A program made the position numbers and the translations under genes. A model generated the notes under the pieces. The model saw nothing but the letters and a program-made list of their open reading frames with translations. It had not been told where the DNA came from and ran no database searches. Positions 1-64,000 of a stretch of DNA of 64,000 bases are shown in pieces. The stretch is taken from the NCBI RefSeq assembly GCF_023276355.1, contig NZ_JALLPL010000001.1, positions 2,232,001 to 2,296,000 of the forward strand, written 5' to 3'. The stretch is from Haloplanus sp. XH21 (GTDB taxonomy: Archaea; Halobacteriota; Halobacteria; Halobacteriales; Haloferacaceae). Position 1 is the stretch's first letter. Each line of letters opens with the position of its first letter.

Positions 1-491
1 AGCGGCGTCCCCGCGCGGTTGTAGTCGACGAGGGAGTAGTCAGCGGTCTCGATGTTGCCGCCCTCGTGCTGGAGACTTCCCGGATCCTCTTCGAGGTGGG
101 CGCGGCCGATGCCGATTTCGCGGCGCTCGTCCTCGACGCTCACTTCGAGCGTGCCGTCGGCACAGATGGGGGCGTCGTACTGCGTGATCTGGAAGTTCTT
201 CGGCAGGTCGGGGTAGTAGTAGTTCTTTCGGTGGAACCGGGTCTCCTCGGCGACATCGGCGTCGAGCGCCTTGCCGATCTTGACGGCGGCCTCGACGGCC
301 GCCTCGTTGAGCACGGGGAGCGCACCCGGAAGGCCCAGACAGACGGGACAGGTCCGGGTGTTCGGGGCTTCGTCGTCGGCCGCCTCGGTCGAACAGCCAC
401 AGAAGATCTTCGTGTCGGTTTCGAGCTGAACGTGAACCTCCAGCCCGATGACGACGGCGAGATCACGTTGCTGGAGCGCCTGCGCAGTCAT
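1..491 (-). CDS. gatB: Asp-tRNA(Asn)/Glu-tRNA(Gln) amidotransferase subunit B, 5' part
   Basis: Only the first 163 or so codons are in the window; the gene runs off the left edge. GatB is the tRNA-binding and kinase-type subunit of the GatCAB complex, which converts Glu-tRNA(Gln) or Asp-tRNA(Asn) to the amide form in the cytoplasm. Seen directly: the start ATG at 491, the GLEVHVQL motif at residues 16-23, the cysteine pattern C31, C33, C48, C51 expected for the zinc site, and the block [16 protein letters not shown] followed by QITQYD. The family is normally about 490-500 aa. The start is followed upstream by a 52-bp gap to the next gene, which is on the same strand. Confidence 0.93.
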
Positions 492-543
492 TACGCGGTC
501 TTGCAGCGGCGGTGGCTAAAGGCTAACGGGAGTCGTCTCCCGA

Positions 544-1470
544 CTACGTCACTTCGACGACTTGGTCAGTCTCGCGGAGGATGAACGGACCGATGGAGAG
601 CGTGTGTTTCGTCACCGTGGCGATGCGGAGGACGTAGGCAAAGAGGACGAGGAAGGGAAGGATCGCCGCCGTCACCGCCGCAGCGACGAGGAGAACCAGA
701 AACACACCACCGAACGGCCCCGCGGCGTATCTGGTAGGGTCGAAGAAGGCGATCATGCAGACGGCGACCAGCAGCGCCGGCAGCGCCGCCGTGAGGATGC
801 CCCGCGAGAGCGTGATGAGCTCCCACTGGAAATACAGCGTCTTGAAATGCTCGCGAGCGGGGCCAAACAGTTCGAGCACGTCAATGAGGCGGTCCAGCGC
901 CGCCGCGGCCTCGCCGTCCACGTCGTCGCGCTCGCGGAGGCGCTGGGCGGCGAAGATATTCCACGAGTAGTTGAAGTTCAGCGCCGCCGAGAGCACGGCG
1001 AACGTGCCGAACTGCGCGCCGTCGAGGTCTGACGCCACCGCCTCGGCGTTGTCCCGGAGGCTGTCCGTGAGGTCGACCACCTGCTCGTGGGACGGATGGT
1101 CCTCGTCCACTGCGGCCCGGAGGTCGGCCCCGCGCTGGGCCGCGACCTGCACGAGCGCCCGGAGGAACTGCGAGGGGCGGGCAGGACTCACCGGCGCGCC
1201 GATGCTATCGGCCACGTCATCCCGGAAGTCGAGGGCGCCGGCCATGCGCTCCCGCTGATCACCGACGGCACCGAGTTCCTGGGAGAGGACGAGCTGGTTG
1301 AGCGTCAGGACGAGCGTCACACCCGTGATGGTCGCGGTGAGCAGCGCCTGAAACAGGGTGTCCACCGAGTCGCTGGCGACGAGCGCGCCGATCGCGTCGG
1401 GGAGGAGCAGCCCCGCGACGGCGAGTGTCAGCCCGCCGATCACGAGACGGCGATCGGCTTCGATCAGCAC
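544..1470 (-). CDS. Haloarchaeal membrane protein, function unknown
   Basis: A 308-aa protein I cannot assign to a characterised family. Hydrophobic segments are visible near residues 8-30 and 38-62 (LTATITGVTLVLTLNQLVL) and again at about 217-240 and 250-282. A long charged, largely helical region from about 65 to 210 separates the two pairs, so the topology is probably two N-terminal and two C-terminal helices around a soluble domain. The middle contains FNYSWNIFAAQRLRERDD, which looks like a conserved block. Codon use is typical of the chromosome. It is transcribed toward gatB on the same strand and could be co-transcribed with it, but nothing in the context indicates a role. Confidence 0.7.
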   Translation of the reverse strand: MLIEADRRLVIGGLTLAVAGLLLPDAIGALVASDSVDTLFQALLTATITGVTLVLTLNQLVLSQELGAVGDQRERMAGALDFRDDVADSIGAPVSPARPSQFLRALVQVAAQRGADLRAAVDEDHPSHEQVVDLTDSLRDNAEAVASDLDGAQFGTFAVLSAALNFNYSWNIFAAQRLRERDDVDGEAAAALDRLIDVLELFGPAREHFKTLYFQWELITLSRGILTAALPALLVAVCMIAFFDPTRYAAGPFGGVFLVLLVAAAVTAAILPFLVLFAYVLRIATVTKHTLSIGPFILRETDQVVEVT

Positions 1471-1665
1471 TCAGAGTTTCGTCCGGCTCTCGGCGGCCCG
1501 AGAGCGCAACTGGTCGCTCGGCTGCGAGGAGTCGTCACCGGCCGTATCGCCCATGCCACCCCTGCGGGCGGCCGGCAGAAAAATCTGCGGCCGGTCCGTC
1601 GATCGGCCCGACGCAGTGAGAGAGTTAGGTCGCGCGTTCTTGTTTGCTCCCCGCCGACCGGTGGT

Positions 1666-2313
1666 ATGGACGAGCGTGGCGTGTCTACCGTCATCGGCGT
1701 GACCCTCGTGGTGGTCATCACTCTCCTGCTTGCCTCGATGTTCGCCGCTGGGATGGTCAACATGACTGATTTCGGCACGGAGCGGAAACTGGTCGGGGGC
1801 CTCACCGACGGCGACGAGGCTGCTCCCGGCGATGGGGCCGGCGCTGGCGGTGACGACGGCTACCGGAGCGAACTCATCTGGGCGCGCAACGAGAGCCCAC
1901 TCACGACCACGAACCACGTCGTGAACTACACCATCGCCGACGACTCCGACACCGCGGGCAACTCCCTGAACAACGTCGTCATCGAATACCCCGACGGCAG
2001 CGCCGACGTGAGCGCCATCGGCGAGCGTGACGACATCGTGATGGTCGGTATCGACGGGGACCGCGACGGGACCATCGAAACCGAGGCCACGGGCGACATC
2101 GAATGCTGTCCGACCGACGACGGTGTGATCATCAAGGATGGCGGCACCACGCTGCGGATCGAACTCTCCGGCAACTACAATCTGGAGGGCGGCGACTCGC
2201 TCATCGTCGAATATCGGGCGACCGACAACCCGGGAACCGGCGACTACAGCGTCACCGTGGACGTGAACGGCGACGTCAGCGATACGGGGACGCTGGAGAT
2301 CGGCGACGACTGA
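1666..2313 (+). CDS. Archaeal type IV pilin-like protein
   Basis: A 215-aa secreted or surface protein. The N-terminus MDERGVSTVIGVTLVVV is the archaeal pilin-type (class III) signal: a short charged leader ending in RG, then a roughly 20-residue hydrophobic stretch (VSTVIGVTLVVVITLLLASM) that would be cut by the prepilin peptidase PibD after the leader. The rest is acidic and Asn/Asp/Gly-rich, as expected for a salt-in halophile surface domain, and carries two adjacent cysteines (ECC). The ATG at 1666 was chosen because only this start places the hydrophobic helix at residues 7-28; the longer upstream reading is antisense to the neighbour. It may form or cap a pilus, or be a monomeric pilin-like surface protein; no pilus ATPase gene lies nearby. 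Confidence 0.75.
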   Translation: MDERGVSTVIGVTLVVVITLLLASMFAAGMVNMTDFGTERKLVGGLTDGDEAAPGDGAGAGGDDGYRSELIWARNESPLTTTNHVVNYTIADDSDTAGNSLNNVVIEYPDGSADVSAIGERDDIVMVGIDGDRDGTIETEATGDIECCPTDDGVIIKDGGTTLRIELSGNYNLEGGDSLIVEYRATDNPGTGDYSVTVDVNGDVSDTGTLEIGDD

Positions 2314-2426
2314 CGGGGCGTTCCATTGACAACTATTCTCAGGGCGAGATGTCGGGACGTTGCCGACCGGTACGAACCCCACATAGCAGCGACTAAGCCA
2401 CTCGGTCGCCGACGAACGGATGGGTC

Positions 2427-2621
2427 ATGACGAACACCTTCGAGGCAGATACGAGGGGCGAAAGCGACCCCGACGGACGGCTCCGGTCGGTCGTGGTTAC
2501 GTACGAGGGAACGCCGGACAGGCGGACGCTCTATCCCCCGACGGCGACCGAGACGGAGCGCCTCACCACGTGGCTGACTGCCGACGCCGACGCGTTCGAA
2601 CGGCTCGACGAGATGCGGTAG
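2427..2621 (+). CDS. Small haloarchaeal conserved protein (DUF7511-like)
   Basis: A 64-aa protein with the block RSVVVTYEGTPDRRTLYPP followed by TERLTTWLTADADAFERLDEMR. I recognise this pattern as a widespread family of small halophile proteins, which I believe is DUF7511; the family number is from memory and the function is unknown. It is a stand-alone gene that converges on the hydroxyacyl-CoA dehydrogenase with a 9-bp gap. No membrane helix or metal-binding cysteines are present. Confidence 0.65.
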   Translation: MTNTFEADTRGESDPDGRLRSVVVTYEGTPDRRTLYPPTATETERLTTWLTADADAFERLDEMR

Positions 2622-2630
2622 CGGTCACGG

Positions 2631-3584
2631 TCAGTCGCTGCTGCCGTCGAGTGCGCGCCGAATCGCCGCCACCCGCTCGTTGCGACGGCGGACCACGCTT
2701 GTGGCGTCGGCGTCGTACTCATGAAAGCCCGCACCATCGTCGACGCCGCCGCGGCCTGCGCCGAGACGCTCCGCGAACAGGTCCCCCGGGGCGTCCGCGT
2801 CGCTCAGGTGCGGGTAGAGGTTCGACGCGATGGACTGAAACAGGTCGAGACCGCCGAGGTCGGCGGTTTCGAAGGGGCCGATGGCGGCGGTCCGCAGGGC
2901 GTAGCCGTCCCGGACGGCGCGTTCGATGTCCTCCAGCGACGCGACGCCTTCCGTGACGAGGTGCGTACACTCTCGGAGGACGGCGAACTGGATGCGGTTC
3001 CAGACGAACCCCGGAACGTCGCGCTGGACGACGATGGGATCACGGTCGACGGCCTCGACGACGGCGACCGTCCGCTCGACGGTTTCGTCGCTCGTCTCCT
3101 CACCGCGGACCACCTCGACGGTGGGCAGGAGATAGGGCGGATTCCACCAGTGACAGCCGACGACGCGGTCCGCAGCCGCGGGCACCGCCTCGCCGATGTC
3201 GGTGATCGGAATCCCGGAAGTGTTGGTGGCGAGGATGGCGTCTTCGGGCGCCGCCGCGGCCACCCGTTCGAACACCGCCTCTTTCACGTCGAGGTCCTCC
3301 GAGACGGTTTCGATGACGAACGCGGCGTCGCTGACGCCCGCCGAGAGGTCGAGCGTGGTGGAGACGTTCTCGCGAATGGCGCCGGGGTCGGCGTCGAGCC
3401 AGCCGGCCGATTCGAGGAAGTCGAGCGCCTGATCGATGCCCTCGCGGGCGTCGTCGAGATTGGACTGGCGGTGGTCGACCAGCATCACGGGCGCGCCGAA
3501 CCGGGCGAACTGGAGCGCGAGGCCGTGCCCCATCGTGCCCGCGCCGACGACGGTCACCGGCGTGTCGGGATCGGTGGTTACCAT
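2631..3584 (-). CDS. 3-hydroxyacyl-CoA dehydrogenase
   Basis: A 317-aa NAD-dependent dehydrogenase that oxidises L-3-hydroxyacyl-CoA to 3-ketoacyl-CoA in fatty-acid beta-oxidation. The N-terminal Rossmann fold shows VVGAGTMGHGLALQFARFG, an NTSGIP loop and GCHWWNPPYLLPTVEVV, matching the HFNP-type catalytic block of the family (H with nearby E/N). The C-terminal dimerisation and substrate domain starts near residue 190 (VPGFVWNRIQFAVLRE). The ATG at 3584 was chosen over one at 3641 because it starts directly before the Rossmann strand and sits about 29 nt from a TATA-like GATTTAAGC (3609-3617), typical of leaderless haloarchaeal mRNAs. It is divergent from a hotdog thioesterase, which suggests joint acyl-CoA metabolism. 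Confidence 0.9.
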   Translation of the reverse strand: MVTTDPDTPVTVVGAGTMGHGLALQFARFGAPVMLVDHRQSNLDDAREGIDQALDFLESAGWLDADPGAIRENVSTTLDLSAGVSDAAFVIETVSEDLDVKEAVFERVAAAAPEDAILATNTSGIPITDIGEAVPAAADRVVGCHWWNPPYLLPTVEVVRGEETSDETVERTVAVVEAVDRDPIVVQRDVPGFVWNRIQFAVLRECTHLVTEGVASLEDIERAVRDGYALRTAAIGPFETADLGGLDLFQSIASNLYPHLSDADAPGDLFAERLGAGRGGVDDGAGFHEYDADATSVVRRRNERVAAIRRALDGSSD

Positions 3585-3665
3585 CGGCCGCACGGTCGCA
3601 CCTGAAGCGCTTAAATCCCGCTGCGGGTCCGGCAGGTCCAAATGGGCTGTCGTTCACACAGCGGT

Positions 3666-4064
3666 ATGGCCGACTTCGAGTACGAGACGGAGATCCAGGT
3701 TCGGTTTCGAGACATCGACGCGATGGGCCACGTCAACAACGCCGTCTACGCGACGTATCTCGAACAAGCGCGGGTCGACTACTACGCCGACGTCCTCGGG
3801 GTCGGCCTCGACGAGATCGACACCGCGCTGGTCTCGCTCGAGATCGACTACCACCGCGCGATCACCCTCGACGACACGGTGACCGTTGCCCTCGGCGTCC
3901 GCGACATCGGCGAGTCGAGCGTCACCGTCGAGTACGAGGTTCGCGCAGGCGACAGCGTGGCCGCCACCGCCGAGACGGTGCAGGTGTACGTCGATCCCGA
4001 GGCGGAGACGTCGCGGCCGCTCCCCGAGGCGTGGCGCGGGCGGATGGACGCGTATCGGGCCTGA
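3666..4064 (+). CDS. Acyl-CoA thioesterase, 4HBT hotdog family
   Basis: A 132-aa single hotdog domain hydrolysing acyl-CoA thioesters. The N-terminal block VRFRDIDAMGHVNNAVYATYLEQAR is the 4-hydroxybenzoyl-CoA thioesterase signature, with the catalytic Asp in RDIDAMGHVNN and the central helix after it. The ATG at 3666 gives MADFEYETEIQ; an upstream in-frame ATG at 3642 would add an uncharacteristic tail. It lies divergent to 3-hydroxyacyl-CoA dehydrogenase and probably works on the same acyl-CoA pool. Its stop codon TGA (4062-4064) abuts the left end of a palindromic element. Confidence 0.85.
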   Translation: MADFEYETEIQVRFRDIDAMGHVNNAVYATYLEQARVDYYADVLGVGLDEIDTALVSLEIDYHRAITLDDTVTVALGVRDIGESSVTVEYEVRAGDSVAATAETVQVYVDPEAETSRPLPEAWRGRMDAYRA

Positions 4065-4137
4065 GACGGATTCTCGTAACTGTCCAGAGATTCTCGGTGG
4101 ACCGCCCGACGAGAATCGCCGATGACCGCCGAGAAAC
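4062..4137. repeat. Palindromic element, copy 1
   Basis: About 76 bp between the thioesterase stop and the helicase stop. The inner stem is GATTCTCG (4089-4096) pairing with CGAGAATC (4110-4117). One arm carries TAACTGTCC (from about 4077) and the other GATGACC, the asymmetric internal loop found in the other copies of this family. The outer stem is weaker (TTCTCG with CGAGAA). The left terminus TGAGACGGATT begins with the stop codon of the preceding gene. Confidence 0.75.
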
Positions 4138-4145
4138 CCGCTGAC

Positions 4146-6200
4146 CTACGACTCCTCGTCGCGGAGTTCGAGTTCCGCGACGATCTGGTAGGGATCCATT
4201 CCCCGCCTGATGTAGTCGAGCATAGCGAAGGCGTCGTCGGGCGAGAGGAAGTGTCGGGTCACCGCCCGGCCGAGCGCGGTCGGTTCGAGGCCGTCGATGA
4301 ATCCCCATTCCAACAACTTGCCGATGGCCTGTTTGGTCGGCACGTCCCCCAGCATCCGGTCGTTGAGGCGCTTGGCGCCACTGCCCGCGACCGTGATGTT
4401 CGCGAGCGTCTCCTCGGCGGCGGCGGAGCGGTCGTACACCGTCCGGACGTCCTCCATCTCGCCTTTCAGTAGTTTGAACGCCACCTCGTCCTCGGTCATC
4501 TCCATACTGTTGTGGTAGGCGCAGTCGGGTTCGACGAGCAGGTAGACCACGCCCCGGTCGTGGTAGTCGGGGCGACCGGCGCGGCCGAGCATCTGCTCGA
4601 ACTCCTGGACCGAGAGCCACTCGATGCCCATCGCCAGCGTGTCGAAGATGACCTGCGAGGCGGGGAAGTCGACGCCGGCGGCGAGCGCCGCGGTCGTGAC
4701 GACGGCGGCGAGGTCCTGGTTCCCGAACTGGCGTTCGACGCGCTTGCGTCGGCCGTAATCCAGGCCGGCGTGATAGGGCGCGGCGTCGTAGTCGAGTTTG
4801 CGCGAGATCTCGTGACAGCGCCGCCGCGAGTTGGTGAAGATGATGGTCTGCCCGCGATAGCCCTGCGAGGACTTGCTGTCGAACTCCCGGCGGACGAGGC
4901 GGTTCTCGATGCGCGTCTTCTCCTGAGCGTCGGCGAACGTGAGATGGCGCTCGATGGGGACGGGGCGCTCCTCGAACTCGATGAGCGTCGCACGCAGGCG
5001 TTTCGCCAGCCACTCGGGGTTGCCGACCGTCGCGGAGAGGTAGATCCACTGGGCGCCCGCGTAGTCGGTTCCGCCCGTCGCGCGGTTCTCACAGTAATGC
5101 TTGAGCCGCGAAATCATGCCGTCGAGGCGGTGACCGCGCTCGCCCTCTTTCAGCGTGTGCACCTCGTCGATGACGACGGTACCGATATCGCCCATGTCCT
5201 TCCCCGTCCTGAGGGCGTGGTCGATGCCCTCGTAGGTGCCGACGACGACGTCGGCCGAGGGGTCGAACTGCGCGCCGGTGTCGCTGACGCGACTCCCGCC
5301 GACGCGGATGGTCACATCGACCAGATCGCCGTATCGCTCCTCGAAGTTCTCCTGTTTCTGGTTGGCGAGCGCGACGAGAGGAACGAGAAAGAGGAGTTTG
5401 CCCTCGCCCTTCAGCGCCCGGTCGATCCCGGCGAGTTCGCCGACGAGGGTCTTCCCCGTCGCCGTCGCGCTCACGACGAGCTGGTCGTCGCCGTCGAGCA
5501 GGCCGTTCCGAACCGAGAGGCTCTGGACGGGAAGCAGAGTGTCGAACCGGCTGGTGAGTTGGCTCTTCAGTTTCGGGTGGAGGTCGAGATCCGCCGTCTT
5601 GACAGGGTCGACATCCTCGACGGTCGCGCCGATTTCGTCGAACTTCGTGAGGTCGGGGTCGAGTTCGCCCTGCAGGAGGTTCTTGATGCGGTCGAGGTCC
5701 TGCACTTCGAGCAGGAGTTCCTCGAGGCGGTCCTGTGCGGCGCCGGTCAGCCCCCCGGCGTAGGCGAGTTCGCCGTCGAGTTCCTGCGTGGCGCAGTCGG
5801 GACAGATGTAGTCCCGGTCGGCCTTGATGGCGGTGTCCTCGGTGATGGGCGAAAACTCGCCTTCCGCGGCGCAGTAGCGGCAGGTGCGGACCGTCAGCGC
5901 GTCGAGTTGGTAGCCGTCGAGCATCGCCTGGATGCGCTCGCGGTCCGTGGGATCGGTCTGCTGTGAGATGCGGATGCGGGCGGCACGACGAGCGAGTTCG
6001 ACGAACTGACTCGGATCGCGTGGCTCCTCGCTCGATCCGCGTTTGATGCGGAATCGTGCGGGGCGGGGACCGGCGTCCGTTTCCTTGAGTTCGAGGATGG
6101 CGCGAAACACGCGGTCACCGTCGCGCGTGACGGACACGAGGAAGTCGCCGTCTCGCCCGTGGACGAAGAGCGTGTCGACGCGGCCGACCTGCTGAGACAC
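4146..6200 (-). CDS. DEAD/DEAH-box superfamily 2 helicase, Ski2/Hel308-like
   Basis: A 684-aa ATP-dependent helicase. Order of domains: an N-terminal halophile-specific region (residues 1-115), a zinc-ribbon-like CRYC and CPDC pair (about 123-155), then the two RecA domains. Motif I is SATATGKT (about 245), motif II DEVH with VVIDEVHTLKEGERGHR, motif III LSATVGNPEWLAKR, and motif VI QMLGRAGRPDYHDRG. A winged-helix-like and short helical C-terminus follows (VPTKQAIGKLLEWGFIDG). The architecture fits haloarchaeal Ski2-like helicases with a DUF5814-type N-terminus (family number from memory). The exact substrate, RNA or forked DNA, cannot be told from sequence. The gene is monocistronic, with palindromic elements at both ends. 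Confidence 0.88.
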   Translation of the reverse strand: MSQQVGRVDTLFVHGRDGDFLVSVTRDGDRVFRAILELKETDAGPRPARFRIKRGSSEEPRDPSQFVELARRAARIRISQQTDPTDRERIQAMLDGYQLDALTVRTCRYCAAEGEFSPITEDTAIKADRDYICPDCATQELDGELAYAGGLTGAAQDRLEELLLEVQDLDRIKNLLQGELDPDLTKFDEIGATVEDVDPVKTADLDLHPKLKSQLTSRFDTLLPVQSLSVRNGLLDGDDQLVVSATATGKTLVGELAGIDRALKGEGKLLFLVPLVALANQKQENFEERYGDLVDVTIRVGGSRVSDTGAQFDPSADVVVGTYEGIDHALRTGKDMGDIGTVVIDEVHTLKEGERGHRLDGMISRLKHYCENRATGGTDYAGAQWIYLSATVGNPEWLAKRLRATLIEFEERPVPIERHLTFADAQEKTRIENRLVRREFDSKSSQGYRGQTIIFTNSRRRCHEISRKLDYDAAPYHAGLDYGRRKRVERQFGNQDLAAVVTTAALAAGVDFPASQVIFDTLAMGIEWLSVQEFEQMLGRAGRPDYHDRGVVYLLVEPDCAYHNSMEMTEDEVAFKLLKGEMEDVRTVYDRSAAAEETLANITVAGSGAKRLNDRMLGDVPTKQAIGKLLEWGFIDGLEPTALGRAVTRHFLSPDDAFAMLDYIRRGMDPYQIVAELELRDEES

Positions 6201-6262
6201 ACGTACGGCTACGGGGACCGGGTATTTCAGCCGTTCGACTCCGGCGCTGTCGGCACCCGTTC

Positions 6263-6339
6263 ATACTGCAGGCTGTAGTCGATCAAGATGGCCGTCACTC
6301 CGGGATGACGGCTATCTTGAACAGTTACAGCCGCAGTAT
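6263..6339. repeat. Palindromic element, copy 2
   Basis: A 77-bp inverted repeat upstream of the helicase. Left arm ATACTGCAGGCTGTAG then TCGAT, then CAAGATGGCCGTCA; the reverse complement of the right arm reads ATACTGCGGCTGTAACTG then TTCAAGATAGCCGTCA. The outer stem ATACTGC/GGCTGTA and the inner stem CAAGAT-GCCGTCA are both paired. The internal loop is GTCGAT against CTGTT, matching the family pattern. It directly abuts copy 3. Confidence 0.8.
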
Positions 6340-6422
6340 CAGAGGGAGTATCGAAACTGCCCAGAGATTCTCGCCGGGCCGTCCCAGCGAGAACCCCTGA
6401 TGACTTCCGATAATTCCTATCA
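6340..6422. repeat. Palindromic element, copy 3
   Basis: About 83 bp abutting copy 2. The left arm AGAGGGAGTATCGAAACTGC pairs with the reverse complement of the right arm, AGGAATTATCGGAAGTCATC. The inner stem is GATTCTCGCCGG against GGTTCTCGCTGG. The right terminus, read on the minus strand, is TGATAGGAATTATCGG and contains the TGA stop codon of the cupin gene (6420-6422). The same module occurs inside the composites at 15325 and 17823. Confidence 0.8.
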
Positions 6423-6797
6423 GTCGGCCAGTTCGATGGTGTCGTCACCGTTGGGGACGGCACAGATGAACGCGCCCGGTTCGTCGCTCTCGTTGCGATA
6501 CCAGTGGACGGTGCCCGCCGGGATGAGCAGCGAATCGCCCGCGGAGACGGTGTGTTCCGTCTCGTCGATGCCGACGACGTACTCCCCCGAGAGCACGTAC
6601 TGTTCGTGTTCGACCGCGTTGGTGTGCTTGGGCACCTCGGCGCCCGGGTCGAGGGTGAATCGACGCATGGCGAACGTCGGGGTTCCATCCGACTCGTCCA
6701 GCAGGACGCCCTTCGAGAGGCCGTCGGCGGCGTCGACGGGTTCGTAGTCGATCGCGTCACTGCGCTTGAGGACCGGCGTGGATGACTGCTCGCTCAT
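6420..6797 (-). CDS. Cupin-domain protein
   Basis: A 125-aa single cupin barrel. Motif 1 is PGAEVPKHTNAVEHEQYVLSG (metal ligands His, His, Glu in the usual spacing) and motif 2 is PAGTVHWYRNESDEPGAF with the last His. These residues support a metal-binding cupin; the substrate, if any, cannot be inferred. The small size and absence of other domains fit the single-domain storage or regulatory cupins common in haloarchaea. The stop codon lies inside palindromic element copy 3, so the element forms the immediate 3' end of the gene. It is divergent from the site-2 protease gene, sharing a roughly 100-bp promoter region. Confidence 0.85.
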   Translation of the reverse strand: MSEQSSTPVLKRSDAIDYEPVDAADGLSKGVLLDESDGTPTFAMRRFTLDPGAEVPKHTNAVEHEQYVLSGEYVVGIDETEHTVSAGDSLLIPAGTVHWYRNESDEPGAFICAVPNGDDTIELAD

Positions 6798-6898
6798 GGT
6801 CGACAGTCGCGTGGCGAACGCCTAAGCGTTTGCCGTCGTCGAGCGACGGTCACCCGGACGCTTACAAGAGTTAAGTCCGTCCCGAGGCAAGGCGTGGT

Positions 6899-8086
6899 AT
6901 GCGCGGAATCCGCATCGGGAGCGCGTTCGGCATTCCGATCAAACTCGATCTGACCTTCCTGCTCGTTCTCCCCCTGTTCGCGTGGCTCATCGGCGCGGAC
7001 GTGGGGAACCTCGTCGCCGTCCTCAACGACACCTTCGGCGTGGGGATGCCCGTCGACACGCTCACCGCGGGCATGACGCCGTGGCTGTTGGGAGTGGTCG
7101 CCGCCTCCGGCCTCTTCCTCTGTGTGCTCATCCACGAGTTCGGTCACTCGCTGGTCGCCATGCAGTACGGCTACCAGATCGACTCGATCACGCTCTGGCT
7201 GTTCGGCGGCGTCGCCCAGTTCACGGAGATGCCGGAGGACTGGCGCCAGGAGTTCACCATCGCCGTCGTCGGCCCGATCGTCAGCGTCGCGCTCGGCGCG
7301 CTCTCCTACCTCGGCTTGCAACTCGTCCCGGGCACGTTGCCGACGGTCCAGTTCGTCCTCGCGTATCTCGCGCTGACGAACGTCGCGCTCGCCGTCTTCA
7401 ACATGCTCCCCGGCTTCCCGATGGACGGGGGTCGCGTCCTCCGAGCGCTGCTGGCACGCCGCCGTCCCCACGCCCGAGCCACACAGATCGCCGCCGAGGT
7501 GGGCAAACTGTTCGCCGTCTTCCTCGCCATCGTCGGCATCTTCGCCAACCTGTTTCTGGTGGCGCTCGCCTTCTTCATCTACATCGGCGCCGCCAGCGAG
7601 GCCCAGCAGACGGTGATGAAGGCCGCGTTCCAGGACGTCACCGTCGCCGACATCATGACGCCCGCGAGCGAACTCAAGACCGTCACGGCCGACACCTCGC
7701 TCTCGGAACTCACCGACCGGATGTTCCACGAGCGCCACACGGGCTACCCCGTGCTCCGACAGGGCGAACTCGTCGGCATGGTCACCCTCGACGACGCCCG
7801 CGAGGTCCGCGAAGTCGAGCGCGACGCCTACCGCGTCGAGGACGTGATGGCGACCGACGTGGTGACGATTTCGCCCGACTCCGATGCGATGGACGCGCTC
7901 TCGACGATGCAACAGGAGGGCGTCGGGCGGCTTCCCGTCGTCGACGAGTCGGACGACCTCGTCGGCCTCATCACCCGAACAGACCTGATGACGGCGTTCG
8001 ACATCATCCAGACGCGGGGCAGCGCGGCCGACACCAGTGCGGGAATCGGTGGGCTGTCGAGCGGTCCCGGCGTCGCTCGCGAGTGA
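6899..8086 (+). CDS. Site-2 protease family membrane metalloprotease with CBS pair
   Basis: A 395-aa intramembrane zinc protease (M50). The zinc motif HEFGH is at residues 79-83 within a hydrophobic helix, and the third ligand region NMLPGFPMDGGR is at about 168-179 with Asp176. Six or so hydrophobic segments span residues 15-215. Two CBS domains follow at about 245-300 and 305-365 (VADIMTPASELKTV, VEDVMATDVVTISPD), which usually bind adenine nucleotides and gate activity. Family members cleave membrane-bound regulators, but no partner is visible here. The final 20 residues are Gly/Ser-rich. The next gene is convergent, with a 30-bp gap. Confidence 0.92.
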   Translation: MRGIRIGSAFGIPIKLDLTFLLVLPLFAWLIGADVGNLVAVLNDTFGVGMPVDTLTAGMTPWLLGVVAASGLFLCVLIHEFGHSLVAMQYGYQIDSITLWLFGGVAQFTEMPEDWRQEFTIAVVGPIVSVALGALSYLGLQLVPGTLPTVQFVLAYLALTNVALAVFNMLPGFPMDGGRVLRALLARRRPHARATQIAAEVGKLFAVFLAIVGIFANLFLVALAFFIYIGAASEAQQTVMKAAFQDVTVADIMTPASELKTVTADTSLSELTDRMFHERHTGYPVLRQGELVGMVTLDDAREVREVERDAYRVEDVMATDVVTISPDSDAMDALSTMQQEGVGRLPVVDESDDLVGLITRTDLMTAFDIIQTRGSAADTSAGIGGLSSGPGVARE

Positions 8087-8116
8087 GGACGGCCGAGCGA
8101 CTCGACGTCCTGACGG

Positions 8117-9241
8117 TCAGCGAGCGAAGTCGTCGAGGCGGCGCTGGGTCTCCGGAAGCTCGGGGTCGGATCGCTCGTCCGCGTCGGTGCGGTCGCCCCC
8201 GAGCAGCCGCGGAAGCGCCGTGTGGGCGAACGTCAGACCGAGGGCGAGCAGTATCGGCGCGAAAAACAGACCGTAGAAGCCGAACACGACCGGGCCGAAG
8301 ATGTACGCGAGCATCAACAGGCCGACGTGGGTTCGATCGCCGCTGAGATAGGGTCTGAGAACCAGATCGGGGATCGTATCGACGATGACGATCGCCACGA
8401 ACAGGAAGGCCGCGACGTAGCCCAACAGCGAGGGGTCGGATTCGAGGATGGCGGGAGCAGCCATCGCGGCCGCGATGGGGACGTAGACGATCTTCATTCC
8501 GACGACCGGAATCAGGCTCGCGACGCCAGTGAGGACACCCGCCAGCGCGGGGTACGGCACGTGTGCGGCCCTCGGCACCAGAAGGTTGTAGCCGTTGAAC
8601 GCGCCGACGGCGATGAGCGAGATGGCGATCACGTTCAGCAGGTTCCCGAAGAGGATCGCCTCGAGTTCGGCGTCGGCGGCTTCGAGATACTCGCGCACGA
8701 TGGCGTCGTCGTCGAACCGGAGCAGCCACTCGTGGAACGTCGAGCCGTCGATCAGGAGGTAGTAGGTGACGACGACGACGATCAGCAGATTGAGGAAAAA
8801 GCCCGTGATGGCGCTGGTCAGGAGGGCCGCGTGTTCGAGCGCGAAGTCGATGAGCGCGTCGAACTGCCCGGCGCGATACGCCTCGGTGATCCCGGCGAAG
8901 GTGAGCGCGGGAAGGTCGTCGATACCCTGCAGCCACGGCACGTTCGTCGCGGCCACCTCGAGGACCGCATACGTCGATAGGAAGCGGCGGGTCTCGGTGA
9001 CGAGCAACACCAGCGTGTAACTGAGCAACAGGAGCAAGGGGAGCGCGAGGAGGGAGATAACCGTCACTGCCCGCACCCGGTCCGGGAGGTGGAGCCGACC
9101 GAGCGCCTTGTAGAACCGGCGTGTCGAGTAGTACAGGAACACGGCGACGGTGAGGGCGGCGATGAACTGGTATGCGATGAAGGCGGTGACCACGGCCACG
9201 GCGAGACCGAAGAGGGCGACGACTGCGCGGCGTTCGTCCAT
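8117..9241 (-). CDS. AI-2E family transporter (TqsA/PerM-like permease)
   Basis: A 374-aa multi-pass inner-membrane protein. About eight hydrophobic segments are visible: two N-terminal (residues 5-35, VVALFGLAVAVVTAFIAYQFI), one near 60-80, a soluble or amphipathic loop, then a dense C-terminal block from about 165 to 345. The conserved C-terminal motif PVVGMKIVYVPIAAAMAA and the segment VVFGFYGLFFAPILLALGLT are typical of the AI-2E/PerM family, whose members export small molecules or act as Na+/H+ antiporters. Actual quorum-signal transport is not implied. The last gene before the tRNA-His integration region. Confidence 0.88.
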   Translation of the reverse strand: MDERRAVVALFGLAVAVVTAFIAYQFIAALTVAVFLYYSTRRFYKALGRLHLPDRVRAVTVISLLALPLLLLLSYTLVLLVTETRRFLSTYAVLEVAATNVPWLQGIDDLPALTFAGITEAYRAGQFDALIDFALEHAALLTSAITGFFLNLLIVVVVTYYLLIDGSTFHEWLLRFDDDAIVREYLEAADAELEAILFGNLLNVIAISLIAVGAFNGYNLLVPRAAHVPYPALAGVLTGVASLIPVVGMKIVYVPIAAAMAAPAILESDPSLLGYVAAFLFVAIVIVDTIPDLVLRPYLSGDRTHVGLLMLAYIFGPVVFGFYGLFFAPILLALGLTFAHTALPRLLGGDRTDADERSDPELPETQRRLDDFAR

Positions 9242-9340
9242 TGCAATCAGCGTGTGGGCAGGCGAGCGTGAAAAATCGTGGTGTCACGGCACCCGATGGC
9301 GCCAGGAACATCGGTAGAGGAGGACGTTCGTCGTCGAAAA

Positions 9341-9362
9341 GTCCGGGTGCGAGAATCGAACC
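9341..9362 (-). repeat. tRNA-His 3'-end duplicate, outer attachment-site remnant
   Basis: Twenty-two bases identical to the 3' end of the tRNA-His gene (from the discriminator through part of the T arm), after which the sequence diverges. It is separated by 85 bp from a longer duplicate. Best read as the core of a former attachment site left by an earlier integration. Confidence 0.65.
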
Positions 9363-9447
9363 ACGGTCACGCCGCTCGCGTTCCTCGCTCCGTTCCCTGA
9401 TTTGATTCCCGGCTTCCGACTTTCTTCGTCACTACGTACCTCAGAAA

Positions 9448-9516
9448 GTCCGGGTGCGAGAATCGAACCCGCGTCTCAGCCTCCCCAAGGCTGAAGGATA
9501 GCCATTACCCCAACCC
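9448..9516 (-). pseudogene. tRNA-His duplicate with GGG anticodon and lost 5' acceptor strand
   Basis: A copy of the tRNA-His sequence with one substitution over 69 bases, at the middle base of the anticodon (9485), which turns GTG into GGG. Identity stops at the 5' acceptor strand: the bases that should pair with the 3' strand are mismatched, so the cloverleaf cannot close. I call it a pseudo-tRNA and distal attachment site, not a functional tRNA-Pro(GGG). A tRNA scan may nonetheless report it with a low score. Confidence 0.7.
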
Positions 9517-9739
9517 ACATTCTATCCCCGTCTCGCGGTTCTGATGGTTCCTACCTCAGAACAAATGAGACGATTGGCATAAAACACCCGCCTGTAAGAC
9601 CCAATAGGCAATACAGATTGAATGAGTCCTGATTGGTTGGGGAGGGTTACTATTTTTTCGCTGTCTCATAGGAGAAGTCGATCGCTCATTTTGGATCGAT
9701 GTTTTTCAAATATCGGTTATAAATGGTATTCGAAATCGC

Positions 9740-10078
9740 CAGATGAGAGTCGTATGTACGTACACATACGGGTTCAGAGGGAGGCGGTCAAGTTCGACGA
9801 GTCCCAGCCGAAATTTGTGGTGGCACCGACTCGGTCAGGCGTACATTGTATAACCGCACAATCGACGACTGTGAGGCGACGAAGTCGGGGTACATGAACA
9901 AGTGCCCGTCAACTATGTCTCCTCATGCGATTCGTCAGAGTTTGATTCCTACTATCGAAGTTCTGATGTGCCGAAGGTGGTCGTCTCTGATCGGATGAAC
10001 GTGATTGTGGAGGTGCTGGAGAGACACTACGACGGTCGGGCCGGGACAGAGAGACACCGTCGGGAGGGGAATACCTAA
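9740..10078 (+). pseudogene. Tyrosine integrase, frameshifted C-terminal remnant
   Basis: No single frame is open, but three frames in succession give the C-terminal catalytic domain of a haloarchaeal phage-type integrase. The first (from about 9754) reads YVHIRVQREAVKFDESQ then PKFVVAPTR. The second reads DDCEATKSGYMNKCPS then MSPHAIRQSL, containing the HxxR box. The third (from about 9962) reads SDVPKVVVSDRMNV then EVLERHYDGR with the nucleophile Tyr, ending in a stop at 10076-10078. N-terminal and core-binding domains are missing. Its place next to the tRNA duplicate supports its having catalysed the integration. Confidence 0.72.
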
Positions 10079-10161
10079 CATATATCTAATCTTCCCCGAT
10101 GTTCATTCTTTACTTCCAAGAAAGCGTTATACGAGTAGAGAGATAGGAATCAACCGAGAAG

Positions 10162-11049
10162 ATGGTACATCGGGTAGTCCACCAACACCATCCAGTGGAC
10201 ATCCACTATTCGCTCGAGGGCGTTGATCCTGATCCAACTACGTTTTCATCACGGCTTAATGATCCCGATGCAGATGTGAAAGTGATCGGCTATCCCCTTC
10301 CTAATGGGGAAATTTGGGTCCTGTACACGCCCGGAACTTTTGGGACCGTAGACGATCTCTCTGCTGAATTTGACTCAGAAAAATTGAGCGATGAGTTGGA
10401 CGAGATGGATCCTGCGAACAGAGTAATTGCAATTTGGTTGCTCAATTTCCTCGCCGAGATGCAGGAAGAAGAAAAAGAGTTAGGGGATAATCTTTCAATA
10501 TATAAACAATTAGAGATTGGAAAAATTCCAGATGCTATTGGTCAGGTAGACTGGGAAGGGTCGGTATCAGACGTTGCAGGCCGCCTCATGTCTAATCTGA
10601 TACTGCGTCATTCTCTCCCGAACGCGAACCATCGGACGGGCGTAACCATGGCACAGGCATACCTGGAAGCGGCGGGTGCTGACTTCAAGATGCCCGCTAC
10701 GATTACTGAGGAACACGACTGGCGCTCTTGGGTTCAGCCATACATTATAGAATCAAAGCGTCTGCTGACTGTCCGTAGGCATAACCTCTATTTCAAGACG
10801 CTCCAAGATTGGGGCTGCGAAATAGTGCGCAGAAAACACGCAATCGATATTCCCCTATCTGAGTATGAGCTGGATATGCATTATCACGAGGCCTGGGAAA
10901 AATATGCTATCATGCATGAACAACACTGTATCGGCTTCGTAGAAGATATTGCTGCGAGGGCAAACAGCCACAATCTGATAGAACGAGAGGCACTATCGAA
11001 GGAGGAATTCGTAGATTTTCTCCGGATGGAGAATCAGGAATCGCAGTAG
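10162..11049 (+). CDS. Fic/Doc-like protein with a variant active-site loop
   Basis: A 295-aa cytoplasmic protein. The segment at residues 150-158, HSLPNANHR, followed by TGVTMAQAYLEAAG, matches the Fic core pattern H-x-F-x-D/E-G-N-G/K-R in position of His, Asn and Arg, but the acidic Mg-binding residue is Asn (N154), Gly is Ala and Phe is Leu. Around it is the all-helical context expected of Fic domains (a long helix before and after). Canonical Fic proteins transfer AMP or another phosphate group to hydroxyls; the altered loop makes activity uncertain. The start ATG 10162 has a TATA-like CGTTATACG about 33 nt upstream (10125-10133). Its AT-rich codon use contrasts with the core genome, indicating acquisition with the integrated element. 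Confidence 0.6.
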   Translation: MVHRVVHQHHPVDIHYSLEGVDPDPTTFSSRLNDPDADVKVIGYPLPNGEIWVLYTPGTFGTVDDLSAEFDSEKLSDELDEMDPANRVIAIWLLNFLAEMQEEEKELGDNLSIYKQLEIGKIPDAIGQVDWEGSVSDVAGRLMSNLILRHSLPNANHRTGVTMAQAYLEAAGADFKMPATITEEHDWRSWVQPYIIESKRLLTVRRHNLYFKTLQDWGCEIVRRKHAIDIPLSEYELDMHYHEAWEKYAIMHEQHCIGFVEDIAARANSHNLIEREALSKEEFVDFLRMENQESQ

Positions 11050-11054
11050 GAGAT

Positions 11055-11159
11055 TTAATCCTGAAGATGCGCGTTCGAACGCGCAATTTCTCGTAGCCGC
11101 TCATTCTCCGGGATGTTGTACCGTTCGTTCACACCGTGAACGGCTTCGCTGAGCGTCAT
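11055..11159 (-). CDS. Possible 34-aa protein convergent with the Fic-like gene
   Basis: An open frame from ATG 11159 to TAA 11055 reads MTLSEAVHGVNERYNIPENE followed by RLREIARSNAHLQD. The composition looks protein-like, and it lies six bases from the 3' end of the Fic-like gene on the opposite strand. It could be an antitoxin-like helical peptide or a fragment of a longer lost gene; it is short enough to be chance. Confidence 0.3.
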   Translation of the reverse strand: MTLSEAVHGVNERYNIPENERLREIARSNAHLQD

Positions 11160-11315
11160 CGTAGTTCTGCATATGACCCACTAACAGATAAATCTTCCCA
11201 ACACCCATCTATGGGATGCGAATTTGGAAAAATTATAGTCCCCAAATTGGCGGCCCAACAGTTTATTACAGTCCCATCCATCGGTTTCTAACCAGATGTC
11301 AGTTAGGTGAAGGGG

Positions 11316-12059
11316 ATGGATGTGCTCATCGATACGAACGTATTTATCGAACGGGAAGGGGACTGGACGGTTCCCGAGCCACTGCAAGAACTGGAGAAAC
11401 TACTGAAGACGGAAGGACACACCATCCTGATACATCCTCACTCGAAACAGGAAATCCGCAACTACGAGAACGACGAGCGGCGTGAAACGGACGAATCGAA
11501 GATCGAAACTTACGCCGAATTAGGATTCCCCCCATATCCGAATCCATCATCGACAGCGTTCCGCAACCACGTCCCTGAAGCGGATAGCTTCAACGAGCAA
11601 GTAGACAACGCACTCCTCTATACGGTGTTCAAGGACCGCACCGATATTCTCATCACCGAAGATGGAGACATGCATCGGAAAGCCGACGAACTCGGGATCA
11701 AAGAGAGCGTATTGAGTATTGAGGAAGCCAGAGAGCAATTCAGAGAAGAACCAGCGGCCTACGAGGGTCCACCCTCGGTTCAGAAACAACAGGTAGCAGA
11801 TCTTGATGTCGACGACCCGATTTTCGATTCGCTGAAGGAGGATTACGCCTTCCGAAACTGGTTCGAGAGCATCCGCGTCGACGCCAGCGGCGTAGGCGAT
11901 TGCTTTCCCAAGATGATCGTGGTCGGAGTCCGCCAATTGGTTCTCGATGATGACGCCCCGGCTGTTCCCAACGACCCTTGCCGACGCTCTTTTCGAGTTC
12001 GATCACCTCCAAATCGAGTCCGAGAACATCTTCCAGTTCGGATGCATCCTCGTTCCTGA
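11316..12059 (+). CDS. PIN-domain protein, C-terminus replaced by unrelated sequence
   Basis: The N-terminal 145 residues form a PIN nuclease domain: MDVLIDTNVFIERE with the first Asp, an acidic residue in HSKQEIRN, and DRTDILITEDGDMHRKADEL with the C-terminal acidic cluster. Such domains cleave RNA with Mg2+, as VapC-type toxins do. After a linker, DPIFDSLKEDYAFRNWF resembles the start of a second domain found in long PIN-fusion proteins, but from about base 11865 the frame is antisense to a nuclease remnant and encodes Arg/Pro-rich nonsense. The gene therefore seems truncated by a deletion or recombination. ATG 11316 is preferred to GTG 11307. No antitoxin gene is adjacent. Confidence 0.6.
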   Translation: MDVLIDTNVFIEREGDWTVPEPLQELEKLLKTEGHTILIHPHSKQEIRNYENDERRETDESKIETYAELGFPPYPNPSSTAFRNHVPEADSFNEQVDNALLYTVFKDRTDILITEDGDMHRKADELGIKESVLSIEEAREQFREEPAAYEGPPSVQKQQVADLDVDDPIFDSLKEDYAFRNWFESIRVDASGVGDCFPKMIVVGVRQLVLDDDAPAVPNDPCRRSFRVRSPPNRVREHLPVRMHPRS

Positions 12060-12081
12060 TTTCGAGTGTTTCGGTACTACT
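11868..12081 (-). pseudogene. Remnant of a PD-(D/E)xK-type nuclease domain
   Basis: Two minus-strand frames in succession encode parts of one domain. The first reads TLEIRNEDASELEDVLGLD then LEVIELEKSVGKGR. After a frameshift and small deletion, the second reads GVIIENQLADSDHDHLGKAI then AYAAGVDADA. The pair recalls the N-terminal nuclease-like domain of DUF4268/NucS-type proteins, whose ENQ triad belongs to a PD-(D/E)xK fold. Both ends are missing; a stop lies just upstream. The assignment is from memory of the motif. Confidence 0.5.
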
Positions 12082-12184
12082 TTACCATCGTCTAACCGCG
12101 CCTTTGTGACTTTAGACATCGTGTCACTTCTCTTTCAGAACCAGTCAGAAACACACGACGTAGAGCGGATGAGAAGTGTGAGAG

Positions 12185-12257
12185 GTCCGGGTGCGAGAAT
12201 CGAACCCGCGTCTCAGCCTCCACAAGGCTGAAGGATAGCCATTACCCCAACCCGGAC
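12185..12257 (-). tRNA. tRNA-His (GTG)
   Basis: A 73-nt cloverleaf on the minus strand. The anticodon stem CAGCC/GGCTG encloses the loop TTGTGGA, giving anticodon GTG. The acceptor TCCGGGT pairs with ACCCGGA, and the extra 5' G pairs with C73, the G-1:C73 pair that identifies tRNA-His. T arm GCGGG-TTCGATT-CTCGC. It is the intact copy of three and the target of the integrative element to its left. Confidence 0.93.
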
Positions 12258-12373
12258 ACGACTTACGCTACTTGGCTGTCGGTCAAGTAGGTTACGACTC
12301 ACGCCGAGAATGAGTGACGGACACACGGTCGGAGCCGAGACGTTTTAGTTCGGTACCCGTCTACACCACACCA

Positions 12374-12829
12374 GTGGCCATCACCGACAAAATCTATCTG
12401 AAAAACCACCGCCAGATCGTCTCCCAACTGGACACATCCATCCCGAAGGGCGCGTTCAAGGGCGCAACGATGGAGGTGCTCTACAGCGGCGACGGCCTCG
12501 CCAAACTCGACGACGCCACCCGTGACCGCCTGCTGGATTTCGCCGGTGACTTCCTCGATTGTGAGGATCCGGACGACCTCTACACCGGCTATCCGGAGCG
12601 CCAGTTCATCCAGTACCTGCTCGAACTCCGCGCACAGGGACTCGGCCCCGACGCCATCGTCGACGTGATGTCCGACGAGTACATGCTGTACGCCTACCCC
12701 GGCGACATCCTCTCGTTTCTGGACCAAGCGGTGCGGCGGTTGGAAGCGGTCGGATCGCTGGCGGCCGTCGAAGGCGACGACGAGATGGAAAAGCGCGTCC
12801 GCGAGGCCCGTCGGACCCTGTCAGCCTAG
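12374..12829 (+). CDS. Conserved haloarchaeal protein, function unknown
   Basis: A 151-aa soluble protein starting with V(M)AITDKIYLKNHRQIVSQL and containing SIPKGAFKGATMEVLYSG and YPERQFIQYLLELRAQGLG, blocks that look strongly conserved but that I cannot assign to a characterised family. The GTG start at 12374 is supported by the TATA-like GTTTTAG at 12342-12348, about 29 nt upstream, giving a leaderless mRNA. The upstream ATG at 12314 would place the promoter inside the gene. The 3' end overlaps the convergent ribbon-helix-helix gene by 9 bp. Confidence 0.7.
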   Translation: MAITDKIYLKNHRQIVSQLDTSIPKGAFKGATMEVLYSGDGLAKLDDATRDRLLDFAGDFLDCEDPDDLYTGYPERQFIQYLLELRAQGLGPDAIVDVMSDEYMLYAYPGDILSFLDQAVRRLEAVGSLAAVEGDDEMEKRVREARRTLSA

Positions 12830-13222
12830 TCGATAGGACTGCTCGTCCTGATCGCCGTCGAGGTCTTCGAGATGGATGACGTCCTCGTCGCCCTCCTCTA
12901 CTTGCTCGCGCAGGTGGTTCATGTAGCGTTTGTGCTCGTCGAGTTGTTCCCGGAGATGCTCAGCTTCGAGTTCGAGGCGTTCGTGCTCGCGGACGAAGCT
13001 TTTCGGCACCTCGACGGTGGGCGGGAAGCCGGCGTCGTCGACCGCGGAGCCGAGTTCGTGTTCGGGGACGACCTGAACCTGGCCGTCGTGGGCGACGAGC
13101 ATGTCGACGTAATCGCGGAACATCGCCGAGAGCGACAGATCCCGCTCCTCGGCGATTTCGCGCAGGGTCTCGAACGCGTCCTCGTTGACGCGAAACGAGA
13201 TGGTTTTGTTTTTGTTACCCAT
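12821..13222 (-). CDS. Ribbon-helix-helix protein with coiled-coil tail
   Basis: A 133-aa protein. The N-terminus MGNKNKTISFRVNEDAFETL followed by REIAEERDLSLSAMFRDYV is a ribbon-helix-helix DNA-binding fold (strand NKTISFRV, two helices). Residues about 75-120 (FVREHERLELEAEHLREQLDEHKRYMNHLREQ, split here only for description) form a coiled coil likely to mediate oligomerisation. The start at 13222 puts the beta strand at residues 5-12; an in-frame ATG at 13246 would add eight residues. It lies 57 bp downstream of rpap3 on the same strand and may be co-transcribed with the RPA genes; the target is unknown. Confidence 0.72.
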   Translation of the reverse strand: MGNKNKTISFRVNEDAFETLREIAEERDLSLSAMFRDYVDMLVAHDGQVQVVPEHELGSAVDDAGFPPTVEVPKSFVREHERLELEAEHLREQLDEHKRYMNHLREQVEEGDEDVIHLEDLDGDQDEQSYRLG

Positions 13223-13279
13223 GCTCACGTCGAGTTCGTCGCCCAACTCACTTAACGGTTTGTCAGGGGACGGAGCCGA

Positions 13280-13900
13280 CTAGGGATCCGGACGAGCGCC
13301 GTCGTCGGCATCGGCGTCGGCGCCGAGTTCGTCCGTCTCGTCGAGGCCTTCGAGCGCGGAGAGCGCCATCTGGCGGTAGTCGTCCACCGAGAGGTCGTAC
13401 TCCTCGCGGGCCATGCGGGCGTACTCGTTGCTCTCGTCCTCGAAGGCGTCGATGCGTTCGAGCGTCCGCGTCGCCGTCTCGACCACCCAGCGGTCGCGGG
13501 TGGTGGCGTCGACCGGCGTGATCGATTCGGGGCGCACCGAGACGTTGACGCTCCCGTCGTCGGTCTCGTAGGTGCGTGGTTTGCCGACGACCGAGACGTA
13601 CGCCGGCGGTTCGAGGTCGCGCAGCGTCGACGCGGCGTCGGGCTGATACTGCCCGGCGTAGACGAAGAAGGTCCCCGTCGGGTCGACGATGCGGCCCCGC
13701 CAGTACTCGTCGTCCTCGCCCACGTCCTCTTTCTCCGTCAGCGTGCCGACGAGGAACACGCGGTTGGCGCGTTCGCCCGTCGGCAAGAGGAGGTAGACGG
13801 GGGCGCGTTCGTCGTCGGACTCCTTGAACGTGTGACTGGCGTCGTTGAACTCGCGGGCGAAGACGCGACGAGCGACTTCGCGGGTAGGTGCTTGGCTCAT
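13280..13900 (-). CDS. rpap3: RPA-associated protein
   Basis: A 206-aa single-stranded-DNA-binding accessory protein (COG3390 type). It has an OB fold in residues 25-130 (VYLLLPTGERANRVFLVGTL, GRIVDPTGTFFVYAGQYQP, AYVSVVGKPRTYETDDGS) and an acidic C-terminal tail. In Haloferax the equivalent gene is cotranscribed with rpa3 and its product associates specifically with RPA3; that is established knowledge transferred by homology and gene order. ATG 13900 follows the rpa3 stop with one base between, so the two are an operon; the ATG 39 bases further up would lie inside rpa3. Confidence 0.85.
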   Translation of the reverse strand: MSQAPTREVARRVFAREFNDASHTFKESDDERAPVYLLLPTGERANRVFLVGTLTEKEDVGEDDEYWRGRIVDPTGTFFVYAGQYQPDAASTLRDLEPPAYVSVVGKPRTYETDDGSVNVSVRPESITPVDATTRDRWVVETATRTLERIDAFEDESNEYARMAREEYDLSVDDYRQMALSALEGLDETDELGADADADDGARPDP

Positions 13901-13901
13901 G

Positions 13902-14831
13902 TTAGATCGACCTCGCTTCGATGAGGGCGGCTTCGGCATCGACCGGCCCGGTCAGTTGTTCGAACTCGTCGACCAGCACGTACCGGCCGAACTGCGGCCC
14001 ACTCACCCGGTAGTACCGGCCGAGCGTGGTGCCGCGCATCTCGTCGGCGACGACGGTCGTATCCAGCGCGTCCATCGCCATGTCCTTCGCTTCCTCGAGG
14101 GACATACCGGTGAGTTCCTCGGTGCTTTCGCGGTCGAAGATGACCTCGTGGACCGCGGCGCCGTCGTCGAGGACGCCCTTGATCCGCAGGTCGAACTCGC
14201 CCTCGACATCGCCGTGCTCGGAACATCGTCCGTTCTGGAGGACGCGCGTGCAGTCCTCCTCGGGACACCGCTTGATGAGGCCGCTCCCGCTCTGGATGTC
14301 CACCAGCGCACCCTCGACGGTTTCGGCGTCGTCCCCGACTTCGATCTCCTCGTCGACCTCGGTGATCGTCGTCGTGCGGTTGAGCTTCACCGAGAAGTTG
14401 CCCTGGTACTCGTCGGTCACCAGGTTCTCAAGGCGATAGACCGCTCCCTCCTCCAGTTCGGGGAGGTCAGAGGATTCGAACGCGACGAACTTGGTGGTGC
14501 CCGTCTCGTCGCCCAACAGGCCGACCTGGGCGACGGAGTCGCTCCGAGCCTCCCAGAGTTCGACGACCTTGGCGGTCACGTCCAGCCACTGTTCGTCCTC
14601 CTCGATCTCGGCGAGACCGACCGAGGCGTTACCGCCCTGGCCGAGCGACTCGCGTTCGAGGCCCGCCTCGTCGAGATAGCTGTTCACGACGCTGCGGCGC
14701 GCCTCGTCGACGGGTACCTGGTACTCGTTGACGAGGTTGTCGAGTCGCTCCTCGACCTCGTCGGTAGTCAGGTCGAGGTGGTCCGAGAACTGGTCTACGA
14801 TGTCCTCCGCGTGGGTATGCAAATCGGTCAT
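13902..14831 (-). CDS. rpa3: Replication protein A (single-stranded DNA-binding, RPA3 type)
   Basis: A 309-aa ssDNA-binding protein for replication, repair and recombination. N-terminal helical region (MTDLHTHAEDIVDQFSDHLD), OB fold about residues 65-160 (WLDVTAKVVELWEARSDSV, GLLGDETGTTKFVAF), then a zinc-finger-like CPEEDC with CSEH (about 205-220) characteristic of RPA3/RPA large subunit types. Length and single OB core agree with Haloferax RPA3 (about 311 aa). ATG 14831 was chosen from an in-frame upstream extension that lacks protein-like composition. A TATA box at 14891-14900 would give a leader of about 35 nt. It heads the rpa3-rpap3 operon. Confidence 0.88.
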   Translation of the reverse strand: MTDLHTHAEDIVDQFSDHLDLTTDEVEERLDNLVNEYQVPVDEARRSVVNSYLDEAGLERESLGQGGNASVGLAEIEEDEQWLDVTAKVVELWEARSDSVAQVGLLGDETGTTKFVAFESSDLPELEEGAVYRLENLVTDEYQGNFSVKLNRTTTITEVDEEIEVGDDAETVEGALVDIQSGSGLIKRCPEEDCTRVLQNGRCSEHGDVEGEFDLRIKGVLDDGAAVHEVIFDRESTEELTGMSLEEAKDMAMDALDTTVVADEMRGTTLGRYYRVSGPQFGRYVLVDEFEQLTGPVDAEAALIEARSI

Positions 14832-14890
14832 GGTTTCACTCGCCTCCGGTTTGTTCTCGTGGGGAGGCACACGTCGGTTGGTGCGCAATG

Positions 14891-14900
14891 ATATAAAAAC
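14891..14900 (-). promoter_or_regulatory. TATA box of the rpa3 operon
   Basis: On the minus strand GTTTTTATAT, about 60 nt before the rpa3 ATG and in an otherwise GC-rich spacer. A start site about 25 nt downstream would give a short leader. Confidence 0.5.
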
Positions 14901-15021
14901 TTCCGCGACCGGAGCGGAAGTGAAATCGGCCGACTGCGGTCGCCATCCGCATTCGGCAGCGGACCTCACCTCCGTTCGGCGAGGCCGACGAATCTTTGAT
15001 TCTCCGGCCGCAAGGACGCGT

Positions 15022-15294
15022 ATGGACGACCGGCTGCAGCAGTTCGTACGGACGACCTTCCGGTCGGCCGGCCGGCGCTACGCCGAGGCACGAGCGGCCT
15101 ACCAGGAGGGCCGGGAGACGGGCGACATCCCCCGCGACGACGAGGGGCGCGTCCGCATCGTCTGTCGGCGCGAGGCCGAGCGTCGCGCCGTCGCCCTCGA
15201 CAGCGAGAATCGACCCGCGTGTTACGAGGCCGGTCACCCCGACTGCGAGGGCTGTCTCGAGGATGTCCGCGAGGGCGTCGTCGAGACGTGGTAG
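15022..15294 (+). CDS. Small haloarchaeal protein with C-terminal cysteines
   Basis: A 90-aa basic-to-acidic protein beginning MDDRLQQFVRTTFRSAGRRY. Near the C-terminus is a cluster ACYEAGHPDCEGCLEDVREG, with Cys, His, Cys, Cys in a spacing that could bind zinc. An RIVCRREAERRAVAL segment precedes it. I recognise the look of a conserved halophile family but not a function. The gene is divergent from the rpa3 operon, and about 30 bp after its stop the composite palindromic element at 15325 begins. Confidence 0.65.
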   Translation: MDDRLQQFVRTTFRSAGRRYAEARAAYQEGRETGDIPRDDEGRVRIVCRREAERRAVALDSENRPACYEAGHPDCEGCLEDVREGVVETW

Positions 15295-15324
15295 ACGGCC
15301 CCGGTGCGCTTTTGCCGGAACGCC

Positions 15325-15491
15325 TCATCCGGTTTATTGTGAGTCAGAGGAAGTATCGGAAGTCATCAGGGATTCTCGCCGTGACGGGCCGGCGAGAATC
15401 TGGACAGTTACGATACTCCCTCTCAGTACCGGTGGGTCGCTGGATCGTCCCGGCGAACCACCGGTAAACAGTTACAATGATCCGTATCACA
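15325..15491. repeat. Composite palindromic element A (one element nested in another)
   Basis: About 167 bp. The outer element has termini CCGGTTTATTGTGAGTCA and, at the right, ACAGTTACAATGATCCGTAT (reverse complement ATACGGATCATTGTAACTGT), with inner stem ACCGGTGGGTCGC/GCGAACCACCGGT (about 15427-15465). A second module, AGAGGAAGTATCGGAAGTCA to GTTACGATACTCCCTCT with perfect inner stem GATTCTCGCCG, interrupts it at the AGTCA of the outer loop. TCA appears on both sides of the insertion. The right end lies 9 bp from the mannose-1-phosphate guanylyltransferase start, so the element replaces its usual promoter region. Confidence 0.8.
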
Positions 15492-15499
15492 GGACGGGT

Positions 15500-16534
15500 A
15501 TGGATCGCCCGCTCGTCGCGGTCGTACTCGCTGGCGGCGTCGGCTCGCGGCTCTATCCCGCCAGCCGGAGTCACCGCCCGAAGCAGTTCCTCTCGCTGGA
15601 CGGCGTGGGACGACGCCAGCGTGACACCCAGGCCGACTCCCTGCTCGAACGCACCGTCGCCCGCGCCGGCTTCGCCGACGATGTCGTCGTCTCGACGCGC
15701 CCCGCCTTCGCCGACGCCGTGCGCGAGGCCGTCCCGGCGGCGTCCGTCGTCGTCGACCCCGTCGGAAAGGATACCGGCCCGGCGCTGACGTACGCCACCC
15801 ACCACATCGCCGAACGGTTTGAGGATCCCGCCGTGCTCGCACTCCCGAGCGATCACACCGTCGCGGGCGACTTCGAGACGCCTGCCCGTCGAGGGGCCCG
15901 CGTCGCGGCCGAGACTGACTCGCTCGTCACGTTCGGCGTCGAGCCAACCCGCCCCGAAACGGGCTACGGCTACATCGAACCCGGCACCGACCACGGCGAC
16001 TACGCCAACGTCGCGACGTTTCACGAGAAACCGGACGCGGAGACGGCGGCGCAGTACGTCGACCGCGGCTACTACTGGAACGCCGGTATCTTCGCGTGGA
16101 CCCCCGACGCCTTCCTGTCGGCGGCGCGGGCGTCGCCGCTGGCCGCGCTCGTGGACGCCCTCGACGACGGCGACCCTGAAGCGGGTTTCCGCGCCATCGA
16201 CCCCGTGAGCGTCGATCATGCGGTGTTCGAACGCGCGAGGGATGCGGTCGTCGTCCCGCTTGATGTCGCGTGGGACGACCTGGGCGCGTGGGATGCGCTC
16301 GAACGCGTCGTCTCGCCCGACGGCGACGGAAACGTCGTCGCCGACGGGGCCGACCTCACGGCTCTCGATGCGACGGACAACGTCGTCGCCGGCGACGACG
16401 TCCACGTCTCGCTGATCGGCGTCGAGGGACTCGCGGTCGTGGCGTACGACGACCGGATGCTCGTCGTCCCGAAGACGGAGACCCAGCGCGTCCGGGAACT
16501 GGTAGCGAAACTGCGAGAAGACGAGCTGTTCTAA
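15500..16534 (+). CDS. manC: Mannose-1-phosphate guanylyltransferase
   Basis: A 344-aa nucleotidyltransferase making GDP-mannose from GTP and mannose-1-phosphate, for surface glycan and glycoprotein synthesis. The N-terminal signature AGGVGSRLYPASRSHRPKQF (GxGxR and PKQ) is at residues 11-30, followed by the LPSDH motif near 115, GYGYIEPGT and VATFHEKPD. The left-handed helix C-terminus is short and there is no isomerase domain, so this is the monofunctional type. The ATG at 15500 lies 9 bp after the composite palindromic element. Confidence 0.88.
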   Translation: MDRPLVAVVLAGGVGSRLYPASRSHRPKQFLSLDGVGRRQRDTQADSLLERTVARAGFADDVVVSTRPAFADAVREAVPAASVVVDPVGKDTGPALTYATHHIAERFEDPAVLALPSDHTVAGDFETPARRGARVAAETDSLVTFGVEPTRPETGYGYIEPGTDHGDYANVATFHEKPDAETAAQYVDRGYYWNAGIFAWTPDAFLSAARASPLAALVDALDDGDPEAGFRAIDPVSVDHAVFERARDAVVVPLDVAWDDLGAWDALERVVSPDGDGNVVADGADLTALDATDNVVAGDDVHVSLIGVEGLAVVAYDDRMLVVPKTETQRVRELVAKLREDELF

Positions 16535-16545
16535 TCCGGCGTGCG

Positions 16546-17010
16546 TTATCGGGACTGTCGGACGCGCACGGTGCCATCGGTGGTGACGCCGACCAGAAGC
16601 GGTGCCTGGACTTCGCGACCCTGCACTGCGTCGCCGGCCTCGTCGCTGACGATTTTCATCAGATCCGGGGCCGTGTGGTTGACCTTGACGCCCGCTGAGT
16701 CACACGCGTCGTAGACGAGTTTGGGGACATCGTAGAGGTCGGTGTCTTCGTCGACTTCGACCCGGACGGGGGCGGTCAGCGCCTCGGCGAACGCGACGGT
16801 TTCGCGCGCTTTCTCGACGTTGGTCCGGGCGCTGGATTCGATGCTCGAGACGTTCGCCCGCGAGGTGCCGAGCAGTCCCGCGATGGTGGACTGGCGCACG
16901 TCGCGTTCGCGAAGCGCCAGCACCTCGGCCTGCCGCCGCGTCAGAATACTCTTCTCGGCGTCGAAACCAGCGCGTTCGAGCAGGGAATCCGCGTCCGGGT
17001 CGTCGTCCAT
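16546..17010 (-). CDS. tfx: Tfx family DNA-binding protein
   Basis: A 154-aa archaeal transcription factor. The N-terminal HTH reads ILTRRQAEVLALRERDVRQS followed by TIAGLLGTSRANVSSIESSA, the typical LuxR/sigma-like helix-turn-helix of Tfx. The C-terminal part (VEVDEDTDLYDVPKLVYDA, LMKIVSDEAGDAVQGREV) is the Tfx effector-like domain. The founding member activates the fmdECB operon of Methanothermobacter; the halophile target is unknown. Start at ATG 17010 (MDDDPDADS); the upstream ATG 17046 would add 12 residues. The 12-bp convergent gap to manC means they are not co-regulated as an operon. Confidence 0.85.
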   Translation of the reverse strand: MDDDPDADSLLERAGFDAEKSILTRRQAEVLALRERDVRQSTIAGLLGTSRANVSSIESSARTNVEKARETVAFAEALTAPVRVEVDEDTDLYDVPKLVYDACDSAGVKVNHTAPDLMKIVSDEAGDAVQGREVQAPLLVGVTTDGTVRVRQSR

Positions 17011-17085
17011 AACCCGGGATATACGCTCAGCCCATAAAAGAGCCACTTCGTCCGGTCCACCGCCGGTACCGCGGCGTCAGCGACG

Positions 17086-17550
17086 CTATCCGCCCCAGAA
17101 GTTGTCGCGACTGCCCAACTGCTCGGGCCGGCCGGAGTCGGTGTCGGACGAATCGGACTCCTGACTCTCGGCGTCGGCCTCGTCTTCGACCTCAACCTCC
17201 TCTCCCTCCTCGTCTTCGAGCGGGAGTCGTTCGACTTCCGCCGCCGTCGCGTGATTGGACTTCACGCGGTCGACGCGGACGCGCGCCCGGGCCGGCGGGA
17301 GCGTGCCGTCGACGAGGACGATGAAGCCGTCCTCGGTGCGGCCGACGCCTGCGCCACTCTCGTGGATGTCGGTCACCTCGACGACGAGCTCCTCGCCGGG
17401 TTTCACCGGCTGTTGCTTCAGGTCGGAGATGGGCATATCGTAGTGGTTACACCACTCGGCACCCCCGCGATCGCCGTAGTGCTGACACCCCATTCCCTGG
17501 ATCCGCTCCGAGAAACTGGGGCAGTCGTCGGCGAGTGGACAGTTCGCCAT
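17086..17550 (-). CDS. TRAM-domain protein with N-terminal cysteine cluster
   Basis: A 154-aa protein. Residues 4-34 contain cysteines (CPLADDC, GMGCQHYG, WCNHYD), likely a metal-binding patch. A TRAM domain follows at about 50-110 (GEELVVEVTDIHESGAGVGR, DGFIVLVDGTLPPARARVRV), an OB-like beta barrel that binds RNA. The C-terminus is an acidic Glu/Asp/Ser tail. Archaeal TRAM proteins have been proposed as RNA chaperones. It is divergent from the L40e ribosomal gene, consistent with a translation-linked role, though this is inference. Confidence 0.8.
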   Translation of the reverse strand: MANCPLADDCPSFSERIQGMGCQHYGDRGGAEWCNHYDMPISDLKQQPVKPGEELVVEVTDIHESGAGVGRTEDGFIVLVDGTLPPARARVRVDRVKSNHATAAEVERLPLEDEEGEEVEVEDEADAESQESDSSDTDSGRPEQLGSRDNFWGG

Positions 17551-17651
17551 AACGTCGACTACTCCACCGGCCGTCTAAACGCTTGCGTTGTACCGACCCG
17601 CGTTCGGTGACACTCGCAAGCGTTATGACGGTCGCCCCGGAATCGGGAGGT

Positions 17652-17801
17652 ATGGCTAAGTTCGAGGAGGCGGAACGGCGCACGCTCGATAAACAGATCT
17701 GTATGCGGTGCAACGCGCGGAACCCCAAGCGCGCCGAGCGGTGCCGAAAATGCGGCTACAAGAAGCTCCGGCCGAAGGCGAAAGAGCCGCGCAGCGCCTG
17801 A
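17652..17801 (+). CDS. rpl40e: 50S ribosomal protein L40e
   Basis: A 49-aa zinc-ribbon ribosomal protein of the large subunit. The sequence [20 protein letters not shown] followed by [12 protein letters not shown] gives the CxxC...CxxC zinc site and the basic C-terminus of L40e. Length matches archaeal L40e. The ATG at 17652 is the only start that gives [15 protein letters not shown]. Confidence 0.95.
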
Positions 17802-17822
17802 TTTTCGCGCCGTTACCGCCGT

Positions 17823-17990
17823 TCATACGGATTATTGTAACTGTGTCCCGGTGGTTCGCTGGGACAGTCCAGCAACCCACCGGTGATGAGAGGGAGTATC
17901 GTAACTGTCCAGAGATTCTCGCCGGCCCGTCACGGTGAGAATCTCTGATGACTTCCGATGATTCCTCTGACTCACAATAAACCGTATCAG
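17823..17990. repeat. Composite palindromic element B, inverted relative to A
   Basis: About 168 bp, the same nested arrangement as element A but in the opposite orientation. Termini are TCATACGGATTATTGTAACT on the left and (reverse complement of the right) TGATACGGTTTATTGTGAGT. The embedded module starts GAGAGGGAGTATCGTAACTG and has inner stem AGATTCTCGCCG against AGATTCTCACCG; again it interrupts the outer element at its AGTCA. The right terminus supplies the TGA stop codon of the MBL gene (17987-17989). Confidence 0.8.
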
Positions 17991-18601
17991 TCGTATTTTG
18001 GTTCCCGTCGCTCCGCGCGCGAGAGCGCCCGATCGATCACGTCGCGAACACTCTCGTCGTCGGCGTGAAACGGGTCTCCGTGGCCGGCGTACATCGCCGT
18101 CACCGAGTCGGGAAGCCGAGACAACAGCGTCCGCAAACTCTCGATGAGGCGCTCGCGTGACTGTCCCGGCTTGTCCGTGCGGCCGAAACTCCCGTTCTCG
18201 AACGCGCCGTCGGTGTAGACGACGACATCGCCGCTGAACAGGCGGGTGTCGCTCACGAGGGAAACGTGGTCGTCGGCGTGGCCCGGCGTGTACACGACCT
18301 CGAAGACCTCGTCGCCCATCTCGACGGTGTCGCCGTCGACGAGGGGCGCCGTCCGCCGCGGATGGTCGGCGTGGGCGCGGAGGTCGGCGTCGAACGCGTC
18401 GAGAACCGCGTCCAACCGACCGACGTGATCCGCGTGCTGGTGGGTGAGGACCACCTGTTCCAGGTCGTCGACGTGGTCCGCGACGACGTCGGCGACACCC
18501 GGCATCGTCCCCGCGTCGACGAGCGTCGGGTGCTCGCCGGTGACCAGATAGGCGTTGCACGTGAACTGCTCCGCGTCAGCCGTGACGTTGATCACGTCCA
18601 T
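17987..18601 (-). CDS. MBL-fold metallo-hydrolase
   Basis: A 204-aa metallo-beta-lactamase fold hydrolase. Ligand motifs: VVLTHQHADHVGRLDAV (HxHxDH), HADDHVSLVSDTRLFSGDVV (third His and bridging Asp), and MYAGHGDPF (last His). The family includes thiol-ester hydrolases of the glyoxalase II type and persulfide dioxygenases; the substrate here is open. The ATG at 18601 starts MDVINVTADAEQFTCNAYLV, the first strand; the ORF upstream is not protein-like. The gene reads into composite element B, whose terminal TGATACGG provides its stop codon. Confidence 0.88.
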   Translation of the reverse strand: MDVINVTADAEQFTCNAYLVTGEHPTLVDAGTMPGVADVVADHVDDLEQVVLTHQHADHVGRLDAVLDAFDADLRAHADHPRRTAPLVDGDTVEMGDEVFEVVYTPGHADDHVSLVSDTRLFSGDVVVYTDGAFENGSFGRTDKPGQSRERLIESLRTLLSRLPDSVTAMYAGHGDPFHADDESVRDVIDRALSRAERREPKYD

Positions 18602-18704
18602 ACCTCCCACGCCGTCGGGCAGAAGGATAAAACGGGGAACTTCCGGCTGGATCGGTTGGGGGCTGCACATGTTTTTTGGTCGTGCGCTACCTATAGTCAC
18701 ACGT

Positions 18705-18881
18705 ATGGGCTTCGGGAGCTACGATGAGTCCGAACAGGAGAATCAGGAGTTAGACGCCGACCTCGACGACAACGAAGGGGTCGAAACGTCAGAAGCGGAC
18801 CACCGGGGGTCGGTCGAATTCGAGATCGGGGCATCGAACGACGAACTACTCGACCGTCTCAAAGACATCAAAGACGAGTGA
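18705..18881 (+). CDS. Small acidic haloarchaeal protein (DUF5786-like)
   Basis: A 58-aa very acidic protein starting MGFGSYDESEQENQELDADL and ending LLDRLKDIKDE. I recognise the MGFGSYDESEQ start as a conserved halophile family (DUF5786, from memory), function unknown. A TATA-like T-run lies about 30 nt upstream. Its stop codon overlaps the GTG start of the next gene as GTGA, indicating translational coupling. Confidence 0.7.
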   Translation: MGFGSYDESEQENQELDADLDDNEGVETSEADHRGSVEFEIGASNDELLDRLKDIKDE

Positions 18882-19447
18882 AGTCGGGCGCGCGGGCGCT
18901 CGGTGTCGCGGAATCGTTCGCCAGGAGGGACGACGGGAGCACCCTCTGTGGCGCCGTCGTTCGTGCTGACCGAACCGCCGACGGCTTCGCCTTCGGCACG
19001 TGTACCATCGGTGGCACGGACGCGACAGACGCCATCGCGTCGCTGTACACCACGGCAGATCGCGCGGACGTTCAGTATCTCTTGCTCGCCGGCATCGCGC
19101 CCGCGTGGTACAACGTCGTCGACCTGCACGGCCTGCACGCCGCCGTCGATCGGCCCGTGCTCTCGGTGTCGTTCGAGACGAGCCCCGGTCTGGAGCCGGC
19201 ACTCCGAGAACAGTTTTCGGGGTCAGCGCTGCAGGAACGCCTGCAGCGGTATCGCGCCCAACCGCCACGCCACGAACTCGACGTGGGCGGCGAGACGGTG
19301 TACGTCCGCGGGGTGGGCACTGACCCGGAGCATGCCGCCGAGGTCGTTCGCGGGTTCACCGTCGACGGCGGGCGGCCCGAACCGCTCCGAGTGGCGCGAC
19401 TGGCCGCCCGGGCGGCCCGGACGTTCCGCACGGACGGGGAGGCTTAA
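18878..19447 (+). CDS. DUF99 family protein (endonuclease V-like fold)
   Basis: A 189-aa archaeal protein. Blocks ALGVAESFARRDDGSTLCGA, VQYLLLAGIAPAWYNVVDLH and RPVLSVSFETS match the DUF99 family, which is related in fold to endonuclease V; the biochemical role is not established. The GTG start overlaps the previous stop by 4 bp (GTGA), so the two form an operon. Stop at 19445-19447 lies 25 bp before the uracil-DNA glycosylase, suggesting the three are transcribed together and supporting a nucleic-acid role. Confidence 0.82.
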   Translation: MKSGARALGVAESFARRDDGSTLCGAVVRADRTADGFAFGTCTIGGTDATDAIASLYTTADRADVQYLLLAGIAPAWYNVVDLHGLHAAVDRPVLSVSFETSPGLEPALREQFSGSALQERLQRYRAQPPRHELDVGGETVYVRGVGTDPEHAAEVVRGFTVDGGRPEPLRVARLAARAARTFRTDGEA

Positions 19448-19472
19448 GCCGCCGGCCTGCGGCCCTGTGTGC

Positions 19473-20063
19473 ATGGTCGATACCCAGGGTCCCGACGTGT
19501 GTGCCTGCGAGCGCTGTCCGGCGCTCGTCGAGTCGCGGAGTCGGATCGTCAACGGCACCGGCCCGGACGACGCCGCCCTGCTGTTCGTCGGCGAGGCGCC
19601 CGGTGCCAACGAGGACGAACAGGGCGAACCTTTCGTGGGCCGGTCCGGATCAGTGCTCGACGACGCTCTCCGGGACGCCGGCCTCGTCCGCGCCGACGTG
19701 CGCATCACCAACTGCGTCCGGTGTCGCCCGCCCGAGAACCGTGATCCGCGGGGCGAGGAGCTCGACAACTGCGCCGAGTTTCTGGACCGGGAGATCGACC
19801 ACGTCGATCCCGATGTCGTCGTCACCCTTGGCAAGGTCCCGGGGGAGCGCCTCCTCGACCGCGACGTGGGCGTCACGTCGGAAGCGGGATCGGTGGTGGA
19901 GGCGCGTCTCGGCGGCGAGTGCCGACGCGTAGTCATCTGTCTGCATCCGGCGGCGACGCTGTACGACCGGAGCCAGCGGGAGGCGTTCGACGAGGCGGTA
20001 GCGACGGCTGCCGATCTCGTTGGCGCGGGCGAGAGCGACCAGTCGCGGCTGGGCGATTACTGA
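19473..20063 (+). CDS. udg: Uracil-DNA glycosylase, family 4 type
   Basis: A 196-aa iron-sulfur uracil-DNA glycosylase that removes uracil from DNA at the start of base-excision repair. The N-terminal CACERCPALVESR and later NCVRCRPPENRDP and NCAEFL supply cysteines for the [4Fe-4S] cluster. The active-site block FVGEAPGANEDEQGEPFVGR is at residues 36-55 and the C-terminal VVICLHPAATLYDR holds the HP motif. Family 4 versus 5 cannot be settled with certainty. The 3' end overlaps the convergent oxidoreductase gene by 7 bp. Confidence 0.9.
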   Translation: MVDTQGPDVCACERCPALVESRSRIVNGTGPDDAALLFVGEAPGANEDEQGEPFVGRSGSVLDDALRDAGLVRADVRITNCVRCRPPENRDPRGEELDNCAEFLDREIDHVDPDVVVTLGKVPGERLLDRDVGVTSEAGSVVEARLGGECRRVVICLHPAATLYDRSQREAFDEAVATAADLVGAGESDQSRLGDY

Positions 20064-21205
20064 CGACGCCCGTCGAATCGGTCGATACGGAACGGTTCGA
20101 CGGGCGCCGTCGTCTCGCCGTCGAGCGCGAGGTCGGCCAGCGCCTCCCCGATAGCGCTGGCGAACTTGAACCCGTGGCCGGAGAAGCCCGCACCGACGAC
20201 GACGTTCTCGTGGTCGGGATGGATGTCGACGAGGAAATCGCTGTCCGGCGTGTTCGTGAACATGCAGGTCGAGAGCCGCATGGTCGGCCCGGCGGCCGAC
20301 GGGAAGTATCGCTCCGTGAACGACCGGAGGATCCGCTCGTCCTCGTGGTCCGGTTCGCGGGCCAGTTCGGACGGTGATCCCGTCTCCTCGCGGTGGCGGT
20401 ACTTCCCGACCTTGAACCCGGGAATCTCGTAGGTCGGGAAGCCGTAGAAGTGGCCCTCCGGCACGTCGGCGACGAACACGGGGAAGTTCTCGGGCGCGAA
20501 CCGCTCCGGTTCGGTGGGCTGGAACCAGCCGAGCACCTGTCGTTCGGGCTGCAACAGTCCCGAGAGCGAGGGGAGAAGCTGCCCGGTCCACGCGCCGGCA
20601 GTCACGACCAGCCTGTCGGCGACGTACTCCCCTCGGTCGGTCCGGACGGTGACGCCCGTCTCGTCGGCGTCCCAGCTTTCGACCGTCTCGCGCGCGCGGA
20701 CCGTCGCGCCGTGGTCGTGCGCGGCCTGGACGTGGGCGACGATACACTGCTCGCAGTGGAGGAACCCGCCGTCAGCCTGGTAGACGGCGCGGTGCTCTGG
20801 AGGGAGGTCGTAGCCGGGGAATCGCTCGTTCAGCACCGCTCCGGATAGTTCGTCGTGGTCGATGTCGTGGGCCTCGCAAGCGCGTTTCGACCCGGCGTAG
20901 ACGCTCTCGTCGTCGTCGGGGCCGACGTCGACGCTGCCGACCGCGTGGAGCAGTTGCCGGGGATGGGTCGCATCGAGCCGGTTCCAGAGCGCGAACGCCC
21001 GCCGGACGAGCGGAACGTAGGCGGGGTCCTCGTACTGGGGGAGACGGATGATCCTGGAGACGCCGTGCGACGACCCCTGGGCGTGAGGGATGTCGTACCG
21101 TTCGAGGCCGACGACATCGCAGCCACGGCGGGCGAGATGGTAGGTCGCGGCACTGCCCATCCCGCCGACGCCGAGGACGACGACAGCACACTCCGTGCGG
21201 GTCAT
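20057..21205 (-). CDS. solA: FAD-dependent amine oxidase, sarcosine/N-methyltryptophan oxidase type
   Basis: A 382-aa flavoenzyme oxidising N-methyl amino acids with O2. The N-terminal Rossmann motif VVVLGVGGMGSAATYHLARR is at residues 7-26, followed by GLERYDIPHAQGSSHGVSRI, the conserved block near the covalent FAD site in monomeric sarcosine oxidases. The C-terminus has TCMFTNTPDSDFLVDIHPDH and VVVGAGFSGHGFKFASAIGE, where the conserved Cys of TCMFTNTPD is the covalent-flavin position. The substrate is not determined by sequence. ATG 21205 was chosen because it is immediately before the Rossmann strand. Confidence 0.88.
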   Translation of the reverse strand: MTRTECAVVVLGVGGMGSAATYHLARRGCDVVGLERYDIPHAQGSSHGVSRIIRLPQYEDPAYVPLVRRAFALWNRLDATHPRQLLHAVGSVDVGPDDDESVYAGSKRACEAHDIDHDELSGAVLNERFPGYDLPPEHRAVYQADGGFLHCEQCIVAHVQAAHDHGATVRARETVESWDADETGVTVRTDRGEYVADRLVVTAGAWTGQLLPSLSGLLQPERQVLGWFQPTEPERFAPENFPVFVADVPEGHFYGFPTYEIPGFKVGKYRHREETGSPSELAREPDHEDERILRSFTERYFPSAAGPTMRLSTCMFTNTPDSDFLVDIHPDHENVVVGAGFSGHGFKFASAIGEALADLALDGETTAPVEPFRIDRFDGRRQ

Positions 21206-21328
21206 TGTCGGGTGGCCGGACGCCGCCCACATAACGTTCCGGGAGAGCGCTGGTGGCGCCGACCGCCAGTCCTGGCGACGGATGGCCGCAACGGAAACCC
21301 ACTTCACCACCGCTCCCGAAGCACCGGT

Positions 21329-22033
21329 ATGAGCCTGTCCGAAGCGCCGTCGGAGACGCTCGCGGACGTGGTCATCGTCGACTACGGCCTCGGCAACCTC
21401 CGCTCGGCCACGCGCGGCCTCGAACGCGCCGGCGCTGACGTGACGATCACCGACGACCCGGGCGACTTCGCCGACGCCGACGGCATCGTCCTGCCGGGCG
21501 TCGGCGCGTTCCGCGAGGGGATGGAGAACGCGGGGCCGTACCGCGAGGCCCTGGCGGACGCCGTCGACCGCGGGCAACCCGTCTTCGGCATCTGTCTCGG
21601 CATGCAGATGCTACTGACGACCAGCGAGGAGGCCGATCACGCGGGCGAGGGCGAAGTCGTCGGCCTCGATTTCATTCCCGGGAAGAACGTGCGCTTCGCC
21701 GAGGGGCAGACGGTCCCGCATATGGGCTGGAACGAACTCGCCGTCGAGCGCGAGCACCCGATCGTGACGGGCGTCGCAGACGCCCCCGGGACCGATGCCG
21801 GTCCCGAGGGTGGCTCCGTCGACGGCGAGTACGCCTACTTCGTCCACTCCTACTACGCCGACCCCGAGAACGACGAGGCGGTCGTCGCCACGTCCGATCA
21901 CGGCCGTCGCTTCCCCGCCGTCGTCGCCAACGAGGACGGCACCGTCTTCGGCACCCAGTTCCATCCCGAGAAGAGCGGTGAGACGGGGTTGACCATCCTG
22001 CGGAACTTCGTCGACATCTGTTCGACGGCGTAA
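21329..22033 (+). CDS. hisH: Imidazole glycerol phosphate synthase, glutaminase subunit
   Basis: A 234-aa class I glutamine amidotransferase that supplies ammonia to HisF in histidine synthesis. The nucleophile is in QPVFGICLGMQMLL (oxyanion PGVGAF at about 55), and the catalytic His/Glu are in FGTQFHPEKSGETG. An insertion of about 20 residues (DAPGTDAGPEGGSVDGE) is rich in acidic and Gly residues, a halophile feature. No other his gene is beside it, so the pathway genes are dispersed, as usual in haloarchaea. Short spacer (51 bp) to pheA on the same strand. Confidence 0.93.
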   Translation: MSLSEAPSETLADVVIVDYGLGNLRSATRGLERAGADVTITDDPGDFADADGIVLPGVGAFREGMENAGPYREALADAVDRGQPVFGICLGMQMLLTTSEEADHAGEGEVVGLDFIPGKNVRFAEGQTVPHMGWNELAVEREHPIVTGVADAPGTDAGPEGGSVDGEYAYFVHSYYADPENDEAVVATSDHGRRFPAVVANEDGTVFGTQFHPEKSGETGLTILRNFVDICSTA

Positions 22034-22084
22034 GCCGGGGCACGACCCGACGCGTTTTTGCCACGCTCCCGTGAACGACCGTCC

Positions 22085-22888
22085 ATGGAAGCCATCACGC
22101 TCGGCCCGTCGGGCACCTACTCGCATCGCGCCGCGCGAGCGGTTGCGGACGAGGTGACGTTCAGCGAGTCGGTCACCGCCATCGTCGAGGCCGTCGCGGC
22201 CGGCGACTACCGCCGTGGTGTCGTCCCCATCGAGAACAGCATCGAGGGGAGCGTCACCGAGACGCTGGACGCCCTCTCCAACTACGACGTGGCCGTCGTC
22301 GAGGAGGTGGTGACGCCCATTCGGCACGCCCTCATCGCGCAGTCGCCGTCGTTCGACGTGGTCGCGAGTCACTCGCAGGCGCTGGCGCAGTGTCGGGGCT
22401 TCCTCGAAGCCGAATATCCGGACGTGGAACTCGAAGCCGTCGCGAGCACCGCCCGTGGCGTCGAGCACGCCCGCGAGGACAGCAGCGTCGCCGCCATCGC
22501 CCACCCGGACAACGCCGGCGACGACCTGGAGGTCATCGCGGAGGACATCCAGGACCGAAGCTCCAACGCCACCCGGTTTTTCGTCATCGCGCCCGCAGAC
22601 GAGCGCTCCGACGCCGGCGGCAAGTCGACGATAATCGTCAACCCGAACGCCAACTATCCGGGCCTCCTGCTGGAACTGCTGGAGGCGTTCGCCGACCGCG
22701 ACATCAACCTCTCACGCGTGGAGTCGCGACCGACCGGCGACCGCCTCGGCGATTACCTCTTCCACATCGACTTCGAGGCGGGCCTGTACGAACGCCCCGC
22801 CAGCGACGCCGTCGAAGAGGTGGAATCCATCGCGGCCGACGGCTGGGTCCGACGGCTTGGCTCCTACGACACGAGACACGTGGTCTGA
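22085..22888 (+). CDS. pheA: Prephenate dehydratase
   Basis: A 267-aa enzyme converting prephenate to phenylpyruvate in phenylalanine synthesis. The catalytic domain spans residues 1-180 with GPSGTYSHRAA, PIENSIEGSVTETLD and the SSNATRFFVI (TRF) motif. A C-terminal ACT domain (about 190-265) carries the phenylalanine-feedback motif INLSRVESRPTG. The gene is monofunctional, without chorismate mutase. The stop TGA (22886-22888) forms the first three bases of a palindromic element. Confidence 0.94.
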   Translation: MEAITLGPSGTYSHRAARAVADEVTFSESVTAIVEAVAAGDYRRGVVPIENSIEGSVTETLDALSNYDVAVVEEVVTPIRHALIAQSPSFDVVASHSQALAQCRGFLEAEYPDVELEAVASTARGVEHAREDSSVAAIAHPDNAGDDLEVIAEDIQDRSSNATRFFVIAPADERSDAGGKSTIIVNPNANYPGLLLELLEAFADRDINLSRVESRPTGDRLGDYLFHIDFEAGLYERPASDAVEEVESIAADGWVRRLGSYDTRHVV

Positions 22889-22970
22889 TACGGATTATTG
22901 TAACTGGGTCCCTGTGATTCGCCGAAACAGTCCGGCGAATCACCGTAATGACTTACGATAAACCGTATGA
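22886..22970. repeat. Palindromic element, copy 4 (simple form)
   Basis: An 85-bp uninterrupted copy. Left arm TGATACGGATTATTGTAA then an internal loop CTGGGTCCCT, then inner stem GTGATTCGCCG (11 bp, perfect). The reverse complement of the right arm reads TCATACGGTTTATCGTAA then GTCATTACG then GTGATTCGCCG. Loop bases are AAACAGTC. The first three bases are the pheA stop. Confidence 0.85.
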
Positions 22971-23048
22971 ATCCGACGTGCGGGCTGCTAGCCGCCGTCC
23001 TGCGGTCTTTATCTTCTCACAGCGCGAGTGGATAGCTGGAGAACAAAG

Positions 23049-23456
23049 ATGCAACCAATCAACTACGTCAGCGAATTCGACGACCTGTTCGAGCGCATGA
23101 GCCGGAACTTCGGCGGTCACAGCCACGCCGACGCCGACTTCCCCGTCGACGTGCTCCGTCGCGACGACGAACTCGTCGTGACGGCGGATATCCCCGGATT
23201 CGACTCGCCGTCGGTCGACGTCTCCGTCGACGACGACCTGCTGACGATCCGGGCCGACAGCGAGACGGAGACGGCCACGGACGATGGGGCGTACGTCCGA
23301 CGCGAGCGCCGACACCAGTCGGTGCGACGGACCATCCGCCTCCCGGCGACCGTCGACGAGGACGGCGCATCCGCGACGTACCGGAACGGCGTCCTGACGG
23401 TGACGCTGCCCGTCGAGACGGAGACGGACGCAGTGCAACACATCGACGTCGAGTGA
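23049..23456 (+). CDS. hsp20: Small heat-shock protein, Hsp20/alpha-crystallin family
   Basis: A 135-aa ATP-independent chaperone that holds unfolding proteins. The alpha-crystallin domain covers residues 35-125: PVDVLRRDDELVVTADIPGF, DLLTIRADSE, and YRNGVLTVTLPV, the G-x-L core motif. An N-terminal arm (YVSEFDDLFERMSRNFG) and a short C-terminal tail frame it. The stop TGA (23454-23456) abuts another palindromic element. Stand-alone gene, probably induced by heat, though I see no distinct operator. Confidence 0.9.
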   Translation: MQPINYVSEFDDLFERMSRNFGGHSHADADFPVDVLRRDDELVVTADIPGFDSPSVDVSVDDDLLTIRADSETETATDDGAYVRRERRHQSVRRTIRLPATVDEDGASATYRNGVLTVTLPVETETDAVQHIDVE

Positions 23457-23515
23457 GCCGGATTATTGTAACTGTGTACCGGTGGGTCGCCGCCCCTGAT
23501 CGGTGACCGCCGGAC
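23454..23515. repeat. Palindromic element, half copy
   Basis: About 62 bp. The left arm is complete: TGAGCCGGATTATTGTAACT, then GTGTACCGGTGGGTCGCCG. The right arm is degraded; only CGGTGACC and CCGG remain to pair. The left terminus begins with the hsp20 stop codon. Confidence 0.6.
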
Positions 23516-23571
23516 CTGACGGACGACCGTCCACACGGGGCGATCGCGGCGTGGCGATTGCGGTATAGGAG

Positions 23572-23580
23572 TTATTTTAG
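23572..23580 (+). promoter_or_regulatory. TATA box of leuS
   Basis: TTATTTTAG centred about 28 nt before the leuS ATG at 23604, the spacing of a leaderless haloarchaeal transcript. Confidence 0.5.
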
Positions 23581-23603
23581 GTCGGGGGTTCCTGAGCCCG
23601 GAT

Positions 23604-26477
23604 ATGGAATACGACCCGCAGGACGTGGAGGAGCGCTGGCGGGAGCGCTGGGCCGAGACGGGGCGCTACGAGGCCGATCCCGAGGAGGTTGAGGACCCCG
23701 ACGACGCGACCTTCATCACGGTCCCCTACCCCTACCCCAGCGGCGGCATGCATATCGGGCACGCCCGGACGTACACCGTGCCGGACGTCTACGCCCGCTA
23801 CCGCCGCCAGCAGGGCGACAACGTGCTCTTTCCCATCGCGTGGCACGTCACCGGCACGCCGATCATCGGCGCCGTCGAACGCCTGAAGAAAGGCGAAGAG
23901 GAACAGCTGTCGGTGCTCCGAGACACCTACGACGTGCCGGAGGAGACCCTCCAGGATCTGGAGACGCCGATGGGCTACGCCCGCTACTTCATCGAGGAAC
24001 ATTACAAGAAGGGGATGAAGTCCCTTGGGCTGTCGGTCGACTGGCGCCGCGAGTTCACCACCAACGACGACCGCTACTCCAAGTTCATCACCTGGCAGTA
24101 CGAGACGCTGAAAGACCGGGGGCGCCTGGAGAAGGGCCTCCACCCCGTGAAATACTGCACGAACGAGGAACAGCCGGTCACGACCCACGACCTGCTGGAG
24201 GGGGAGGACGCCGAATACCAGGAGTACACCCTGGTCCGGTTCGGCCTCGACGACGCGGTGGTGCCGATGGCGACGCTCCGCCCCGAAACGGTGCGGGGCG
24301 TAACCAACGCCTACGTCAACCCCGACGGGGCGTACGTCCGGGCGACCGTCGACGGTGAGACGTGGCTGGTCTCGGAAGCGGCGACGGCGAAACTCCGCCT
24401 GCAGGCCCACGACGTGACCGTCGAAGAGACGTTCGCGGGCACCGAACTGGTCGGTACGTCGGTCACCAACCCCGTCACCGGCGACGAGGTGCCCATCCTG
24501 CCGGCGACGTTCGTCGATCCGGACAACGCGACCGGCGTGGTCATGTCGGTGCCCGCCCACTCCCCCGACGACTACCTCGCCTTGCAGGAGGCGAAAGCCG
24601 ACGACGAGCGCATGGCGCGCTACGGCGTCGATCCGGCGGTCGTCGACGACATCGAACCCATCCCCATCCTCGATGTCGAGGGCTACGGCGACGTGCCCGC
24701 CCGCCACGCCGTCGAGGAGGCGGGCATCGAGTCGTCGGGTGACCCCGCGCTGGAGGCCGTGACCCAGGAACTGTACAACCGCGAGTTCCACGCGGGCCGC
24801 CTCCACGACGACTACGGCGAGTTCGCAGGCGCGGTCATCGAGGACATCCGCGAGCAGTACCGCGACGCCGGCGTCGACGCCGGCCAGTTCGACACCATGT
24901 ACGAGTTCTCGGAGGAGGTCGTCTGCCGGTGTGGCGGCGACGTCGAGGTGGCCGAACAGGACACCTGGTTCCTCAGCTACAACGACGAGGACTGGAAGGA
25001 GCGGACGCGGCAGGTCGTCGAGAACATGGAGTGCATCCCGGCGAACACCCGCGACGAGTACCACCACACCATCGGGTGGCTCAACGAGTGGCCGTGCATC
25101 CGCAACTACGGCCTCGGGACGCGCCTGCCCTGGGACGACGACTTCGTCATCGAACCCCTCTCGGACTCGACCATCTACATGGCGTACTACACCCTCGCGC
25201 CGCGCCTGCGCGAGATCCCCGTCGAGGACCTCGACCGCGACTTCTTCGACGCGCTCTTCTACGGCGCCGACGCGGTGGACGACCCCGATCCGCGCGCGCT
25301 CGACCTGCGCGAGGAGTGGCAGTACTGGTACCCCGTCGACTACCGCTTCTCCGCGAACGACCTCATCTCGAACCACCTCACGTTCTACCTGTTCCACCAC
25401 GCGGAACTGTTCGACGAGGCCAACTGGCCTGAAGGCATCGTCATCATGGGCATGGGTCTGCTGGAGGGCGAGAAGATGTCGTCCTCGAAGGGCCACGTCG
25501 TCCTGCCGGGCGAAGCCATCGAGAACTACGGCGCCGACACCGTCCGCTTTTTCCTGCTCAACTCCGCGGAGCCGTGGCAGGACTACGACTGGCGCGCAGG
25601 CCAGGTCGAGAGCGTCCGCAACCAGCTCGATCGCTTCTGGAACCGAGCCCAGGAACTCATCCCCGAGGACTCGACCTCGACGTTCGACGACGACCCGGCC
25701 GACCAGGATCTGCAGCATATCGACCGGTGGCTCCTGTCGAAACTCCAGCGCACCGTCCGCGAAGTGACGGGGGCGATGGACAACTCGGAGACGCGGGCGG
25801 CGAGTCAGACCGCCTTCTACGACTTCGAGGAGTCGCTTCGGTGGTACCGCCGACGGACGGACCGCGACCGTCCGGGCGCCCAATGGACGCTCCGCCACGC
25901 CCTGGAGACGCGACTGCGGCTTCTCGCGCCGTTCGTCCCCTTCCTCGCGAACGAACTCCACGAGCAACTGACGGGGACGGCGGCCGAGGACGCCGACTGG
26001 CCCGAGGCCGACCCCGACCGCATCGACCCGCCCACCGAGGTCCAGGAGAGGCAGATCGAGCGGCTCACGGAGGACATCAACGACATCATCGACGTGATGG
26101 GAACCGATCCCGACACCATCCACGTGTACGCGGCCGCCGACTGGAAGCGGAAGGTGTTCGACGCCGTGGCCGGCGCCGGCCCCGACATCGGCGCCGTGAT
26201 GAGCGAGGCGATGTCGGACCCGGACCTCCGGGAGCGGGGCGACGCGGTGAACGACCTCGCGGGCGAACTCGTCGAACTCACGCGGGACCGCGACGACACG
26301 ACGGTCGACGTGATGCGCGAACTGGACGAACAGGCGGTGTACGAAGCCGCGATCCCCTTCCTCGAACGCGAGTTCGACGCGGCGGTCGCCGTCTACGCCG
26401 AGGACGAGAACCCGCCGGATCCGGGTGACCGCGCCAGCGACGCCGTACCGTTCCGCCCGGCAATCTATCTCGAGTAG
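23604..26477 (+). CDS. leuS: Leucyl-tRNA synthetase, archaeal type
   Basis: A 957-aa class I synthetase charging tRNA-Leu. The HIGH motif is at residues 50-53 (PSGGMHIGHARTYTVPDVY), the KMSKS loop is GEKMSSSKGHVVLPGE near 622, and the CP1 editing domain lies between about 225 and 430 (AYVNPDGAYVRATVDGETW). The anticodon-binding domain and C-terminal extension follow to the end, giving the archaeal/eukaryal length. The start ATG at 23604 is supported by a TATA element 28 nt upstream. The last 13 bp overlap the convergent lipoprotein gene. Confidence 0.97.
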   Translation: MEYDPQDVEERWRERWAETGRYEADPEEVEDPDDATFITVPYPYPSGGMHIGHARTYTVPDVYARYRRQQGDNVLFPIAWHVTGTPIIGAVERLKKGEEEQLSVLRDTYDVPEETLQDLETPMGYARYFIEEHYKKGMKSLGLSVDWRREFTTNDDRYSKFITWQYETLKDRGRLEKGLHPVKYCTNEEQPVTTHDLLEGEDAEYQEYTLVRFGLDDAVVPMATLRPETVRGVTNAYVNPDGAYVRATVDGETWLVSEAATAKLRLQAHDVTVEETFAGTELVGTSVTNPVTGDEVPILPATFVDPDNATGVVMSVPAHSPDDYLALQEAKADDERMARYGVDPAVVDDIEPIPILDVEGYGDVPARHAVEEAGIESSGDPALEAVTQELYNREFHAGRLHDDYGEFAGAVIEDIREQYRDAGVDAGQFDTMYEFSEEVVCRCGGDVEVAEQDTWFLSYNDEDWKERTRQVVENMECIPANTRDEYHHTIGWLNEWPCIRNYGLGTRLPWDDDFVIEPLSDSTIYMAYYTLAPRLREIPVEDLDRDFFDALFYGADAVDDPDPRALDLREEWQYWYPVDYRFSANDLISNHLTFYLFHHAELFDEANWPEGIVIMGMGLLEGEKMSSSKGHVVLPGEAIENYGADTVRFFLLNSAEPWQDYDWRAGQVESVRNQLDRFWNRAQELIPEDSTSTFDDDPADQDLQHIDRWLLSKLQRTVREVTGAMDNSETRAASQTAFYDFEESLRWYRRRTDRDRPGAQWTLRHALETRLRLLAPFVPFLANELHEQLTGTAAEDADWPEADPDRIDPPTEVQERQIERLTEDINDIIDVMGTDPDTIHVYAAADWKRKVFDAVAGAGPDIGAVMSEAMSDPDLRERGDAVNDLAGELVELTRDRDDTTVDVMRELDEQAVYEAAIPFLEREFDAAVAVYAEDENPPDPGDRASDAVPFRPAIYLE

Positions 26478-27325
26478 CGAGACGGTCGGGACGGCATCGC
26501 CGTTCCGTCGCCGTCCAGGCTGACCTCGAACGACCGGGACTCGCCGGGGACGACGACCGCGAACTGCAGACGGTCACCGATATTCTCGCCGACGTGATAG
26601 TCGACGGTCGTTTCGTGGGTCGTCGACGCGCCGGCGGCGAGCGAGAGGGAGAACGCGTCCCCGCCGTGCATCGGGCCGTGGTGATTGATCGCACCGCGAC
26701 AGACGCCAGCGCCGCCGGTGTTCGTCACGTCGAGACGGATCGGAACCGGGTCGTCGTGGCCGACGGCGTCGGGCACGTCGTACGTGACCGCGAACGCGGG
26801 TGGCGTGGCGCGGAGTGGATCGAACGTCGACGCGGGGATCGACCACCGAGCGTCGTCAAGCGTGACGGCCGCCGTGTCGACCGCCGGTGAGTGCGGAACG
26901 GCAAAGTGCAGATAGCCGCGGGTCTCTGCGGCCGTATACGCGCCGTCGCCGACTGGCGCGAGATCGCGGACGGGACCGAACGCGGCGTCGGCGGGGGCGA
27001 TCCGTTCGTCGGCCACGTCCAGGGTGAAGGCGTCACGGGCGGGCGGCGACGAACCCTGTGCGGTGACGCCGACGAACGCGAACCACCCGTCGCCGGCCGA
27101 TTCGACGCCGAAAGCGTCCGGGGCGCTGAGATACTGATACGAGTGAACGACGGCGAATTCGGCGACGGTAATCTCCGCGTCGTCGACGGAAATCGATTCG
27201 CCGAGCGTCGCCGTCTCGCCGTCGGCAGTCGGCGTCGACGAGGACGGGACGCGGTCGGCACACCCCGCAATTCCGGCCGCGGCGAGGCTCGCCGTCGCGA
27301 GAAAGGCGCGTCTGCTGGAGGGCAT
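26465..27325 (-). CDS. Secreted lipoprotein with Tat signal, haloarchaeal
   Basis: A 286-aa extracellular protein. The N-terminus MPSSRRAFLATASLAAAGIA then GC is a twin-arginine signal with a lipobox (AGC); cysteine at residue 21 would carry the lipid anchor. A Ser/Thr-rich linker follows and then two beta-rich segments (residues 45-170 and 180-280), with GDPVPIRLDVTNTGG-like strand-turn patterns, probably Ig-like. No catalytic motif is apparent; a binding or surface role is likely. Its 3' end overlaps the leuS stop region by 13 bp on the opposite strand. Confidence 0.8.
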   Translation of the reverse strand: MPSSRRAFLATASLAAAGIAGCADRVPSSSTPTADGETATLGESISVDDAEITVAEFAVVHSYQYLSAPDAFGVESAGDGWFAFVGVTAQGSSPPARDAFTLDVADERIAPADAAFGPVRDLAPVGDGAYTAAETRGYLHFAVPHSPAVDTAAVTLDDARWSIPASTFDPLRATPPAFAVTYDVPDAVGHDDPVPIRLDVTNTGGAGVCRGAINHHGPMHGGDAFSLSLAAGASTTHETTVDYHVGENIGDRLQFAVVVPGESRSFEVSLDGDGTAMPSRPSRYSR

Positions 27326-27409
27326 AGCAGCGGGTATCGAGGGCTAAAATAAGGGTCTTGTGCCGCGTGAAAGCGATCCTGTGGCGTCGGTGGTGGGTGC
27401 GCGCCTACC

Positions 27410-29071
27410 TCACATCGCGCCGCCCATGCCACCCATGCCGCCCATGCCGCCAGCGCCGCCGGGGCCGCCCTCGTCCTCGTCGCCGGAGGTCGAGAGGTCG
27501 CCGGCCGCGATGATGTCGTCGATTTTCAGGACCAGGTTCGCGGCCTCGGTGGCCGACGTAAGCGCCTGCTCCTTGGCGTGGGCGGGTTCGACGACGCCAG
27601 CCTCGTAGGTGTCGACCACGTCGCCGGTGAAGACGTTGAGGCCGGCGCGTGCGTCGCCCGCCTCGTGGGCGGCGCGCAGGTCGACGAGCGTGTCGATACT
27701 GTCGAGACCGGCGTTGCTCGCGAGCACGCGCGGAACGGTCTCGACGGCGTCGGCGAAGGCCTCGACGGCGAGCTGCTCGCGGCCGCTGACGCTGTCGGCG
27801 TAGTCACGCAGACGGCTCGCGAGTTCGACTTCGACGGCACCGCCGCCGGCGAGGACGCGACCGTCGGCGGTGGTCGCCGAAACCACGTCGAGGGCGTCCT
27901 GAATGCCGCGTTCGAGCTCTTCGACGACGTGCTCGGTCGAGCCGCGGAGCAGGAGGGTCACGCCGTGAACGTTCTCGCCCTCGACGTAGAACAGGCCGGC
28001 GTCGGCGTCGCGGCTGATGGTGCCGTTGCCGAGGTCGGCGCCGGTGGCGCTGTCGAGGTCGGAGACGATGCTGGCGCCGAGAATCTCCTGCAGGAAGCCC
28101 ATGTCGGACTTCTTCGTCCGGCGGACCGCGAGGATGCCCTCCTGCGCGAGCAGGTACTGTGCGAGGTCGTCGATGCCCTTCTGACAGAACACCACGTCGG
28201 CGCCGGTGGCGACGATCTGGTCGACCTTCTCCCGGAGCTGTTGCTCTTCGCTATCGAGGAACTGCTGGAGCTGTTCGGGGTCGTCGATGCTGACCTGCGC
28301 GTCGGCGTCGGTCTCTTCGACCTCGATGGGCTCGTTGAGGAGGAGTACGTCCGCCGAGTCGAACTCGACGGGCATGTCGTCGTTGACGGGGTCTTTGTCG
28401 ATGACTGCGCCGTTGAGGAGTTCCGACTCGGACGCCGAGCGACCCGTCTGCGTCTCGATCTCGACGAATTCGAGGTCGACGACGTGGGAGCCGTCCTCGG
28501 TCTCGACGGTGACCGCCTGGACCGCGTCGACGACGAGCTGTGCGAGGAGTTCCTTATCGAGGTCGGAGCTCTTGCCCGTCATCGAGGTTTCGGCGACGCG
28601 TCGGAGGAGCTGCTCGTCGCTGGGGTCGACGGACTCCGCGATGTCGTCGATCTCGTCGCGGGCGAACTCGGAGGCCATGTGGAAGCCCTTGATGATCGCC
28701 GTCGGGTGGATGTCCTGATCGAGGAGATCCTCGGCGTTGCCGAGGAGGTCCCCGGCGATGGAGACGGCCGTCGTCGTCCCGTCGCCGGCCTCGTCCTCCT
28801 GAGTCTCGGCGACTTCGACGATCATCTCGGCCGTCGGGTTGTCGATGTCCATCTCCTGGAGGATGGTCACGCCGTCGTTGGTGATGGTGACGCTGCCCAT
28901 CGAGTCGACGAGCATCTTGTCCATCCCCTTCGGGCCGAGCGTCGACCGTACCGACTCCGCGACTGCACGGGCCGCCGAGATGTTGTACTCCTGAGCGTCC
29001 TTGTCCTTGACGCGCTGGGCGTCCTCGCCCATAATGATCATCGGCTGCCCCTGTTGCATACGCTGACTCAT
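27410..29071 (-). CDS. ths: Thermosome subunit (group II chaperonin)
   Basis: A 553-aa subunit of the archaeal double-ring chaperonin that folds proteins in an ATP-driven chamber. The equatorial domain has [15 protein letters not shown] and [16 protein letters not shown] with the GDGTT ATP site; the apical domain spans about 215-365; the closing equatorial part holds [17 protein letters not shown]. The C-terminus is the Gly/Met repeat tail [17 protein letters not shown], which lines the cavity. In haloarchaea such genes are heat-inducible. A strong TATA box (29098-29108) lies about 30 nt upstream. Which paralogue (ths1, 2 or 3) it is cannot be told here. Confidence 0.96.
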
Positions 29072-29097
29072 GGTTCACCGAACGATTGTTTGTCCTT

Positions 29098-29108
29098 CTA
29101 TATAAAAG
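29098..29108 (-). promoter_or_regulatory. TATA box of the thermosome gene
   Basis: On the minus strand CTTTTATATAG, about 30 nt before the ATG at 29071, so the transcript has an almost absent leader. The region just upstream (ACTCACTTT) is the expected position of the BRE. Confidence 0.65.
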
Positions 29109-29255
29109 TGAGTGTTCCGGGAGACGCCGTGAGAGACGCGACACGCAGAGTGGGAGCGGAAAAACAGCCGACGTGAGGAGGTTCGCTGATTCTGTGAGAA
29201 CTGTTATCACGACCCGAGAATGGCGGGCGATTCCGGATCGCGGGGTGCTTTAAGT

Positions 29256-29310
29256 TACAGAGCTGATCGGAAGTCACGATAGATTCGCGCCGGACCGACC
29301 CGGTGCGAAG
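29256..29310. repeat. Partial palindromic element abutting copy 5a
   Basis: Left arm GATCGGAAGTCACGATAGAT then the hairpin GATTCGCGCCGG with CCGGTGCGAA around a six-base loop. It carries the AAGTCA half of the family loop; the AACTGT half (as AAACAGTT, 29397-29404) lies beyond the copy at 29311-29395, which suggests that the later copy inserted into it. Confidence 0.5.
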
Positions 29311-29395
29311 CTATAGTAGCGTTCGGAACTGTTTGCACACCTGATCGCACGCCGTCTGGTGATCAGGTCTGCGATGACTGACAAAGGCTACGATC
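29311..29395 (+). repeat. Palindromic element, copy 5a
   Basis: An 85-bp element with termini CTATAGTAGCGTTCGGAACT and (right arm reversed) ATCGTAGCCTTTGTCAGTCA; inner stem GCACACCTGATC against GCAGACCTGATC. It differs from copy 5b (30334) by a single base over about 84. Confidence 0.85.
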
Positions 29396-29417
29396 GAAAC
29401 AGTTGCGGCCCTCCCGC

Positions 29418-29813
29418 TCAGTCCCGGGAATCGGGCGGTTCCTTCCAGTGGACCGTGACCGTTCCGATGGCGAAGGCGTCGTCGGTGTCGGTGTCGCGAG
29501 TGATCACCAGATCGTTGGTCCCGGCGGTGAGAGAGACGGCGTCGCCGAACGTATCGACCCAGTACTGCCAGCCCTCGTTGGGAGGGATATCGAACCCGCT
29601 CATCGGGTCGCCGTTGATCAGAACGTCGTGTCCGTACTCGCCGACATCGAACGCCTGGATGCCGACGTAGCCGTCGGTGGCGTCGTCGGTCGGAACGTCG
29701 AACTCCTGGGGGTCGGTCGCATCGCCGACGTTGGTCGCCCAGTCCAGGTCGAGTTCTCGCGTCGCTGGCGCGAGTTGCGTACCGACGTACATCGTCGCGT
29801 AGTTCGCGCGCAC
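29418..29813 (-). CDS. Conserved haloarchaeal protein (DUF7383-like)
   Basis: A 131-aa acidic protein with blocks GYVGIQAFDVGEYGHDVLIN, GDPMSGFDIPPNEGWQYW and AFAIGTVTVHWKEP. I recognise it as a conserved halophile family (DUF7383, number from memory); the beta-rich pattern with DVGEYGHDVLINGDPL-like strands suggests a jelly-roll or carbohydrate-binding-like fold, which is inference. The start is a GTG at 29813 since no ATG precedes the conserved region. The gene lies between two near-identical palindromic repeats. Confidence 0.65.
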   Translation of the reverse strand: MRANYATMYVGTQLAPATRELDLDWATNVGDATDPQEFDVPTDDATDGYVGIQAFDVGEYGHDVLINGDPMSGFDIPPNEGWQYWVDTFGDAVSLTAGTNDLVITRDTDTDDAFAIGTVTVHWKEPPDSRD

Positions 29814-29855
29814 GTCCTTCGATTGAATGGGAGTAGGGAAAAGATCGCCGGCGGG

Positions 29856-30026
29856 TCAGGACCGCTCGGACGGTTCGTTGGCCACGAGTTCGGCCTCTTC
29901 GCCGTCGAGTTCCGGCAGTTCCGCGTCTTCGCCGAGCGTCTCGAGTTCCTGCTCGTAGAGCTGCTGGCGCAGCTGCTCGCGCTTTTTCTGCCCGTTTTTC
30001 TCGCGGCCACTTTTCGTGTCAGGCAT
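29856..30026 (-). CDS. Small charged haloarchaeal protein
   Basis: A 56-aa protein from ATG 30026. The N-terminus MPDTKSGREKNGQKKREQLR is strongly basic and the C-terminus acidic (ETLGEDAELPELDGEEAEL), with a helical middle (QQLYEQELETL). Probably a small nucleic-acid or ribosome-associated protein, but I have no motif to support this. The in-frame ATG at 30050 would add eight residues. Confidence 0.6.
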   Translation of the reverse strand: MPDTKSGREKNGQKKREQLRQQLYEQELETLGEDAELPELDGEEAELVANEPSERS

Positions 30027-30137
30027 TGTCACTCTGTGAGACGTGCCCACACCACATGAACCTTTCTCCGATTCCAGACGAACGCAACGCTCCGTACGGC
30101 GTGTGTGTTAAGTCCGTGGGGTGTGGAACGTTACCAC

Positions 30138-30329
30138 ATGTCGCTGAAGGGCGGACGAACCGACGCCGTTCCGGACGACCCGTCGCCGGTCGACAAACAC
30201 GTCGCGGAGTGGGTCTGTACCGACTGTGAGTACGACGAGTACCGGACGACGACCGGCACGACGGGCACGCTCGCCCGCTGCCCGAGCTGTGGCGGTGACC
30301 TCGTGATGCCGCGCGACGCGATGTCGTAA
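30138..30329 (+). CDS. Zinc-ribbon protein
   Basis: A 63-aa protein with one zinc ribbon: WVCTDCEYDEYRTTTGTTGT then LARCPSCGGDLVMPR, giving CxxC and CxxC about 20 residues apart. Small zinc-ribbon proteins are frequent in haloarchaea and act as regulators or protein partners; no function is assigned. The ATG at 30138 is preferred over 30105. Its TAA stop is followed by TACGG and copy 5b. Confidence 0.7.
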   Translation: MSLKGGRTDAVPDDPSPVDKHVAEWVCTDCEYDEYRTTTGTTGTLARCPSCGGDLVMPRDAMS

Positions 30330-30333
30330 TACG

Positions 30334-30421
30334 GCTATAGTAGCGTTTGGAACTGTTTGCACACCTGATCGCACGCCGTCTGGTGATCAGGTCTGCGATG
30401 ACTGACAAAGGCTACGATAGC
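30334..30421 (+). repeat. Palindromic element, copy 5b
   Basis: An 88-bp element in the same orientation as copy 5a, with one mismatch over about 84 bp. Inner stem ACCTGATC/GATCAGGT; internal loop AACTGTTT against CAGTCATC. The two copies flank the 0.9-kb block with the DUF7383-like gene, the charged protein and the zinc ribbon. Confidence 0.85.
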
Positions 30422-30454
30422 TATGACTGTAGCGACCTGCGGCGGAATAAGAAG

Positions 30455-30536
30455 CGCCGGGACAGGGATTTGAACCCTGGATCCCTGAAGGGAACACGCT
30501 TTCCAGGCGTGCGCCTTACCACTCGGCCATCCCGGC
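30455..30536 (-). tRNA. tRNA-Ser (GGA)
   Basis: An 82-nt tRNA with a long variable arm. Acceptor GCCGGGA pairs with TCCCGGC, discriminator G. The anticodon stem CACGC/GCGTG encloses CTGGAAA, anticodon GGA. Variable arm TTCCCTTCAGGGATC, T arm CAGGG-TTCAAAT-CCCTG. No CCA is encoded. Confidence 0.95.
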
Positions 30537-30564
30537 ACGCAGTTGTGTCTAACTGCTCCGCCTG

Positions 30565-30771
30565 TTAAGTCCTTCCGTTTTCCCGTATTCGCGGCGCCAA
30601 CAGATGCGTCAGACCGGCCGACAGGGCGCCGACGGCGACGGCGCCGCCGCCGACGACGAACAGGCCGATTTCCAGGGGACCAACGAGGAGTCGATACCCC
30701 TGAACGAGCACGAGAAAGGAGAGCGCGCCGACGAGTCCCCAGAGCAGACTCGATTTGTGTCGGGGCGTCAT
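30565..30771 (-). CDS. Small membrane protein
   Basis: A 68-aa protein with two predicted membrane helices: LLWGLVGALSFLVLVQGYRL (residues 9-28) and IGLFVVGGGAVAVGALSAGL (35-54), separated by a short loop. Basic residues at both ends (PRHK, PRIREN) suggest both termini face the cytoplasm. No family function known to me. It follows ridA on the same strand by 19 bp and is probably in its operon. Confidence 0.65.
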   Translation of the reverse strand: MTPRHKSSLLWGLVGALSFLVLVQGYRLLVGPLEIGLFVVGGGAVAVGALSAGLTHLLAPRIRENGRT

Positions 30772-30790
30772 CGGGCGGCCCTCGTCACGC

Positions 30791-31171
30791 TCACTCCACG
30801 TCGGCGATGGCTTCGATTTCCAGGGCCGCGCCCTTGGGGACGTTACCGACTTCGACGGCGCTACGGGCCGGTGGCTCCGCGTCGAAATACGTCGCGTACG
30901 TCTCGTTCATCTCGTCGAAGTCGTCGATGTCGTCGAGAAAGATGGTCACTTTCAGCAGGTCGCTCGCGTCGGCCCCCTCGTCGGCGAGGATGGCCATGAC
31001 GTTGTCCAGCGACTGCTCGGTCTGCGTCGCGACGCTCTCGTCGTCGAGGAGTTCGCCGTCCGGGGTCAGCGGCAGTTGCCCGGCCGTGAACAGCAGCGAT
31101 CCGTTCGTCGTCGCCTGACTGTACGCGCCCACCGCGGCGGGGGCGTCGTCGGTGCTGATGGTTCGTTTCAC
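30791..31171 (-). CDS. ridA: RidA family enamine/imine deaminase
   Basis: A 126-aa cytosolic protein that hydrolyses reactive 2-aminoacrylate and related enamines produced by PLP enzymes such as threonine dehydratase. Blocks AVGAYSQATTNGSLLFTAGQ, LKVTIFLDDIDDFDEMN and PARSAVEVGNVPKGA with the active-site Arg are canonical. The start is GTG 31171; an ATG at 31210 would add 13 atypical residues. It lies 63 bp downstream of ilvA on the same strand, so the producer and the detoxifier of the enamine are probably co-transcribed. Confidence 0.92.
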   Translation of the reverse strand: MKRTISTDDAPAAVGAYSQATTNGSLLFTAGQLPLTPDGELLDDESVATQTEQSLDNVMAILADEGADASDLLKVTIFLDDIDDFDEMNETYATYFDAEPPARSAVEVGNVPKGAALEIEAIADVE

Positions 31172-31234
31172 GCTCCGGTCGTCACGCGGGGTCGGGTTAA
31201 AAGTACACATCCACGGCCGTTCCTGCCGTCGCCG

Positions 31235-32464
31235 TCAGACCGACATCTGGTACCCGTTGACGATTTCGACATCGTAGCCGCGGCTCCGGAGCGCCGAGAG
31301 GAGTTCGTCGATGTGGTCCGGGCCACGAGTCTCCACTTCGAGTTCGACGCGCGCGTCGTTCATCGCCACGTCCCGCGATGTACGGTCGTGGTGGAAGGCG
31401 GTGATGTTCGCGCGGTGTTCGGCGATGATGGTGCCCAGCTCGACCAGGGCGCCGGGCTGGTCTTTCAGGATGGTGCGGAAGCGGAGATACCGACCCGTCG
31501 CGACCAGGCCACGCATTACGACCGTCGTGAGGACGTTGAGGTCGATGTTGCCGCCACAGACCGCGGGGACGATCACTTCCCCCTCGTCGAACTCGATGGC
31601 GCCGGACAGGAGCGCCGCAATCGAGATGGCCCCCGCGCCCTCCGCGAGCGCCTTGTGCCGTTCGAGCAGATAAGTGAGCGCGATGGCGATGTCCTCGTCG
31701 TCGACGGTCACCACCTCGTCGACGCGTTCCTGGATGACCTCGAACGTCCGGTCACCGATGCGGCGGGTGGCGATGCCGTCGGCGATGGTGTCGACGCTGT
31801 CGCGCTCGTAGATTTCGCCTTTCTGCAGCGACTCCGCGGCGCTGGAGGCGCCTTCGGCCTGCACGCCGATGACGCGAACGTCGGGGTCGTGGGCCTTGAC
31901 CGCCGTCGCGATACCGGAGATGAGACCGCCGCCACCGATGGGGACGATGACGGTGTCGAGTTCCGGGCAGTCCTCGACGATTTCGAGGCCGATGGTGCCC
32001 TGGCCGGCCATCACCATCTCGTCGTCGAAGGCGTGGACGTAGGTCCGGCCCTCCTCGCGTTCGATCCGGTGGGCCTCCGACTGGGCCTCGCTGTAGTCCG
32101 TGCCGTGGAGGACGACTTCGGCGCCGTAGCGCTCGGTCGCTTTCACCTTCGAAACGGGGGCGTGCTCCGGCATGACGATCTTCGCGTCGACCCCCGCGCG
32201 GGTCGCCGCCAGCGCGACGCCCTGGGCGTGGTTGCCGGCGCTCGCCGTGACGACGCCCGCCGCCTGCTGGGCGTCCGACAGCGTTTCGATACGGTTCATT
32301 GCGCCCCGGATCTTGAACGCGCCCGTGCGCTGGAAGTTCTCCAGTTTGAGATGCACGTCGGCGCCCGTCATCTCCGAGAAGGCGTGTGAGTACTCAAGCG
32401 GCGTGTGACGCGCCACGCCCTCGACCCGGTCTCGGGCGTCGAGCACGTCCTCGAGTGAGATCAT
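31235..32464 (-). CDS. ilvA: Threonine dehydratase with ACT domain
   Basis: A 409-aa PLP enzyme converting threonine to 2-oxobutyrate and ammonia, the first step of isoleucine synthesis (or catabolic). The PLP lysine is K51 in QRTGAFKIRGAMNRIE; the phosphate loop is GGGGLISGIATAV; and a C-terminal ACT domain (about 325-403, AIIEHRANITAFHHD-like strand pattern) can bind a regulator. Length and ACT type fit archaeal and catabolic enzymes. A TATA box at 32496-32504 gives a leader of about 10 nt. Followed by ridA. Confidence 0.93.
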   Translation of the reverse strand: MISLEDVLDARDRVEGVARHTPLEYSHAFSEMTGADVHLKLENFQRTGAFKIRGAMNRIETLSDAQQAAGVVTASAGNHAQGVALAATRAGVDAKIVMPEHAPVSKVKATERYGAEVVLHGTDYSEAQSEAHRIEREEGRTYVHAFDDEMVMAGQGTIGLEIVEDCPELDTVIVPIGGGGLISGIATAVKAHDPDVRVIGVQAEGASSAAESLQKGEIYERDSVDTIADGIATRRIGDRTFEVIQERVDEVVTVDDEDIAIALTYLLERHKALAEGAGAISIAALLSGAIEFDEGEVIVPAVCGGNIDLNVLTTVVMRGLVATGRYLRFRTILKDQPGALVELGTIIAEHRANITAFHHDRTSRDVAMNDARVELEVETRGPDHIDELLSALRSRGYDVEIVNGYQMSV

Positions 32465-32495
32465 ACCACCCGTACCCGGCGGTGGCTGTTAACGG

Positions 32496-32504
32496 TTTAT
32501 ATAG
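32496..32504 (-). promoter_or_regulatory. TATA box of the ilvA operon
   Basis: On the minus strand CTATATAAA, centred about 36 nt before the ilvA ATG at 32464. The 150 bp upstream hold no gene and read GC-normal. Confidence 0.6.
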
Positions 32505-32654
32505 CGACGGCTCACCGGTGTGAAAGGGGGAATGCACGCGTGTGACGTGCGTTCATTCAATACCCGGGGGAGTACATAAACGTCATGAAGGCGCGGTGGA
32601 AGTGAAAGTGAACGCGAGAGACGGTAGAAACCATCGTATTGCGAGGACGGAGCG

Positions 32655-33110
32655 TCACGCCGGGAGGGGCCGGACGACGACGCTGGAGTCGAAATACTGC
32701 TCGACGCGCTCCGCGAATGTGCCTTCACCGGGCCACTCGACGGCTGCCTGGTTCGTCAGCGACCGGGCCGAGACGTCGCCGTCGTCGTCCCGGGCGTGTT
32801 CGGAGCGGTGTGCCACCCCATCCAGCGCGGCCGGGTCGCCGACGTAGACGACGGCCGTGCCGCCGTCGGTGCGCGGCGCCGAAACGCGGACGTAGAGCCC
32901 CTGGCCGATTCCCTCGTAGGCGTCGAGGGCGTCGATGTCGTCCGTTCGGAGGAGACGCCCCGCCGTCTCGCCGCCGGGCGCGAGCGTAGGATACCGGCCG
33001 TCGACCGGGTGACAGCCCTCCAGAACCGCGGCGCCGACGAAGACGAACGAATCCACCACCGACGCGACCCGGTCGGGTTGGGTGAGCGTCCCGTACGCGA
33101 ACACGTCCAT
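32655..33110 (-). CDS. Gamma-glutamylcyclotransferase-like protein
   Basis: A 151-aa AIG2/GGCT fold protein. The N-terminal MDVFAYGTLTQPDRVASVVD holds the YGTL motif that binds the gamma-glutamyl moiety, and residues 70-80 (DALDAYEGIGQGLYVRV) have the Glu expected for catalysis. Haloarchaea use gamma-glutamylcysteine as their thiol, so a gamma-glutamyl substrate is plausible, but the exact reaction is not proven. ATG 33110 chosen; the larger ORF extends antisense into citrate synthase. It follows citrate synthase by 38 bp on the same strand. Confidence 0.82.
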   Translation of the reverse strand: MDVFAYGTLTQPDRVASVVDSFVFVGAAVLEGCHPVDGRYPTLAPGGETAGRLLRTDDIDALDAYEGIGQGLYVRVSAPRTDGGTAVVYVGDPAALDGVAHRSEHARDDDGDVSARSLTNQAAVEWPGEGTFAERVEQYFDSSVVVRPLPA

Positions 33111-33148
33111 ACCCGACACTGGGCGCGACGCGGGGTTCCGTCTTTCGG

Positions 33149-34285
33149 CTATCGCTCGTCGAGGGGGACGAACTCGCGCCCCTGTTCGCCGACGTAGCGC
33201 GCACGCGGCCGGATGAGACGGTTGTCCGCGTACTGTTCGAGCATGTGCGCGATCCAGCCACCGACCCGGGACACCGCGAAGATGGGCGTATAGAGATCCA
33301 TCGGGATCCCCATCTGGTAGTACATGGACGCGGAGTAGAAGTCGACGTTGGGTGCGAGGCCGGCCTTTTCGGCCATATACCCCTCGATTTCGACGGAGTA
33401 GTCGTACCACTTGGGATCGCCGGTGGTCTCGCCGAGTCGCTTGGAGTAGGCCTCGAGGATGGCGGCCCGAGGGTCACGGACATCGTAGACGCGGTGGCCG
33501 AACCCGGGGACGCGCTTGCCGTCATTGACCGCGTCGTCGACCCACTCGCGGGGGCCTTTCTCGCTGTCGTCGATCTCCTGCAGCATCCCCATGACGTTCT
33601 GGTTGGCGCCGCCGTGGAGGTCGCCCGCGAGCGTGCCGATGGCGCTCGTGACGCCGCTGTGCAGATCCGAGAGCGTCGAGGTGGTGACCATCGCGGAGAA
33701 CGTCGAGGCGTTCAGCCCGTGATCGGCGTGCAACACCAGCGCGGTATCGAACGTCTCGGCCGCGACATCGTCCGGCTCCTCGCCGTTCAGCATGTAGAGG
33801 AAGTTCTCGGCGTGACCCAGATCGGGCCGAGGGTCGACGGGGTCGTCGCCCTCGCGCAGGCGGGCGAACGCCGCCACGATGGTCGGGAGTTTCGCGGTGA
33901 TGCGACAGCCCTTCGCGAGGTTGGCGTCCTCGTCGTCGGGGTCGGCGTCGGTGTCGGGATCGTAGGCCGACAGCGAGGAGGTCACCGTCCGCAGCATCGC
34001 CATCGGGTCTTCGCCGCGGTCCGCGAGTTCTTCGATGAGGTCGTAGACGGCGGGCTCGAGGTCTCGCTCGTCGGCGAGGCGGGCGGCGAAGGCGTCCGCC
34101 TCGTCCCGGGACGGCCACTCGCCGTTCCAGAGCAGCGACAGCACCTCCTCGTAACTCGCCTCGTGTGCGAAATCCTCGATGGCGTACCCGCGGTAGCCCA
34201 ACTCGCCGGCGTCGCCGTCGATGTAGCTCAGCCGAGACTCGAAGACCACCACACCCTCCAGTCCCCGCTTGACCTCATCAGACAT
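33149..34285 (-). CDS. citZ: Citrate synthase
   Basis: A 378-aa enzyme condensing oxaloacetate and acetyl-CoA, the entry to the TCA cycle. The catalytic residues appear in [13 protein letters not shown] (His), [14 protein letters not shown] (His) and [15 protein letters not shown] (Asp, with the family's acidic side-chain position). Gly-rich [16 protein letters not shown] is the second His block. Length agrees with the type I dimeric archaeal enzymes. A spacer of about 150 bp separates it from dcd, which runs divergently. Confidence 0.95.
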
Positions 34286-34403
34286 ACGCTATCGGTTTCG
34301 GACCGTCTCAAAAAAGCGTTGCCGTTTCCCTCATATACCCGTCATGCGACGGACAGTCAGTGAGCGGACCGAGTTCGACGCGACACGCACACACGACCGG
34401 GGA

Positions 34404-34412
34404 GATTTTATC
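34404..34412 (+). promoter_or_regulatory. TATA box of the dcd-thiR operon
   Basis: GATTTTATC centred about 26 nt before the dcd ATG at 34434, consistent with a leaderless mRNA. Confidence 0.5.
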
Positions 34413-34433
34413 GCTCGGCGTCACGCCCTAGGT

Positions 34434-35015
34434 ATGATCCTGTCGGACACCGACATCCTCGCCCGCCTTCGCGAGGGCGATCTCGTGATCGACCCGCTCG
34501 AGGATATCGATCAGCAGGTCCAACCCGCCAGCGTCGACCTCCGCCTCGGCTCGGAGTTTCTGGAGTTCCAGCGCACGAACATCTCCTGCATCCACCCCAC
34601 GCGCGAACGGGAGGTCAGCGAGTACATCTCGGAAACCGTCGTCGACGACGGCGACGAGTTCATCCTCCATCCGGGAGATTTCGTCCTCGGAACGACCAAA
34701 GAGCGCATCGAGGTCCCGCCGGATCTGGTCGCCAACGTCGAGGGACGGTCCTCGCTCGGTCGCCTCGCGGTCGTCGTCCACGCCACCGCGGGCTTCGTCG
34801 ATCCCGGCTACCGCGGCCAGGTGACGCTCGAACTGTCGAATCTCGGCACCGCGCCCGTCGCGCTCACGCCCGGCATGCGCGTCTCACAGCTCGTCTTCAC
34901 CGAACTGTCTTCGCCCGCGGAGCGCCCGTACGGCAGCGACCGCGGGTCGAAATACCAGGACCAGACGGGGCCACAGGCCTCCCGCATCGGCGACGACCCC
35001 GAGTTCGAACCATGA
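34434..35015 (+). CDS. dcd: dCTP deaminase
   Basis: A 193-aa homotrimeric enzyme converting dCTP to dUTP, the precursor for dTMP. Conserved blocks: [57 protein letters not shown] (the Glu/Arg catalytic region) and [12 protein letters not shown]. The C-terminal [15 protein letters not shown] closes the active site. It overlaps the following ThiN-type regulator by 4 bp (ATGA), so they are co-translated. Confidence 0.94.
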
Positions 35016-35950
35016 AGTTCATCGAGGAACTCGTCGTCGAGGAGTTTCTCCCCACCGTCCGGTCGATGCTCGCGGCGGACCTCCGCGACCGCGGCTTCAC
35101 GCAGCGGGAGGTGGCCGACGCCCTCGGCATCTCCCAGTCGGCCGTCTCGAAGTACGCCCACGGCGAGGTGACCGTCAGCGACCGCATCAGCGACGACGAC
35201 CGCGTCGAAGCGCTCGTCGAACGGATCGGCGAAGGCCTCGCCACCGGCGACATGAGTCGCGTGCAGGCGCTCGTCGAAATCGAGGTGCTCATCCGACAAC
35301 TGGAGGACGGCGACCTGCTGGCCGAGCGTCACCGCGAGGTCATGCCCGAACTCCGGTCCTACGAGGGGGCGTTCGACGTCCACGACCCCGAGAGCGGCGT
35401 CCGAACGACCGAACAGGTCCGGTCGTCGGTGCGCCGCGGCCTGCGTATCCTGCGGAACACGCCCACCTTCGCCGGCCTCGTGCCCAACGTCGGCTCCAAC
35501 CTCGTGGAGTGCCTGCCCGACGCGAGCGACGTGGAGGACGTCGCCGCAGTCCCCGGCCGCATCTTCGACGTGCGGGGGACCGCGACGGTTCCCTCGGACC
35601 CCGAGTTCGGCGTCAGCGAACACGTCGCCTCGGTGTTGCTCTCGGCGCGCGTGGCGGGACAGTCCGTCCGCGGCGCGGTGAACCTCCGATACGACGCCGC
35701 CCTCATCGAGGAACTACGTGAGGCCGGGTATCCGACGGTCGAGTTCGCCGTCGACCAGGACGAGCGCGCGGACGCCGACACCGGCAGTCCGGCGGTCCGG
35801 CCGACCATCGTCGAAGCCGTCCGTACGGCCGGCCCCGACGAGCCTTTCGTCCTCTATCAGACCGGCGGGTTCGGCATCGAACCCATCACGTACGTCCTGG
35901 CGGCGGACGCGCCGGCCGTGGCGCGCATCGTGCGCGACCTGTCGAACTGA
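35012..35950 (+). CDS. thiR: ThiN-domain transcriptional regulator, ThiR type
   Basis: A 312-aa regulator. The N-terminal helix-turn-helix (residues 25-65) reads [20 protein letters not shown]. The C-terminal ThiN domain, related to thiamine-phosphate synthase, runs from about 120 to 310 ([55 protein letters not shown]). ThiN-HTH proteins in Haloferax repress thiamine synthesis genes such as thi4 and thiC in response to thiamine phosphates. The ATG overlaps the dcd stop by 4 bp (ATGA). The likely target thi4 begins 1.7 kb downstream and has a palindrome over its start. Confidence 0.85.
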
Positions 35951-35983
35951 CGGCGTCCGAAGCGCGGCTGAGGCGAACGACGG

Positions 35984-36745
35984 CTAGCCGTACCGCTCGT
36001 CGTGAGCCGCACAGAACGCCGGTTCGCGGAGTTGAGCCTGCACGACGCCCGGTTGTCGGTGGGCGTCGTAGAGCCGACACCGCTCGTCGTCACAGAACGC
36101 GGTACCCGTCTCCAGGAAGTCGACGGCGGCGAGGACGTAGCCTTTCAGCGCCTCGGTCGTCCGCGGGTCGCCCTCGACCAGGAAGTCGCCCTCGATCTCG
36201 GCCTCTAACACCTCACGCGGCGGCGCGTCGCCCGTCATGAGCGCGTGCTTGCTTTTCGCCTCGTAGTAGGCTTCGGGCTTGGCCGGCGCCTCGTACAGGC
36301 CGGGGACGGAGACGAGGGCAGGTTGGCCGAGGACGGCCACCCGCTTGTGCCAGCGGGCGTCGTGGGCGCCCCAAGTGCCGATCACCCGGTCGAGCAAGGG
36401 GAGATGGAGGTGATCCAGTCCGCGCTCGGCGTCGGGAAGGCGGGCGTTCAGCGCCCGCTGGACCGCCTGGCCGTCGTAGACGACGCCGCCCTCGCGTTCG
36501 GGAGTCGCCAGCGCCCGCTCCTCGTAGCGGACGATGCCGAGCATCGTGTTGCCCGTCTCCGGGTCGTGCGGATCGGTGACGCGGGCCGCGGCCAGGTCCT
36601 CGGCGAGGGTCTCGGTGGCGACGTCGCCAAGCAGTCGGTCGCGGACCCGCACCTCGCCGTCGACCCGGTCGCGAAGCCAGTCCGCGATGGCGTCGGCGTC
36701 CGCCGCAGTCGTCGGGGCTCGGTAGAGCGTGACCGTCTCGACCAT
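35984..36745 (-). CDS. Archaemetzincin-like protein lacking the catalytic zinc site (DUF6775-like)
   Basis: A 253-aa protein. The C-terminus holds CDDERC (C218, C223) and, 21 residues on, FCAAHDE (C245, H248), the spacing of the second, structural zinc site of archaemetzincins (normally CX4C...CXXC). The catalytic motif HExxHxxGxxH that should precede it is absent: that segment is LAAVDFLETGTAFC. Residues 1-70 form a separate alpha/beta region (VETVTLYRAPTTAADADAI, LLGDVATETLAED). NCBI uses the name DUF6775 family putative metallopeptidase for similar proteins (from memory). A zinc-binding pseudoprotease is the best reading. It lies 21 bp downstream of thi4 on the same strand and may share its transcript. 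Confidence 0.6.
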   Translation of the reverse strand: MVETVTLYRAPTTAADADAIADWLRDRVDGEVRVRDRLLGDVATETLAEDLAAARVTDPHDPETGNTMLGIVRYEERALATPEREGGVVYDGQAVQRALNARLPDAERGLDHLHLPLLDRVIGTWGAHDARWHKRVAVLGQPALVSVPGLYEAPAKPEAYYEAKSKHALMTGDAPPREVLEAEIEGDFLVEGDPRTTEALKGYVLAAVDFLETGTAFCDDERCRLYDAHRQPGVVQAQLREPAFCAAHDERYG

Positions 36746-36766
36746 GGTGTCCGTGGATGCGGTCCC

Positions 36767-37693
36767 TCAGTCGTCGGCGGGCGCCCGCGACGTGAGTTCC
36801 ACGTCGGGGGCCTCGACGCCGAGTTCGTCGATGGCGACCTGCGCGGCGCGCTTGCCCGAAACGAGCATGGCGCCGAAGGTCGGACCCATCCGCGGGAGGC
36901 CGTAGGTGGTGGCGACGGCCATCCCCGTGGCGATGAGACCGTCGTGAACGAGCCCCGTGTGCTCGACGATGGCGTCCTCGCTCTGGCCGACCCACATCGA
37001 GTCGTGGCCGGGTGAGTCGTGGCCGGGCGCGCCGTAGGAGTCGTCGCCCGTCTCGTCCATGCCGGTGTTGTGCTCCTTGGCGTGTTGGATGCCGGGCGCG
37101 TCGAGGACGTTCCGCTCGTCGAGTTTGTTGACGGCGACGGCGTCGTGACCCGTCGCGTCGATGACCAGGTCCGCCTCGACGGCGATGGGGTCGACGCAGG
37201 TGATTTCGCGGGGGAGCGCGTGGACCGGCGTCCAGTTCATGACGATGCCGCCGACGCGGTGGTCCTCGCGGATCACGATGTCGGTGAACTCCGTCATGTT
37301 CTGCATCTTCGCGCCGGCGTCACACGCGGCCTTGATGAGGCCGGAACACGCCTCCGGTCCGTTGGCGACATACAGGCCCTCCGTATCCTGGGCGGGCTTG
37401 TAATCCACCTCGAGGTCCTCCAGCACGTCCTGGGCCGGATCCCGAACCGTCACCTTGTTCATCAGGAAGCCGCCGAGCCAAAATCCCCCTCCCAGGTAGT
37501 TGTTCTTCTCGACGACCATCGTCTTCACGCCGCGCTCGGAGAGTTCCTTCGCCGCCATCAGCCCCGACGGGCCACCGCCGATGATGAGCACGTCGGAGTC
37601 CGAGAAGTCCATGAACTCCTCGGTCCACTCCTGGCCGATCGCCCGTGTTACGTCCGCCTCGCCGACCTGACTGAACTGCTCGAATGAAGACAT
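36767..37693 (-). CDS. thi4: Thiazole synthase Thi4 (sulfide-donating type with active-site Cys)
   Basis: A 308-aa flavin-fold enzyme making the adenylated thiazole precursor of thiamine from NAD and glycine. The Rossmann motif [18 protein letters not shown] is at residues 33-50, and the FAD-like loop [16 protein letters not shown] at about 60-75. The key Cys is C166 ([10 protein letters not shown]), at the position of the suicide Cys205 of yeast Thi4 and C165 of Haloferax, where it was shown essential. [21 protein letters not shown] motif closes the enzyme. A palindrome at 37692-37708 and a TATA-like GATATAG (37721-37727, plus strand) sit at the start. It is 1.7 kb from the ThiR-type regulator. 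Confidence 0.93.
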
Positions 37694-37708
37694 ACCACTC
37701 GGTAGTAT
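37692..37708. promoter_or_regulatory. Palindrome at the thi4 start, possible ThiR operator
   Basis: ATACCACTCGGTAGTAT has seven-base half-sites (ATACCAC / GTAGTAT, pairing as ATACYAC) with a three-base centre. It covers the expected transcription start and first base of the thi4 ATG, about 30 nt from a TATA-like GATATAG. Binding there would block initiation. Confidence 0.5.
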
Positions 37709-37817
37709 CACTGGGTGGTTGATATAGCTTGCGACCCCGAACAGGTTCACGTCGGAGACCCCGCCGTCGCCGGCGTCGGTCCGTGGGTTCATTGACCCCC
37801 GGCCGCACTATCGGTCG

Positions 37818-38249
37818 ATGTCAGTGCCGGTACTCGACTCGTACGTGGAATCGACCGAACGGATCCAACCCAACCAGGCGAACAACTACGGGAACGCCCA
37901 CGGCGGGGAGGTGGTCCGACTGATGGACGAACTGGCCGCCATCGCGGCGATGACCGTCGCCAGCGAGACGTGTGTCACGGCGCACGTCGGCAGCGTCGAC
38001 TTCCGCAACCCGATTCCGGTCGGTCACGTCGCGGAGCTGGCAGCCTACGTCTACGAGACCGGAACGAGCAGCCTCGAAGTCAGGGTCGACGTGCAGAGCC
38101 GCGACCCCCGGGACGACGAGTCCGAACCGACGACCGCCGCCCGGTTCACCATGGTCGCCGTCGACGAGAACGGCCAGCCGGTCGAGGTCCCCAGCGTCGT
38201 CGCGGAGACGGACCGCGGTGCCCGCCTCGTCGACGGAGCCACCCCCTGA
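37818..38249 (+). CDS. Acyl-CoA thioesterase, hotdog family (YciA/Acot type)
   Basis: A 143-aa hotdog-fold thioesterase. The catalytic segment reads QPNQANNYGNAHGGEVVRLM then DELAAIAAM, with Asn and Asp in the positions of the YciA/acyl-CoA thioesterase family, and VTAHVGSVDFRNPIPVGHVA. It hydrolyses short to medium acyl-CoA; the exact chain length is unknown. It is divergent from thi4 with a 124-bp spacer that holds the thi4 palindrome. A downstream quinone-reductase-like gene lies 104 bp away on the same strand. Confidence 0.85.
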   Translation: MSVPVLDSYVESTERIQPNQANNYGNAHGGEVVRLMDELAAIAAMTVASETCVTAHVGSVDFRNPIPVGHVAELAAYVYETGTSSLEVRVDVQSRDPRDDESEPTTAARFTMVAVDENGQPVEVPSVVAETDRGARLVDGATP

Positions 38250-38352
38250 CGACCCGGCGCCGACGGCTCTCGGCCCTGTCCAGGGGCGGGCGCCCAATCC
38301 TTTTCGTCAGCGAGTGCGTACTACTGATGATGACTACTACGGTGATCGATCG

Positions 38353-39321
38353 ATGAGCGGCCTCGTCGACGGCGAGTGGGTGGGGACGGACTACGCGACC
38401 GACGACGACGGCGAGTTCCAGCGCCAGGAGACGACGTTCCGCGACCGGATCGGCCCCGACGAAGCGTTCCCCGTCGAGGCGGGACGCTACCACCTCTACA
38501 TCTCGCGGGCGTGCCCGTGGGCCCACCGCACCGCCATGACGCGCGCGATGAAAGACCTAGACGACGCCATCTCCCTCTCGCTGGTCGAACCCGTGCGCTA
38601 CGACCAGGGTTGGGAGTTCTCGGAGACCTACCCGGACCCCCTCCACGACGCCGACTACCTCCGCGAACTCTACGTCCGCGCCGATCCCGAGTTCACCGGG
38701 CGTCCCACTGTCCCCGTCCTCTGGGACCGCAAGCACGAGACCATCGTCAACAACGAGTCCGAAGAGATCATGCGGCTGCTCGACGTCGCCGCCGACGACC
38801 TGGCGACCCGCGATGTCGACCTCTATCCCGAGGGCTACCGCGAGGAGGTCGACCGCCTTATCGACGACATCTACGACCCCATCAACAACGGCGTCTACCG
38901 CGCCGGCTTCGCGGAGTCCCAGGCCGCCTACGACCGCGCCGTTTCGGACCTGTTCGACGCCCTCGACCACTACGACAGCGTCCTCGCCGACCAGCGGTAT
39001 CTCGCTGGCGACCGTCTCACCGAAGCCGACCTCGCCATGTTCGCGACGCTAGTGCGGTTCGATCACGTCTACCACGTCCACTTCAAATGCAACCGGCGGG
39101 CCATCCACGAGTACGACAACCTCTGGGGGTACACGAAGGACCTCTACACCACGCCGGGGATCGAGCGCACCGTCAACATGGACCACATCGTCCGGCATTA
39201 CTACGAGAGCCACGCCGACCTGAACCCCAAACGCCTCGTCCCGACGGGGCCAGCTATCGATTTCACCGAGGGACACGATCGGGACGAACTCTCGGGGAGT
39301 CCGCCGGACGCACTCCGATAG
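38353..39321 (+). CDS. Glutathionyl-hydroquinone reductase-like protein (GST family)
   Basis: A 322-aa thioredoxin-fold plus helical-domain protein of the Xi-class GST/YqjG/ECM4 family. The active site Cys54 lies in YISRACPWAHRTAM. The N-terminal domain continues with ADPEFTGRPTVPVLWDRKHE and the C-terminal all-helical domain has YEGYREEVDRLIDD, YLAGDRLTEADLAMFATLVRFD and the family's NPKRLVPTGP tail. These enzymes reduce glutathionyl-hydroquinones; haloarchaea use gamma-glutamylcysteine, so the natural thiol partner is uncertain. The ATG at 38353 lies after an odd GC spacer. Convergent with the next gene with a 6-bp gap. Confidence 0.88.
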   Translation: MSGLVDGEWVGTDYATDDDGEFQRQETTFRDRIGPDEAFPVEAGRYHLYISRACPWAHRTAMTRAMKDLDDAISLSLVEPVRYDQGWEFSETYPDPLHDADYLRELYVRADPEFTGRPTVPVLWDRKHETIVNNESEEIMRLLDVAADDLATRDVDLYPEGYREEVDRLIDDIYDPINNGVYRAGFAESQAAYDRAVSDLFDALDHYDSVLADQRYLAGDRLTEADLAMFATLVRFDHVYHVHFKCNRRAIHEYDNLWGYTKDLYTTPGIERTVNMDHIVRHYYESHADLNPKRLVPTGPAIDFTEGHDRDELSGSPPDALR

Positions 39322-39327
39322 CCGGGG

Positions 39328-39894
39328 TCAGAATACGGCGAAGAAACTCGCGCCCAGCCCCAGCGTGACGAGCAGTCGGCCGACGCTCCCGACGAACGTC
39401 GCCGCGGCGAACCGGACGTAATCCTCCTCGAGGACGGCGAAGGCGTAAATCGAGAGCGTGTCGGGGAAAAACGGGACGGAGAGCGCAACGGCGAGTCCAG
39501 CGTACCCCCAACGGCGCGCGATGTCGACGGTACGCCGTTCCGACCACTCGATGATGTCGAACCGTGAGCGCCGGAGCGCGGCGATCACCGGTCCCGACTC
39601 CTTGGCCTCCTGCCCGAGATGGAAGGCGAAGACGCTGCCGGCGGCCTTGCCGACTGCCGAGACGAGGATGATGACCGCCAGTCGCGCCTCCGTCGAGAGG
39701 CCGAGATCCAGCGGCGCCAGCAGGACGACTTCGCTGACGCCCGGTAGCGCGAACGCGATGAGAAACGAGTAGACGAAGATGACGGCCAGCCCACCCCACC
39801 CCGTCGCGGTGCGGACGAATCGCGTCAGCCACTCGAAGCCGAACAACTCCGTCGCGAGAGGGGTGACAAGCGGGTCCACACCACTGCCTGGCAT
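39328..39894 (-). CDS. VTT/DedA-type membrane protein
   Basis: A 188-aa membrane protein with four to five hydrophobic segments: residues 32-52 (GGLAVIFVYSFLIAFALPG), 60-90 and two C-terminal helices (WGYAGLAVALSVPFFPDTLS, AAATFVGSVGRLLVTLGLG). The middle SAVGKAAGSVFAFHLGQEA and C-terminal SVPFFPDTLS correspond to the VTT/YqaA (SNARE-associated) motif. Such proteins are involved in membrane lipid scrambling or transport. ATG 39894. It stands alone between two genes on opposite strands. Confidence 0.75.
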   Translation of the reverse strand: MPGSGVDPLVTPLATELFGFEWLTRFVRTATGWGGLAVIFVYSFLIAFALPGVSEVVLLAPLDLGLSTEARLAVIILVSAVGKAAGSVFAFHLGQEAKESGPVIAALRRSRFDIIEWSERRTVDIARRWGYAGLAVALSVPFFPDTLSIYAFAVLEEDYVRFAAATFVGSVGRLLVTLGLGASFFAVF

Positions 39895-39929
39895 GGGGGC
39901 GACGTAAGTCTTTCAGATTTCGGGTGGTA

Positions 39930-41006
39930 TTACGCCGACCGGCGGCAGTCGTCGAGATCGTCGAGGAACGCCGCCAGCATCTCGCGGGTGACGTGGGGCA
40001 TACAGACGAGACGGAGTTCGCCGCACGCGGTCCGCGAGAGTCGCCATCCGCGCTCGGTCAGCGCGTCGAACAGCGCCGTCGGCACGTCGACGGCGACCAG
40101 CGGAAGCACGGGGTCGACCACGTCGAACCCGCGGTCGGCAAAGGCGGTGGCCACCCAGTCCGCGTTGTCCTGGGCCCGCTCGTACGCCTCGCGGTAGCCG
40201 TCCGGCCAGAGGGCGTCGAGGGCCGCCGCCGCGCTGGCGACGCCCGCGCCGCTCCGCGTGCCCGTGAGCGTCGCCTGCGACATCGACTCCAGATACGGCG
40301 TCTCGACGGCTAGGGCGTCCATCGTCGTCGAATCGCGGGCGAGAAAGCCACCCGCCGGCACCGCCGCCCGCCCCAACTTGTGCGGGTCGATGGTCAGCGT
40401 GTCAATCGGCGCGTGCGCGAAGTTCCAGTCCCAGTCGCGGTCGGTAAAGGGGAGCGCGAACCCGCCCCACGCGGCGTCGACGTGGCAGAGGGCGTCCACG
40501 TCGGCGGCCAGCTCCGCGAGCGCCGGGATGGGATCGACGCGGCCGTACTCCGTGGTGCCCGCGACGCCGACGACGGCGACGGTGTCGGCGTCGGCCAGCG
40601 TCGCCATCGCGTCGGGGGCGGCCCGCCCGTCGGCGTCCACGGGCGCGGTTCGAAGGTCGACGCCCAACACGTCGGCCGCCTTATGAAAACTGAAGTGGAC
40701 GCTCTCGGGAGCGACGACGTTCGGATCGTCGGTGGCGGCGCGGTTGCGCGCCGCCCGGACCGCCTGGATGTTCGCCTCGGTCCCGCCGCTCGCAACGTAG
40801 CCGTGTGGCTCCGCGAGACCGGTTATCTCGCCCAGTACGCCGACGACATCGTTCTCGAGCGCGGCGACCGCGCGGTAGGTGTCGGGATCACCGGGATTGG
40901 TCGCGAGAAACCGCTCGGCCGCCTCGCGGGCGGCCGGATGCGGGCGCGTGCACATACTGGAGAGAACGCGGTCGAACGACTGCGGTGTGGGAACCGCCTG
41001 CTCCAT
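39930..41006 (-). CDS. mfnA: Group II PLP decarboxylase, MfnA type (L-tyrosine/L-aspartate decarboxylase)
   Basis: A 358-aa PLP enzyme. The Schiff-base lysine is in [20 protein letters not shown]; upstream are [13 protein letters not shown] (Asp contacting the pyridine nitrogen) and the N-terminal [20 protein letters not shown]. In methanogens MfnA makes tyramine for methanofuran; in haloarchaea, which lack methanofuran, the homologue most likely decarboxylates aspartate to beta-alanine for coenzyme A. That reassignment is inference from the family and physiology. It lies 53 bp upstream of ppsA's 3' end with convergent-like spacing but the same strand. Confidence 0.9.
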
Positions 41007-41059
41007 AGGCAGAGCGTGGCCGCGAGGCGGTTTAGCCGTTCCGGAAGAAGGGACTGCCG

Positions 41060-43327
41060 CTACCGCACCGCGTCGAGGATGAGACGCTCCTCGACGCGTT
41101 CGACCTCGGTCAGCACGTCCTGCACCGCGTCGATGTTGGCGCTGATCGAGGTGATGCCTTTCCGGACGAGGAAGTCGACCATCTGGGGATGCGAGCCGGC
41201 CTGCCCGCAGATGCTCGTGTCGACGCCGGCCTCCCGACAGGCGTCGATGGTGTCACCCATGATGTCGAGGACGGCCGGGTGGAGTTCGTCGAACCGGTCG
41301 GAGACGTGTTCGTTGTTGCGGTCGACCGCCAGCACGTACTGCGTGAGGTCGTTCGTGCCGAAGGAGACGAAGTCGACGCCCTCCGCGATGATGTCCTCGA
41401 CGCCGCGCGCGCTGGCCGGCGTCTCGATCATGACGCCCCAGTTCCGCTTCTCGGAGTCGATGCCGACCGCCTCCATGTGGTTGCGGGCCGCAGCGGTATC
41501 GTCGCCGTCGGTGACCAGCGGGAACATGATTTCGAGGTTGTCATAGCCCATGTCGTAGAGACGTTTGAACGCCTCCAGTTCGTGTTCGAACACCTCCGGC
41601 CGGTCGAGACTGCGGCGGATACCGCGGTAGCCCAGCATCGGGTTGTGCTCGTTGGGTTCCTCGTCGCCGCCCTCGAGCTGTCGGAACTCGTCGGTGGGGG
41701 CGTCGAGGGTGCGCACGCGAACCGGCCGGGGGTAGAACGCCTCGGCCACCTCGCGAACGCCGTCCATGAGTTCCTCGACGTAGGCCTCGGCGCCCTCGTC
41801 ACGGATGTATCGCTCGGGCGTCTTGCCGAGCGAGAGCACGAGGTGTTCGATGCGTAGGAGGCCAACGCCGTCCGCACCCGTGTCGGCGGCCCGCTGTGCG
41901 GCGTCGGGGATGGAGACGTTCACCTTCACCTCCGTCGCCGTCACCGGTTTCGGCTTCGAGACGGGCGCAGTTTCGCCGCCAGTGTCGACCGACGGTTCGG
42001 TCTCCACCTCGCGGCCCTCCCGGACCGTCCCCATCTTGCCGTCGACGGTGACGACCTGCCCGTTTTCGAGCGTTCGGGTAGCGCCACCGGAGCCGACGAC
42101 CGCGGGGACGCCGAGTTCGCGCGAGACGATGGCGGCGTGGGAGGTCATCCCGCCCTCGTCAGTGACGATGGCGGCCGCGCGCTTCATCGCCGGGACCATG
42201 TCCGGCATGGTCATCTCGGTGACGATGACATCGCCTTCGCTCACCTGGTCCAGATGATCGAGTTTCGTAACGATGCGGACCTCGCCGGCCGCGATGCCGG
42301 GACTGGCGCCGAGCCCCGAGAGCAACTGCTCGGAAGAGCCGGTCTCCTCGCTCTCGCTCTCGTCGGCCGCCTCAGCCTCGCCCTCGTCGATGGTCGTGAT
42401 CGGGCGCGACTGCAGCATGTACACCTCGCCGTCGACGACGGCCCACTCCACGTCCTGCGGTTCGCCGTAGTGGTCCTCGACCTTCTCGCCGAGTTCGACC
42501 AAGCGGTCGACTTCGGCCTGCGTGAGCACTTGCTCGTCCCGTTTGTCCTCGGGGACCTCGCGCTCGACGGTTTGGCCCGTCTCCTCGTCTTTGACGTGCA
42601 TCACCTTCTTCGTCGCGACGGTCAGCTGCTCGATTTCGTTCGTCTCTCGGTCGACGACGTAGTTGTCCGGGGAGACCGCGCCCGAGACGACCGCCTCGCC
42701 GAGACCCCACGCGGCCTCGATGATGATGCGCGGATCGCCGGTCGACGGGTGACTGGTGAACATCACGCCGCTTTTCTGGGCGTCGACCATCTGCTGGACG
42801 ACGACCGCGATGTCGACCTCGTCGTGCGGGAAGCCCTTCTGGTTGCGGTAGTAGATAGCGCGCTGGGAGAACAGCGACGCCCAGCACTCCTTGACCCGTT
42901 CGATGAGATCCTCCTCGGTGACGTTGAGGAACGTCTCCTGCTGGCCCGCGAAGGAGGCGTCCGGGAGGTCCTCCGCGGTCGCGGACGACCGCACCGCGAC
43001 GAACGCGTCGCCGTCACCCATCGATCGGTACGCTTCGAGGATTTCCTCGCGTACCGATTCGGGGACCTCCGTCTCCATGATGAGTTCGTGGGCGCGGTCG
43101 TGCCCCGCCTCGAGCGCTGCCGAGTCCTCACTGTCGACATCGACAGCCTCGAACAGTTCCTCGTCGATGCCGGCCTCCTCGATAAAGGTTCGATAAGTGC
43201 CGGCCGTTACGACGAACCCCGGTGGCACTGGCAGTCCAGCCTCCGTGAGTTCGCCGAGCGAAGCCGCCTTGCCACCGACTGTCCCCAGGTCGGTAGCCCG
43301 TACGTCCTCCAGCCAAGCTACAGCCAT
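41060..43327 (-). CDS. ppsA: Phosphoenolpyruvate synthase
   Basis: A 755-aa gluconeogenic enzyme making PEP from pyruvate and ATP (AMP + Pi released). The N-terminal ATP-grasp domain has [19 protein letters not shown] and [20 protein letters not shown]. The swivelling phosphohistidine domain is [20 protein letters not shown] near residue 395. The C-terminal TIM-barrel PEP domain ends with [12 protein letters not shown], where the catalytic Cys is normally in a CGQAPS context. An acidic linker ([18 protein letters not shown]) at about residue 310 is longer than usual. Start ATG 43327; no neighbour suggests an operon with mfnA. Confidence 0.95.
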
Positions 43328-43459
43328 TTCGTACGCACGACTCCCACCAGCGTGACAAAGAAGGTTTCGAACCGCGCAACTACGGCCATCGAATCGAGCG
43401 AGCTCACGGCGCTCACCACCCGGCTCCGCCGTGCCCGACGAGCGACGCGGAGTGCGTAC

Positions 43460-44359
43460 TCAGGCCTCGACGATATCGTCGTCCGCGACCGGCGGGACCA
43501 CCAGCGATCCGTTCAGGGCGGTCACCGCTCGCCCGCCCACGCGCACGCCGTCGCCGACGCGAACCCGAACCAGACCCGGCCGGTCGACGAAATGCCCCTG
43601 TTCGAACCGCATCTCGTCGGGCAGGTCGTCGAAGGCCTCGACGGTCCGGAGATACGCCCCGCAGGCCCCCGCCGCCGTCCCGGTGACGGGGTCCTCCGGC
43701 ACGCCCGCCCCCGGCGCGAACATCCGCGCGTGGAGCGTCGACGCCGCGTCCAGCGCGTCGAAGGTGAAGGCGTAGACCCCCGTCGCGCCGTGATCGTCGG
43801 CCAGCGTCGCCAGCGCGCCCATGTCCGGCTCGGCACCCCCCAGATGTTCGAGGAAGTTCACCGGCACCATCAGGAAGGGCAGGCCGGTCGTCGCCACCGC
43901 GGCGGGCAGATCCGCACCAACGTCGCGCAGGGCCGCCGGATCGATCCCCAGTGCCTCGCCCGCGCGGTCGTAATCGAGGTTGATGACCTCGACGGCTGGG
44001 TCGTCCTGCTCCATCCACGCCACGCCGTCCGCCATCTCCACGTCGAGAACGCCCGCGTTCGTCCGCAGTCGCCCCTCGCCGTCGAGGACGCCCTCCTCGT
44101 CGAGAACGGCGAGGCTGGCGATGGTGGCGTGGCCACAGAGGTCGACCTCCTGGGTCGGCGTGAAATAGCGGATTCGGCGGGTCACCTCGTCGGCGGCGTC
44201 AGTGGTGAGAAAGGCCGTCTCGCTCGCGTTGAGTTCGCGCGCGATGGCCTGCATCTGTTCGTCGGCGAGGTCGGCGGCGTCGGGGACGACGCCCGCGGCG
44301 TTGCCGGCGAGCGGTTCGTCCGTGAACGCGTCGATCAGTAGCGTCCGGCGCGTCTCCAT
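43460..44359 (-). CDS. PhzF family isomerase/epimerase-like protein
   Basis: A 299-aa diaminopimelate-epimerase-fold protein. The conserved N-terminal catalytic Glu lies in IARELNASETAFLTTD, followed by YFTPTQEVDLCGHATIAS, and the C-terminal FAPGAGVPEDPVTGTAAGAC, all hallmarks of PhzF. Reactions in the family include isomerisation in phenazine synthesis and others; no phenazine genes lie nearby. The ATG at 44359 follows a divergent spacer that holds two palindromic elements (44403-44547); an in-frame upstream ATG at 44443 would reach into them. Confidence 0.88.
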   Translation of the reverse strand: METRRTLLIDAFTDEPLAGNAAGVVPDAADLADEQMQAIARELNASETAFLTTDAADEVTRRIRYFTPTQEVDLCGHATIASLAVLDEEGVLDGEGRLRTNAGVLDVEMADGVAWMEQDDPAVEVINLDYDRAGEALGIDPAALRDVGADLPAAVATTGLPFLMVPVNFLEHLGGAEPDMGALATLADDHGATGVYAFTFDALDAASTLHARMFAPGAGVPEDPVTGTAAGACGAYLRTVEAFDDLPDEMRFEQGHFVDRPGLVRVRVGDGVRVGGRAVTALNGSLVVPPVADDDIVEA

Positions 44360-44402
44360 GCCATCGACCTGTGCGGCGGGGAGTAAGACGTTGTGGGTCG
44401 AG

Positions 44403-44460
44403 CTGATAGTCGGCTGTAACTGTTTCAAAAGACCCGTCATCACGAGTGACGGAGATATTG
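44403..44460. repeat. Palindromic element, half copy upstream of phzF
   Basis: Contains the arm CGGCTGTAACTGTTTC (44411-44426) and a local hairpin CCGTCA/TGACGG (44434-44452). It shares the CGGCTGTAACTGTT arm with copies 2 and 6, but the opposite arm is missing, so it is a decayed relative. Confidence 0.5.
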
Positions 44461-44468
44461 ATTGACTT

Positions 44469-44547
44469 ATACTAACGGCTGTAAGTCCGTGGACCGATTC
44501 GGCACCACGGAGTGCGAATCGGTCCGAACAGTTACAGCCGGCAGTAT
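44469..44547. repeat. Palindromic element, copy 6
   Basis: A 79-bp element. Left arm ATACTAACGGCTGTAAGTCC then GTGGACCGATTCGGCAC; reverse complement of the right arm ATACTGCCGGCTGTAACTGT then TCGGACCGATTCGCAC. Internal loop GTCCGT against CTGTTC; inner stem GGACCGATTCG (11 bp perfect). It lies 42 bp upstream of the phosphoribosyltransferase start. Confidence 0.85.
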
Positions 44548-44589
44548 GAACCCGTAAGCCCTTACCTCTCGGCCACCCGAATCGCAGCC

Positions 44590-45282
44590 ATGAGCGATCT
44601 CCCGGACGATTTTACCTGTACCATCACCAACTGGGAGTACATCTACGGCCTCTGTCGGAGCGTCGCCGACGACGTTCGGGACGCTGAGTTCGACCCCGAC
44701 GTGATCGTCGCCCTCGCCCGCGGCGGCTGGTTCGCCGGGCGCTGCTGCTGTGACTTCCTCGGTCTCGACGACCTCACCAGCCTCAAGATGGAACATTACG
44801 TGGGCACGGCCGCGAAGGGGAGCGACCCCGAGGTGCGGTATCCGATGCCCGAAGGGAGCGTCGAAGGCAAGGACGTGTTGATCGTCGACGACATCGCCGA
44901 CACGGGCGAGTCCCTCCGCCACGCCGCCGAGTACGTCGAGGACCGCGACCCCAGCACCGTGCGGACGGCGACCCTCCAACTCCTCCACACGAGCGAGTTC
45001 GAACCCGACTTCGTCGGCGAGCGTCTGGAGGAGTGGGCGTGGATCGTCTACCCTTGGAACTTCATCGAGGACATGATCGACCTCGTTTCCGGCGTCATGG
45101 AGCAGGCCGACGACGAGACGTTCACGAGCGAGGACATCCGCCAGTATCTCGCCGCCTTCCACGATATCCAGCGCATCGAGATGGAGATCGCCCAACCGGA
45201 CCGCCTCGACGAAGTCCTCACGGAGATGGTGCGTCGCGACGTGATCGAACCCGTAAGCACCGACGCTTGGCGTCTGGCGTAG
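44590..45282 (+). CDS. Phosphoribosyltransferase with C-terminal helical domain
   Basis: A 230-aa type I phosphoribosyltransferase. The PRPP-binding loop GKDVLIVDDIADTGESL is at residues 93-109, and VIVALARGGWFAGRCCCDF (about 38-56) the pyrophosphate loop. The C-terminal third (150-230, YPWNFIEDMIDLVSGVMEQ, EIAQPDRLDEVLTEMV) is an extra helical domain with a possible winged-helix look. Related haloarchaeal genes act as purine salvage enzymes or PRPP-sensing regulators; the base is not determined. The ATG at 44590 is 43 bp after element copy 6. Confidence 0.85.
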   Translation: MSDLPDDFTCTITNWEYIYGLCRSVADDVRDAEFDPDVIVALARGGWFAGRCCCDFLGLDDLTSLKMEHYVGTAAKGSDPEVRYPMPEGSVEGKDVLIVDDIADTGESLRHAAEYVEDRDPSTVRTATLQLLHTSEFEPDFVGERLEEWAWIVYPWNFIEDMIDLVSGVMEQADDETFTSEDIRQYLAAFHDIQRIEMEIAQPDRLDEVLTEMVRRDVIEPVSTDAWRLA

Positions 45283-45342
45283 CGTGCCCGCTGTAAACAC
45301 CCCCATGGCACGCGATCATCGACCGTCGACGGAGGGCACGGC

Positions 45343-46302
45343 GTGAGTTCGCTGTTCTCCATCTTCGCGACGGCCATCCTCCCGATCATCACGCTCGCCG
45401 GCGTGGGGTTCGTCCTCGGCCGTCGCCGCGAAGTCGCCATCGGCCCGCTGAACACCGTCACGGTGTACGTCCTCGTGCCGTCGCTCGTCTTCCACAGCAT
45501 CGCGACGGCGACGCTCGCGGAGTCGACGCTGGTGCGCATCGGCGCCGCCACGGCCATGTATATGCTGGTGATGATCGTCATCGCGGAGGGCGTCGGCCGC
45601 CTCACCGGACAGAGCGAGCCGATTTTGAGCGCGCTCGTCCTCGTGAGCGCCTTCCCCAACTCCGGCAACTACGGTATCCCACTCTCGGAGTTCGCCTTCG
45701 GCGCCGACGGCCGGAGCACGGCCGTCCTCTATCTCACCGTGCAGTCGATCATCGTCTACACCGTCGGCGTCTACGTGGCCCAGCGCGGCGGCGGCTCCCG
45801 TGGGTTACAAGGGATGAAGCGCGCGCTCGAAATCCCGCTCGTGTACGCTGTCGCCGCCGCCGTTCTCGCCCGACTGCTCGGGATCGTCCCCCCCGCCGAC
45901 GGCACCGCGATGCAGACGCTCGGCCTCGTCGGCAACGCCTCCATCCCCCTGATGCTCCTGATACTCGGCATCCAACTCGCCGACACCGACTACGGCGCGG
46001 CGCTCTCGGAAGTCGGCACCGCAGCGGTCCTGAAGATGGCCGTCGCGCCCGCGGTCGGTGTCGGCGTCGCCCTCTTCGTCGGATTCGAGAACCCCACCGT
46101 CGCGCGCACGTTCGTCCTCGAATGCGCCACGCCCGCGGCCATCACGCCCCTGTTGCTCGTCGTCGAGTTCGGCGGCGAATCGGTCGGCGACGGCCTCTCA
46201 GTCGCCGAATACGTCAGCACGGCCGTTCTCGTCACGACGCTGCTGAGCATCCCGGTGTTGACGCTGCTGATCGCGGCGCTGGAAGCGGGGCTGCTCGTGT
46301 AG
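45343..46302 (+). CDS. AEC family transporter (auxin-efflux-carrier type)
   Basis: A 319-aa membrane carrier with about ten hydrophobic segments, including FSIFATAILPIITLAGVGFVL at the N-terminus, the family's LVLVSAFPNSGNYGIPLSEF crossover motif near 100-120 and NASIPLMLLILGIQLADTDYG in the second half. The family exports dicarboxylates or other organic anions; no substrate is evident. The start is GTG 45343, overlapping by GTGA the end of a 13-codon ORF (ATG 45305, stop at 45344-45346), which may couple translation. Confidence 0.85.
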   Translation: MSSLFSIFATAILPIITLAGVGFVLGRRREVAIGPLNTVTVYVLVPSLVFHSIATATLAESTLVRIGAATAMYMLVMIVIAEGVGRLTGQSEPILSALVLVSAFPNSGNYGIPLSEFAFGADGRSTAVLYLTVQSIIVYTVGVYVAQRGGGSRGLQGMKRALEIPLVYAVAAAVLARLLGIVPPADGTAMQTLGLVGNASIPLMLLILGIQLADTDYGAALSEVGTAAVLKMAVAPAVGVGVALFVGFENPTVARTFVLECATPAAITPLLLVVEFGGESVGDGLSVAEYVSTAVLVTTLLSIPVLTLLIAALEAGLLV

Positions 46303-46368
46303 GCGGAGCGACGATGCTCGTCGCTCTGCCCGACGAGGACAAGTATTGATCGACGAGGCCGATCCCTC

Positions 46369-47199
46369 TCAGTCCGCAATCGCTTCGTCGCCCGCCGTCG
46401 GCGCCGACGGATCGCGGATCCACAGGTCGCCGAAGAGGTCGTCCTGTCGGAGCCTGATCGTCCCTCGGTTGGCCAGAAAGAGCAGAGCGAGGAACGTATC
46501 GACCGGCGCCCCGCCGGCCTCGCGCACCTCGGCGAACAACACCTCGGCGCGGCCGGCGTCGTAGTGGGTGCTGATCGTCTCCCGCACCGCCTCGATGGTG
46601 GTCTCGATGTCCTCGGTGTGGGTGGTGTCGGTCACGTCGCCCTCCGTCGGTTCGCCGTCGTCGCGCGGGTCGCCCGCCGCGTGGTAGTCGAGGGTCTGTG
46701 TGCCCCTGTCGTACCCCTGCGGCGACTCGGAGGTGTCGTACGAGCGGGACTCCTTCCACCACGAATCCCGCTCTGCTTCCCGGAGTTCGTGGACCAGATC
46801 CGAGAGGGTCTCCGGCGATCCGCGCGCGTGTTTGCGGTCCAGACGCCGGTCGAGTTCGGATTCGAGGGCGTCGATGGGATCGTGGCCGTCCATCGCCGGC
46901 GGCTCGCCACCCTCCATCGCCACTTCCCAGGGTTCGGGTTCCGGTTCCTCGGTCCCGTCGTCCAGCAACTCGTCGCTTTTCATCCGCAGGAGGACGCTCG
47001 CGTAGAACAGCGCCCGCCCCGACGTGCGGAGGTCCGTCTCGTCCAGTCGGTCGAGGAAGGCGTCGGTCACGTCGACGATGTCGATGTCCCAGGGATCGAT
47101 TTCGCCGTCCTCGGCCAACTGCACCAGCAGTTCAACGGGTTCGACCTCGTCGTCGTCACTGCCGGGGAGGTCGACGTCGTCGGGGACGTACTCAGTCAT
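46369..47199 (-). CDS. scpA: Segregation and condensation protein A (kleisin)
   Basis: A 276-aa kleisin subunit bridging the two heads of the SMC dimer. N-terminal block VEPVELLVQLAEDGEIDPWD and IDIVDVTDAFLDRLDETDLR then TSGRALFYASVLLRMKSDEL is the ScpA N-terminal domain; the middle is a low-complexity linker and the C-terminus has the winged-helix (TFLALLFLANRGTIRLRQDD then LFGDLWI). It overlaps the smc stop by 8 bp, so the two are translationally coupled. Confidence 0.93.
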   Translation of the reverse strand: MTEYVPDDVDLPGSDDDEVEPVELLVQLAEDGEIDPWDIDIVDVTDAFLDRLDETDLRTSGRALFYASVLLRMKSDELLDDGTEEPEPEPWEVAMEGGEPPAMDGHDPIDALESELDRRLDRKHARGSPETLSDLVHELREAERDSWWKESRSYDTSESPQGYDRGTQTLDYHAAGDPRDDGEPTEGDVTDTTHTEDIETTIEAVRETISTHYDAGRAEVLFAEVREAGGAPVDTFLALLFLANRGTIRLRQDDLFGDLWIRDPSAPTAGDEAIAD

Positions 47200-50100
47200 C
47201 CGCGGCCACCTCCTGATCGTCGTCGTCGAGGCGGATCCCCGTCACGGCACTCACGTTGTCGCCCTGCATGGTGACGCCGATGGCGCGCTCCGATCGGTCG
47301 AGCAGCGCGGAGCGGTGCGAGACGACGACGAACTGCGCCTCGCCCGCCAGGTCGTGAACCATCTCGCCGACGCGTTCGGCGTTGGCGGCGTCGAGGAAGG
47401 CGTCCACCTCGTCCAGCGCGTAGAAAGGCGCGGGGTTGTGACGCTGGATGGCGAAGATGAAGGCGAGCGCCGTCAGCGACTTCTCGCCGCCGCTCATGGC
47501 GTCGAGGCGCTGGATCGGTTTGTCGCCCGGTTCGGCCTTCATGGTCAAGCCGCCGTCGAAGGGGTCGGCCTCGTTTTCGAGGTGCAACTCGCCCGTCCCC
47601 GCCGAGAGGCGCTCGAAGATGTCCTGGAAGTGGGCGTCGATGTCGTTGAACGCCGCCATGAACGTCTCTTGCTTCTGCGCTTCGTACCCCTCGATGCGTT
47701 CCTGGATGGCGTCACGTTCCTCGACGAGCGTGTCCCGACGCTCCTGAAGGTCGTCCAGAGCCGCCTCGACCTCGTCGTACTCGTCGATGGCGAGCATGTT
47801 GACCGGCTCTAGCTCTTCCATCTCGGCTTCCAGGCGCTCGACGTTCTCCTCCACCTCGTCGTGGTCGGGGATGTCGTCGGGGTCGTAGTCGCCGACCTCG
47901 TTTTCGAGTTCGTCGATCTCCCACTCCAGCCGTTCGGCCTCCTCGCGCAGGTCGTCGAGCGCCGACTCCACGTCGGCCACCCGCTCTCGCTGCTCGTCGC
48001 GGGCCTCTTTCGCCTCGCGCAGGTCGTCCTGGAGGTCCGCGCGTTCCGCTTTCAGATCCGCGAGTTCGTCCTCCAGGTCCTCGATGGCCGCCCGCTTTTC
48101 GTCGAGGGTGTCCTCGCGGTCCGCGATGTCGGCCTCCAGCTCCTCGATGCGTTCCTGGGACTCGGCCTTGCGCGCTTTGGCGTCCTCGATCGTCGATTCG
48201 AGGTCGTCGATGGCGTCTTCGGCGTATTCGACCTCCAGTTGCGTCTCGTTGAGACGGGCGTCAAGGTCGTCCATCCGGTCTTCGAGGTCCGCGATGTCGT
48301 CCTCGATCGACTCCTTCCGATCCGTGAGTTCGGGCACCCGCGAGTCCGCGAGTTCGTCCTCCAGGTCCGCGATCTCGGCCTCCAGTTCCGCGATTTCGGT
48401 GTCGAGGTCGGTGATGCGCTCCTCGAGGTCGTTCATCTCCGCGTCGACCTCGTCGCGCTCGGATCGGAGGTCCTCGAGTTCGGACTCCAACGACTCGATC
48501 TCCGCGTCCGTCTCGTCGAGATCGGCCTCGACATCCTCGATCTCGGACTCCACCTCGCGCACGCGGTCGGTCGCGTCCGCCTTGCGATCGCGGGCGTCGT
48601 CCAGTTGCGACTCCACCTCGCGCATCTCCTCGCGGACGGCCCGGCGGTCGTCCTCCAGGCTCTCGATTTCCTCCGCGAGACGCTCGAGTTTGCCCTTTCC
48701 GCTCTTGGTGAACGAGTAGCGGGAGCCACCGCCCGACCCGCCGGTCATCGCGCCGCTTTTCTCCACCAGGTCGCCGTCGAGCGTGACGAGGCGGTAGTCG
48801 CCCATCAGGTCCCGCGCAGTGTCCATGTCCTCGACGACGAGCGTCGATCCGAGGACGTAGGAGAAGACGCCGGCGTAGCGGTCGTCGTAGTCGACGAGGT
48901 TGCGTGCGAAGTCGACGACGCCCGAATGTGACGGCTTCGAGGGGAGGCCGCGGCGATCCATCTCCGTGATGGGGAGGAAGGTGGCCCGTCCGGCGTTCCG
49001 GGTTTTGAGGTGGTCGATACACGCCGATCCCACGCCGTCGTCGTCGACGACGACGTTCGCGAGGCGGCCGCCGGCCGCCGTTTCGCAGGCGGTGGCGTAC
49101 TCGGCGTCGACGCTGCCGAGTTGGCCGACCGCGCCGTGGACGCCGTCGATGCCGGCGTTCAGCGCCGTCGTCACCGAGCGCGGCCAGGAGTCGTCGCCGT
49201 CGCGGTCGGCGCGCGCCTCCAGTTCCGCGTACTCGTTCTGTTTCGCCCGCAGGTCGTCCTCGATGTCGTCGATGTCGTCCTGCAGGTCGGCCTTCTCGGC
49301 GCGGAGGTCTTCGATGGCCGCGTCGATCTTCTCGCGGTTTTTCTCCGCGCGGTCGAGTTCGCCCCGCAGGTCCGAGAGTTCGGCCTTGAGTTCGGGGACG
49401 CGTTCGTGGGCGGCCTCCAACTCTTCCTGGGCCTCGCTGATGCGGTTCGACCGACGCCGGGCCTCGTCGAGCAGGCGATCCTTCTCGCGCTGGGCGTCGT
49501 TGCGCTCGGTCTTGCGCTCCTCCAAAGCCTCCTTTCGCTCGGCGAGTTCGGCCTTGAGTTCGTCGAACGCCGTGTCGACGTTCTCGATCTCTTCTTCGAC
49601 GTCGGCGAGGTCGGTCTCCTTGGCCTCGATGTCGCTTTTGACCGACGCCTTCTCGACTTTGATCGAGCGGATCTCGTCTTCGAGGTCGTCGAGTTCCTCG
49701 GTCTTGCGGTCGAGCGTGACGAACGCCTCGCGTCGCTCCTGTTCGGCCGTCTCGATCTTCTCTTCCTCGCTCTCGATGGTCGCTTCGAGCCGACCGATTT
49801 CGCCCTTGATCTCCTCGATTTCGCCCTTGATTCGGAGCTGCTCGTCCTCGCCCTTGCGCTCGATTTCGCGGGTGAGCGACGACAGTTCGTCCTCTAGCTC
49901 CTCGACGGCCTCCCGTCGTTCCTCGAGCGTCGACTGCCGGTCGGCGAGCTCCTGCTCTTTCGCCTCGATGCGCTTCTCGGTGCGCTCGACGGCCGCGCGC
50001 TTCTCCTCCAGTTCGGCGGCCTTCAGATAGCTCTCGTACTCCTCTTTCTCCTCGCGGAGCGACTGGTATTCGAGGGCCGTCTCGCGTTCGTCTTCGAGTT

Positions 50101-50770
50101 GATCGAGACGGTCCTCTTTCTCCCCGATGCGGAGGTCTGCCTCCTCGATGCGGTCCTCGACGGTTTCGAGTTCCTCGTAGGCGTCCTCCTTCTTGGCGTC
50201 GAACTCCGCGACGCCGGCGATTTCGTCGATGATGCCGCGGCGCTGTGCCGGCGACATGTTGATGATCTCGGTCACGTCGCCCTGCATGACGACGTTGTAG
50301 CCCTCGGGCGTCACGCCCGCCTGCGCGAGCAGATCACGGATGTCCGAGAGGTTGACCGAGCGCTCGTTGAGGTAGTAGTAGGAGTAGTAGTTGTCCTCGG
50401 TCTCTTTCACGCGGCGCTTGACCGCGATCTCGTCCACGTCGCCCACGTCCTCGGTACCGGCGGCGTTGACCACCTGCGACCGGTCGAGGGTGCCGTCACT
50501 GTTGTCGAGGACGACGGTGACGCTGGCCTCGCGCGGCCCCGACCGGTCGTCTTCGTCCTCGTGGCCGGGGTTGTAGATGAGGTCCGTGAGTTTCTCGGCG
50601 CGGATGCCGCGGGTACGGGCTAGGCCCAAGGCAAAGAGCACGGCGTCGATGATGTTGCTCTTGCCGGAGCCGTTGGGGCCGGTGATGACGGTGAAGTCCT
50701 CGTAAAACGGGATGCGCGTCTTTCGGCCGAAGCTCTTGAAGTCGTCGAGGACGAGCTCGGAGATGTGCAT
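47192..50770 (-). CDS. smc: Chromosome segregation ATPase SMC
   Basis: A 1192-aa SMC protein that organises and separates chromosomes as a ring with ScpA. The Walker A motif is GPNGSGKSNIIDAVLFALG at residues 31-49, the signature MSGGEKSLTALAFIF near 1093, and Walker B APFYALDEVDAFLDA just after. Two long heptad coiled coils (about 165-510 and 690-1030) flank the hinge (about 535-690, GIDGVHGAVGQLGSVDAEYA). Length and order are standard. Start ATG 50770; the upstream coil protein (50786-51115) ends 15 bp before it on the same strand, making a three-gene operon with scpA. Confidence 0.97.
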   Translation of the reverse strand: MHISELVLDDFKSFGRKTRIPFYEDFTVITGPNGSGKSNIIDAVLFALGLARTRGIRAEKLTDLIYNPGHEDEDDRSGPREASVTVVLDNSDGTLDRSQVVNAAGTEDVGDVDEIAVKRRVKETEDNYYSYYYLNERSVNLSDIRDLLAQAGVTPEGYNVVMQGDVTEIINMSPAQRRGIIDEIAGVAEFDAKKEDAYEELETVEDRIEEADLRIGEKEDRLDQLEDERETALEYQSLREEKEEYESYLKAAELEEKRAAVERTEKRIEAKEQELADRQSTLEERREAVEELEDELSSLTREIERKGEDEQLRIKGEIEEIKGEIGRLEATIESEEEKIETAEQERREAFVTLDRKTEELDDLEDEIRSIKVEKASVKSDIEAKETDLADVEEEIENVDTAFDELKAELAERKEALEERKTERNDAQREKDRLLDEARRRSNRISEAQEELEAAHERVPELKAELSDLRGELDRAEKNREKIDAAIEDLRAEKADLQDDIDDIEDDLRAKQNEYAELEARADRDGDDSWPRSVTTALNAGIDGVHGAVGQLGSVDAEYATACETAAGGRLANVVVDDDGVGSACIDHLKTRNAGRATFLPITEMDRRGLPSKPSHSGVVDFARNLVDYDDRYAGVFSYVLGSTLVVEDMDTARDLMGDYRLVTLDGDLVEKSGAMTGGSGGGSRYSFTKSGKGKLERLAEEIESLEDDRRAVREEMREVESQLDDARDRKADATDRVREVESEIEDVEADLDETDAEIESLESELEDLRSERDEVDAEMNDLEERITDLDTEIAELEAEIADLEDELADSRVPELTDRKESIEDDIADLEDRMDDLDARLNETQLEVEYAEDAIDDLESTIEDAKARKAESQERIEELEADIADREDTLDEKRAAIEDLEDELADLKAERADLQDDLREAKEARDEQRERVADVESALDDLREEAERLEWEIDELENEVGDYDPDDIPDHDEVEENVERLEAEMEELEPVNMLAIDEYDEVEAALDDLQERRDTLVEERDAIQERIEGYEAQKQETFMAAFNDIDAHFQDIFERLSAGTGELHLENEADPFDGGLTMKAEPGDKPIQRLDAMSGGEKSLTALAFIFAIQRHNPAPFYALDEVDAFLDAANAERVGEMVHDLAGEAQFVVVSHRSALLDRSERAIGVTMQGDNVSAVTGIRLDDDDQEVAADD

Positions 50771-50785
50771 GGGGCTGTGCCCCGC

Positions 50786-51115
50786 TCAGGCGACGATGAT
50801 GTCGTTCCCGTCCGAGTCGTCGTCCTCAGTCTCGGCCTCGGCCTCAGCCTCGGCCTCGGCGTCGACCTCGGTGTCGGCCTCAGCCTCCGCCGAGGCAGGG
50901 TCGGCCTCGGGGTCGGAGTCGGACGCGTGTTCGACTTCGGCGTGGTCCGGCTCGACCGACTCACGGCGATCGGGGGTTCGCGTATTGTCGACGCCGTCGT
51001 CGGCTTCGAGCTGTCGGAGCCGTTCACGCGTTTCGACGAGTTCCTCGGTGAGGCCGTCGACGGCGGCCTGCAGTTCCGCGACCTGTGATTCGAGCTCCTC
51101 CACCCTGTTGCTCAT
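50786..51115 (-). CDS. Short coiled-coil protein with acidic tail, upstream of smc
   Basis: A 109-aa protein. Residues 1-42 (MSNRVEELESQVAELQAAVD then GLTEELVETRERLRQLEAD) form a leucine-zipper-like coiled coil; the rest is an acidic low-complexity tail of Glu/Ala/Asp (AEAEADTEVDAEAEAEAEAE). The 15-bp gap to smc on the same strand suggests an accessory SMC-operon protein. I believe related halophile proteins are catalogued as DUF7518 (from memory). Function unknown. Confidence 0.7.
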   Translation of the reverse strand: MSNRVEELESQVAELQAAVDGLTEELVETRERLRQLEADDGVDNTRTPDRRESVEPDHAEVEHASDSDPEADPASAEAEADTEVDAEAEAEAEAETEDDDSDGNDIIVA

Positions 51116-51239
51116 GCCCGTATGAGACAGGCCCGGACGTATAAAGCTACGTCAGACATGCACCACTTTGCGTAGGGATCCGCTCCCGAACCGCGTGGGA
51201 ACCGCCGGGCCTTAGTGTCGCGACGGCACAGGATGGGGT

Positions 51240-52064
51240 ATGCGCCACGTCGGACTCAAAGCGCGGATGGCAATCGCCGGATCGATGCTGTTCGCGTTCT
51301 ACGCCGTTGCGGCGGTCGTCGTGATGGGCGTCTTCGACTGGCCGCTCGGACTCGTACTGCTGGGGAGCGTCGCCTTCGTCGGCGTCCAGTACAAGATCGG
51401 AAAGTGGATGGCGCTCCGAAGCGTCGGCGCCGAAGACCTCCCCGAGGACCAGTACTCGGACATCCACCGCCGCGTCGAGTCGCTCTCCCGCGACATGGGC
51501 ATCGACAAACCTCGTCTCATGATCGCCCGGATGGGCGTGCCGAACGCGTTCGCCGTCGGTCGGAAGGGCGCGGGAACCGTCGTCGTGAGTGAGGAACTCC
51601 TGCGGGTGCTGGAACCCGACGAAGTCGAGGGCGTCCTCGCACACGAACTCGCCCACATCCGCAATCGGGACGTGGTGATGATGGTGCTCGGCCAGGGCGT
51701 GGCCTCCATCGTCGCCATCGTCGCACAGTGGGTCGTCCTGCTGACGGGCGACAACGACCTCGCCGACCTCTTCTTGGCTATCGTCGTCGGCCAGATCACC
51801 CAGATGCTGGTGATGGTGTTCGTCTTCGCCATCTCCCGCTACCGGGAGTACGTCGCCGACAGTGACGCCGCCGAAGAGATCGGGAGCGGTGAACCGCTGG
51901 CGCGCGCGCTGGAAAAGATCAGTCGAAGCGCCGAACGAAGCCAGGACACCGAGATCGATTCGCAGGTGAACGCGCTGTGTATCTTCGGCGACGGGGGCGG
52001 CCTCGCTCGCCTGTTCGCCACGCATCCGCCGATGGAGAAACGCATCGAGCGCCTGCGAGGCTAG
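51240..52064 (+). CDS. htpX: M48 family metalloprotease, HtpX type
   Basis: A 274-aa membrane zinc protease. Two N-terminal helices (residues 10-55), zinc motif VLAHELAHIRNRDVVMM (HELAH) at about 135, a second membrane pair (150-195) and the third ligand in SRYREYVADSDAAE (E, near 205) followed by the substrate-binding helix. HtpX clears damaged membrane proteins, often under stress. The next gene starts one base after its stop (52066). Confidence 0.92.
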   Translation: MRHVGLKARMAIAGSMLFAFYAVAAVVVMGVFDWPLGLVLLGSVAFVGVQYKIGKWMALRSVGAEDLPEDQYSDIHRRVESLSRDMGIDKPRLMIARMGVPNAFAVGRKGAGTVVVSEELLRVLEPDEVEGVLAHELAHIRNRDVVMMVLGQGVASIVAIVAQWVVLLTGDNDLADLFLAIVVGQITQMLVMVFVFAISRYREYVADSDAAEEIGSGEPLARALEKISRSAERSQDTEIDSQVNALCIFGDGGGLARLFATHPPMEKRIERLRG

Positions 52065-52065
52065 G

Positions 52066-52302
52066 ATGGCAGACCCCCGGATCGTCGCGGCCGCCGTTCT
52101 CGGCGTCCTGATCGGTGCGCTCTGTATCCTCGCCCCGGAGGCCGTGGCCAGAACGCAGACGATCGGTCGCGGGCCACCGGGTCGGGGCGGCGACTACGGT
52201 GCCGACCGTGACCTGCCGGCGCGCTGGCGACGCGTGATCCAGGCGCTCGGCGTCGGATGTCTGCTCGCCGGACTCTACTTCGCCACGGTTGCGCTCGGCT
52301 GA
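52066..52302 (+). CDS. Small membrane protein in the htpX operon
   Basis: A 78-aa protein with two predicted helices: IVAAAVLGVLIGALCILAPE (residues 5-24) and VIQALGVGCLLAGLYFATVA (57-76), joined by a Gly/Arg loop (TIGRGPPGRGGDYGADRDL). It starts one base after the htpX stop. No recognised family; probably co-expressed with htpX. Confidence 0.65.
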   Translation: MADPRIVAAAVLGVLIGALCILAPEAVARTQTIGRGPPGRGGDYGADRDLPARWRRVIQALGVGCLLAGLYFATVALG

Positions 52303-52306
52303 CCGC

Positions 52307-52873
52307 TCACGACGGATCGTGTCGGATCCGGTCGTGGACCGATCGCAACATCTCGACGGTCTCCTCGTCGTGGGCCCCCTCGTGGAGGTGGAAATGGCCC
52401 GTCGCGCCGAACTGGTCGAGGTGACCGCCGAGGACGTGGAGAAACTGACAGACTTCTTTCGCCGACGCGTACTGCAGGAGAACCGTCACGGACTGGAAAC
52501 AGAGGTGGGGCTCTTCCTCCTCGTGGGCGTCGAGTACCTCGGTCAGTGTAACGCCGATATCGGTGAGGTTGCCGGGGGAGGCCACCGTCTCGACGCGCAC
52601 GTCAGCGTCGGGGTGTGCCACCGCCCGGAGACGCTCACCGGGATCACCGTTGAGCCACGACGCGGCGTCGACGAGAACGACCGTCACCCGGTCGGGATCG
52701 GTGTCGGCCGCGGCCCGCCACTGATCCAACCAGCGAACGGGCGACCCCGCAAAGGCGACGACGATGAGCGCCGACGCGTCCGACGCCGGCGCGGCGTGGA
52801 CGCACTGCTGGGCGTGAATCGCCGTCTCGCCGTCGGTCAGGTGGAGGGTTCTCACCGGGAGGGCCGTCGCCAT
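52307..52873 (-). CDS. RecA/KaiC-fold degenerate protein (DUF7504-like)
   Basis: A 188-aa protein. The pattern ALIVVAFAGSPVRWLDQWRA, VTVVLVDAASWLNG and TDIGVTLTEVLDAHEEEEPH then LCFQSVTVLLQYASAKEVCQ resembles the C-terminal half of RAD55/KaiC-like ATPases without a P-loop, a type I recall as DUF7504 in haloarchaea. Such proteins probably bind nucleotides or regulators as inactive partners. Convergent with the small membrane gene with a 4-bp gap; upstream lies a 250-bp gene-free spacer. Confidence 0.55.
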   Translation of the reverse strand: MATALPVRTLHLTDGETAIHAQQCVHAAPASDASALIVVAFAGSPVRWLDQWRAAADTDPDRVTVVLVDAASWLNGDPGERLRAVAHPDADVRVETVASPGNLTDIGVTLTEVLDAHEEEEPHLCFQSVTVLLQYASAKEVCQFLHVLGGHLDQFGATGHFHLHEGAHDEETVEMLRSVHDRIRHDPS

Positions 52874-53126
52874 CTGCCCATCACCTCACACGACCGATGC
52901 CATATTCCATGGGATTGTGTACCTCACTGGAGGGACGTGATCGAAGGCTTTGAAGATGCGGTCCCTATTCTCAGGCCTGATACTGCCGGGCGTGCGTCGA
53001 TACGGTCACCCCGAGAGCGACGCTCGTGACACGGGGACGATCGTAGTACGGCGCGGCGAACAGCCGTCGCTCAGGGACGTGATTTCGGTAAAAAGTGAGT
53101 GTAGTTTACGAGTAAATGCCGTCGCC

Positions 53127-53321
53127 TTAGAGGCGAACGACGTTCGTCGCGCGGGGACCCTTGGGGGAGTCCTCGATCTCGAATTCAAGTTCCTGTCCTT
53201 CCTCGAGGTCCGGGCCGCCCACGTCTTCCATGTGGAAGAAAACGTCGTCGTCCGCGTCCTCAGTCTCGATAAAGCCGTAACCGCCAGTGTCGTTGAAGAA
53301 ATCAACCGTACCAGTTGCCAT
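53127..53321 (-). CDS. cspA: Cold-shock protein, CspA family
   Basis: A 64-aa OB-fold nucleic-acid-binding protein. RNP1-like GGYGFIETED (residues about 12-21) and RNP2-like DVFFHMEDVG, followed by EFEIEDSPKGPRATNVV, are the cold-shock domain signature. It melts RNA structure at low temperature. The ATG at 53321 gives MATGTVDFFNDTGGYGF; the longer reading upstream has no protein-like composition. The promoter region shares space with palindromic element copy 7. Confidence 0.93.
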   Translation of the reverse strand: MATGTVDFFNDTGGYGFIETEDADDDVFFHMEDVGGPDLEEGQELEFEIEDSPKGPRATNVVRL

Positions 53322-53411
53322 TGCGAATAGATCAAGGTCCCAGTGAGGGATAAGGCTTCCGTGAGTCTCCGACCCACGGGAGCGCGAGGCAAAGAGTACC
53401 AGTTCGGACAC

Positions 53412-53493
53412 TTACGGATTAGTGTAAGTCATTACCGGTGAGTCGTCAAGACGGTTCGGCGACTCACCGGAAAACAGTTACACTAATCCGTAA
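53412..53493. repeat. Palindromic element, copy 7
   Basis: An 82-bp element with a perfect 16-bp outer stem, TTACGGATTAGTGTAA, an internal loop GTCATTA against CTGTTTT, and a perfect inner stem CCGGTGAGTCG (11 bp) around a short loop. It is the clearest example of the family. It sits between cspA and the winged-helix gene, 18 bp before the latter's start. Confidence 0.9.
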
Positions 53494-53511
53494 CTAACGG
53501 GGAACCCGACG

Positions 53512-53868
53512 ATGGCCGACCGAGCGCTCGAATCGACGACGCTGGTGCACCGACTCACGCTGATCACCCTCTCGCGGCTCGACCGGGCGGACGAGACGCC
53601 GTCCCACGCGGGAGACATCACCCGCGCGTGTGACGACCACCTCGACGCCGTCGGCGCCGACGTGGTGGGCGGCGTCTCCGAGGCCGACGTCTCGCGGGCA
53701 CTCAACGAACTCGACGCCGACGGCCTCGTCGCAGGCGACGCCGCGAGCGGCTCGCCCGTCGGCAAGGGCCGACCCACGTACGAACCACAGTTCGACGCCG
53801 CGGCGCTGCGCGACGCGTTCGGAGACGACGACCGCCTCGAAGGGGTGCTCGACCGGCTCGATCGGTAA
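53512..53868 (+). CDS. Winged-helix DNA-binding protein
   Basis: A 118-aa protein. Residues 5-85 have the pattern of a winged helix: TLVHRLTLITLSRLDRADE, then VSEADVSRALNELDADGLVA then GDAASGSPVGKGRPTYEP, where the wing turns. It resembles the DNA-binding part of PadR- or Cdc6-C-type regulators. No partner domain is present, so it probably acts as a homodimer. Position just downstream of element copy 7. Confidence 0.7.
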   Translation: MADRALESTTLVHRLTLITLSRLDRADETPSHAGDITRACDDHLDAVGADVVGGVSEADVSRALNELDADGLVAGDAASGSPVGKGRPTYEPQFDAAALRDAFGDDDRLEGVLDRLDR

Positions 53869-53875
53869 CCGACGG

Positions 53876-55153
53876 TCACCAGCCGCCCGCGAGCGCCTCG
53901 CCTCCCGCGAAGCCGCCGTCGTATGCGCGGTCGATGCCGAGGAGTCGGTTGTACTTCGCGAGACGTTCCGAGCGGGCGAGCGACCCGATTTTGATCTGTC
54001 CGGCGTCGAGACCGACCGCAAGGTCGGCGATGGTGGCGTCACAGGTCTCCCCGGAACGAGCGGAGACCACCGGCGACCACCCGGCTGCCTGCGCGCGTTC
54101 GAGCACGCGCCGCGCTCGCGTCATCGTCCCCGCCTGGTTCGGCTTGATGAGGGCGGCGTTGGCCGCGCTGGCGTCGATAGCCCGCCCCAGACGGTCCGGG
54201 TTCGTCGCCAGCAGGTCGTCACCGAGGAGTTGCACGCGGTCACCGACGCGGTCGGCCAGCCGCGTCCACCCCGTCCAGTCGTCCTCGGCGAGGGGATCCT
54301 CGACGGAGACGACGGGGTAGTCATCGACCCATCGGGCCACGCGGTCGACCATCGCCTCGCGGTCGAGCGTCTCGCCGCCGAGCGTGTATCGGTCACGTGC
54401 CGGGTCGTAGAAGTGGGTCGCCGCCACGTCGACGGCGAAGGCCACGTCGTCGGGCGCGGGCTCGAAGCCGGCGTCGCGGACGGCGCCAGCAAGCAGGTCG
54501 AAGGCCGCCGCTGCGTCGGGCACGGCGGGGATGAACCCGCCCTCGTCGGCGACCGGCGGTGGATGCTCGCCGTCGGCGATGCGGTCGGCGGCCGCGCGCC
54601 GCACCGCCCACACCGTCTCCAGCGCCTCGGGGTACGTCTCCGCGCCCGCGGGGACGACGAGGAAGTCCTGAATCGACGGGCCGGCGGCGGCGTGAAGGCC
54701 GCCGCTCAAGATGTTGACCATGGGGAGCGGCATCGCTCCCGGCCCCGATTCGGGCGCCAGCGATTCGTAGAGTGGCCGGTCGGCGGCGTCGGCCGCGGCG
54801 TGGGCGACGGCGCCCGAGACGCCGAGGACGGCGTTGGCGCCGAGACGCGACAGGTCGTCGGTACCGTCGTGATCGACGAGCGCCTCGTCGATGCCCGCCT
54901 GATCCGTCACCGGTCGCCCCGTGACGACCGGCGCGAGTTCCTCCGTCACCGCCGCGACCGCCTCGCGCACCCCACGGCCGCCGTATCGGTCGCCGCCGTC
55001 CCGGCGCTCGACCGCCTCGTGAGCGCCCGTGCTCGCGCCCGCAGGGACGGTGAACCGACCGTTCCCGTCGCCGGTGTCGACCCGGACGCGAACCGTCGGG
55101 TCGCCCCGCGAGTCGAGCACTTCCCACGCCTCGACCGACACGATCCGGGTCAT
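53876..55153 (-). CDS. Enolase-like protein (probable second enolase)
   Basis: A 425-aa enolase superfamily enzyme. Blocks: AWEVLDSRGDPTVRVRVDTG, PAGASTGAHEAVERRDG, IQDFLVVPAG, ADEGGFIPAVPDA, VSVEDPLAEDDW, ALIKPNQAGTMTRARRV and RSGETCDATIADLAVGL, so the metal ligands and the catalytic Lys/Glu are all in place for 2-phosphoglycerate dehydration. However the haloarchaeal enolase usually lies in a ribosomal-protein/RNA-polymerase operon (rpoK-eno-rps2), whereas this one is the second gene of a kinase operon and is quite divergent. I think it is a paralogue that may use another phosphorylated substrate. It overlaps the upstream kinase by 4 bp (ATGA). Confidence 0.72.
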   Translation of the reverse strand: MTRIVSVEAWEVLDSRGDPTVRVRVDTGDGNGRFTVPAGASTGAHEAVERRDGGDRYGGRGVREAVAAVTEELAPVVTGRPVTDQAGIDEALVDHDGTDDLSRLGANAVLGVSGAVAHAAADAADRPLYESLAPESGPGAMPLPMVNILSGGLHAAAGPSIQDFLVVPAGAETYPEALETVWAVRRAAADRIADGEHPPPVADEGGFIPAVPDAAAAFDLLAGAVRDAGFEPAPDDVAFAVDVAATHFYDPARDRYTLGGETLDREAMVDRVARWVDDYPVVSVEDPLAEDDWTGWTRLADRVGDRVQLLGDDLLATNPDRLGRAIDASAANAALIKPNQAGTMTRARRVLERAQAAGWSPVVSARSGETCDATIADLAVGLDAGQIKIGSLARSERLAKYNRLLGIDRAYDGGFAGGEALAGGW

Positions 55154-56175
55154 AGCGTCGCCGCCTCCTCGCGGGTCAGCGCCGCGAACTCGGCGAGCGT
55201 CGCCGCGTCGCCCCGGAGCGTTCGCTTGGCGACGCGGCGAAGCGCGTCGGCCGTCGCCGCGTCGACGTATTCGACGGGGGATTTGCCGTCGGCGCGCGCG
55301 AGCATCAACACCGCGAGTTCGCCGACCGTTTCGGCCTCGATATCCCAGTCCACCGCGCGGTCGTAGGCGTCCCAGAACCGGTCGGCGGCGTCGGCGTAGG
55401 CCGCGTGTTGCTCCTGATTGTGCATCGACTTGATGTAGAGGTGGTTGCACATGAACGCGGTGTCGAAGGCGGGGTCGCCCCAGTGGGCCACCTCGAAATC
55501 CAGGATCCAGGGGACGGTCCCGTCCGAGCGGTCGACGAGGACGTTCTTCGGGCTGTAGTCGCCGTGGACGAGGGTTCGGGAGACGTCCATGATCCGGTCG
55601 ATTTCGGCGTGGATGGCGTCGGCCACGTCGGGGTTGCGCTCGGCCGTCGCGCGGTGGTACGGATCGATGCGCAACTGATCGAACGGGCGTTTGCTGGCGA
55701 ACGCCTCCCGGACATCGGGGTCGTCGGCCGCGGCGTCGTGGACCGCGCCCAGGGCCTCGCCCACTGCCTCGGCGACGGCGGCGTCGACGCGCCCGTCGAG
55801 CAGCTCCCGTTTCCACATCGTGGCCCCCTCGGGCGCGCATTCGATGGCGACGACGTGGTCGTCCGTCTCGCTGACCACGCGCGGCACGCGGACGTTCACG
55901 GCCGCACCGGTGAGGACCGCGTCGTAGGTGCGGATCGCCGCCGCCTCGTTGTGGACGCGGTCGACGTCGGCCGGCCAGTCGTCCTCGACGTCCAGGTTCG
56001 GCAGCGGACGCTTGACGACCACGCAGTCGTCGTCCCAGGTGACCTGATAGACGTGGTTGGAGACGCCACCGCCGAGCGATCGGGCCGTCGGCGAGGCGCC
56101 CTGCGGGACGACGCCGTGACGCTGGAGGTGGGCCACGGCGTCAGCGGGCGTGAACTCGGGAGCTTCGTCTGGCAT
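55150..56175 (-). CDS. Phosphotransferase, aminoglycoside/fructosamine-kinase fold
   Basis: A 341-aa protein-kinase-like small-molecule kinase. The N-terminal lobe has SLGGGVSNHVYQVTWDDDCV then VVKRPLPNLD (the Lys of ATP binding). The catalytic loop is LVHGDYSPKNVLVD (HGDxxxxN) near residue 200, and the metal site WILDFEVAHWGDPAFD. The family phosphorylates small hydroxyl compounds such as methylthioribose, homoserine, choline or aminoglycosides. Its 3' end overlaps the enolase-like gene by 4 bp, so they form a coupled operon; a kinase followed by an enolase-fold dehydratase hints at a sugar-acid pathway. Confidence 0.82.
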   Translation of the reverse strand: MPDEAPEFTPADAVAHLQRHGVVPQGASPTARSLGGGVSNHVYQVTWDDDCVVVKRPLPNLDVEDDWPADVDRVHNEAAAIRTYDAVLTGAAVNVRVPRVVSETDDHVVAIECAPEGATMWKRELLDGRVDAAVAEAVGEALGAVHDAAADDPDVREAFASKRPFDQLRIDPYHRATAERNPDVADAIHAEIDRIMDVSRTLVHGDYSPKNVLVDRSDGTVPWILDFEVAHWGDPAFDTAFMCNHLYIKSMHNQEQHAAYADAADRFWDAYDRAVDWDIEAETVGELAVLMLARADGKSPVEYVDAATADALRRVAKRTLRGDAATLAEFAALTREEAATL

Positions 56176-56293
56176 ACACAGTCACGCACCCCCCGGCTAC
56201 TTCATCGTTGCTCCCGACGCCACGTCGGTGGCCGTCAGACGGGCGTTCGACGAGCGGGAAACGGTTATCTCCGTCACGGAGCGAGGAGTACGC

Positions 56294-56938
56294 ATGTCTC
56301 CCATCAGACGCTGTCACGTCTGCGGGACCCACTTCCGGCCGTCACCGGACCGCCGCCACGGCCGGATCGACTGTCGAAACACCACCGGTCCCGACGTGAC
56401 GCTCCCGACGACGGCGTTCGTCTGTGCCGACTGTCGACCGGAAGTCGTCGACCTCACGCGACACTGGGAGCCGCGTGACCCGTCGGCCGACGCCTGTAGC
56501 TTCTGTGCCGAACCGACCGACGGGACGGGACGGATCGACCTCGCGAGCATCGTCGACGACCGCGTGGTCTCTCAGGGGACGTATCTGCTCTGTCGGCACT
56601 GCGAAGATGTCTTCGAGACCTTCCTGGCCGACCTGCACACGGGGCTCGAGTTCCCGGACGCGTGGAGTCACACTCCCGCGCCGGGGGGCGCCGTCTTCGA
56701 CCGCGAGGGCGACCTGCGCGTGACGACGACGGCGCCGACCGCCCCCGAATCCCGGCTTCGCCTCCTCGACGACGGCGATCCGATCGTCGAGGCCATCACC
56801 GAGGGCGCACCGCGCGAACGCGCCCGCGAGTTCGTCACCGCGTTCGAGGCGTTCGACGCCGAGGGGGGTGCCGACCCACGACGGATCGGCAACGCCGTCG
56901 TCGAGGGGAATCCCCACCTGCGTTCCGCGCAGGACTGA
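56294..56938 (+). CDS. Multi-cysteine zinc-binding protein, haloarchaeal
   Basis: A 214-aa protein with four cysteine pairs: RCHVCGTHF (6-14), FVCADCRPE, DACSFCAEPTDG and LLCRHCEDVF (about 95-105). These would form two zinc ribbons. The C-terminal half (110-214) is acidic with no clear motif (LEFPDAWSHTPAPGGAVFDR). No function known to me; regulatory or RNA-related roles are common for such proteins. The ATG at 56294 starts just before the first Cys pair; upstream frames lack support. Confidence 0.6.
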   Translation: MSPIRRCHVCGTHFRPSPDRRHGRIDCRNTTGPDVTLPTTAFVCADCRPEVVDLTRHWEPRDPSADACSFCAEPTDGTGRIDLASIVDDRVVSQGTYLLCRHCEDVFETFLADLHTGLEFPDAWSHTPAPGGAVFDREGDLRVTTTAPTAPESRLRLLDDGDPIVEAITEGAPRERAREFVTAFEAFDAEGGADPRRIGNAVVEGNPHLRSAQD

Positions 56939-57023
56939 ATGACCTGACCGGTCGGGACACCTCGGCGTGGCCGTCGGCGACGACGCTGGTGACCGTCCCA
57001 CGAGTCGCCAGCAAGGGCTGTAG

Positions 57024-57620
57024 CTACTCTCGCCACGACGTGTAGACATCGCGGCCGACGACGCCGAGGCCGAAAAAGCCCAGCGCCGTCGTGGCGAGAT
57101 TCCCGAGAATCGGTATCGCGGCGAGCACCGCGAGCGCCAGCGAGCCGACGCCGACGGCCGAGAGGTCGAGTTCCTCGGCGCTGGTCAGGGAGCCCCCGAT
57201 CCAGAGGATGGTGACCGCGTTGCCGATCAGGCCGACGACGAACAGCGCGAGCAGCCCCGGGATGGTGATGAGCAGGCCGATGATGGTTATCGCCAGCAAC
57301 ACCAGGGCGATGGGGAGGCCGATGCCGAGGAGAATCCCCCAGAGGAAGGCGCCACCCATGTCGTCGCGGATGGCGGTCACCATCTCCTCGGCGTAATCGG
57401 GCGCGAGCGCGTACAGCGCCCCGCCGAGAACGAGGTTGATGACGAGGACGACGCCGAATCGAATGCCGAGGCGAGCGCCGAGGGAGAGTTCGGACCCCAT
57501 CGACGACTGGGCGACTGCGACGCCCGTGAACGACCGGGGAGCGAGGACGACGGTGACGATTACTGCGAGGGCGATAGCGACGGCGCTTCGCGTGCGGGCG
57601 GGCAAGCGAGTGGAGGGCAT
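57024..57620 (-). CDS. Membrane protein with N-terminal signal, haloarchaeal
   Basis: A 198-aa membrane protein. N-terminal signal/anchor SAVAIALAVIVTVVLAPRSF at residues 12-31, then four further hydrophobic segments (55-75, 92-140, 160-185) rich in Gly/Ala (FLWGILLGIGLPIALVLLAI). The short external segment VAQSSMGSELSLGARLG after the first helix suggests cleavage. No family function known. ATG 57620 was taken; the longer in-frame start at 57704 would add a non-hydrophobic tail. Convergent with the zinc-binding gene (85-bp gap). Confidence 0.65.
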   Translation of the reverse strand: MPSTRLPARTRSAVAIALAVIVTVVLAPRSFTGVAVAQSSMGSELSLGARLGIRFGVVLVINLVLGGALYALAPDYAEEMVTAIRDDMGGAFLWGILLGIGLPIALVLLAITIIGLLITIPGLLALFVVGLIGNAVTILWIGGSLTSAEELDLSAVGVGSLALAVLAAIPILGNLATTALGFFGLGVVGRDVYTSWRE

Positions 57621-57753
57621 CGCGTGACAGGTTGGAGGGGAGGGAGTAATGGGTTGTGGTAGCGCGAGGACACGCAAGGTCGTACTCTCGCCGCCGAATC
57701 CCATCTATCTCGGGCGCATACTTTTGCGACCCGGATCCGTTGGTGACGAGAAC

Positions 57754-58684
57754 ATGAGCGCCAGCAATGGTGACCGATGGGAGACCGTCCAGGACCGGTG
57801 TGCCGCCCTCGAACGAGGCACGCAACTGGTGACGCCGCTGTCGGATCGCCCGTTCCGAATCGGAGAGATCGGGACGGACCGGCTCTCGGTTCAGTTCGAT
57901 GACAGCCACGAGAAGCGCACGCTCTGGGCGAGTCAGTTCGAACTCCTCGGCGACCGGATCGCGGAACACGGCCTCACCATCACCGACCTCCCGCCCCGCG
58001 TCGAGCCATACGTGACCGTCCTGACGTTGCTTCCGACGTATGCGGTGCAGGAGGACGAGATCGTCTCGGTGCCCGAATCCGAAGGTCGCGAGGAGAGTCC
58101 GTATCTCGTATCGCCGGCGGCGGCCCGACGCGACCGGAACGCCTCCACGACGACGCATTGCTGTTGGCGGACGTTCTGGAGAACATCGAGGACTCCGATC
58201 CGGCGGCGCTCGGTACGGATACGGTGACAGATCTGTACGTCCTCCTCTCGGACGTGCAACACGAGGCGGATGACACCGACAGGCGGTGCGAGACGTGCTG
58301 CTCTCCCGGCTTGGTCCGGAGCAAGAGCAACACGGCCGGTTCGGAACGGTGCGACGGACGACCCGAGAGTACCGGCAACCGAAGGACACGGCGACCGTCT
58401 TCGACGCCCTGGACGACCACGGGATCCCGCGTGACTGGGTGCTCGGTGTCGATCAGGACAAACTCGAGATCGTCCTCGCCGTGACGGCTCTCGACGAAGA
58501 CGAGGTGTACGACCGCGACGAGCAGGTGTACATCCAGAAGACGGGCGTCGAAGAAGAGGAGAAGTACGCGCGATTAGAGAGGCTCGCGGAGCGAATCGAG
58601 GAACTCGACGGCGACAAACGCGAGGAACTCCGCGAGGATCTGCGCGATCTCGAAGCGCGACTCGACGAGGCGCTCTCAGCGTGA
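57754..58684 (+). pseudogene. Conserved haloarchaeal protein broken by two frameshifts
   Basis: Three frames in order give one acidic protein of about 310 aa. Frame 1 from ATG 57754 reads MSASNGDRWETVQDRCAALE through PYLVSPAAARRD. Near 58130 it shifts to RPERLHDDALLLADVLENIE (frame from about 58128). Near 58278 it shifts again to DRQAVRDVLLSRLGPEQEQH and continues to the stop at 58682-58684, with KYARLERLAERIEELDGDKR at the C-terminal coiled coil. Each shift is a single-base change with no large gap, so either it is a recent pseudogene or two sequencing indels; function unknown. Confidence 0.65.
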
Positions 58685-58905
58685 CAGAGAGCGGGATCGG
58701 CGTCTGGGGGCTCCCGAAGTGTGTTGGGCTAATTCGTATACGTTACTGATTGATTATGAAGAATAGAGGTGTGCCACGGAGCCGCCCCCAAGCGAGGCAA
58801 TCGTTGACCGACTGCAAGACGGGGGGTTTTCTGCCGCTGATAGCTCGGGATGACTAGCCGGTGGTGGATTTTCCGACGGGGTTGCTGGTTCTGTTTGGGT
58901 TGTAG
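58685..58905. other. Gene-free boundary region of the accessory island
   Basis: About 220 bp that mark a change to AT-richer sequence. I see only a short remnant: a frame reading EPPPSEAIVDRLQDGGFSAA then DSSG and a stop, which looks like the start of a lost gene. No tRNA, palindromic element or insertion-sequence end is recognisable. Confidence 0.4.
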
Positions 58906-59130
58906 ACGCTACCGTCTGTCCGGGCGTATTGCTGGCGTCATCGGCTGGTGACTGTGCGGCGACGGCAGCGGGAGGTGTTCGAAACCGCGTTCTGGGCCGG
59001 CTACTTCCAGTGGCCGCGGACGAGCACCGCCGAAGAGGTTGCAGCGGCGCTTGATATCGCCCCTCCGACGTTGCATGCGCATCTTCGGAAGGCGGAGCAT
59101 CGTCTGTTGGCCTCGTTGTTTGAGGAGTAG
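58906..59130 (+). pseudogene. HTH_10 (Bat-type) regulator fragment, C-terminal DNA-binding part only
   Basis: The last 60 codons encode RRRQREVFETAFWAGYFQWP then RTSTAEEVAAALDIAPPTLH then AHLRKAEHRLLASLFEE, the HTH_10 domain of bacterio-opsin activator (Bat) type haloarchaeal regulators. In intact proteins this follows PAS, GAF and bacterioopsin-activator domains; here the frame is closed by a TAG at 58903-58905 and nothing upstream resembles them. A GTG at 58948 could start a 60-aa peptide, but a pseudogene is the more likely reading. Confidence 0.65.
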
Positions 59131-59332
59131 GTGGGTTGGCGACGGGGTCGTGTGCCTCCTTCGCCGTCGTGATATGGAGTGATTATCGGGAATACGTTAA
59201 CCGGCGTTGAACGACGATTGTTTCGCTACTTGCTTCAGATTTCTCCGTGCGAGTTTTCCACACATTTTTGCGAGCGGACAGGAAAACTGTCTGTACGTGG
59301 ATGAGTGACAGATTTGTAGAAGAGGATGCTGG

Positions 59333-59629
59333 ATGAATACCGCCGACCGGATACTTAACTCGGTGCCGACGGCGACCGCGTGGGAGATCGCCTTCGAGCA
59401 GGATGTCGAAGCCGACCGACGCCGGATCGAACGCCGGTGTCGCGTCCTGGCGAACGCGGGGTTCGTCGACGTCTATCTGCGCGACCTCGGCCTCGACGAT
59501 GAGTACGAACTCACGTCGTGGGGCGAGATGTATCTGGATGGGGACGTGGATGCGGAGTTACAGCGGCCGTTGCCAGCTGTTCGGCCGCCGGATAAGGTAC
59601 GGCCCGGATGGTGGGCTGGATTTGGATAA
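59333..59629 (+). CDS. Winged-helix-like regulator, island-encoded
   Basis: A 98-aa protein with the sequence TAWEIAFEQDVEADRRRIER then RCRVLANAGFVDVYLRDLGL, compatible with a winged helix of the haloviral-repressor type (helix-helix-wing, here ending DDEYELTSWGEMYLDG). The C-terminus PLPAVRPPDKVRPGWWAGF is Pro/Trp-rich. GC-rich codon use, unlike its downstream neighbour, whose ATG follows the TAA by one base (59631), making a two-gene unit. Confidence 0.6.
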   Translation: MNTADRILNSVPTATAWEIAFEQDVEADRRRIERRCRVLANAGFVDVYLRDLGLDDEYELTSWGEMYLDGDVDAELQRPLPAVRPPDKVRPGWWAGFG

Positions 59630-59630
59630 T

Positions 59631-60518
59631 ATGGTTTCTCAAATACTAGAGTCAGAAAAGTGGAGAACTCTCGGACTCAGCGTTTTAGTGGCTGGTTTGC
59701 TAGCCTCGGCATATTTTGGAGTGATTTCTGTTGAATTAGTATCTGCAACGATTTCTGGGATGTTAACTCTATTTCTAGTCCTGCTGTATTTCAGACAGAC
59801 AGATATCCAGGAGAAGCAGGTAGAAATAATGGAGACACAAGAGAAGTTGATGGAAACGAATCAACTGCCACAAATCGATATTGATGCCTTTTATCCCTTT
59901 GCTTTGAGTAGTGTTGGTGACCTTTCTGAGAATGCGGTAACTGTCTCATTAGAGAACGTCGGAAACGGTGTTGGTATTAATCCTCATTTGGGAATTGAAG
60001 GGGCTGTTGATTATGAAGGGGTAGAGATTGAACCGGTCTTCAGACAGATGGAGGTTGAGAGTTCAGATACGGGAGAGACAGACCCCCACAGAAATTTATC
60101 TAGTGCTTTGAAACCCGGCGAATCTCGCATATATAGGACACCTGTTACAATACATACTAACTCGGAGCTAGGTGGATATGTTAATGATTTTGCCTACTCT
60201 GTATATAAGCGCGGAGCGACTCGCTTAGAGCTTCGTCTTAGTGTTGGATTTGATGACCTTGCTGGGAATACGAGAGAGTTTGAAATCCTTGACTTAGATA
60301 TCGATCTAACGAGAGTTGATTCATCGGCAGAGGGCGAGTTATCGAAGGAAGATTTTTCATTTAGACATCTATTTAGAATAGGACTTGAGGGAAATGCAGA
60401 ACGACCAATCTCTTTTGATTCAACTACCCCTTCTTGGCCAAATAAGACGGATCTAATCATCAAGAACCTGCTCATAGAGGGCCACAAGAAAGTTGCAGGA
60501 GAAAATAGGGAAGAGTAG
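59631..60518 (+). CDS. Membrane-anchored coiled-coil protein, unrecognised
   Basis: A 295-aa protein with two N-terminal membrane helices (GLSVLVAGLLASAYFGVIS, residues 16-34, and TISGMLTLFLVLLYFRQ, about 41-57) followed by a coiled coil (TDIQEKQVEIMETQEKLMET) and a beta-rich acidic domain (90-295) with strands such as NAVTVSLENVGNGVG, YEGVEIEPVFRQ and TRLELRLSVGF, possibly an Ig/jelly-roll sensor. Strongly AT-rich codons mark recent transfer. The pairing with a small regulator and toxin-rich surroundings recalls membrane-located defence effectors, but no known family is recognised. Confidence 0.6.
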   Translation: MVSQILESEKWRTLGLSVLVAGLLASAYFGVISVELVSATISGMLTLFLVLLYFRQTDIQEKQVEIMETQEKLMETNQLPQIDIDAFYPFALSSVGDLSENAVTVSLENVGNGVGINPHLGIEGAVDYEGVEIEPVFRQMEVESSDTGETDPHRNLSSALKPGESRIYRTPVTIHTNSELGGYVNDFAYSVYKRGATRLELRLSVGFDDLAGNTREFEILDLDIDLTRVDSSAEGELSKEDFSFRHLFRIGLEGNAERPISFDSTTPSWPNKTDLIIKNLLIEGHKKVAGENREE

Positions 60519-60544
60519 TCCGACTAGATAGATTGTCGATCTCG

Positions 60545-60561
60545 TCTAGAACGTTTCTAGA
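60545..60561. promoter_or_regulatory. Palindrome in the island spacer
   Basis: TCTAGAACGTTTCTAGA, 17 bp, symmetric except for the centre, in the spacer after the membrane protein gene. It might be an operator; no promoter elements are evident beside it. Confidence 0.35.
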
Positions 60562-60739
60562 TCGTACACCTAGAACGGATCAACATCGCCTCTCACGGAC
60601 GATGTCGTCCATATCCACCGCCGATTGTGACCTGGGTTGGGACGGGGTTCAGGTGACTTCAATAACATATATCAGAAATATAGTATGCAGATGTGAGCGG
60701 CATTTTTCGGCCTCATGAAGCCCTACGATAGCAATTACT

Positions 60740-61009
60740 CAGCAACAAGAATTTACACGTTGGATTACTCAGGGGTTGAACCAACGCTTTTACGCCGATA
60801 CCCCGGATGCGATAAAATGCGAAGAACGGCCCACCGACGTTGGAAGCAGCCTGTGGTTGAAAGCCGAGCGACTAAAACGTTGGTTCTCAGGGACTACAGC
60901 CACGCGACTTTTTCCATCCCACGCCCCTGCACTTCGAGGCTGTACGCGCCGAGATCGTGCTCGCGGAATTCTTCCAGCCCCCCAACTATCCCACTCCATG
61001 ACTAGTCCG
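60740..61009 (+). pseudogene. Gene remnant, unknown family, one-base frameshift
   Basis: The 547-bp stretch between the membrane protein and the Doc gene is not empty. One frame reads EFTRWITQGLNQRFYADTPD then AIKCEERPTDVGSSLWLKAE then RLKRWFSGTTATRLF; removing one T from the T5 run around 60908-60912 continues it into HPTPLHFEAVRAEIVLAEFF then QPPNYPTP and a stop. That composition looks coding, and no start codon is found upstream. It is the end of some lost gene; I do not recognise the family. Confidence 0.4.
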
Positions 61010-61065
61010 GGCTCAACCCCGGTAATTCGTATGATTTGAAGTGTTAGCAAGGAGTTAGTGACAGT

Positions 61066-61806
61066 ATGGGCCCGGATTCTAATCACGATGTTTTCTACCC
61101 CACTAAGGATGATATAATGTCAATACACGAAGATATTATCGAGGAAGATGATGACGCTGAGCCTGGTATACTAAATGACGGTACAGTAAATTATGCATTG
61201 AATTGCATCGAACACGGCCACTTCGGCCAAGTCCCCGAAACACTCCACGAGAAAGCCGTTATGTTGCTCCGCCTCCTGTCAGCGAATCACTCTTTTGCAG
61301 ATGGGAATAAGAGAACTGCACTCAACACGACTTGGACATTCTATGCCCTCAACGGATATTATTTCGACTATGGTGAGGAAATTAAGGCAATACTCAAACT
61401 ATTTGCTGTGATGGAGCGAATGGTCGACCAAGAAGAGGTTGCAGACTATTTTGAGGAGATCGCTTTACCCGAAGATCATGAGAGGGTGCCAACTGAGGTG
61501 GTTCGGTTGATACATCTCACGAGATGGCGAAAGAACGTAATTGAGCAGTCCGAAGCTTTTCTTCAGGAGGTGCGTAACAATCCGGACCAGGTTTCACCTG
61601 AAGAGTTCATGCAGCATATTCGTGATGTAGATGAAATGGTCGCAGAATTCCTCGAATTTAGGGATGAATTTGAGGAAGAGCTTCCCGAAGGCGTGTTAGA
61701 TTTCATCGGAGAATTGGAAGAGAATTGGACGGAAACCCTCACCGAAATACGCGATCTATTATCGGAGGTCATAGAAGATCAAGGCGAACCTCTTGAAGAA
61801 AGTTGA
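61066..61806 (+). CDS. doc: Doc/Fic toxin with acidic C-terminal extension
   Basis: A 246-aa protein. The first 130 residues form a Doc-type Fic domain: the catalytic loop HSFADGNKRTALN is at residues 75-87, an exact H-x-F-x-D-G-N-K-R. Doc toxins phosphorylate EF-Tu (or AMPylate targets) and are neutralised by an antitoxin. The extra 110 residues (LIHLTRWRKNVIEQSEAFLQ, EEFMQHIRDVDEMVAEFLEF) are helical and acidic, longer than usual Doc proteins, and might carry the antitoxin or a localisation function. AT-rich. The possible partner is the 39-aa ORF at 61912. Confidence 0.8.
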   Translation: MGPDSNHDVFYPTKDDIMSIHEDIIEEDDDAEPGILNDGTVNYALNCIEHGHFGQVPETLHEKAVMLLRLLSANHSFADGNKRTALNTTWTFYALNGYYFDYGEEIKAILKLFAVMERMVDQEEVADYFEEIALPEDHERVPTEVVRLIHLTRWRKNVIEQSEAFLQEVRNNPDQVSPEEFMQHIRDVDEMVAEFLEFRDEFEEELPEGVLDFIGELEENWTETLTEIRDLLSEVIEDQGEPLEES

Positions 61807-61856
61807 AATGGGGGCCGGTATCACCCATAAACTAATTAAACATCGCCTTGCTATGT

Positions 61857-61900
61857 CCGGTTGCCTAACCGGTTACGCAGGGAAGCGGTCGGAGAGACCG
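61857..61900 (+). promoter_or_regulatory. Two stem-loops upstream of the 39-aa ORF
   Basis: CCGGTT (61857-61862) pairs with AACCGG (61867-61872) around GCCT, and CGGTC (61886-61890) pairs with GACCG (61896-61900) around GGAGA. Both lie just before the ATG at 61912 and would form in a leader RNA, or be binding sites for a regulator. Confidence 0.4.
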
Positions 61901-61911
61901 GTGATTCAACC

Positions 61912-62031
61912 ATGTCAGCAACAAGTGAGCTCTTGGACGAAGAACAATCGAAGATGGTTCGAGCATTAGCCGCATATGACCGGAGTAGCGAGAACCACAA
62001 GAAGATCTACGAAGATCTGGCCGAAGAATAA
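61912..62031 (+). CDS. Small 39-aa ORF after the Doc gene, possible antitoxin
   Basis: Reads MSATSELLDEEQSKMVRALA then AYDRSSENHKKIYEDLAEE with a TAA stop, a helical, charged peptide. It lies 106 bp after the Doc gene on the same strand and is preceded by two stem-loops. Phd-type antitoxins are usually upstream of doc and longer, so the assignment is only a suggestion. The coding look (balanced acidic and basic residues, single helix) makes chance less likely. Confidence 0.4.
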   Translation: MSATSELLDEEQSKMVRALAAYDRSSENHKKIYEDLAEE

Positions 62032-62044
62032 TTTCTTTATTTCG

Positions 62045-62260
62045 TCACTGACGGTGTAGCGTGAGTGGTTCTTGCCGTTCCCAGGGCACGTCTATAACCA
62101 ACCTGCCTTTCTTTGTCCCCATTCCTGTACCTCGTTCGAAAACATCCCTCCAGTTCGGATAAGTTTCTAGCTCCTTCAGGAGAAACGTGCAAGCGTCGGA
62201 CGCTCCAGCACGTTCGACCACCGACAATGCCCCACAGCCGGACCGTCCGAAACCCACCGC
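62045..62260 (-). pseudogene. ORF fragment, unknown family
   Basis: The minus strand encodes ERAGASDACTFLLKELETYP then NWRDVFERGTGMGTKKGRLV then IDVPWERQEPLTLHRQ and a stop at 62045-62047, with a coding-like composition. Upstream it runs into Arg/Pro-rich nonsense, so only the last 70 residues appear to be true coding. No family recognised. Confidence 0.3.
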
Positions 62261-62271
62261 GTGGTGGGTCG

Positions 62272-62623
62272 CTACTCGGCGCGGTTGAGCGGGCTCGATG
62301 TGCGTCTCCTCGTCGCGAGCACGTGGCACGACGTGGACGTCTCGAAGTCGTCGGGAAGGTTGAGGTCGAGAAGCCACCGACGCGCTCGGTGCTCACCGCC
62401 CCCGTTGCAGTCAGGACAGGTCCGGCGAGGGATGCCACCGCGGGAGGTGGTCGTGACGAGACGGGCACCGCAGGTCGAGCAGTGCCGTCCCACGGGCGAT
62501 ATACTCCTCGTTCCGCGCGGGACAGTCGTCGCGACTGTCGCGAGGACTCGGCAAGCCACAGAAATAGCAGACTACGAGCGGGTAGGAGTCTGAGGGCGTT
62601 CGCTCCGACTCACAGCCGCTCAC
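62272..62623 (-). pseudogene. Small zinc-binding protein, frameshifted
   Basis: One minus-strand frame from ATG 62623 reads LVVCYFCGLPSPRDSRDDCP then ARNEEYIARG; from about 62490 a second frame continues GRHCSTCGARLVTTTSRGG then RTCPDCNGGGEHRARRWLLD. Joined, this gives a protein with CYFC, CSTC and CPDC pairs, typical of zinc-ribbon proteins. A single-base shift separates the halves, and a stop ends it at 62272. Confidence 0.4.
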
Positions 62624-62676
62624 CTTCCTGACTTAAGCGGGTTCTCGCCGTCTGGTATTTCGACCGTATAACGGAG

Positions 62677-62749
62677 TGGGACCGCCCGGATTTGAACCGG
62701 GGTCACGGGCACCCAAGGCCCGAAGTATACCAGGCTAACCCACGGTCCC
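62677..62749 (-). tRNA. tRNA-Pro (TGG)
   Basis: A 73-nt tRNA. Acceptor GGGACCG with CGGTCCC and discriminator A; anticodon stem CGGGC/GCCCG around CTTGGGT, anticodon TGG; T arm CCCGG-TTCAAAT-CCGGG. Its 3' end faces the accessory island to its left. No CCA encoded. Confidence 0.95.
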
Positions 62750-62803
62750 GCATCTATATGTGTAGCGGCCCGGCGCTAAAGGATTTCGTTCCGTTCGTTC
62801 GCT

Positions 62804-63616
62804 TCAGTCGGCGCTGATCCCACAGCCGTCGGTGTACTCGATCTCCGCGATGGAGTCGATGGGGTCCTCGCCACAGACCGGGCAGTCCGGGTCCTCGGCG
62901 TAGGGCACGGGGTCGAAACTCATGTCCATCGCGTCGTAGAAGAGCATCCGCCCGACGAGGGGGTCGCCGGCGTCGAGGAGGACCTTCACGGCCTCGGTGG
63001 CCTGAATACAGCCGACGGTGCCAGGCAGCACGCCGAGGACGCCCGTCGTCGCGCAGTCGGGGACGGTGCCGGGTTCGGGCGCCTCGCGGAACAGGCAGCG
63101 GTAACAGGGGCCGTCGGGGTGGAGCGTTGTGACCTGCCCCTCGAACTTGTAGATAGCGCCGTGGCAGACGGGGATACCGGCGAGGCGACAGGTGTCGTTG
63201 ACCAGATAGCGCGTCGGGAAGTTGTCCGAGGCGTCGACGACGACGTCGTAGTCCTCGAGCAGGTCGGCGTTGGTCCGGTCGAGTCGCGTCTCGTAGGTCT
63301 CGACGTCGACGTCGGGGTTGAGCGTCGCCACGAAGTCCTTCGCGCTCTCGACTTTGGGGCGGCCGACATCCGCGTCGCCGTGGATCACCTGGCGCTGGAG
63401 GTTCGACCGCTCGACCACGTCGTCGTCGACGACGCCGATGCGGCCGACGCCCGCGGCCGCGAGATACTGGATGACGGGGGCGCCCAGACCGCCGGCACCG
63501 ACGACGAGGGCGCTCGAATCGAGGAGGCGTTTCTGCCCTTCCGGCCCGACCTCGTCCATGATGATGTGTCGCGAGTAGCGGTCCAGTTGCGTGGCGTCGA
63601 GCGAGAGCCCACTCAT
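62804..63616 (-). CDS. ubaA: Ubiquitin-like activating enzyme E1 (UbaA/MoeB type)
   Basis: A 270-aa ThiF/MoeB/E1 fold enzyme that adenylates the C-terminal Gly of ubiquitin-like SAMPs and sulfur carriers, for SAMPylation, tRNA thiolation and molybdopterin synthesis. The ATP motif VVGAGGLGAPVIQYLAAAGV is at residues 38-57, followed by DVVERSNLQRQVIHGD and the catalytic-type Cys in PDCATTGVLG. Zinc ligands PCYRCLF and DPDCPVCGED are in place. The ATG at 63616 (MSGLSLDATQLDRYSRH) is preferred to a longer reading that begins in antisense to the neighbour. Divergent from the membrane gene at the right edge. Confidence 0.92.
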   Translation of the reverse strand: MSGLSLDATQLDRYSRHIIMDEVGPEGQKRLLDSSALVVGAGGLGAPVIQYLAAAGVGRIGVVDDDVVERSNLQRQVIHGDADVGRPKVESAKDFVATLNPDVDVETYETRLDRTNADLLEDYDVVVDASDNFPTRYLVNDTCRLAGIPVCHGAIYKFEGQVTTLHPDGPCYRCLFREAPEPGTVPDCATTGVLGVLPGTVGCIQATEAVKVLLDAGDPLVGRMLFYDAMDMSFDPVPYAEDPDCPVCGEDPIDSIAEIEYTDGCGISAD

Positions 63617-63716
63617 ACCAGCATCTCCGTGGTCGAGGAGGATAAATCCGTGCCGTCTCGGTGCGCGAAGCGCGAGGGCGCCACGTTCTTGGGGGGCCGA
63701 CGCGAGAGCGTGACAC

Positions 63717-64000
63717 ATGGCCCTCCGTGACCGTCTCCGACCGTGGCACGCCCTGATGCTCGCCGTCTTCGTCGCCGGAACCATCGTCTCGCTCCTGCGT
63801 GCGGATGCGCTGACGGTCGCAACCGGCTTCCGAGCCGTCCTATCCGGCCTCCTCGGCCTCGTCGTCTTCCAGTTTACCGTCGGCAATATCTGGGGCTACG
63901 CCGTCGAATACCGCAACGCTGGCGGCCGGTGGTCCGACTGGCCCTTTCTCGCGCCCTTCATCGTCGCGGGCGTGGCTGGTGTGGCTATCGGCGTCTACAC
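63717..64000 (+). CDS. Membrane protein, 5' part
   Basis: The first 94 residues of a protein running off the right edge: MALRDRLRPWHALMLAVFVA then GTIVSLLRADALTVATGF, with hydrophobic segments at residues 12-28, 37-58 (VLSGLLGLVVFQFTVGNIWG) and 74-94. The family is unclear from the fragment; it might be a small integral membrane protein. Start ATG 63717. Confidence 0.65.
   Translation, partial: MALRDRLRPWHALMLAVFVAGTIVSLLRADALTVATGFRAVLSGLLGLVVFQFTVGNIWGYAVEYRNAGGRWSDWPFLAPFIVAGVAGVAIGVY

Follow-up and report, generated by a model that had tools for sequence, protein, structure and literature searches.

A recurring pair of an APH-fold kinase and an enolase paralogue with an altered active site in Haloplanus sp. 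XH21 suggests a possible short pathway, so far undescribed, for an unusual small sugar acid

Which reaction is served by an enolase-like protein that is encoded together with a small-molecule kinase? This question is raised by two genes within the window, i.e., the whole stretch of 64,000 nucleotides from Haloplanus sp. XH21 that was analysed. A preliminary description of this DNA had reported the two genes to overlap by 4 bp, which was confirmed by reading the sequence, the overlap being ATGA:

55150..56175, minus strand: small-molecule kinase with APH fold, 341 aa, first in the pair (PF01636, 81.4 bits; predicted model with pLDDT 93.7)
53876..55153, minus strand: SAR-type enolase paralogue, 425 aa, second in the pair (TIGR01060, 449.5 bits, PF00113 and PF03952; signature and tree; predicted model with pLDDT 89.2)
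55150..55153, minus strand: ATGA, 4-base overlap of the kinase stop with the enolase start

The genome was found to hold two further PF00113 genes besides the window copy. One of these, at C1:394553, is a canonical enolase located among ribosomal-protein genes that were recognised by eye, with S9 preceding and S2 following it. As this copy occupies the ribosomal cluster, the window enolase is a paralogue outside the usual rpoK-eno-rps2 context, just as the preliminary description had stated; the latter had also considered that the window copy would be the glycolytic enzyme if the genome held no other enolase, an assignment which was discarded given the separate canonical copy. The other gene, at C1:573239, overlaps the gene of a MOFRL kinase that lies downstream of it. 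Such kinases lie beside 11 of 11 enolases of a third type, in which Glu168 is kept while Leu replaces His159 and Glu replaces His373 (yeast residue numbers, here and below assigned to enolases by motif). Thus, a kinase-enolase pair involving the MOFRL (class II) glycerate 2-kinase also exists in this genus, from which the window pair differs both in the Pfam family of its kinase and in the signature of its enolase.

With regard to its overall features, the window enolase resembles canonical enolase (EC 4.2.1.11), as it possesses both Pfam domains, scores above the NCBIfam equivalog cut-off of TIGR01060 eno (300 bits), matches many solved enolases in sequence and retains Lys345, Glu211, Lys396, His159, the phosphate contacts Ser39, Arg374 and Ser375 and all Mg ligands (Asp246, Glu295 and Asp320). 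The earlier view that all catalytic residues are present had to be revised, since two positions are exchanged:

54665..54667, minus strand: codon of Asp163, which replaces Glu168 (yeast number) in the enolase paralogue (comparison with kinase-linked loci and canonical enolases)
54059..54061, minus strand: codon of Ala365, which replaces His373 (yeast number) in the enolase paralogue (comparison with kinase-linked loci)

In canonical enolase the Glu168/His373 pair sits beside the C3 hydroxyl, and Lys345 serves as the base for the D-isomer. The exchange of the former pair was found to be a fixed property of the SAR type: among enolases from loci that had been picked by their kinase, Asp168 is present in 33 of 33 and Ala373 in all 32 that are readable at this residue. 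Asp168 is likewise invariant in the full-length SAR-type sequences (47/47), which are also identical in their Mg ligands, Lys345, Glu211, Lys396 and the phosphate-binding Ser39/Arg374/Ser375; altogether, this type preserves 13 of the 15 contact residues. Canonical enolases, in contrast, possess Glu168 (23/23), and all 23 sequences with the canonical signature combine it with His373, while a mixed form between the two signatures was absent from the 83 enolases compared. The SAR type differs from canonical enolase in Glu168 to Asp, His373 to Ala, Gly209 to Ala and Thr397 to Ile or Val, and four alignment columns fully separate both types, all of them at or beside active-site residues. In the tree, the SAR type forms one side of a branch with a support of 100/99. 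Because the SARSGE/SHRSGE motif itself defined the groups in the tree and in the alignment of 47 sequences, the His373 column is uninformative there, and independent evidence for Ala373 is provided by the kinase-picked loci and by the full-signature comparison of the 83 enolases. From this comparison four short tblastn pieces were left out (two from L099, one from L039 and one from L048, the broken copy of G135); L062, cut by a contig end, and the frameshifted L095 were counted as partial and excluded from the tree and the 47, and the loci are partly redundant (L081/L084, L086/L091 and L079/L090).

The kinase belongs to the APH family, its PF01636 score comparing with a cut-off of 23.2 bits, and possesses a catalytic and a metal-binding motif:

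55543..55566, minus strand: catalytic loop HGDYSPKN of the kinase, residues 204-211 (conserved in relatives)
55492..55500, minus strand: metal-binding DFE motif of the kinase, residues 226-228 (invariant in 15 diverse members)

The complete loop is invariant in eight close relatives, and Gly205, Asp206, Pro209, Lys210 and Asn211 as well as Asp226, Phe227 and Glu228 are invariant across the 15 diverse members. A Pfam search at E 0.001 returned APH and, below its cut-off, TCAD9; at this threshold neither MOFRL/DUF4147 domains nor PF02595 or the P-loop kinase domain PF00485 were detected, the last two being the domains of glycerate kinase classes I and III according to PMC2063504, where characterised MOFRL kinases are described to make 2-phosphoglycerate. 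The nearest solved folds of the kinase model are 5-methylthioribose kinases (Z about 35-38, 16-17% identity), and such an enzyme is also its nearest relative in sequence (MtnK, 2olc, E 1.3e-7, Z about 36, with 17% identity in the structural alignment). Many APH enzymes are among the nearest folds, hence likeness of fold does not decide on the substrate. A role as 5-methylthioribose kinase in methionine salvage was rejected, as the TIGR01767 score amounts to 45.8 bits against a cut-off of 275 and the neighbours included no recognisable gene of this salvage route. The same applies to an aminoglycoside resistance kinase of the APH(3') type (NF033068, 20.1 bits against 205) and to antibiotic resistance in general, the kinase scoring far below the cut-offs of the aminoglycoside and macrolide models.

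The pairing of both genes is not a matter of chance. Of the 194 genomes in the class sample, 3 contain the kinase, and these are also the 3 with the enolase; in the genus sample both genes likewise coincide in 7 of 12 genomes, one genome there retaining an enolase remnant while yielding no kinase. Relatives of the pair are present in several bacterial phyla, so that the conservation which the preliminary description had made decisive for its proposal does exist. Searching named genomes with the kinase profile yielded 23 loci, of which 18 carry the enolase on the same stretch, and on plasmids it lies within 6 kb of the kinase in all 15 loci fetched, from a total of 32 records that matched the kinase. 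These SAR-type relatives are labelled phosphopyruvate hydratase in the plasmid records. Distances of kinases and enolases correlate with r 0.79 for 28 pairs that we selected from the loci, a value reached in 0 of 5000 permutations. The 4-base overlap recurs in 17 of the 33 loci with the pair when start codons are chosen by script, while in five measured loci both genes are 2.7-5.7 kb apart and, in four of these five, on opposite strands; gene order and spacing hence differ, yet the association persists. Exceptions are L071 and L072, which have a kinase of the pair's family and in which only canonical enolase was found, although both are MAGs, and L076, a kinase locus without an adjoining enolase.

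Considering these findings, the pair is suggested to constitute a dedicated two-step module of an APH-fold kinase followed by the SAR-type enolase, to which we assign a probability of roughly 0.58, its activity and substrate being inferred. Initially, the kinase would transfer phosphate from ATP to the 2-hydroxyl of a small 2,3-dihydroxycarboxylate other than D-glycerate. Next, the SAR-type enolase, whose active site keeps the contacts for carboxylate, phosphate and Mg2+ together with the catalytic Lys345/Glu211 but no longer contains Glu168 and His373, would eliminate the 3-hydroxyl, yielding phosphoenolpyruvate or a close analogue. The phosphorylated intermediate would not be a substrate of canonical enolase, which is why the kinase would need an enolase of its own, and joint retention and loss of both genes would follow from this. 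Of the short pathway proposed in the preliminary description, the sequence of phosphorylation by a kinase and subsequent dehydration of the enolase type thus stands as the best reading, and enzymes for sugar acids do neighbour the pair elsewhere; the complete canonical active site it presupposed does not, and the substrate might be no larger than a glycerate instead of a longer sugar acid. Searches of the open-access literature (open-licence PMC papers) for the pair or its likely substrates found no description of the pair.

One could object that the two proteins do not act in sequence, the enolase-like protein catalysing another chemistry (a different leaving group, the hydration direction or an epimerisation) or fulfilling a non-catalytic task, with only a pathway or regulon shared with the kinase. 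The two replaced active-site residues, the separated and mostly opposed genes of the five measured loci and the varying sets of neighbours would be in line with this. We nevertheless regard it as improbable, as the residues identical in 47/47 sequences argue for a 2-hydroxy acid in phosphorylated form as substrate and for proton abstraction in the normal manner, and the kinase still possesses both catalytic residues, Asp and Asn, as well as the DFE motif.

As to the substrate, the window pair lacks metabolic neighbours, and the pathway was therefore deduced from distant relatives, mostly 30-70% identical, whose neighbourhoods differ between groups, so that a single substrate for all is not certain. 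A D-2-hydroxyacid family dehydrogenase is encoded near the pair in 14 of 53 loci, being placed directly beside kinase or enolase in eleven (nearest models phosphoglycerate dehydrogenase and glyoxylate reductase); PEP carboxylase follows the pair in two Rhizobium plasmids, and on the Rhodococcus plasmid L088 a folate-binding GCV_T protein is encoded downstream, together with an apparent FolD and PurU, both judged by eye on rough gene calls. The serine cycle was rejected as a general setting since PEP carboxylase occurs in only 2 of 53 loci, and was retained as part of an explanation in which the kinase is a new type of D-glycerate 2-kinase and the enolase a spare one, converting D-2-phosphoglycerate into PEP. 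The adjoining dehydrogenases, the two PEP carboxylases and the one-carbon setting of L088, which would suit a serine-cycle-like route, speak for this explanation, as does the retention of every listed contact residue except Glu168 and His373. It is unlikely all the same: each of the 11 SAR-carrying genomes checked also possesses canonical enolase, so that an additional enzyme catalysing this step requires no fixed substitutions. Moreover, the yeast enolase variants H373N and H373F reportedly retain about 10% and 0.0003% of activity, respectively. In addition, the window genome already has a MOFRL kinase, of the class reported to form 2-phosphoglycerate in PMC2063504.

Other neighbours point to sugar acids. 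FAH genes adjoin the pair in Sinorhizobium, Roseibium and Paracoccus, scoring 342-368 bits with the model for 2,4-didehydro-3-deoxy-L-rhamnonate hydrolase. Herein these loci resemble the non-phosphorylative L-rhamnose/L-fucose route with its SDR and FAH diketo-acid hydrolase, from which they differ by FAH scores below the cut-off of 500; that route is not known to involve a kinase or an enzyme of the enolase subgroup. The operons of Roseibium and Paracoccus have the gene order kinase-enolase-FAH-SDR and include sugar transporters and a LacI regulator, and LacI regulators as well as sugar ABC and SSS transporters recur near other pairs. Within about 9 kb on each side, no classical dehydratase is among the genes listed for Roseibium and Paracoccus, whose plasmid gene tables are incomplete, so that a missing gene counts as weak evidence. 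Within the two-step proposal, these operons could indicate a longer sugar acid carrying its carbon chain on C3 and undergoing the same chemistry: kinase and enolase would jointly act as an ATP-dependent stand-in for a sugar-acid dehydratase, and the resulting 3-deoxy enol phosphate would pass to the SDR dehydrogenase and the FAH hydrolase. Replacement of Glu168 by Asp and of His373 by Ala would open space beside C3. This version is doubtful, though, as genes of the dehydratase type already adjoin the pair in Sinorhizobium, Halomarina and Haladaptatus, and as Ser39, His159 and most contacts are unchanged, while a long chain should need more than four or five changed columns.

For the two-step module we tentatively favour L-glycerate, which would be converted via L-2-phosphoglycerate, a C3-substituted acid accounting for most of the remaining probability. 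The kinase might accordingly be an L-glycerate 2-kinase and the SAR-type protein a 'mirror' enolase forming PEP from L-2-phosphoglycerate. The FAH hydrolases, aldolases and dehydrogenases found elsewhere would suit glycerate: the FAH proteins are near the L-rhamnonate diketo-hydrolase model, and the aldolase and aldehyde dehydrogenase encoded near the pair in Persicobacter can yield glycerate. Counting against the L-isomer are the retained Lys345 and the D-2-hydroxyacid family dehydrogenases.

Taken together, the recurring kinase-enolase pair with its altered active site suggests a short, as yet undescribed carbon route by which an unusual small sugar acid is used, and which would become testable with two purified proteins. 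The Asp168/Ala373 signature tied to a dedicated kinase would allow such genes to be told apart and would stop a class of misannotation. If the mirror-enolase reading holds true, L-glycerate from L-hexose-type acids (by diketo-acid cleavage) or from L-glyceraldehyde would enter central metabolism, and a second stereospecificity would exist inside the enolase subgroup, being distributed over archaea and bacteria and having so far been annotated as glycolytic enolase. As the third type beside MOFRL kinases possesses Glu at position 373, the question arises whether His373 has been a repeated site of re-specialisation in the enolase scaffold.

The kinase and the enolase are both encoded on the minus strand and have the bases ATGA in common, so that the 4-bp overlap claimed in the preliminary description was borne out. 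As the gene-like neighbouring reading frames lie on the plus strand, kinase and enolase were read as a two-gene unit.

The gene pair and its flanking reading frames (window coordinates)
55150-56175, minus strand: APH-type kinase, 341 residues (PF01636, 81.4 bits, Pfam)
53876-55153, minus strand: enolase, 425 residues (both Pfam enolase domains; TIGR01060, 449.5 bits against an equivalog cut-off of 300, NCBIfam)
53512-53868, plus strand: flanking gene-like reading frame (ORF listing)
about 56150-56938, plus strand: flanking gene-like reading frame, its listed start possibly too early (ORF listing)

The genome (2.94 Mb, three contigs) was found to hold three PF00113 genes. One of these, at C1:394553 (genome contig coordinates), is surrounded by ribosomal-protein genes recognised by eye (S9 before, S2 after) and carries the canonical residue signature in an alignment of 83 enolases; thus the second, canonical enolase to be looked for is present, and the pair was rightly placed outside the usual context, the ribosomal-gene setting belonging to this other copy. 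At C1:573239, the third gene shares bases with the kinase gene downstream of it; DUF4147 and MOFRL domains place that kinase in the family of the class II glycerate 2-kinases. Comprising a ribosomal-cluster copy, the window copy and a MOFRL-linked copy, the genome therefore possesses one normal and two kinase-linked enolases. A second, separate kinase-enolase pair of the same genome is thus made up of the MOFRL kinase and an enolase of what is here called the third type:

L001:122-2745 (genome C1:571860-574483), minus strand: third-type enolase and MOFRL kinase, overlapping genes

A MOFRL kinase was found adjacent to all 11 third-type enolases (10/12 Haloplanus genomes and Natronomonas aquatica), in which Leu replaces His159 and Glu replaces His373 (alignment, n=11). 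The 83 distinct aligned enolases comprise 23 canonical sequences, 49 of the type of the window copy (SAR type; 2 partial) and 11 third-type sequences, and none with a mixed signature was found among them. In yeast numbers assigned by motif, residue 168 is Asp in 33/33 kinase-picked loci carrying an enolase, and residue 373 is Ala in 32/32 kinase-picked enolases reaching that residue. When SAR-type and canonical sequences are told apart by the motif at residue 373, the 47 full-length SAR-type enolases and the 23 canonical ones agree without exception at 13 of the 15 substrate- and metal-contacting residues of yeast enolase, and differ at 168 and 373. Complete separation was identified at four alignment columns (E. 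coli positions 168, 207, 370 and 394), each an active-site residue or a direct neighbour of one, and near-complete separation at a fifth (E. coli position 36). In yeast enolase the C3 hydroxyl and a water are surrounded by Glu168, Glu211 and His373. As Glu168 is replaced by Asp and His373 by Ala beside this hydroxyl, the earlier statement that the enzyme has all catalytic residues was wrong in the most informative place.

In a midpoint-rooted tree of 81 enolases, the 47 SAR-type sequences fall on one side of a branch (support 100/99) and the 11 third-type sequences on one side of another (100/100). The tree program flagged the joining of third-type with haloarchaeal canonical enolases as a long-branch one, and no claim is made on it. 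Within the SAR type, all 17 sequences from haloarchaea group together (100/100) and are placed among bacterial sequences, which suggests transfer of this enolase into haloarchaea.

The pair was likewise found to be conserved: in a class-wide sample of 194 genomes the kinase has matches in three (E 1e-20) and the window-type enolase in the same three (E 1e-110), and of 12 Haloplanus genomes the same seven carry the kinase and the enolase. Among the five pair-less genomes of the genus, G135 retains just two enolase pieces; this window-type remnant (L048:8950-9444) covers codons 33-110 and 330-422 only. No kinase match was found in the G135 genome, so that one species of the genus seems to have lost the pair. 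A distant kinase homologue in genome G173 (L042:5808-8332; pieces 38% and 44% identical) is interrupted by an apparent IS200/IS605-type element with TnpA- and TnpB-like reading frames. Beyond the genus, named genomes scanned with an eight-sequence kinase profile yielded 23 kinase loci in haloarchaea, Acidobacteria, Actinomycetota, Bacillota, Rhodothermota, Bacteroidota, Atribacterota and Planctomycetota, with an enolase on the same stretch in 18. The genomes of four of the five enolase-less loci were searched; a SAR-type enolase lies elsewhere in two (L057, L074) and a canonical enolase only is present in the other two (L071, L072), while at locus L076 no enolase was found beside the kinase. 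In the L074 genome, a Phycisphaerales MAG, the SAR-type enolase directly adjoins a PfkB-family kinase (L106: 2872-3897 and 1417-2766), and no APH kinase was found in this short stretch. The planctomycete kinases of L072 and L074 have no enolase beside them, are preceded by a gene resembling, by eye, dihydropteroate synthase, and possibly do a different job. A plasmid search returned 32 records, and in all 15 examined the enolase lies within 6 kb of the kinase. The four-base overlap is present in 17 of 33 measured pair loci, the remainder having a short gap, reversed order or kilobases of separation; as spacing and order differ while the pair stays, the association outlives gene order. Pairwise distances of kinase and enolase correlate with r 0.79 for 28 chosen pairs and r 0.64 for 19 bacterial pairs (0/5000 permutations as high in either case).

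Among solved structures, 5-methylthioribose kinases are the closest to a model of the kinase built from 15 diverse sequences (mean pLDDT 93.7), with 16-17% identity and a Z of about 35-38; PsiK, LxmK and others come next. All 15 sequences have Asp206, Asn211 and the DFE motif unchanged. By its modelled fold the protein is a small-molecule kinase, a fold which leaves the substrate unnamed.

The neighbours of the pair vary between organisms. On Roseibium and Paracoccus plasmids a transporter and a LacI regulator precede it, and an FAH hydrolase, an SDR and a sugar ABC transporter follow; in Sinorhizobium an RbsB-like transporter, an SDR, a UxuA-like protein (below model cut-offs) and an SMP-30 lactonase come before it, FAH and another SDR after it. 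The FAH proteins of these three score 342-368 bits against the 2,4-didehydro-3-deoxy-L-rhamnonate hydrolase model (cut-off 500), those of the remaining scanned loci 122-171 bits. A D-2-hydroxyacid dehydrogenase directly adjoins the pair in Rhodococcus, Cupriavidus, Rhizobium, Paraburkholderia and Sphingobium, often accompanied by FAH, a glyoxalase-fold (VOC) protein and a cupin. Two Rhizobium plasmids encode PEP carboxylase near the pair, and in Rhodococcus (L088) a folate-type GCV_T protein lies downstream. Persicobacter encodes a class II aldolase, a weak, below-cut-off L-fucose isomerase C match and a PfkB kinase on one strand, and an AraC-type regulator, an aldehyde dehydrogenase and then the pair on the other. 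MR/MLE enzymes and SDRs are found in Halomarina and Haladaptatus, the latter with an HpcH-type aldolase. Of 53 loci, which include truncated and nearly redundant ones, 13 were found to contain FAH and 14 the dehydrogenase; neither was found beside the pair in Haloplanus. In Azospirillum brasilense (L082) the setting is unlike the others: the roughly 7 kb upstream of the pair encode a PEP_mutase-family protein (927-1769), a PhyH dioxygenase and an iron alcohol dehydrogenase.

As phosphate, carboxylate and metal contacts are retained, the SAR-type enolase should still bind a 2-phospho-carboxylate, which the kinase would form from the free acid, and proton abstraction would be the first step. The fixed loss of Glu168 and His373, together with the canonical enolase also present in 11/11 SAR-carrying genomes checked, makes D-2-phosphoglycerate an improbable intermediate. 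Several of the neighbour sets could supply a glycerate: pyruvate and glycerate result when an FAH enzyme splits a 6-hydroxy diketo acid, and glycerate is also formed by an aldolase with an aldehyde dehydrogenase or by hydroxypyruvate reduction. L-glycerate is tentatively favoured as substrate (probability about 0.3), since the best-matching FAH model is that of the L-rhamnonate route and D-glycerate would require no special enolase. Against it stand the neighbouring dehydrogenase family, D-specific by name, and the retained Lys345 of the enolase; a C3-substituted sugar acid and, slightly behind it, plain D-glycerate are the other candidates, each rated somewhat less probable.

In fungi, cleavage of L-2-keto-3-deoxygalactonate yields L-glyceraldehyde (PMC11219438). 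A 2007 study distinguished three glycerate kinase classes, none of which is described as APH-type in the portion consulted, unlike the kinase of the pair, and gave three values for L-glycerate activity of the MOFRL class, 13-34% of the D rate (PMC2063504). No description of a kinase-linked enolase was recognised in the open-access literature searched for the pair or its substrates. The enolase of the pair has the enolase fold and probably enolase chemistry, but stands apart as a subfamily whose active site differs in a fixed way and which is regularly partnered by a kinase. A VOC protein lies near the pair in seven loci (L096:5751-6773, L083, L085-L087, L091 and L097), and is annotated as 3,4-dihydroxyphenylacetate 2,3-dioxygenase in Sphingobium. 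Each of the seven loci also has a cupin, and a LacI match is present in four; the substrate of the VOC protein could reveal the pathway to which the pair belongs.
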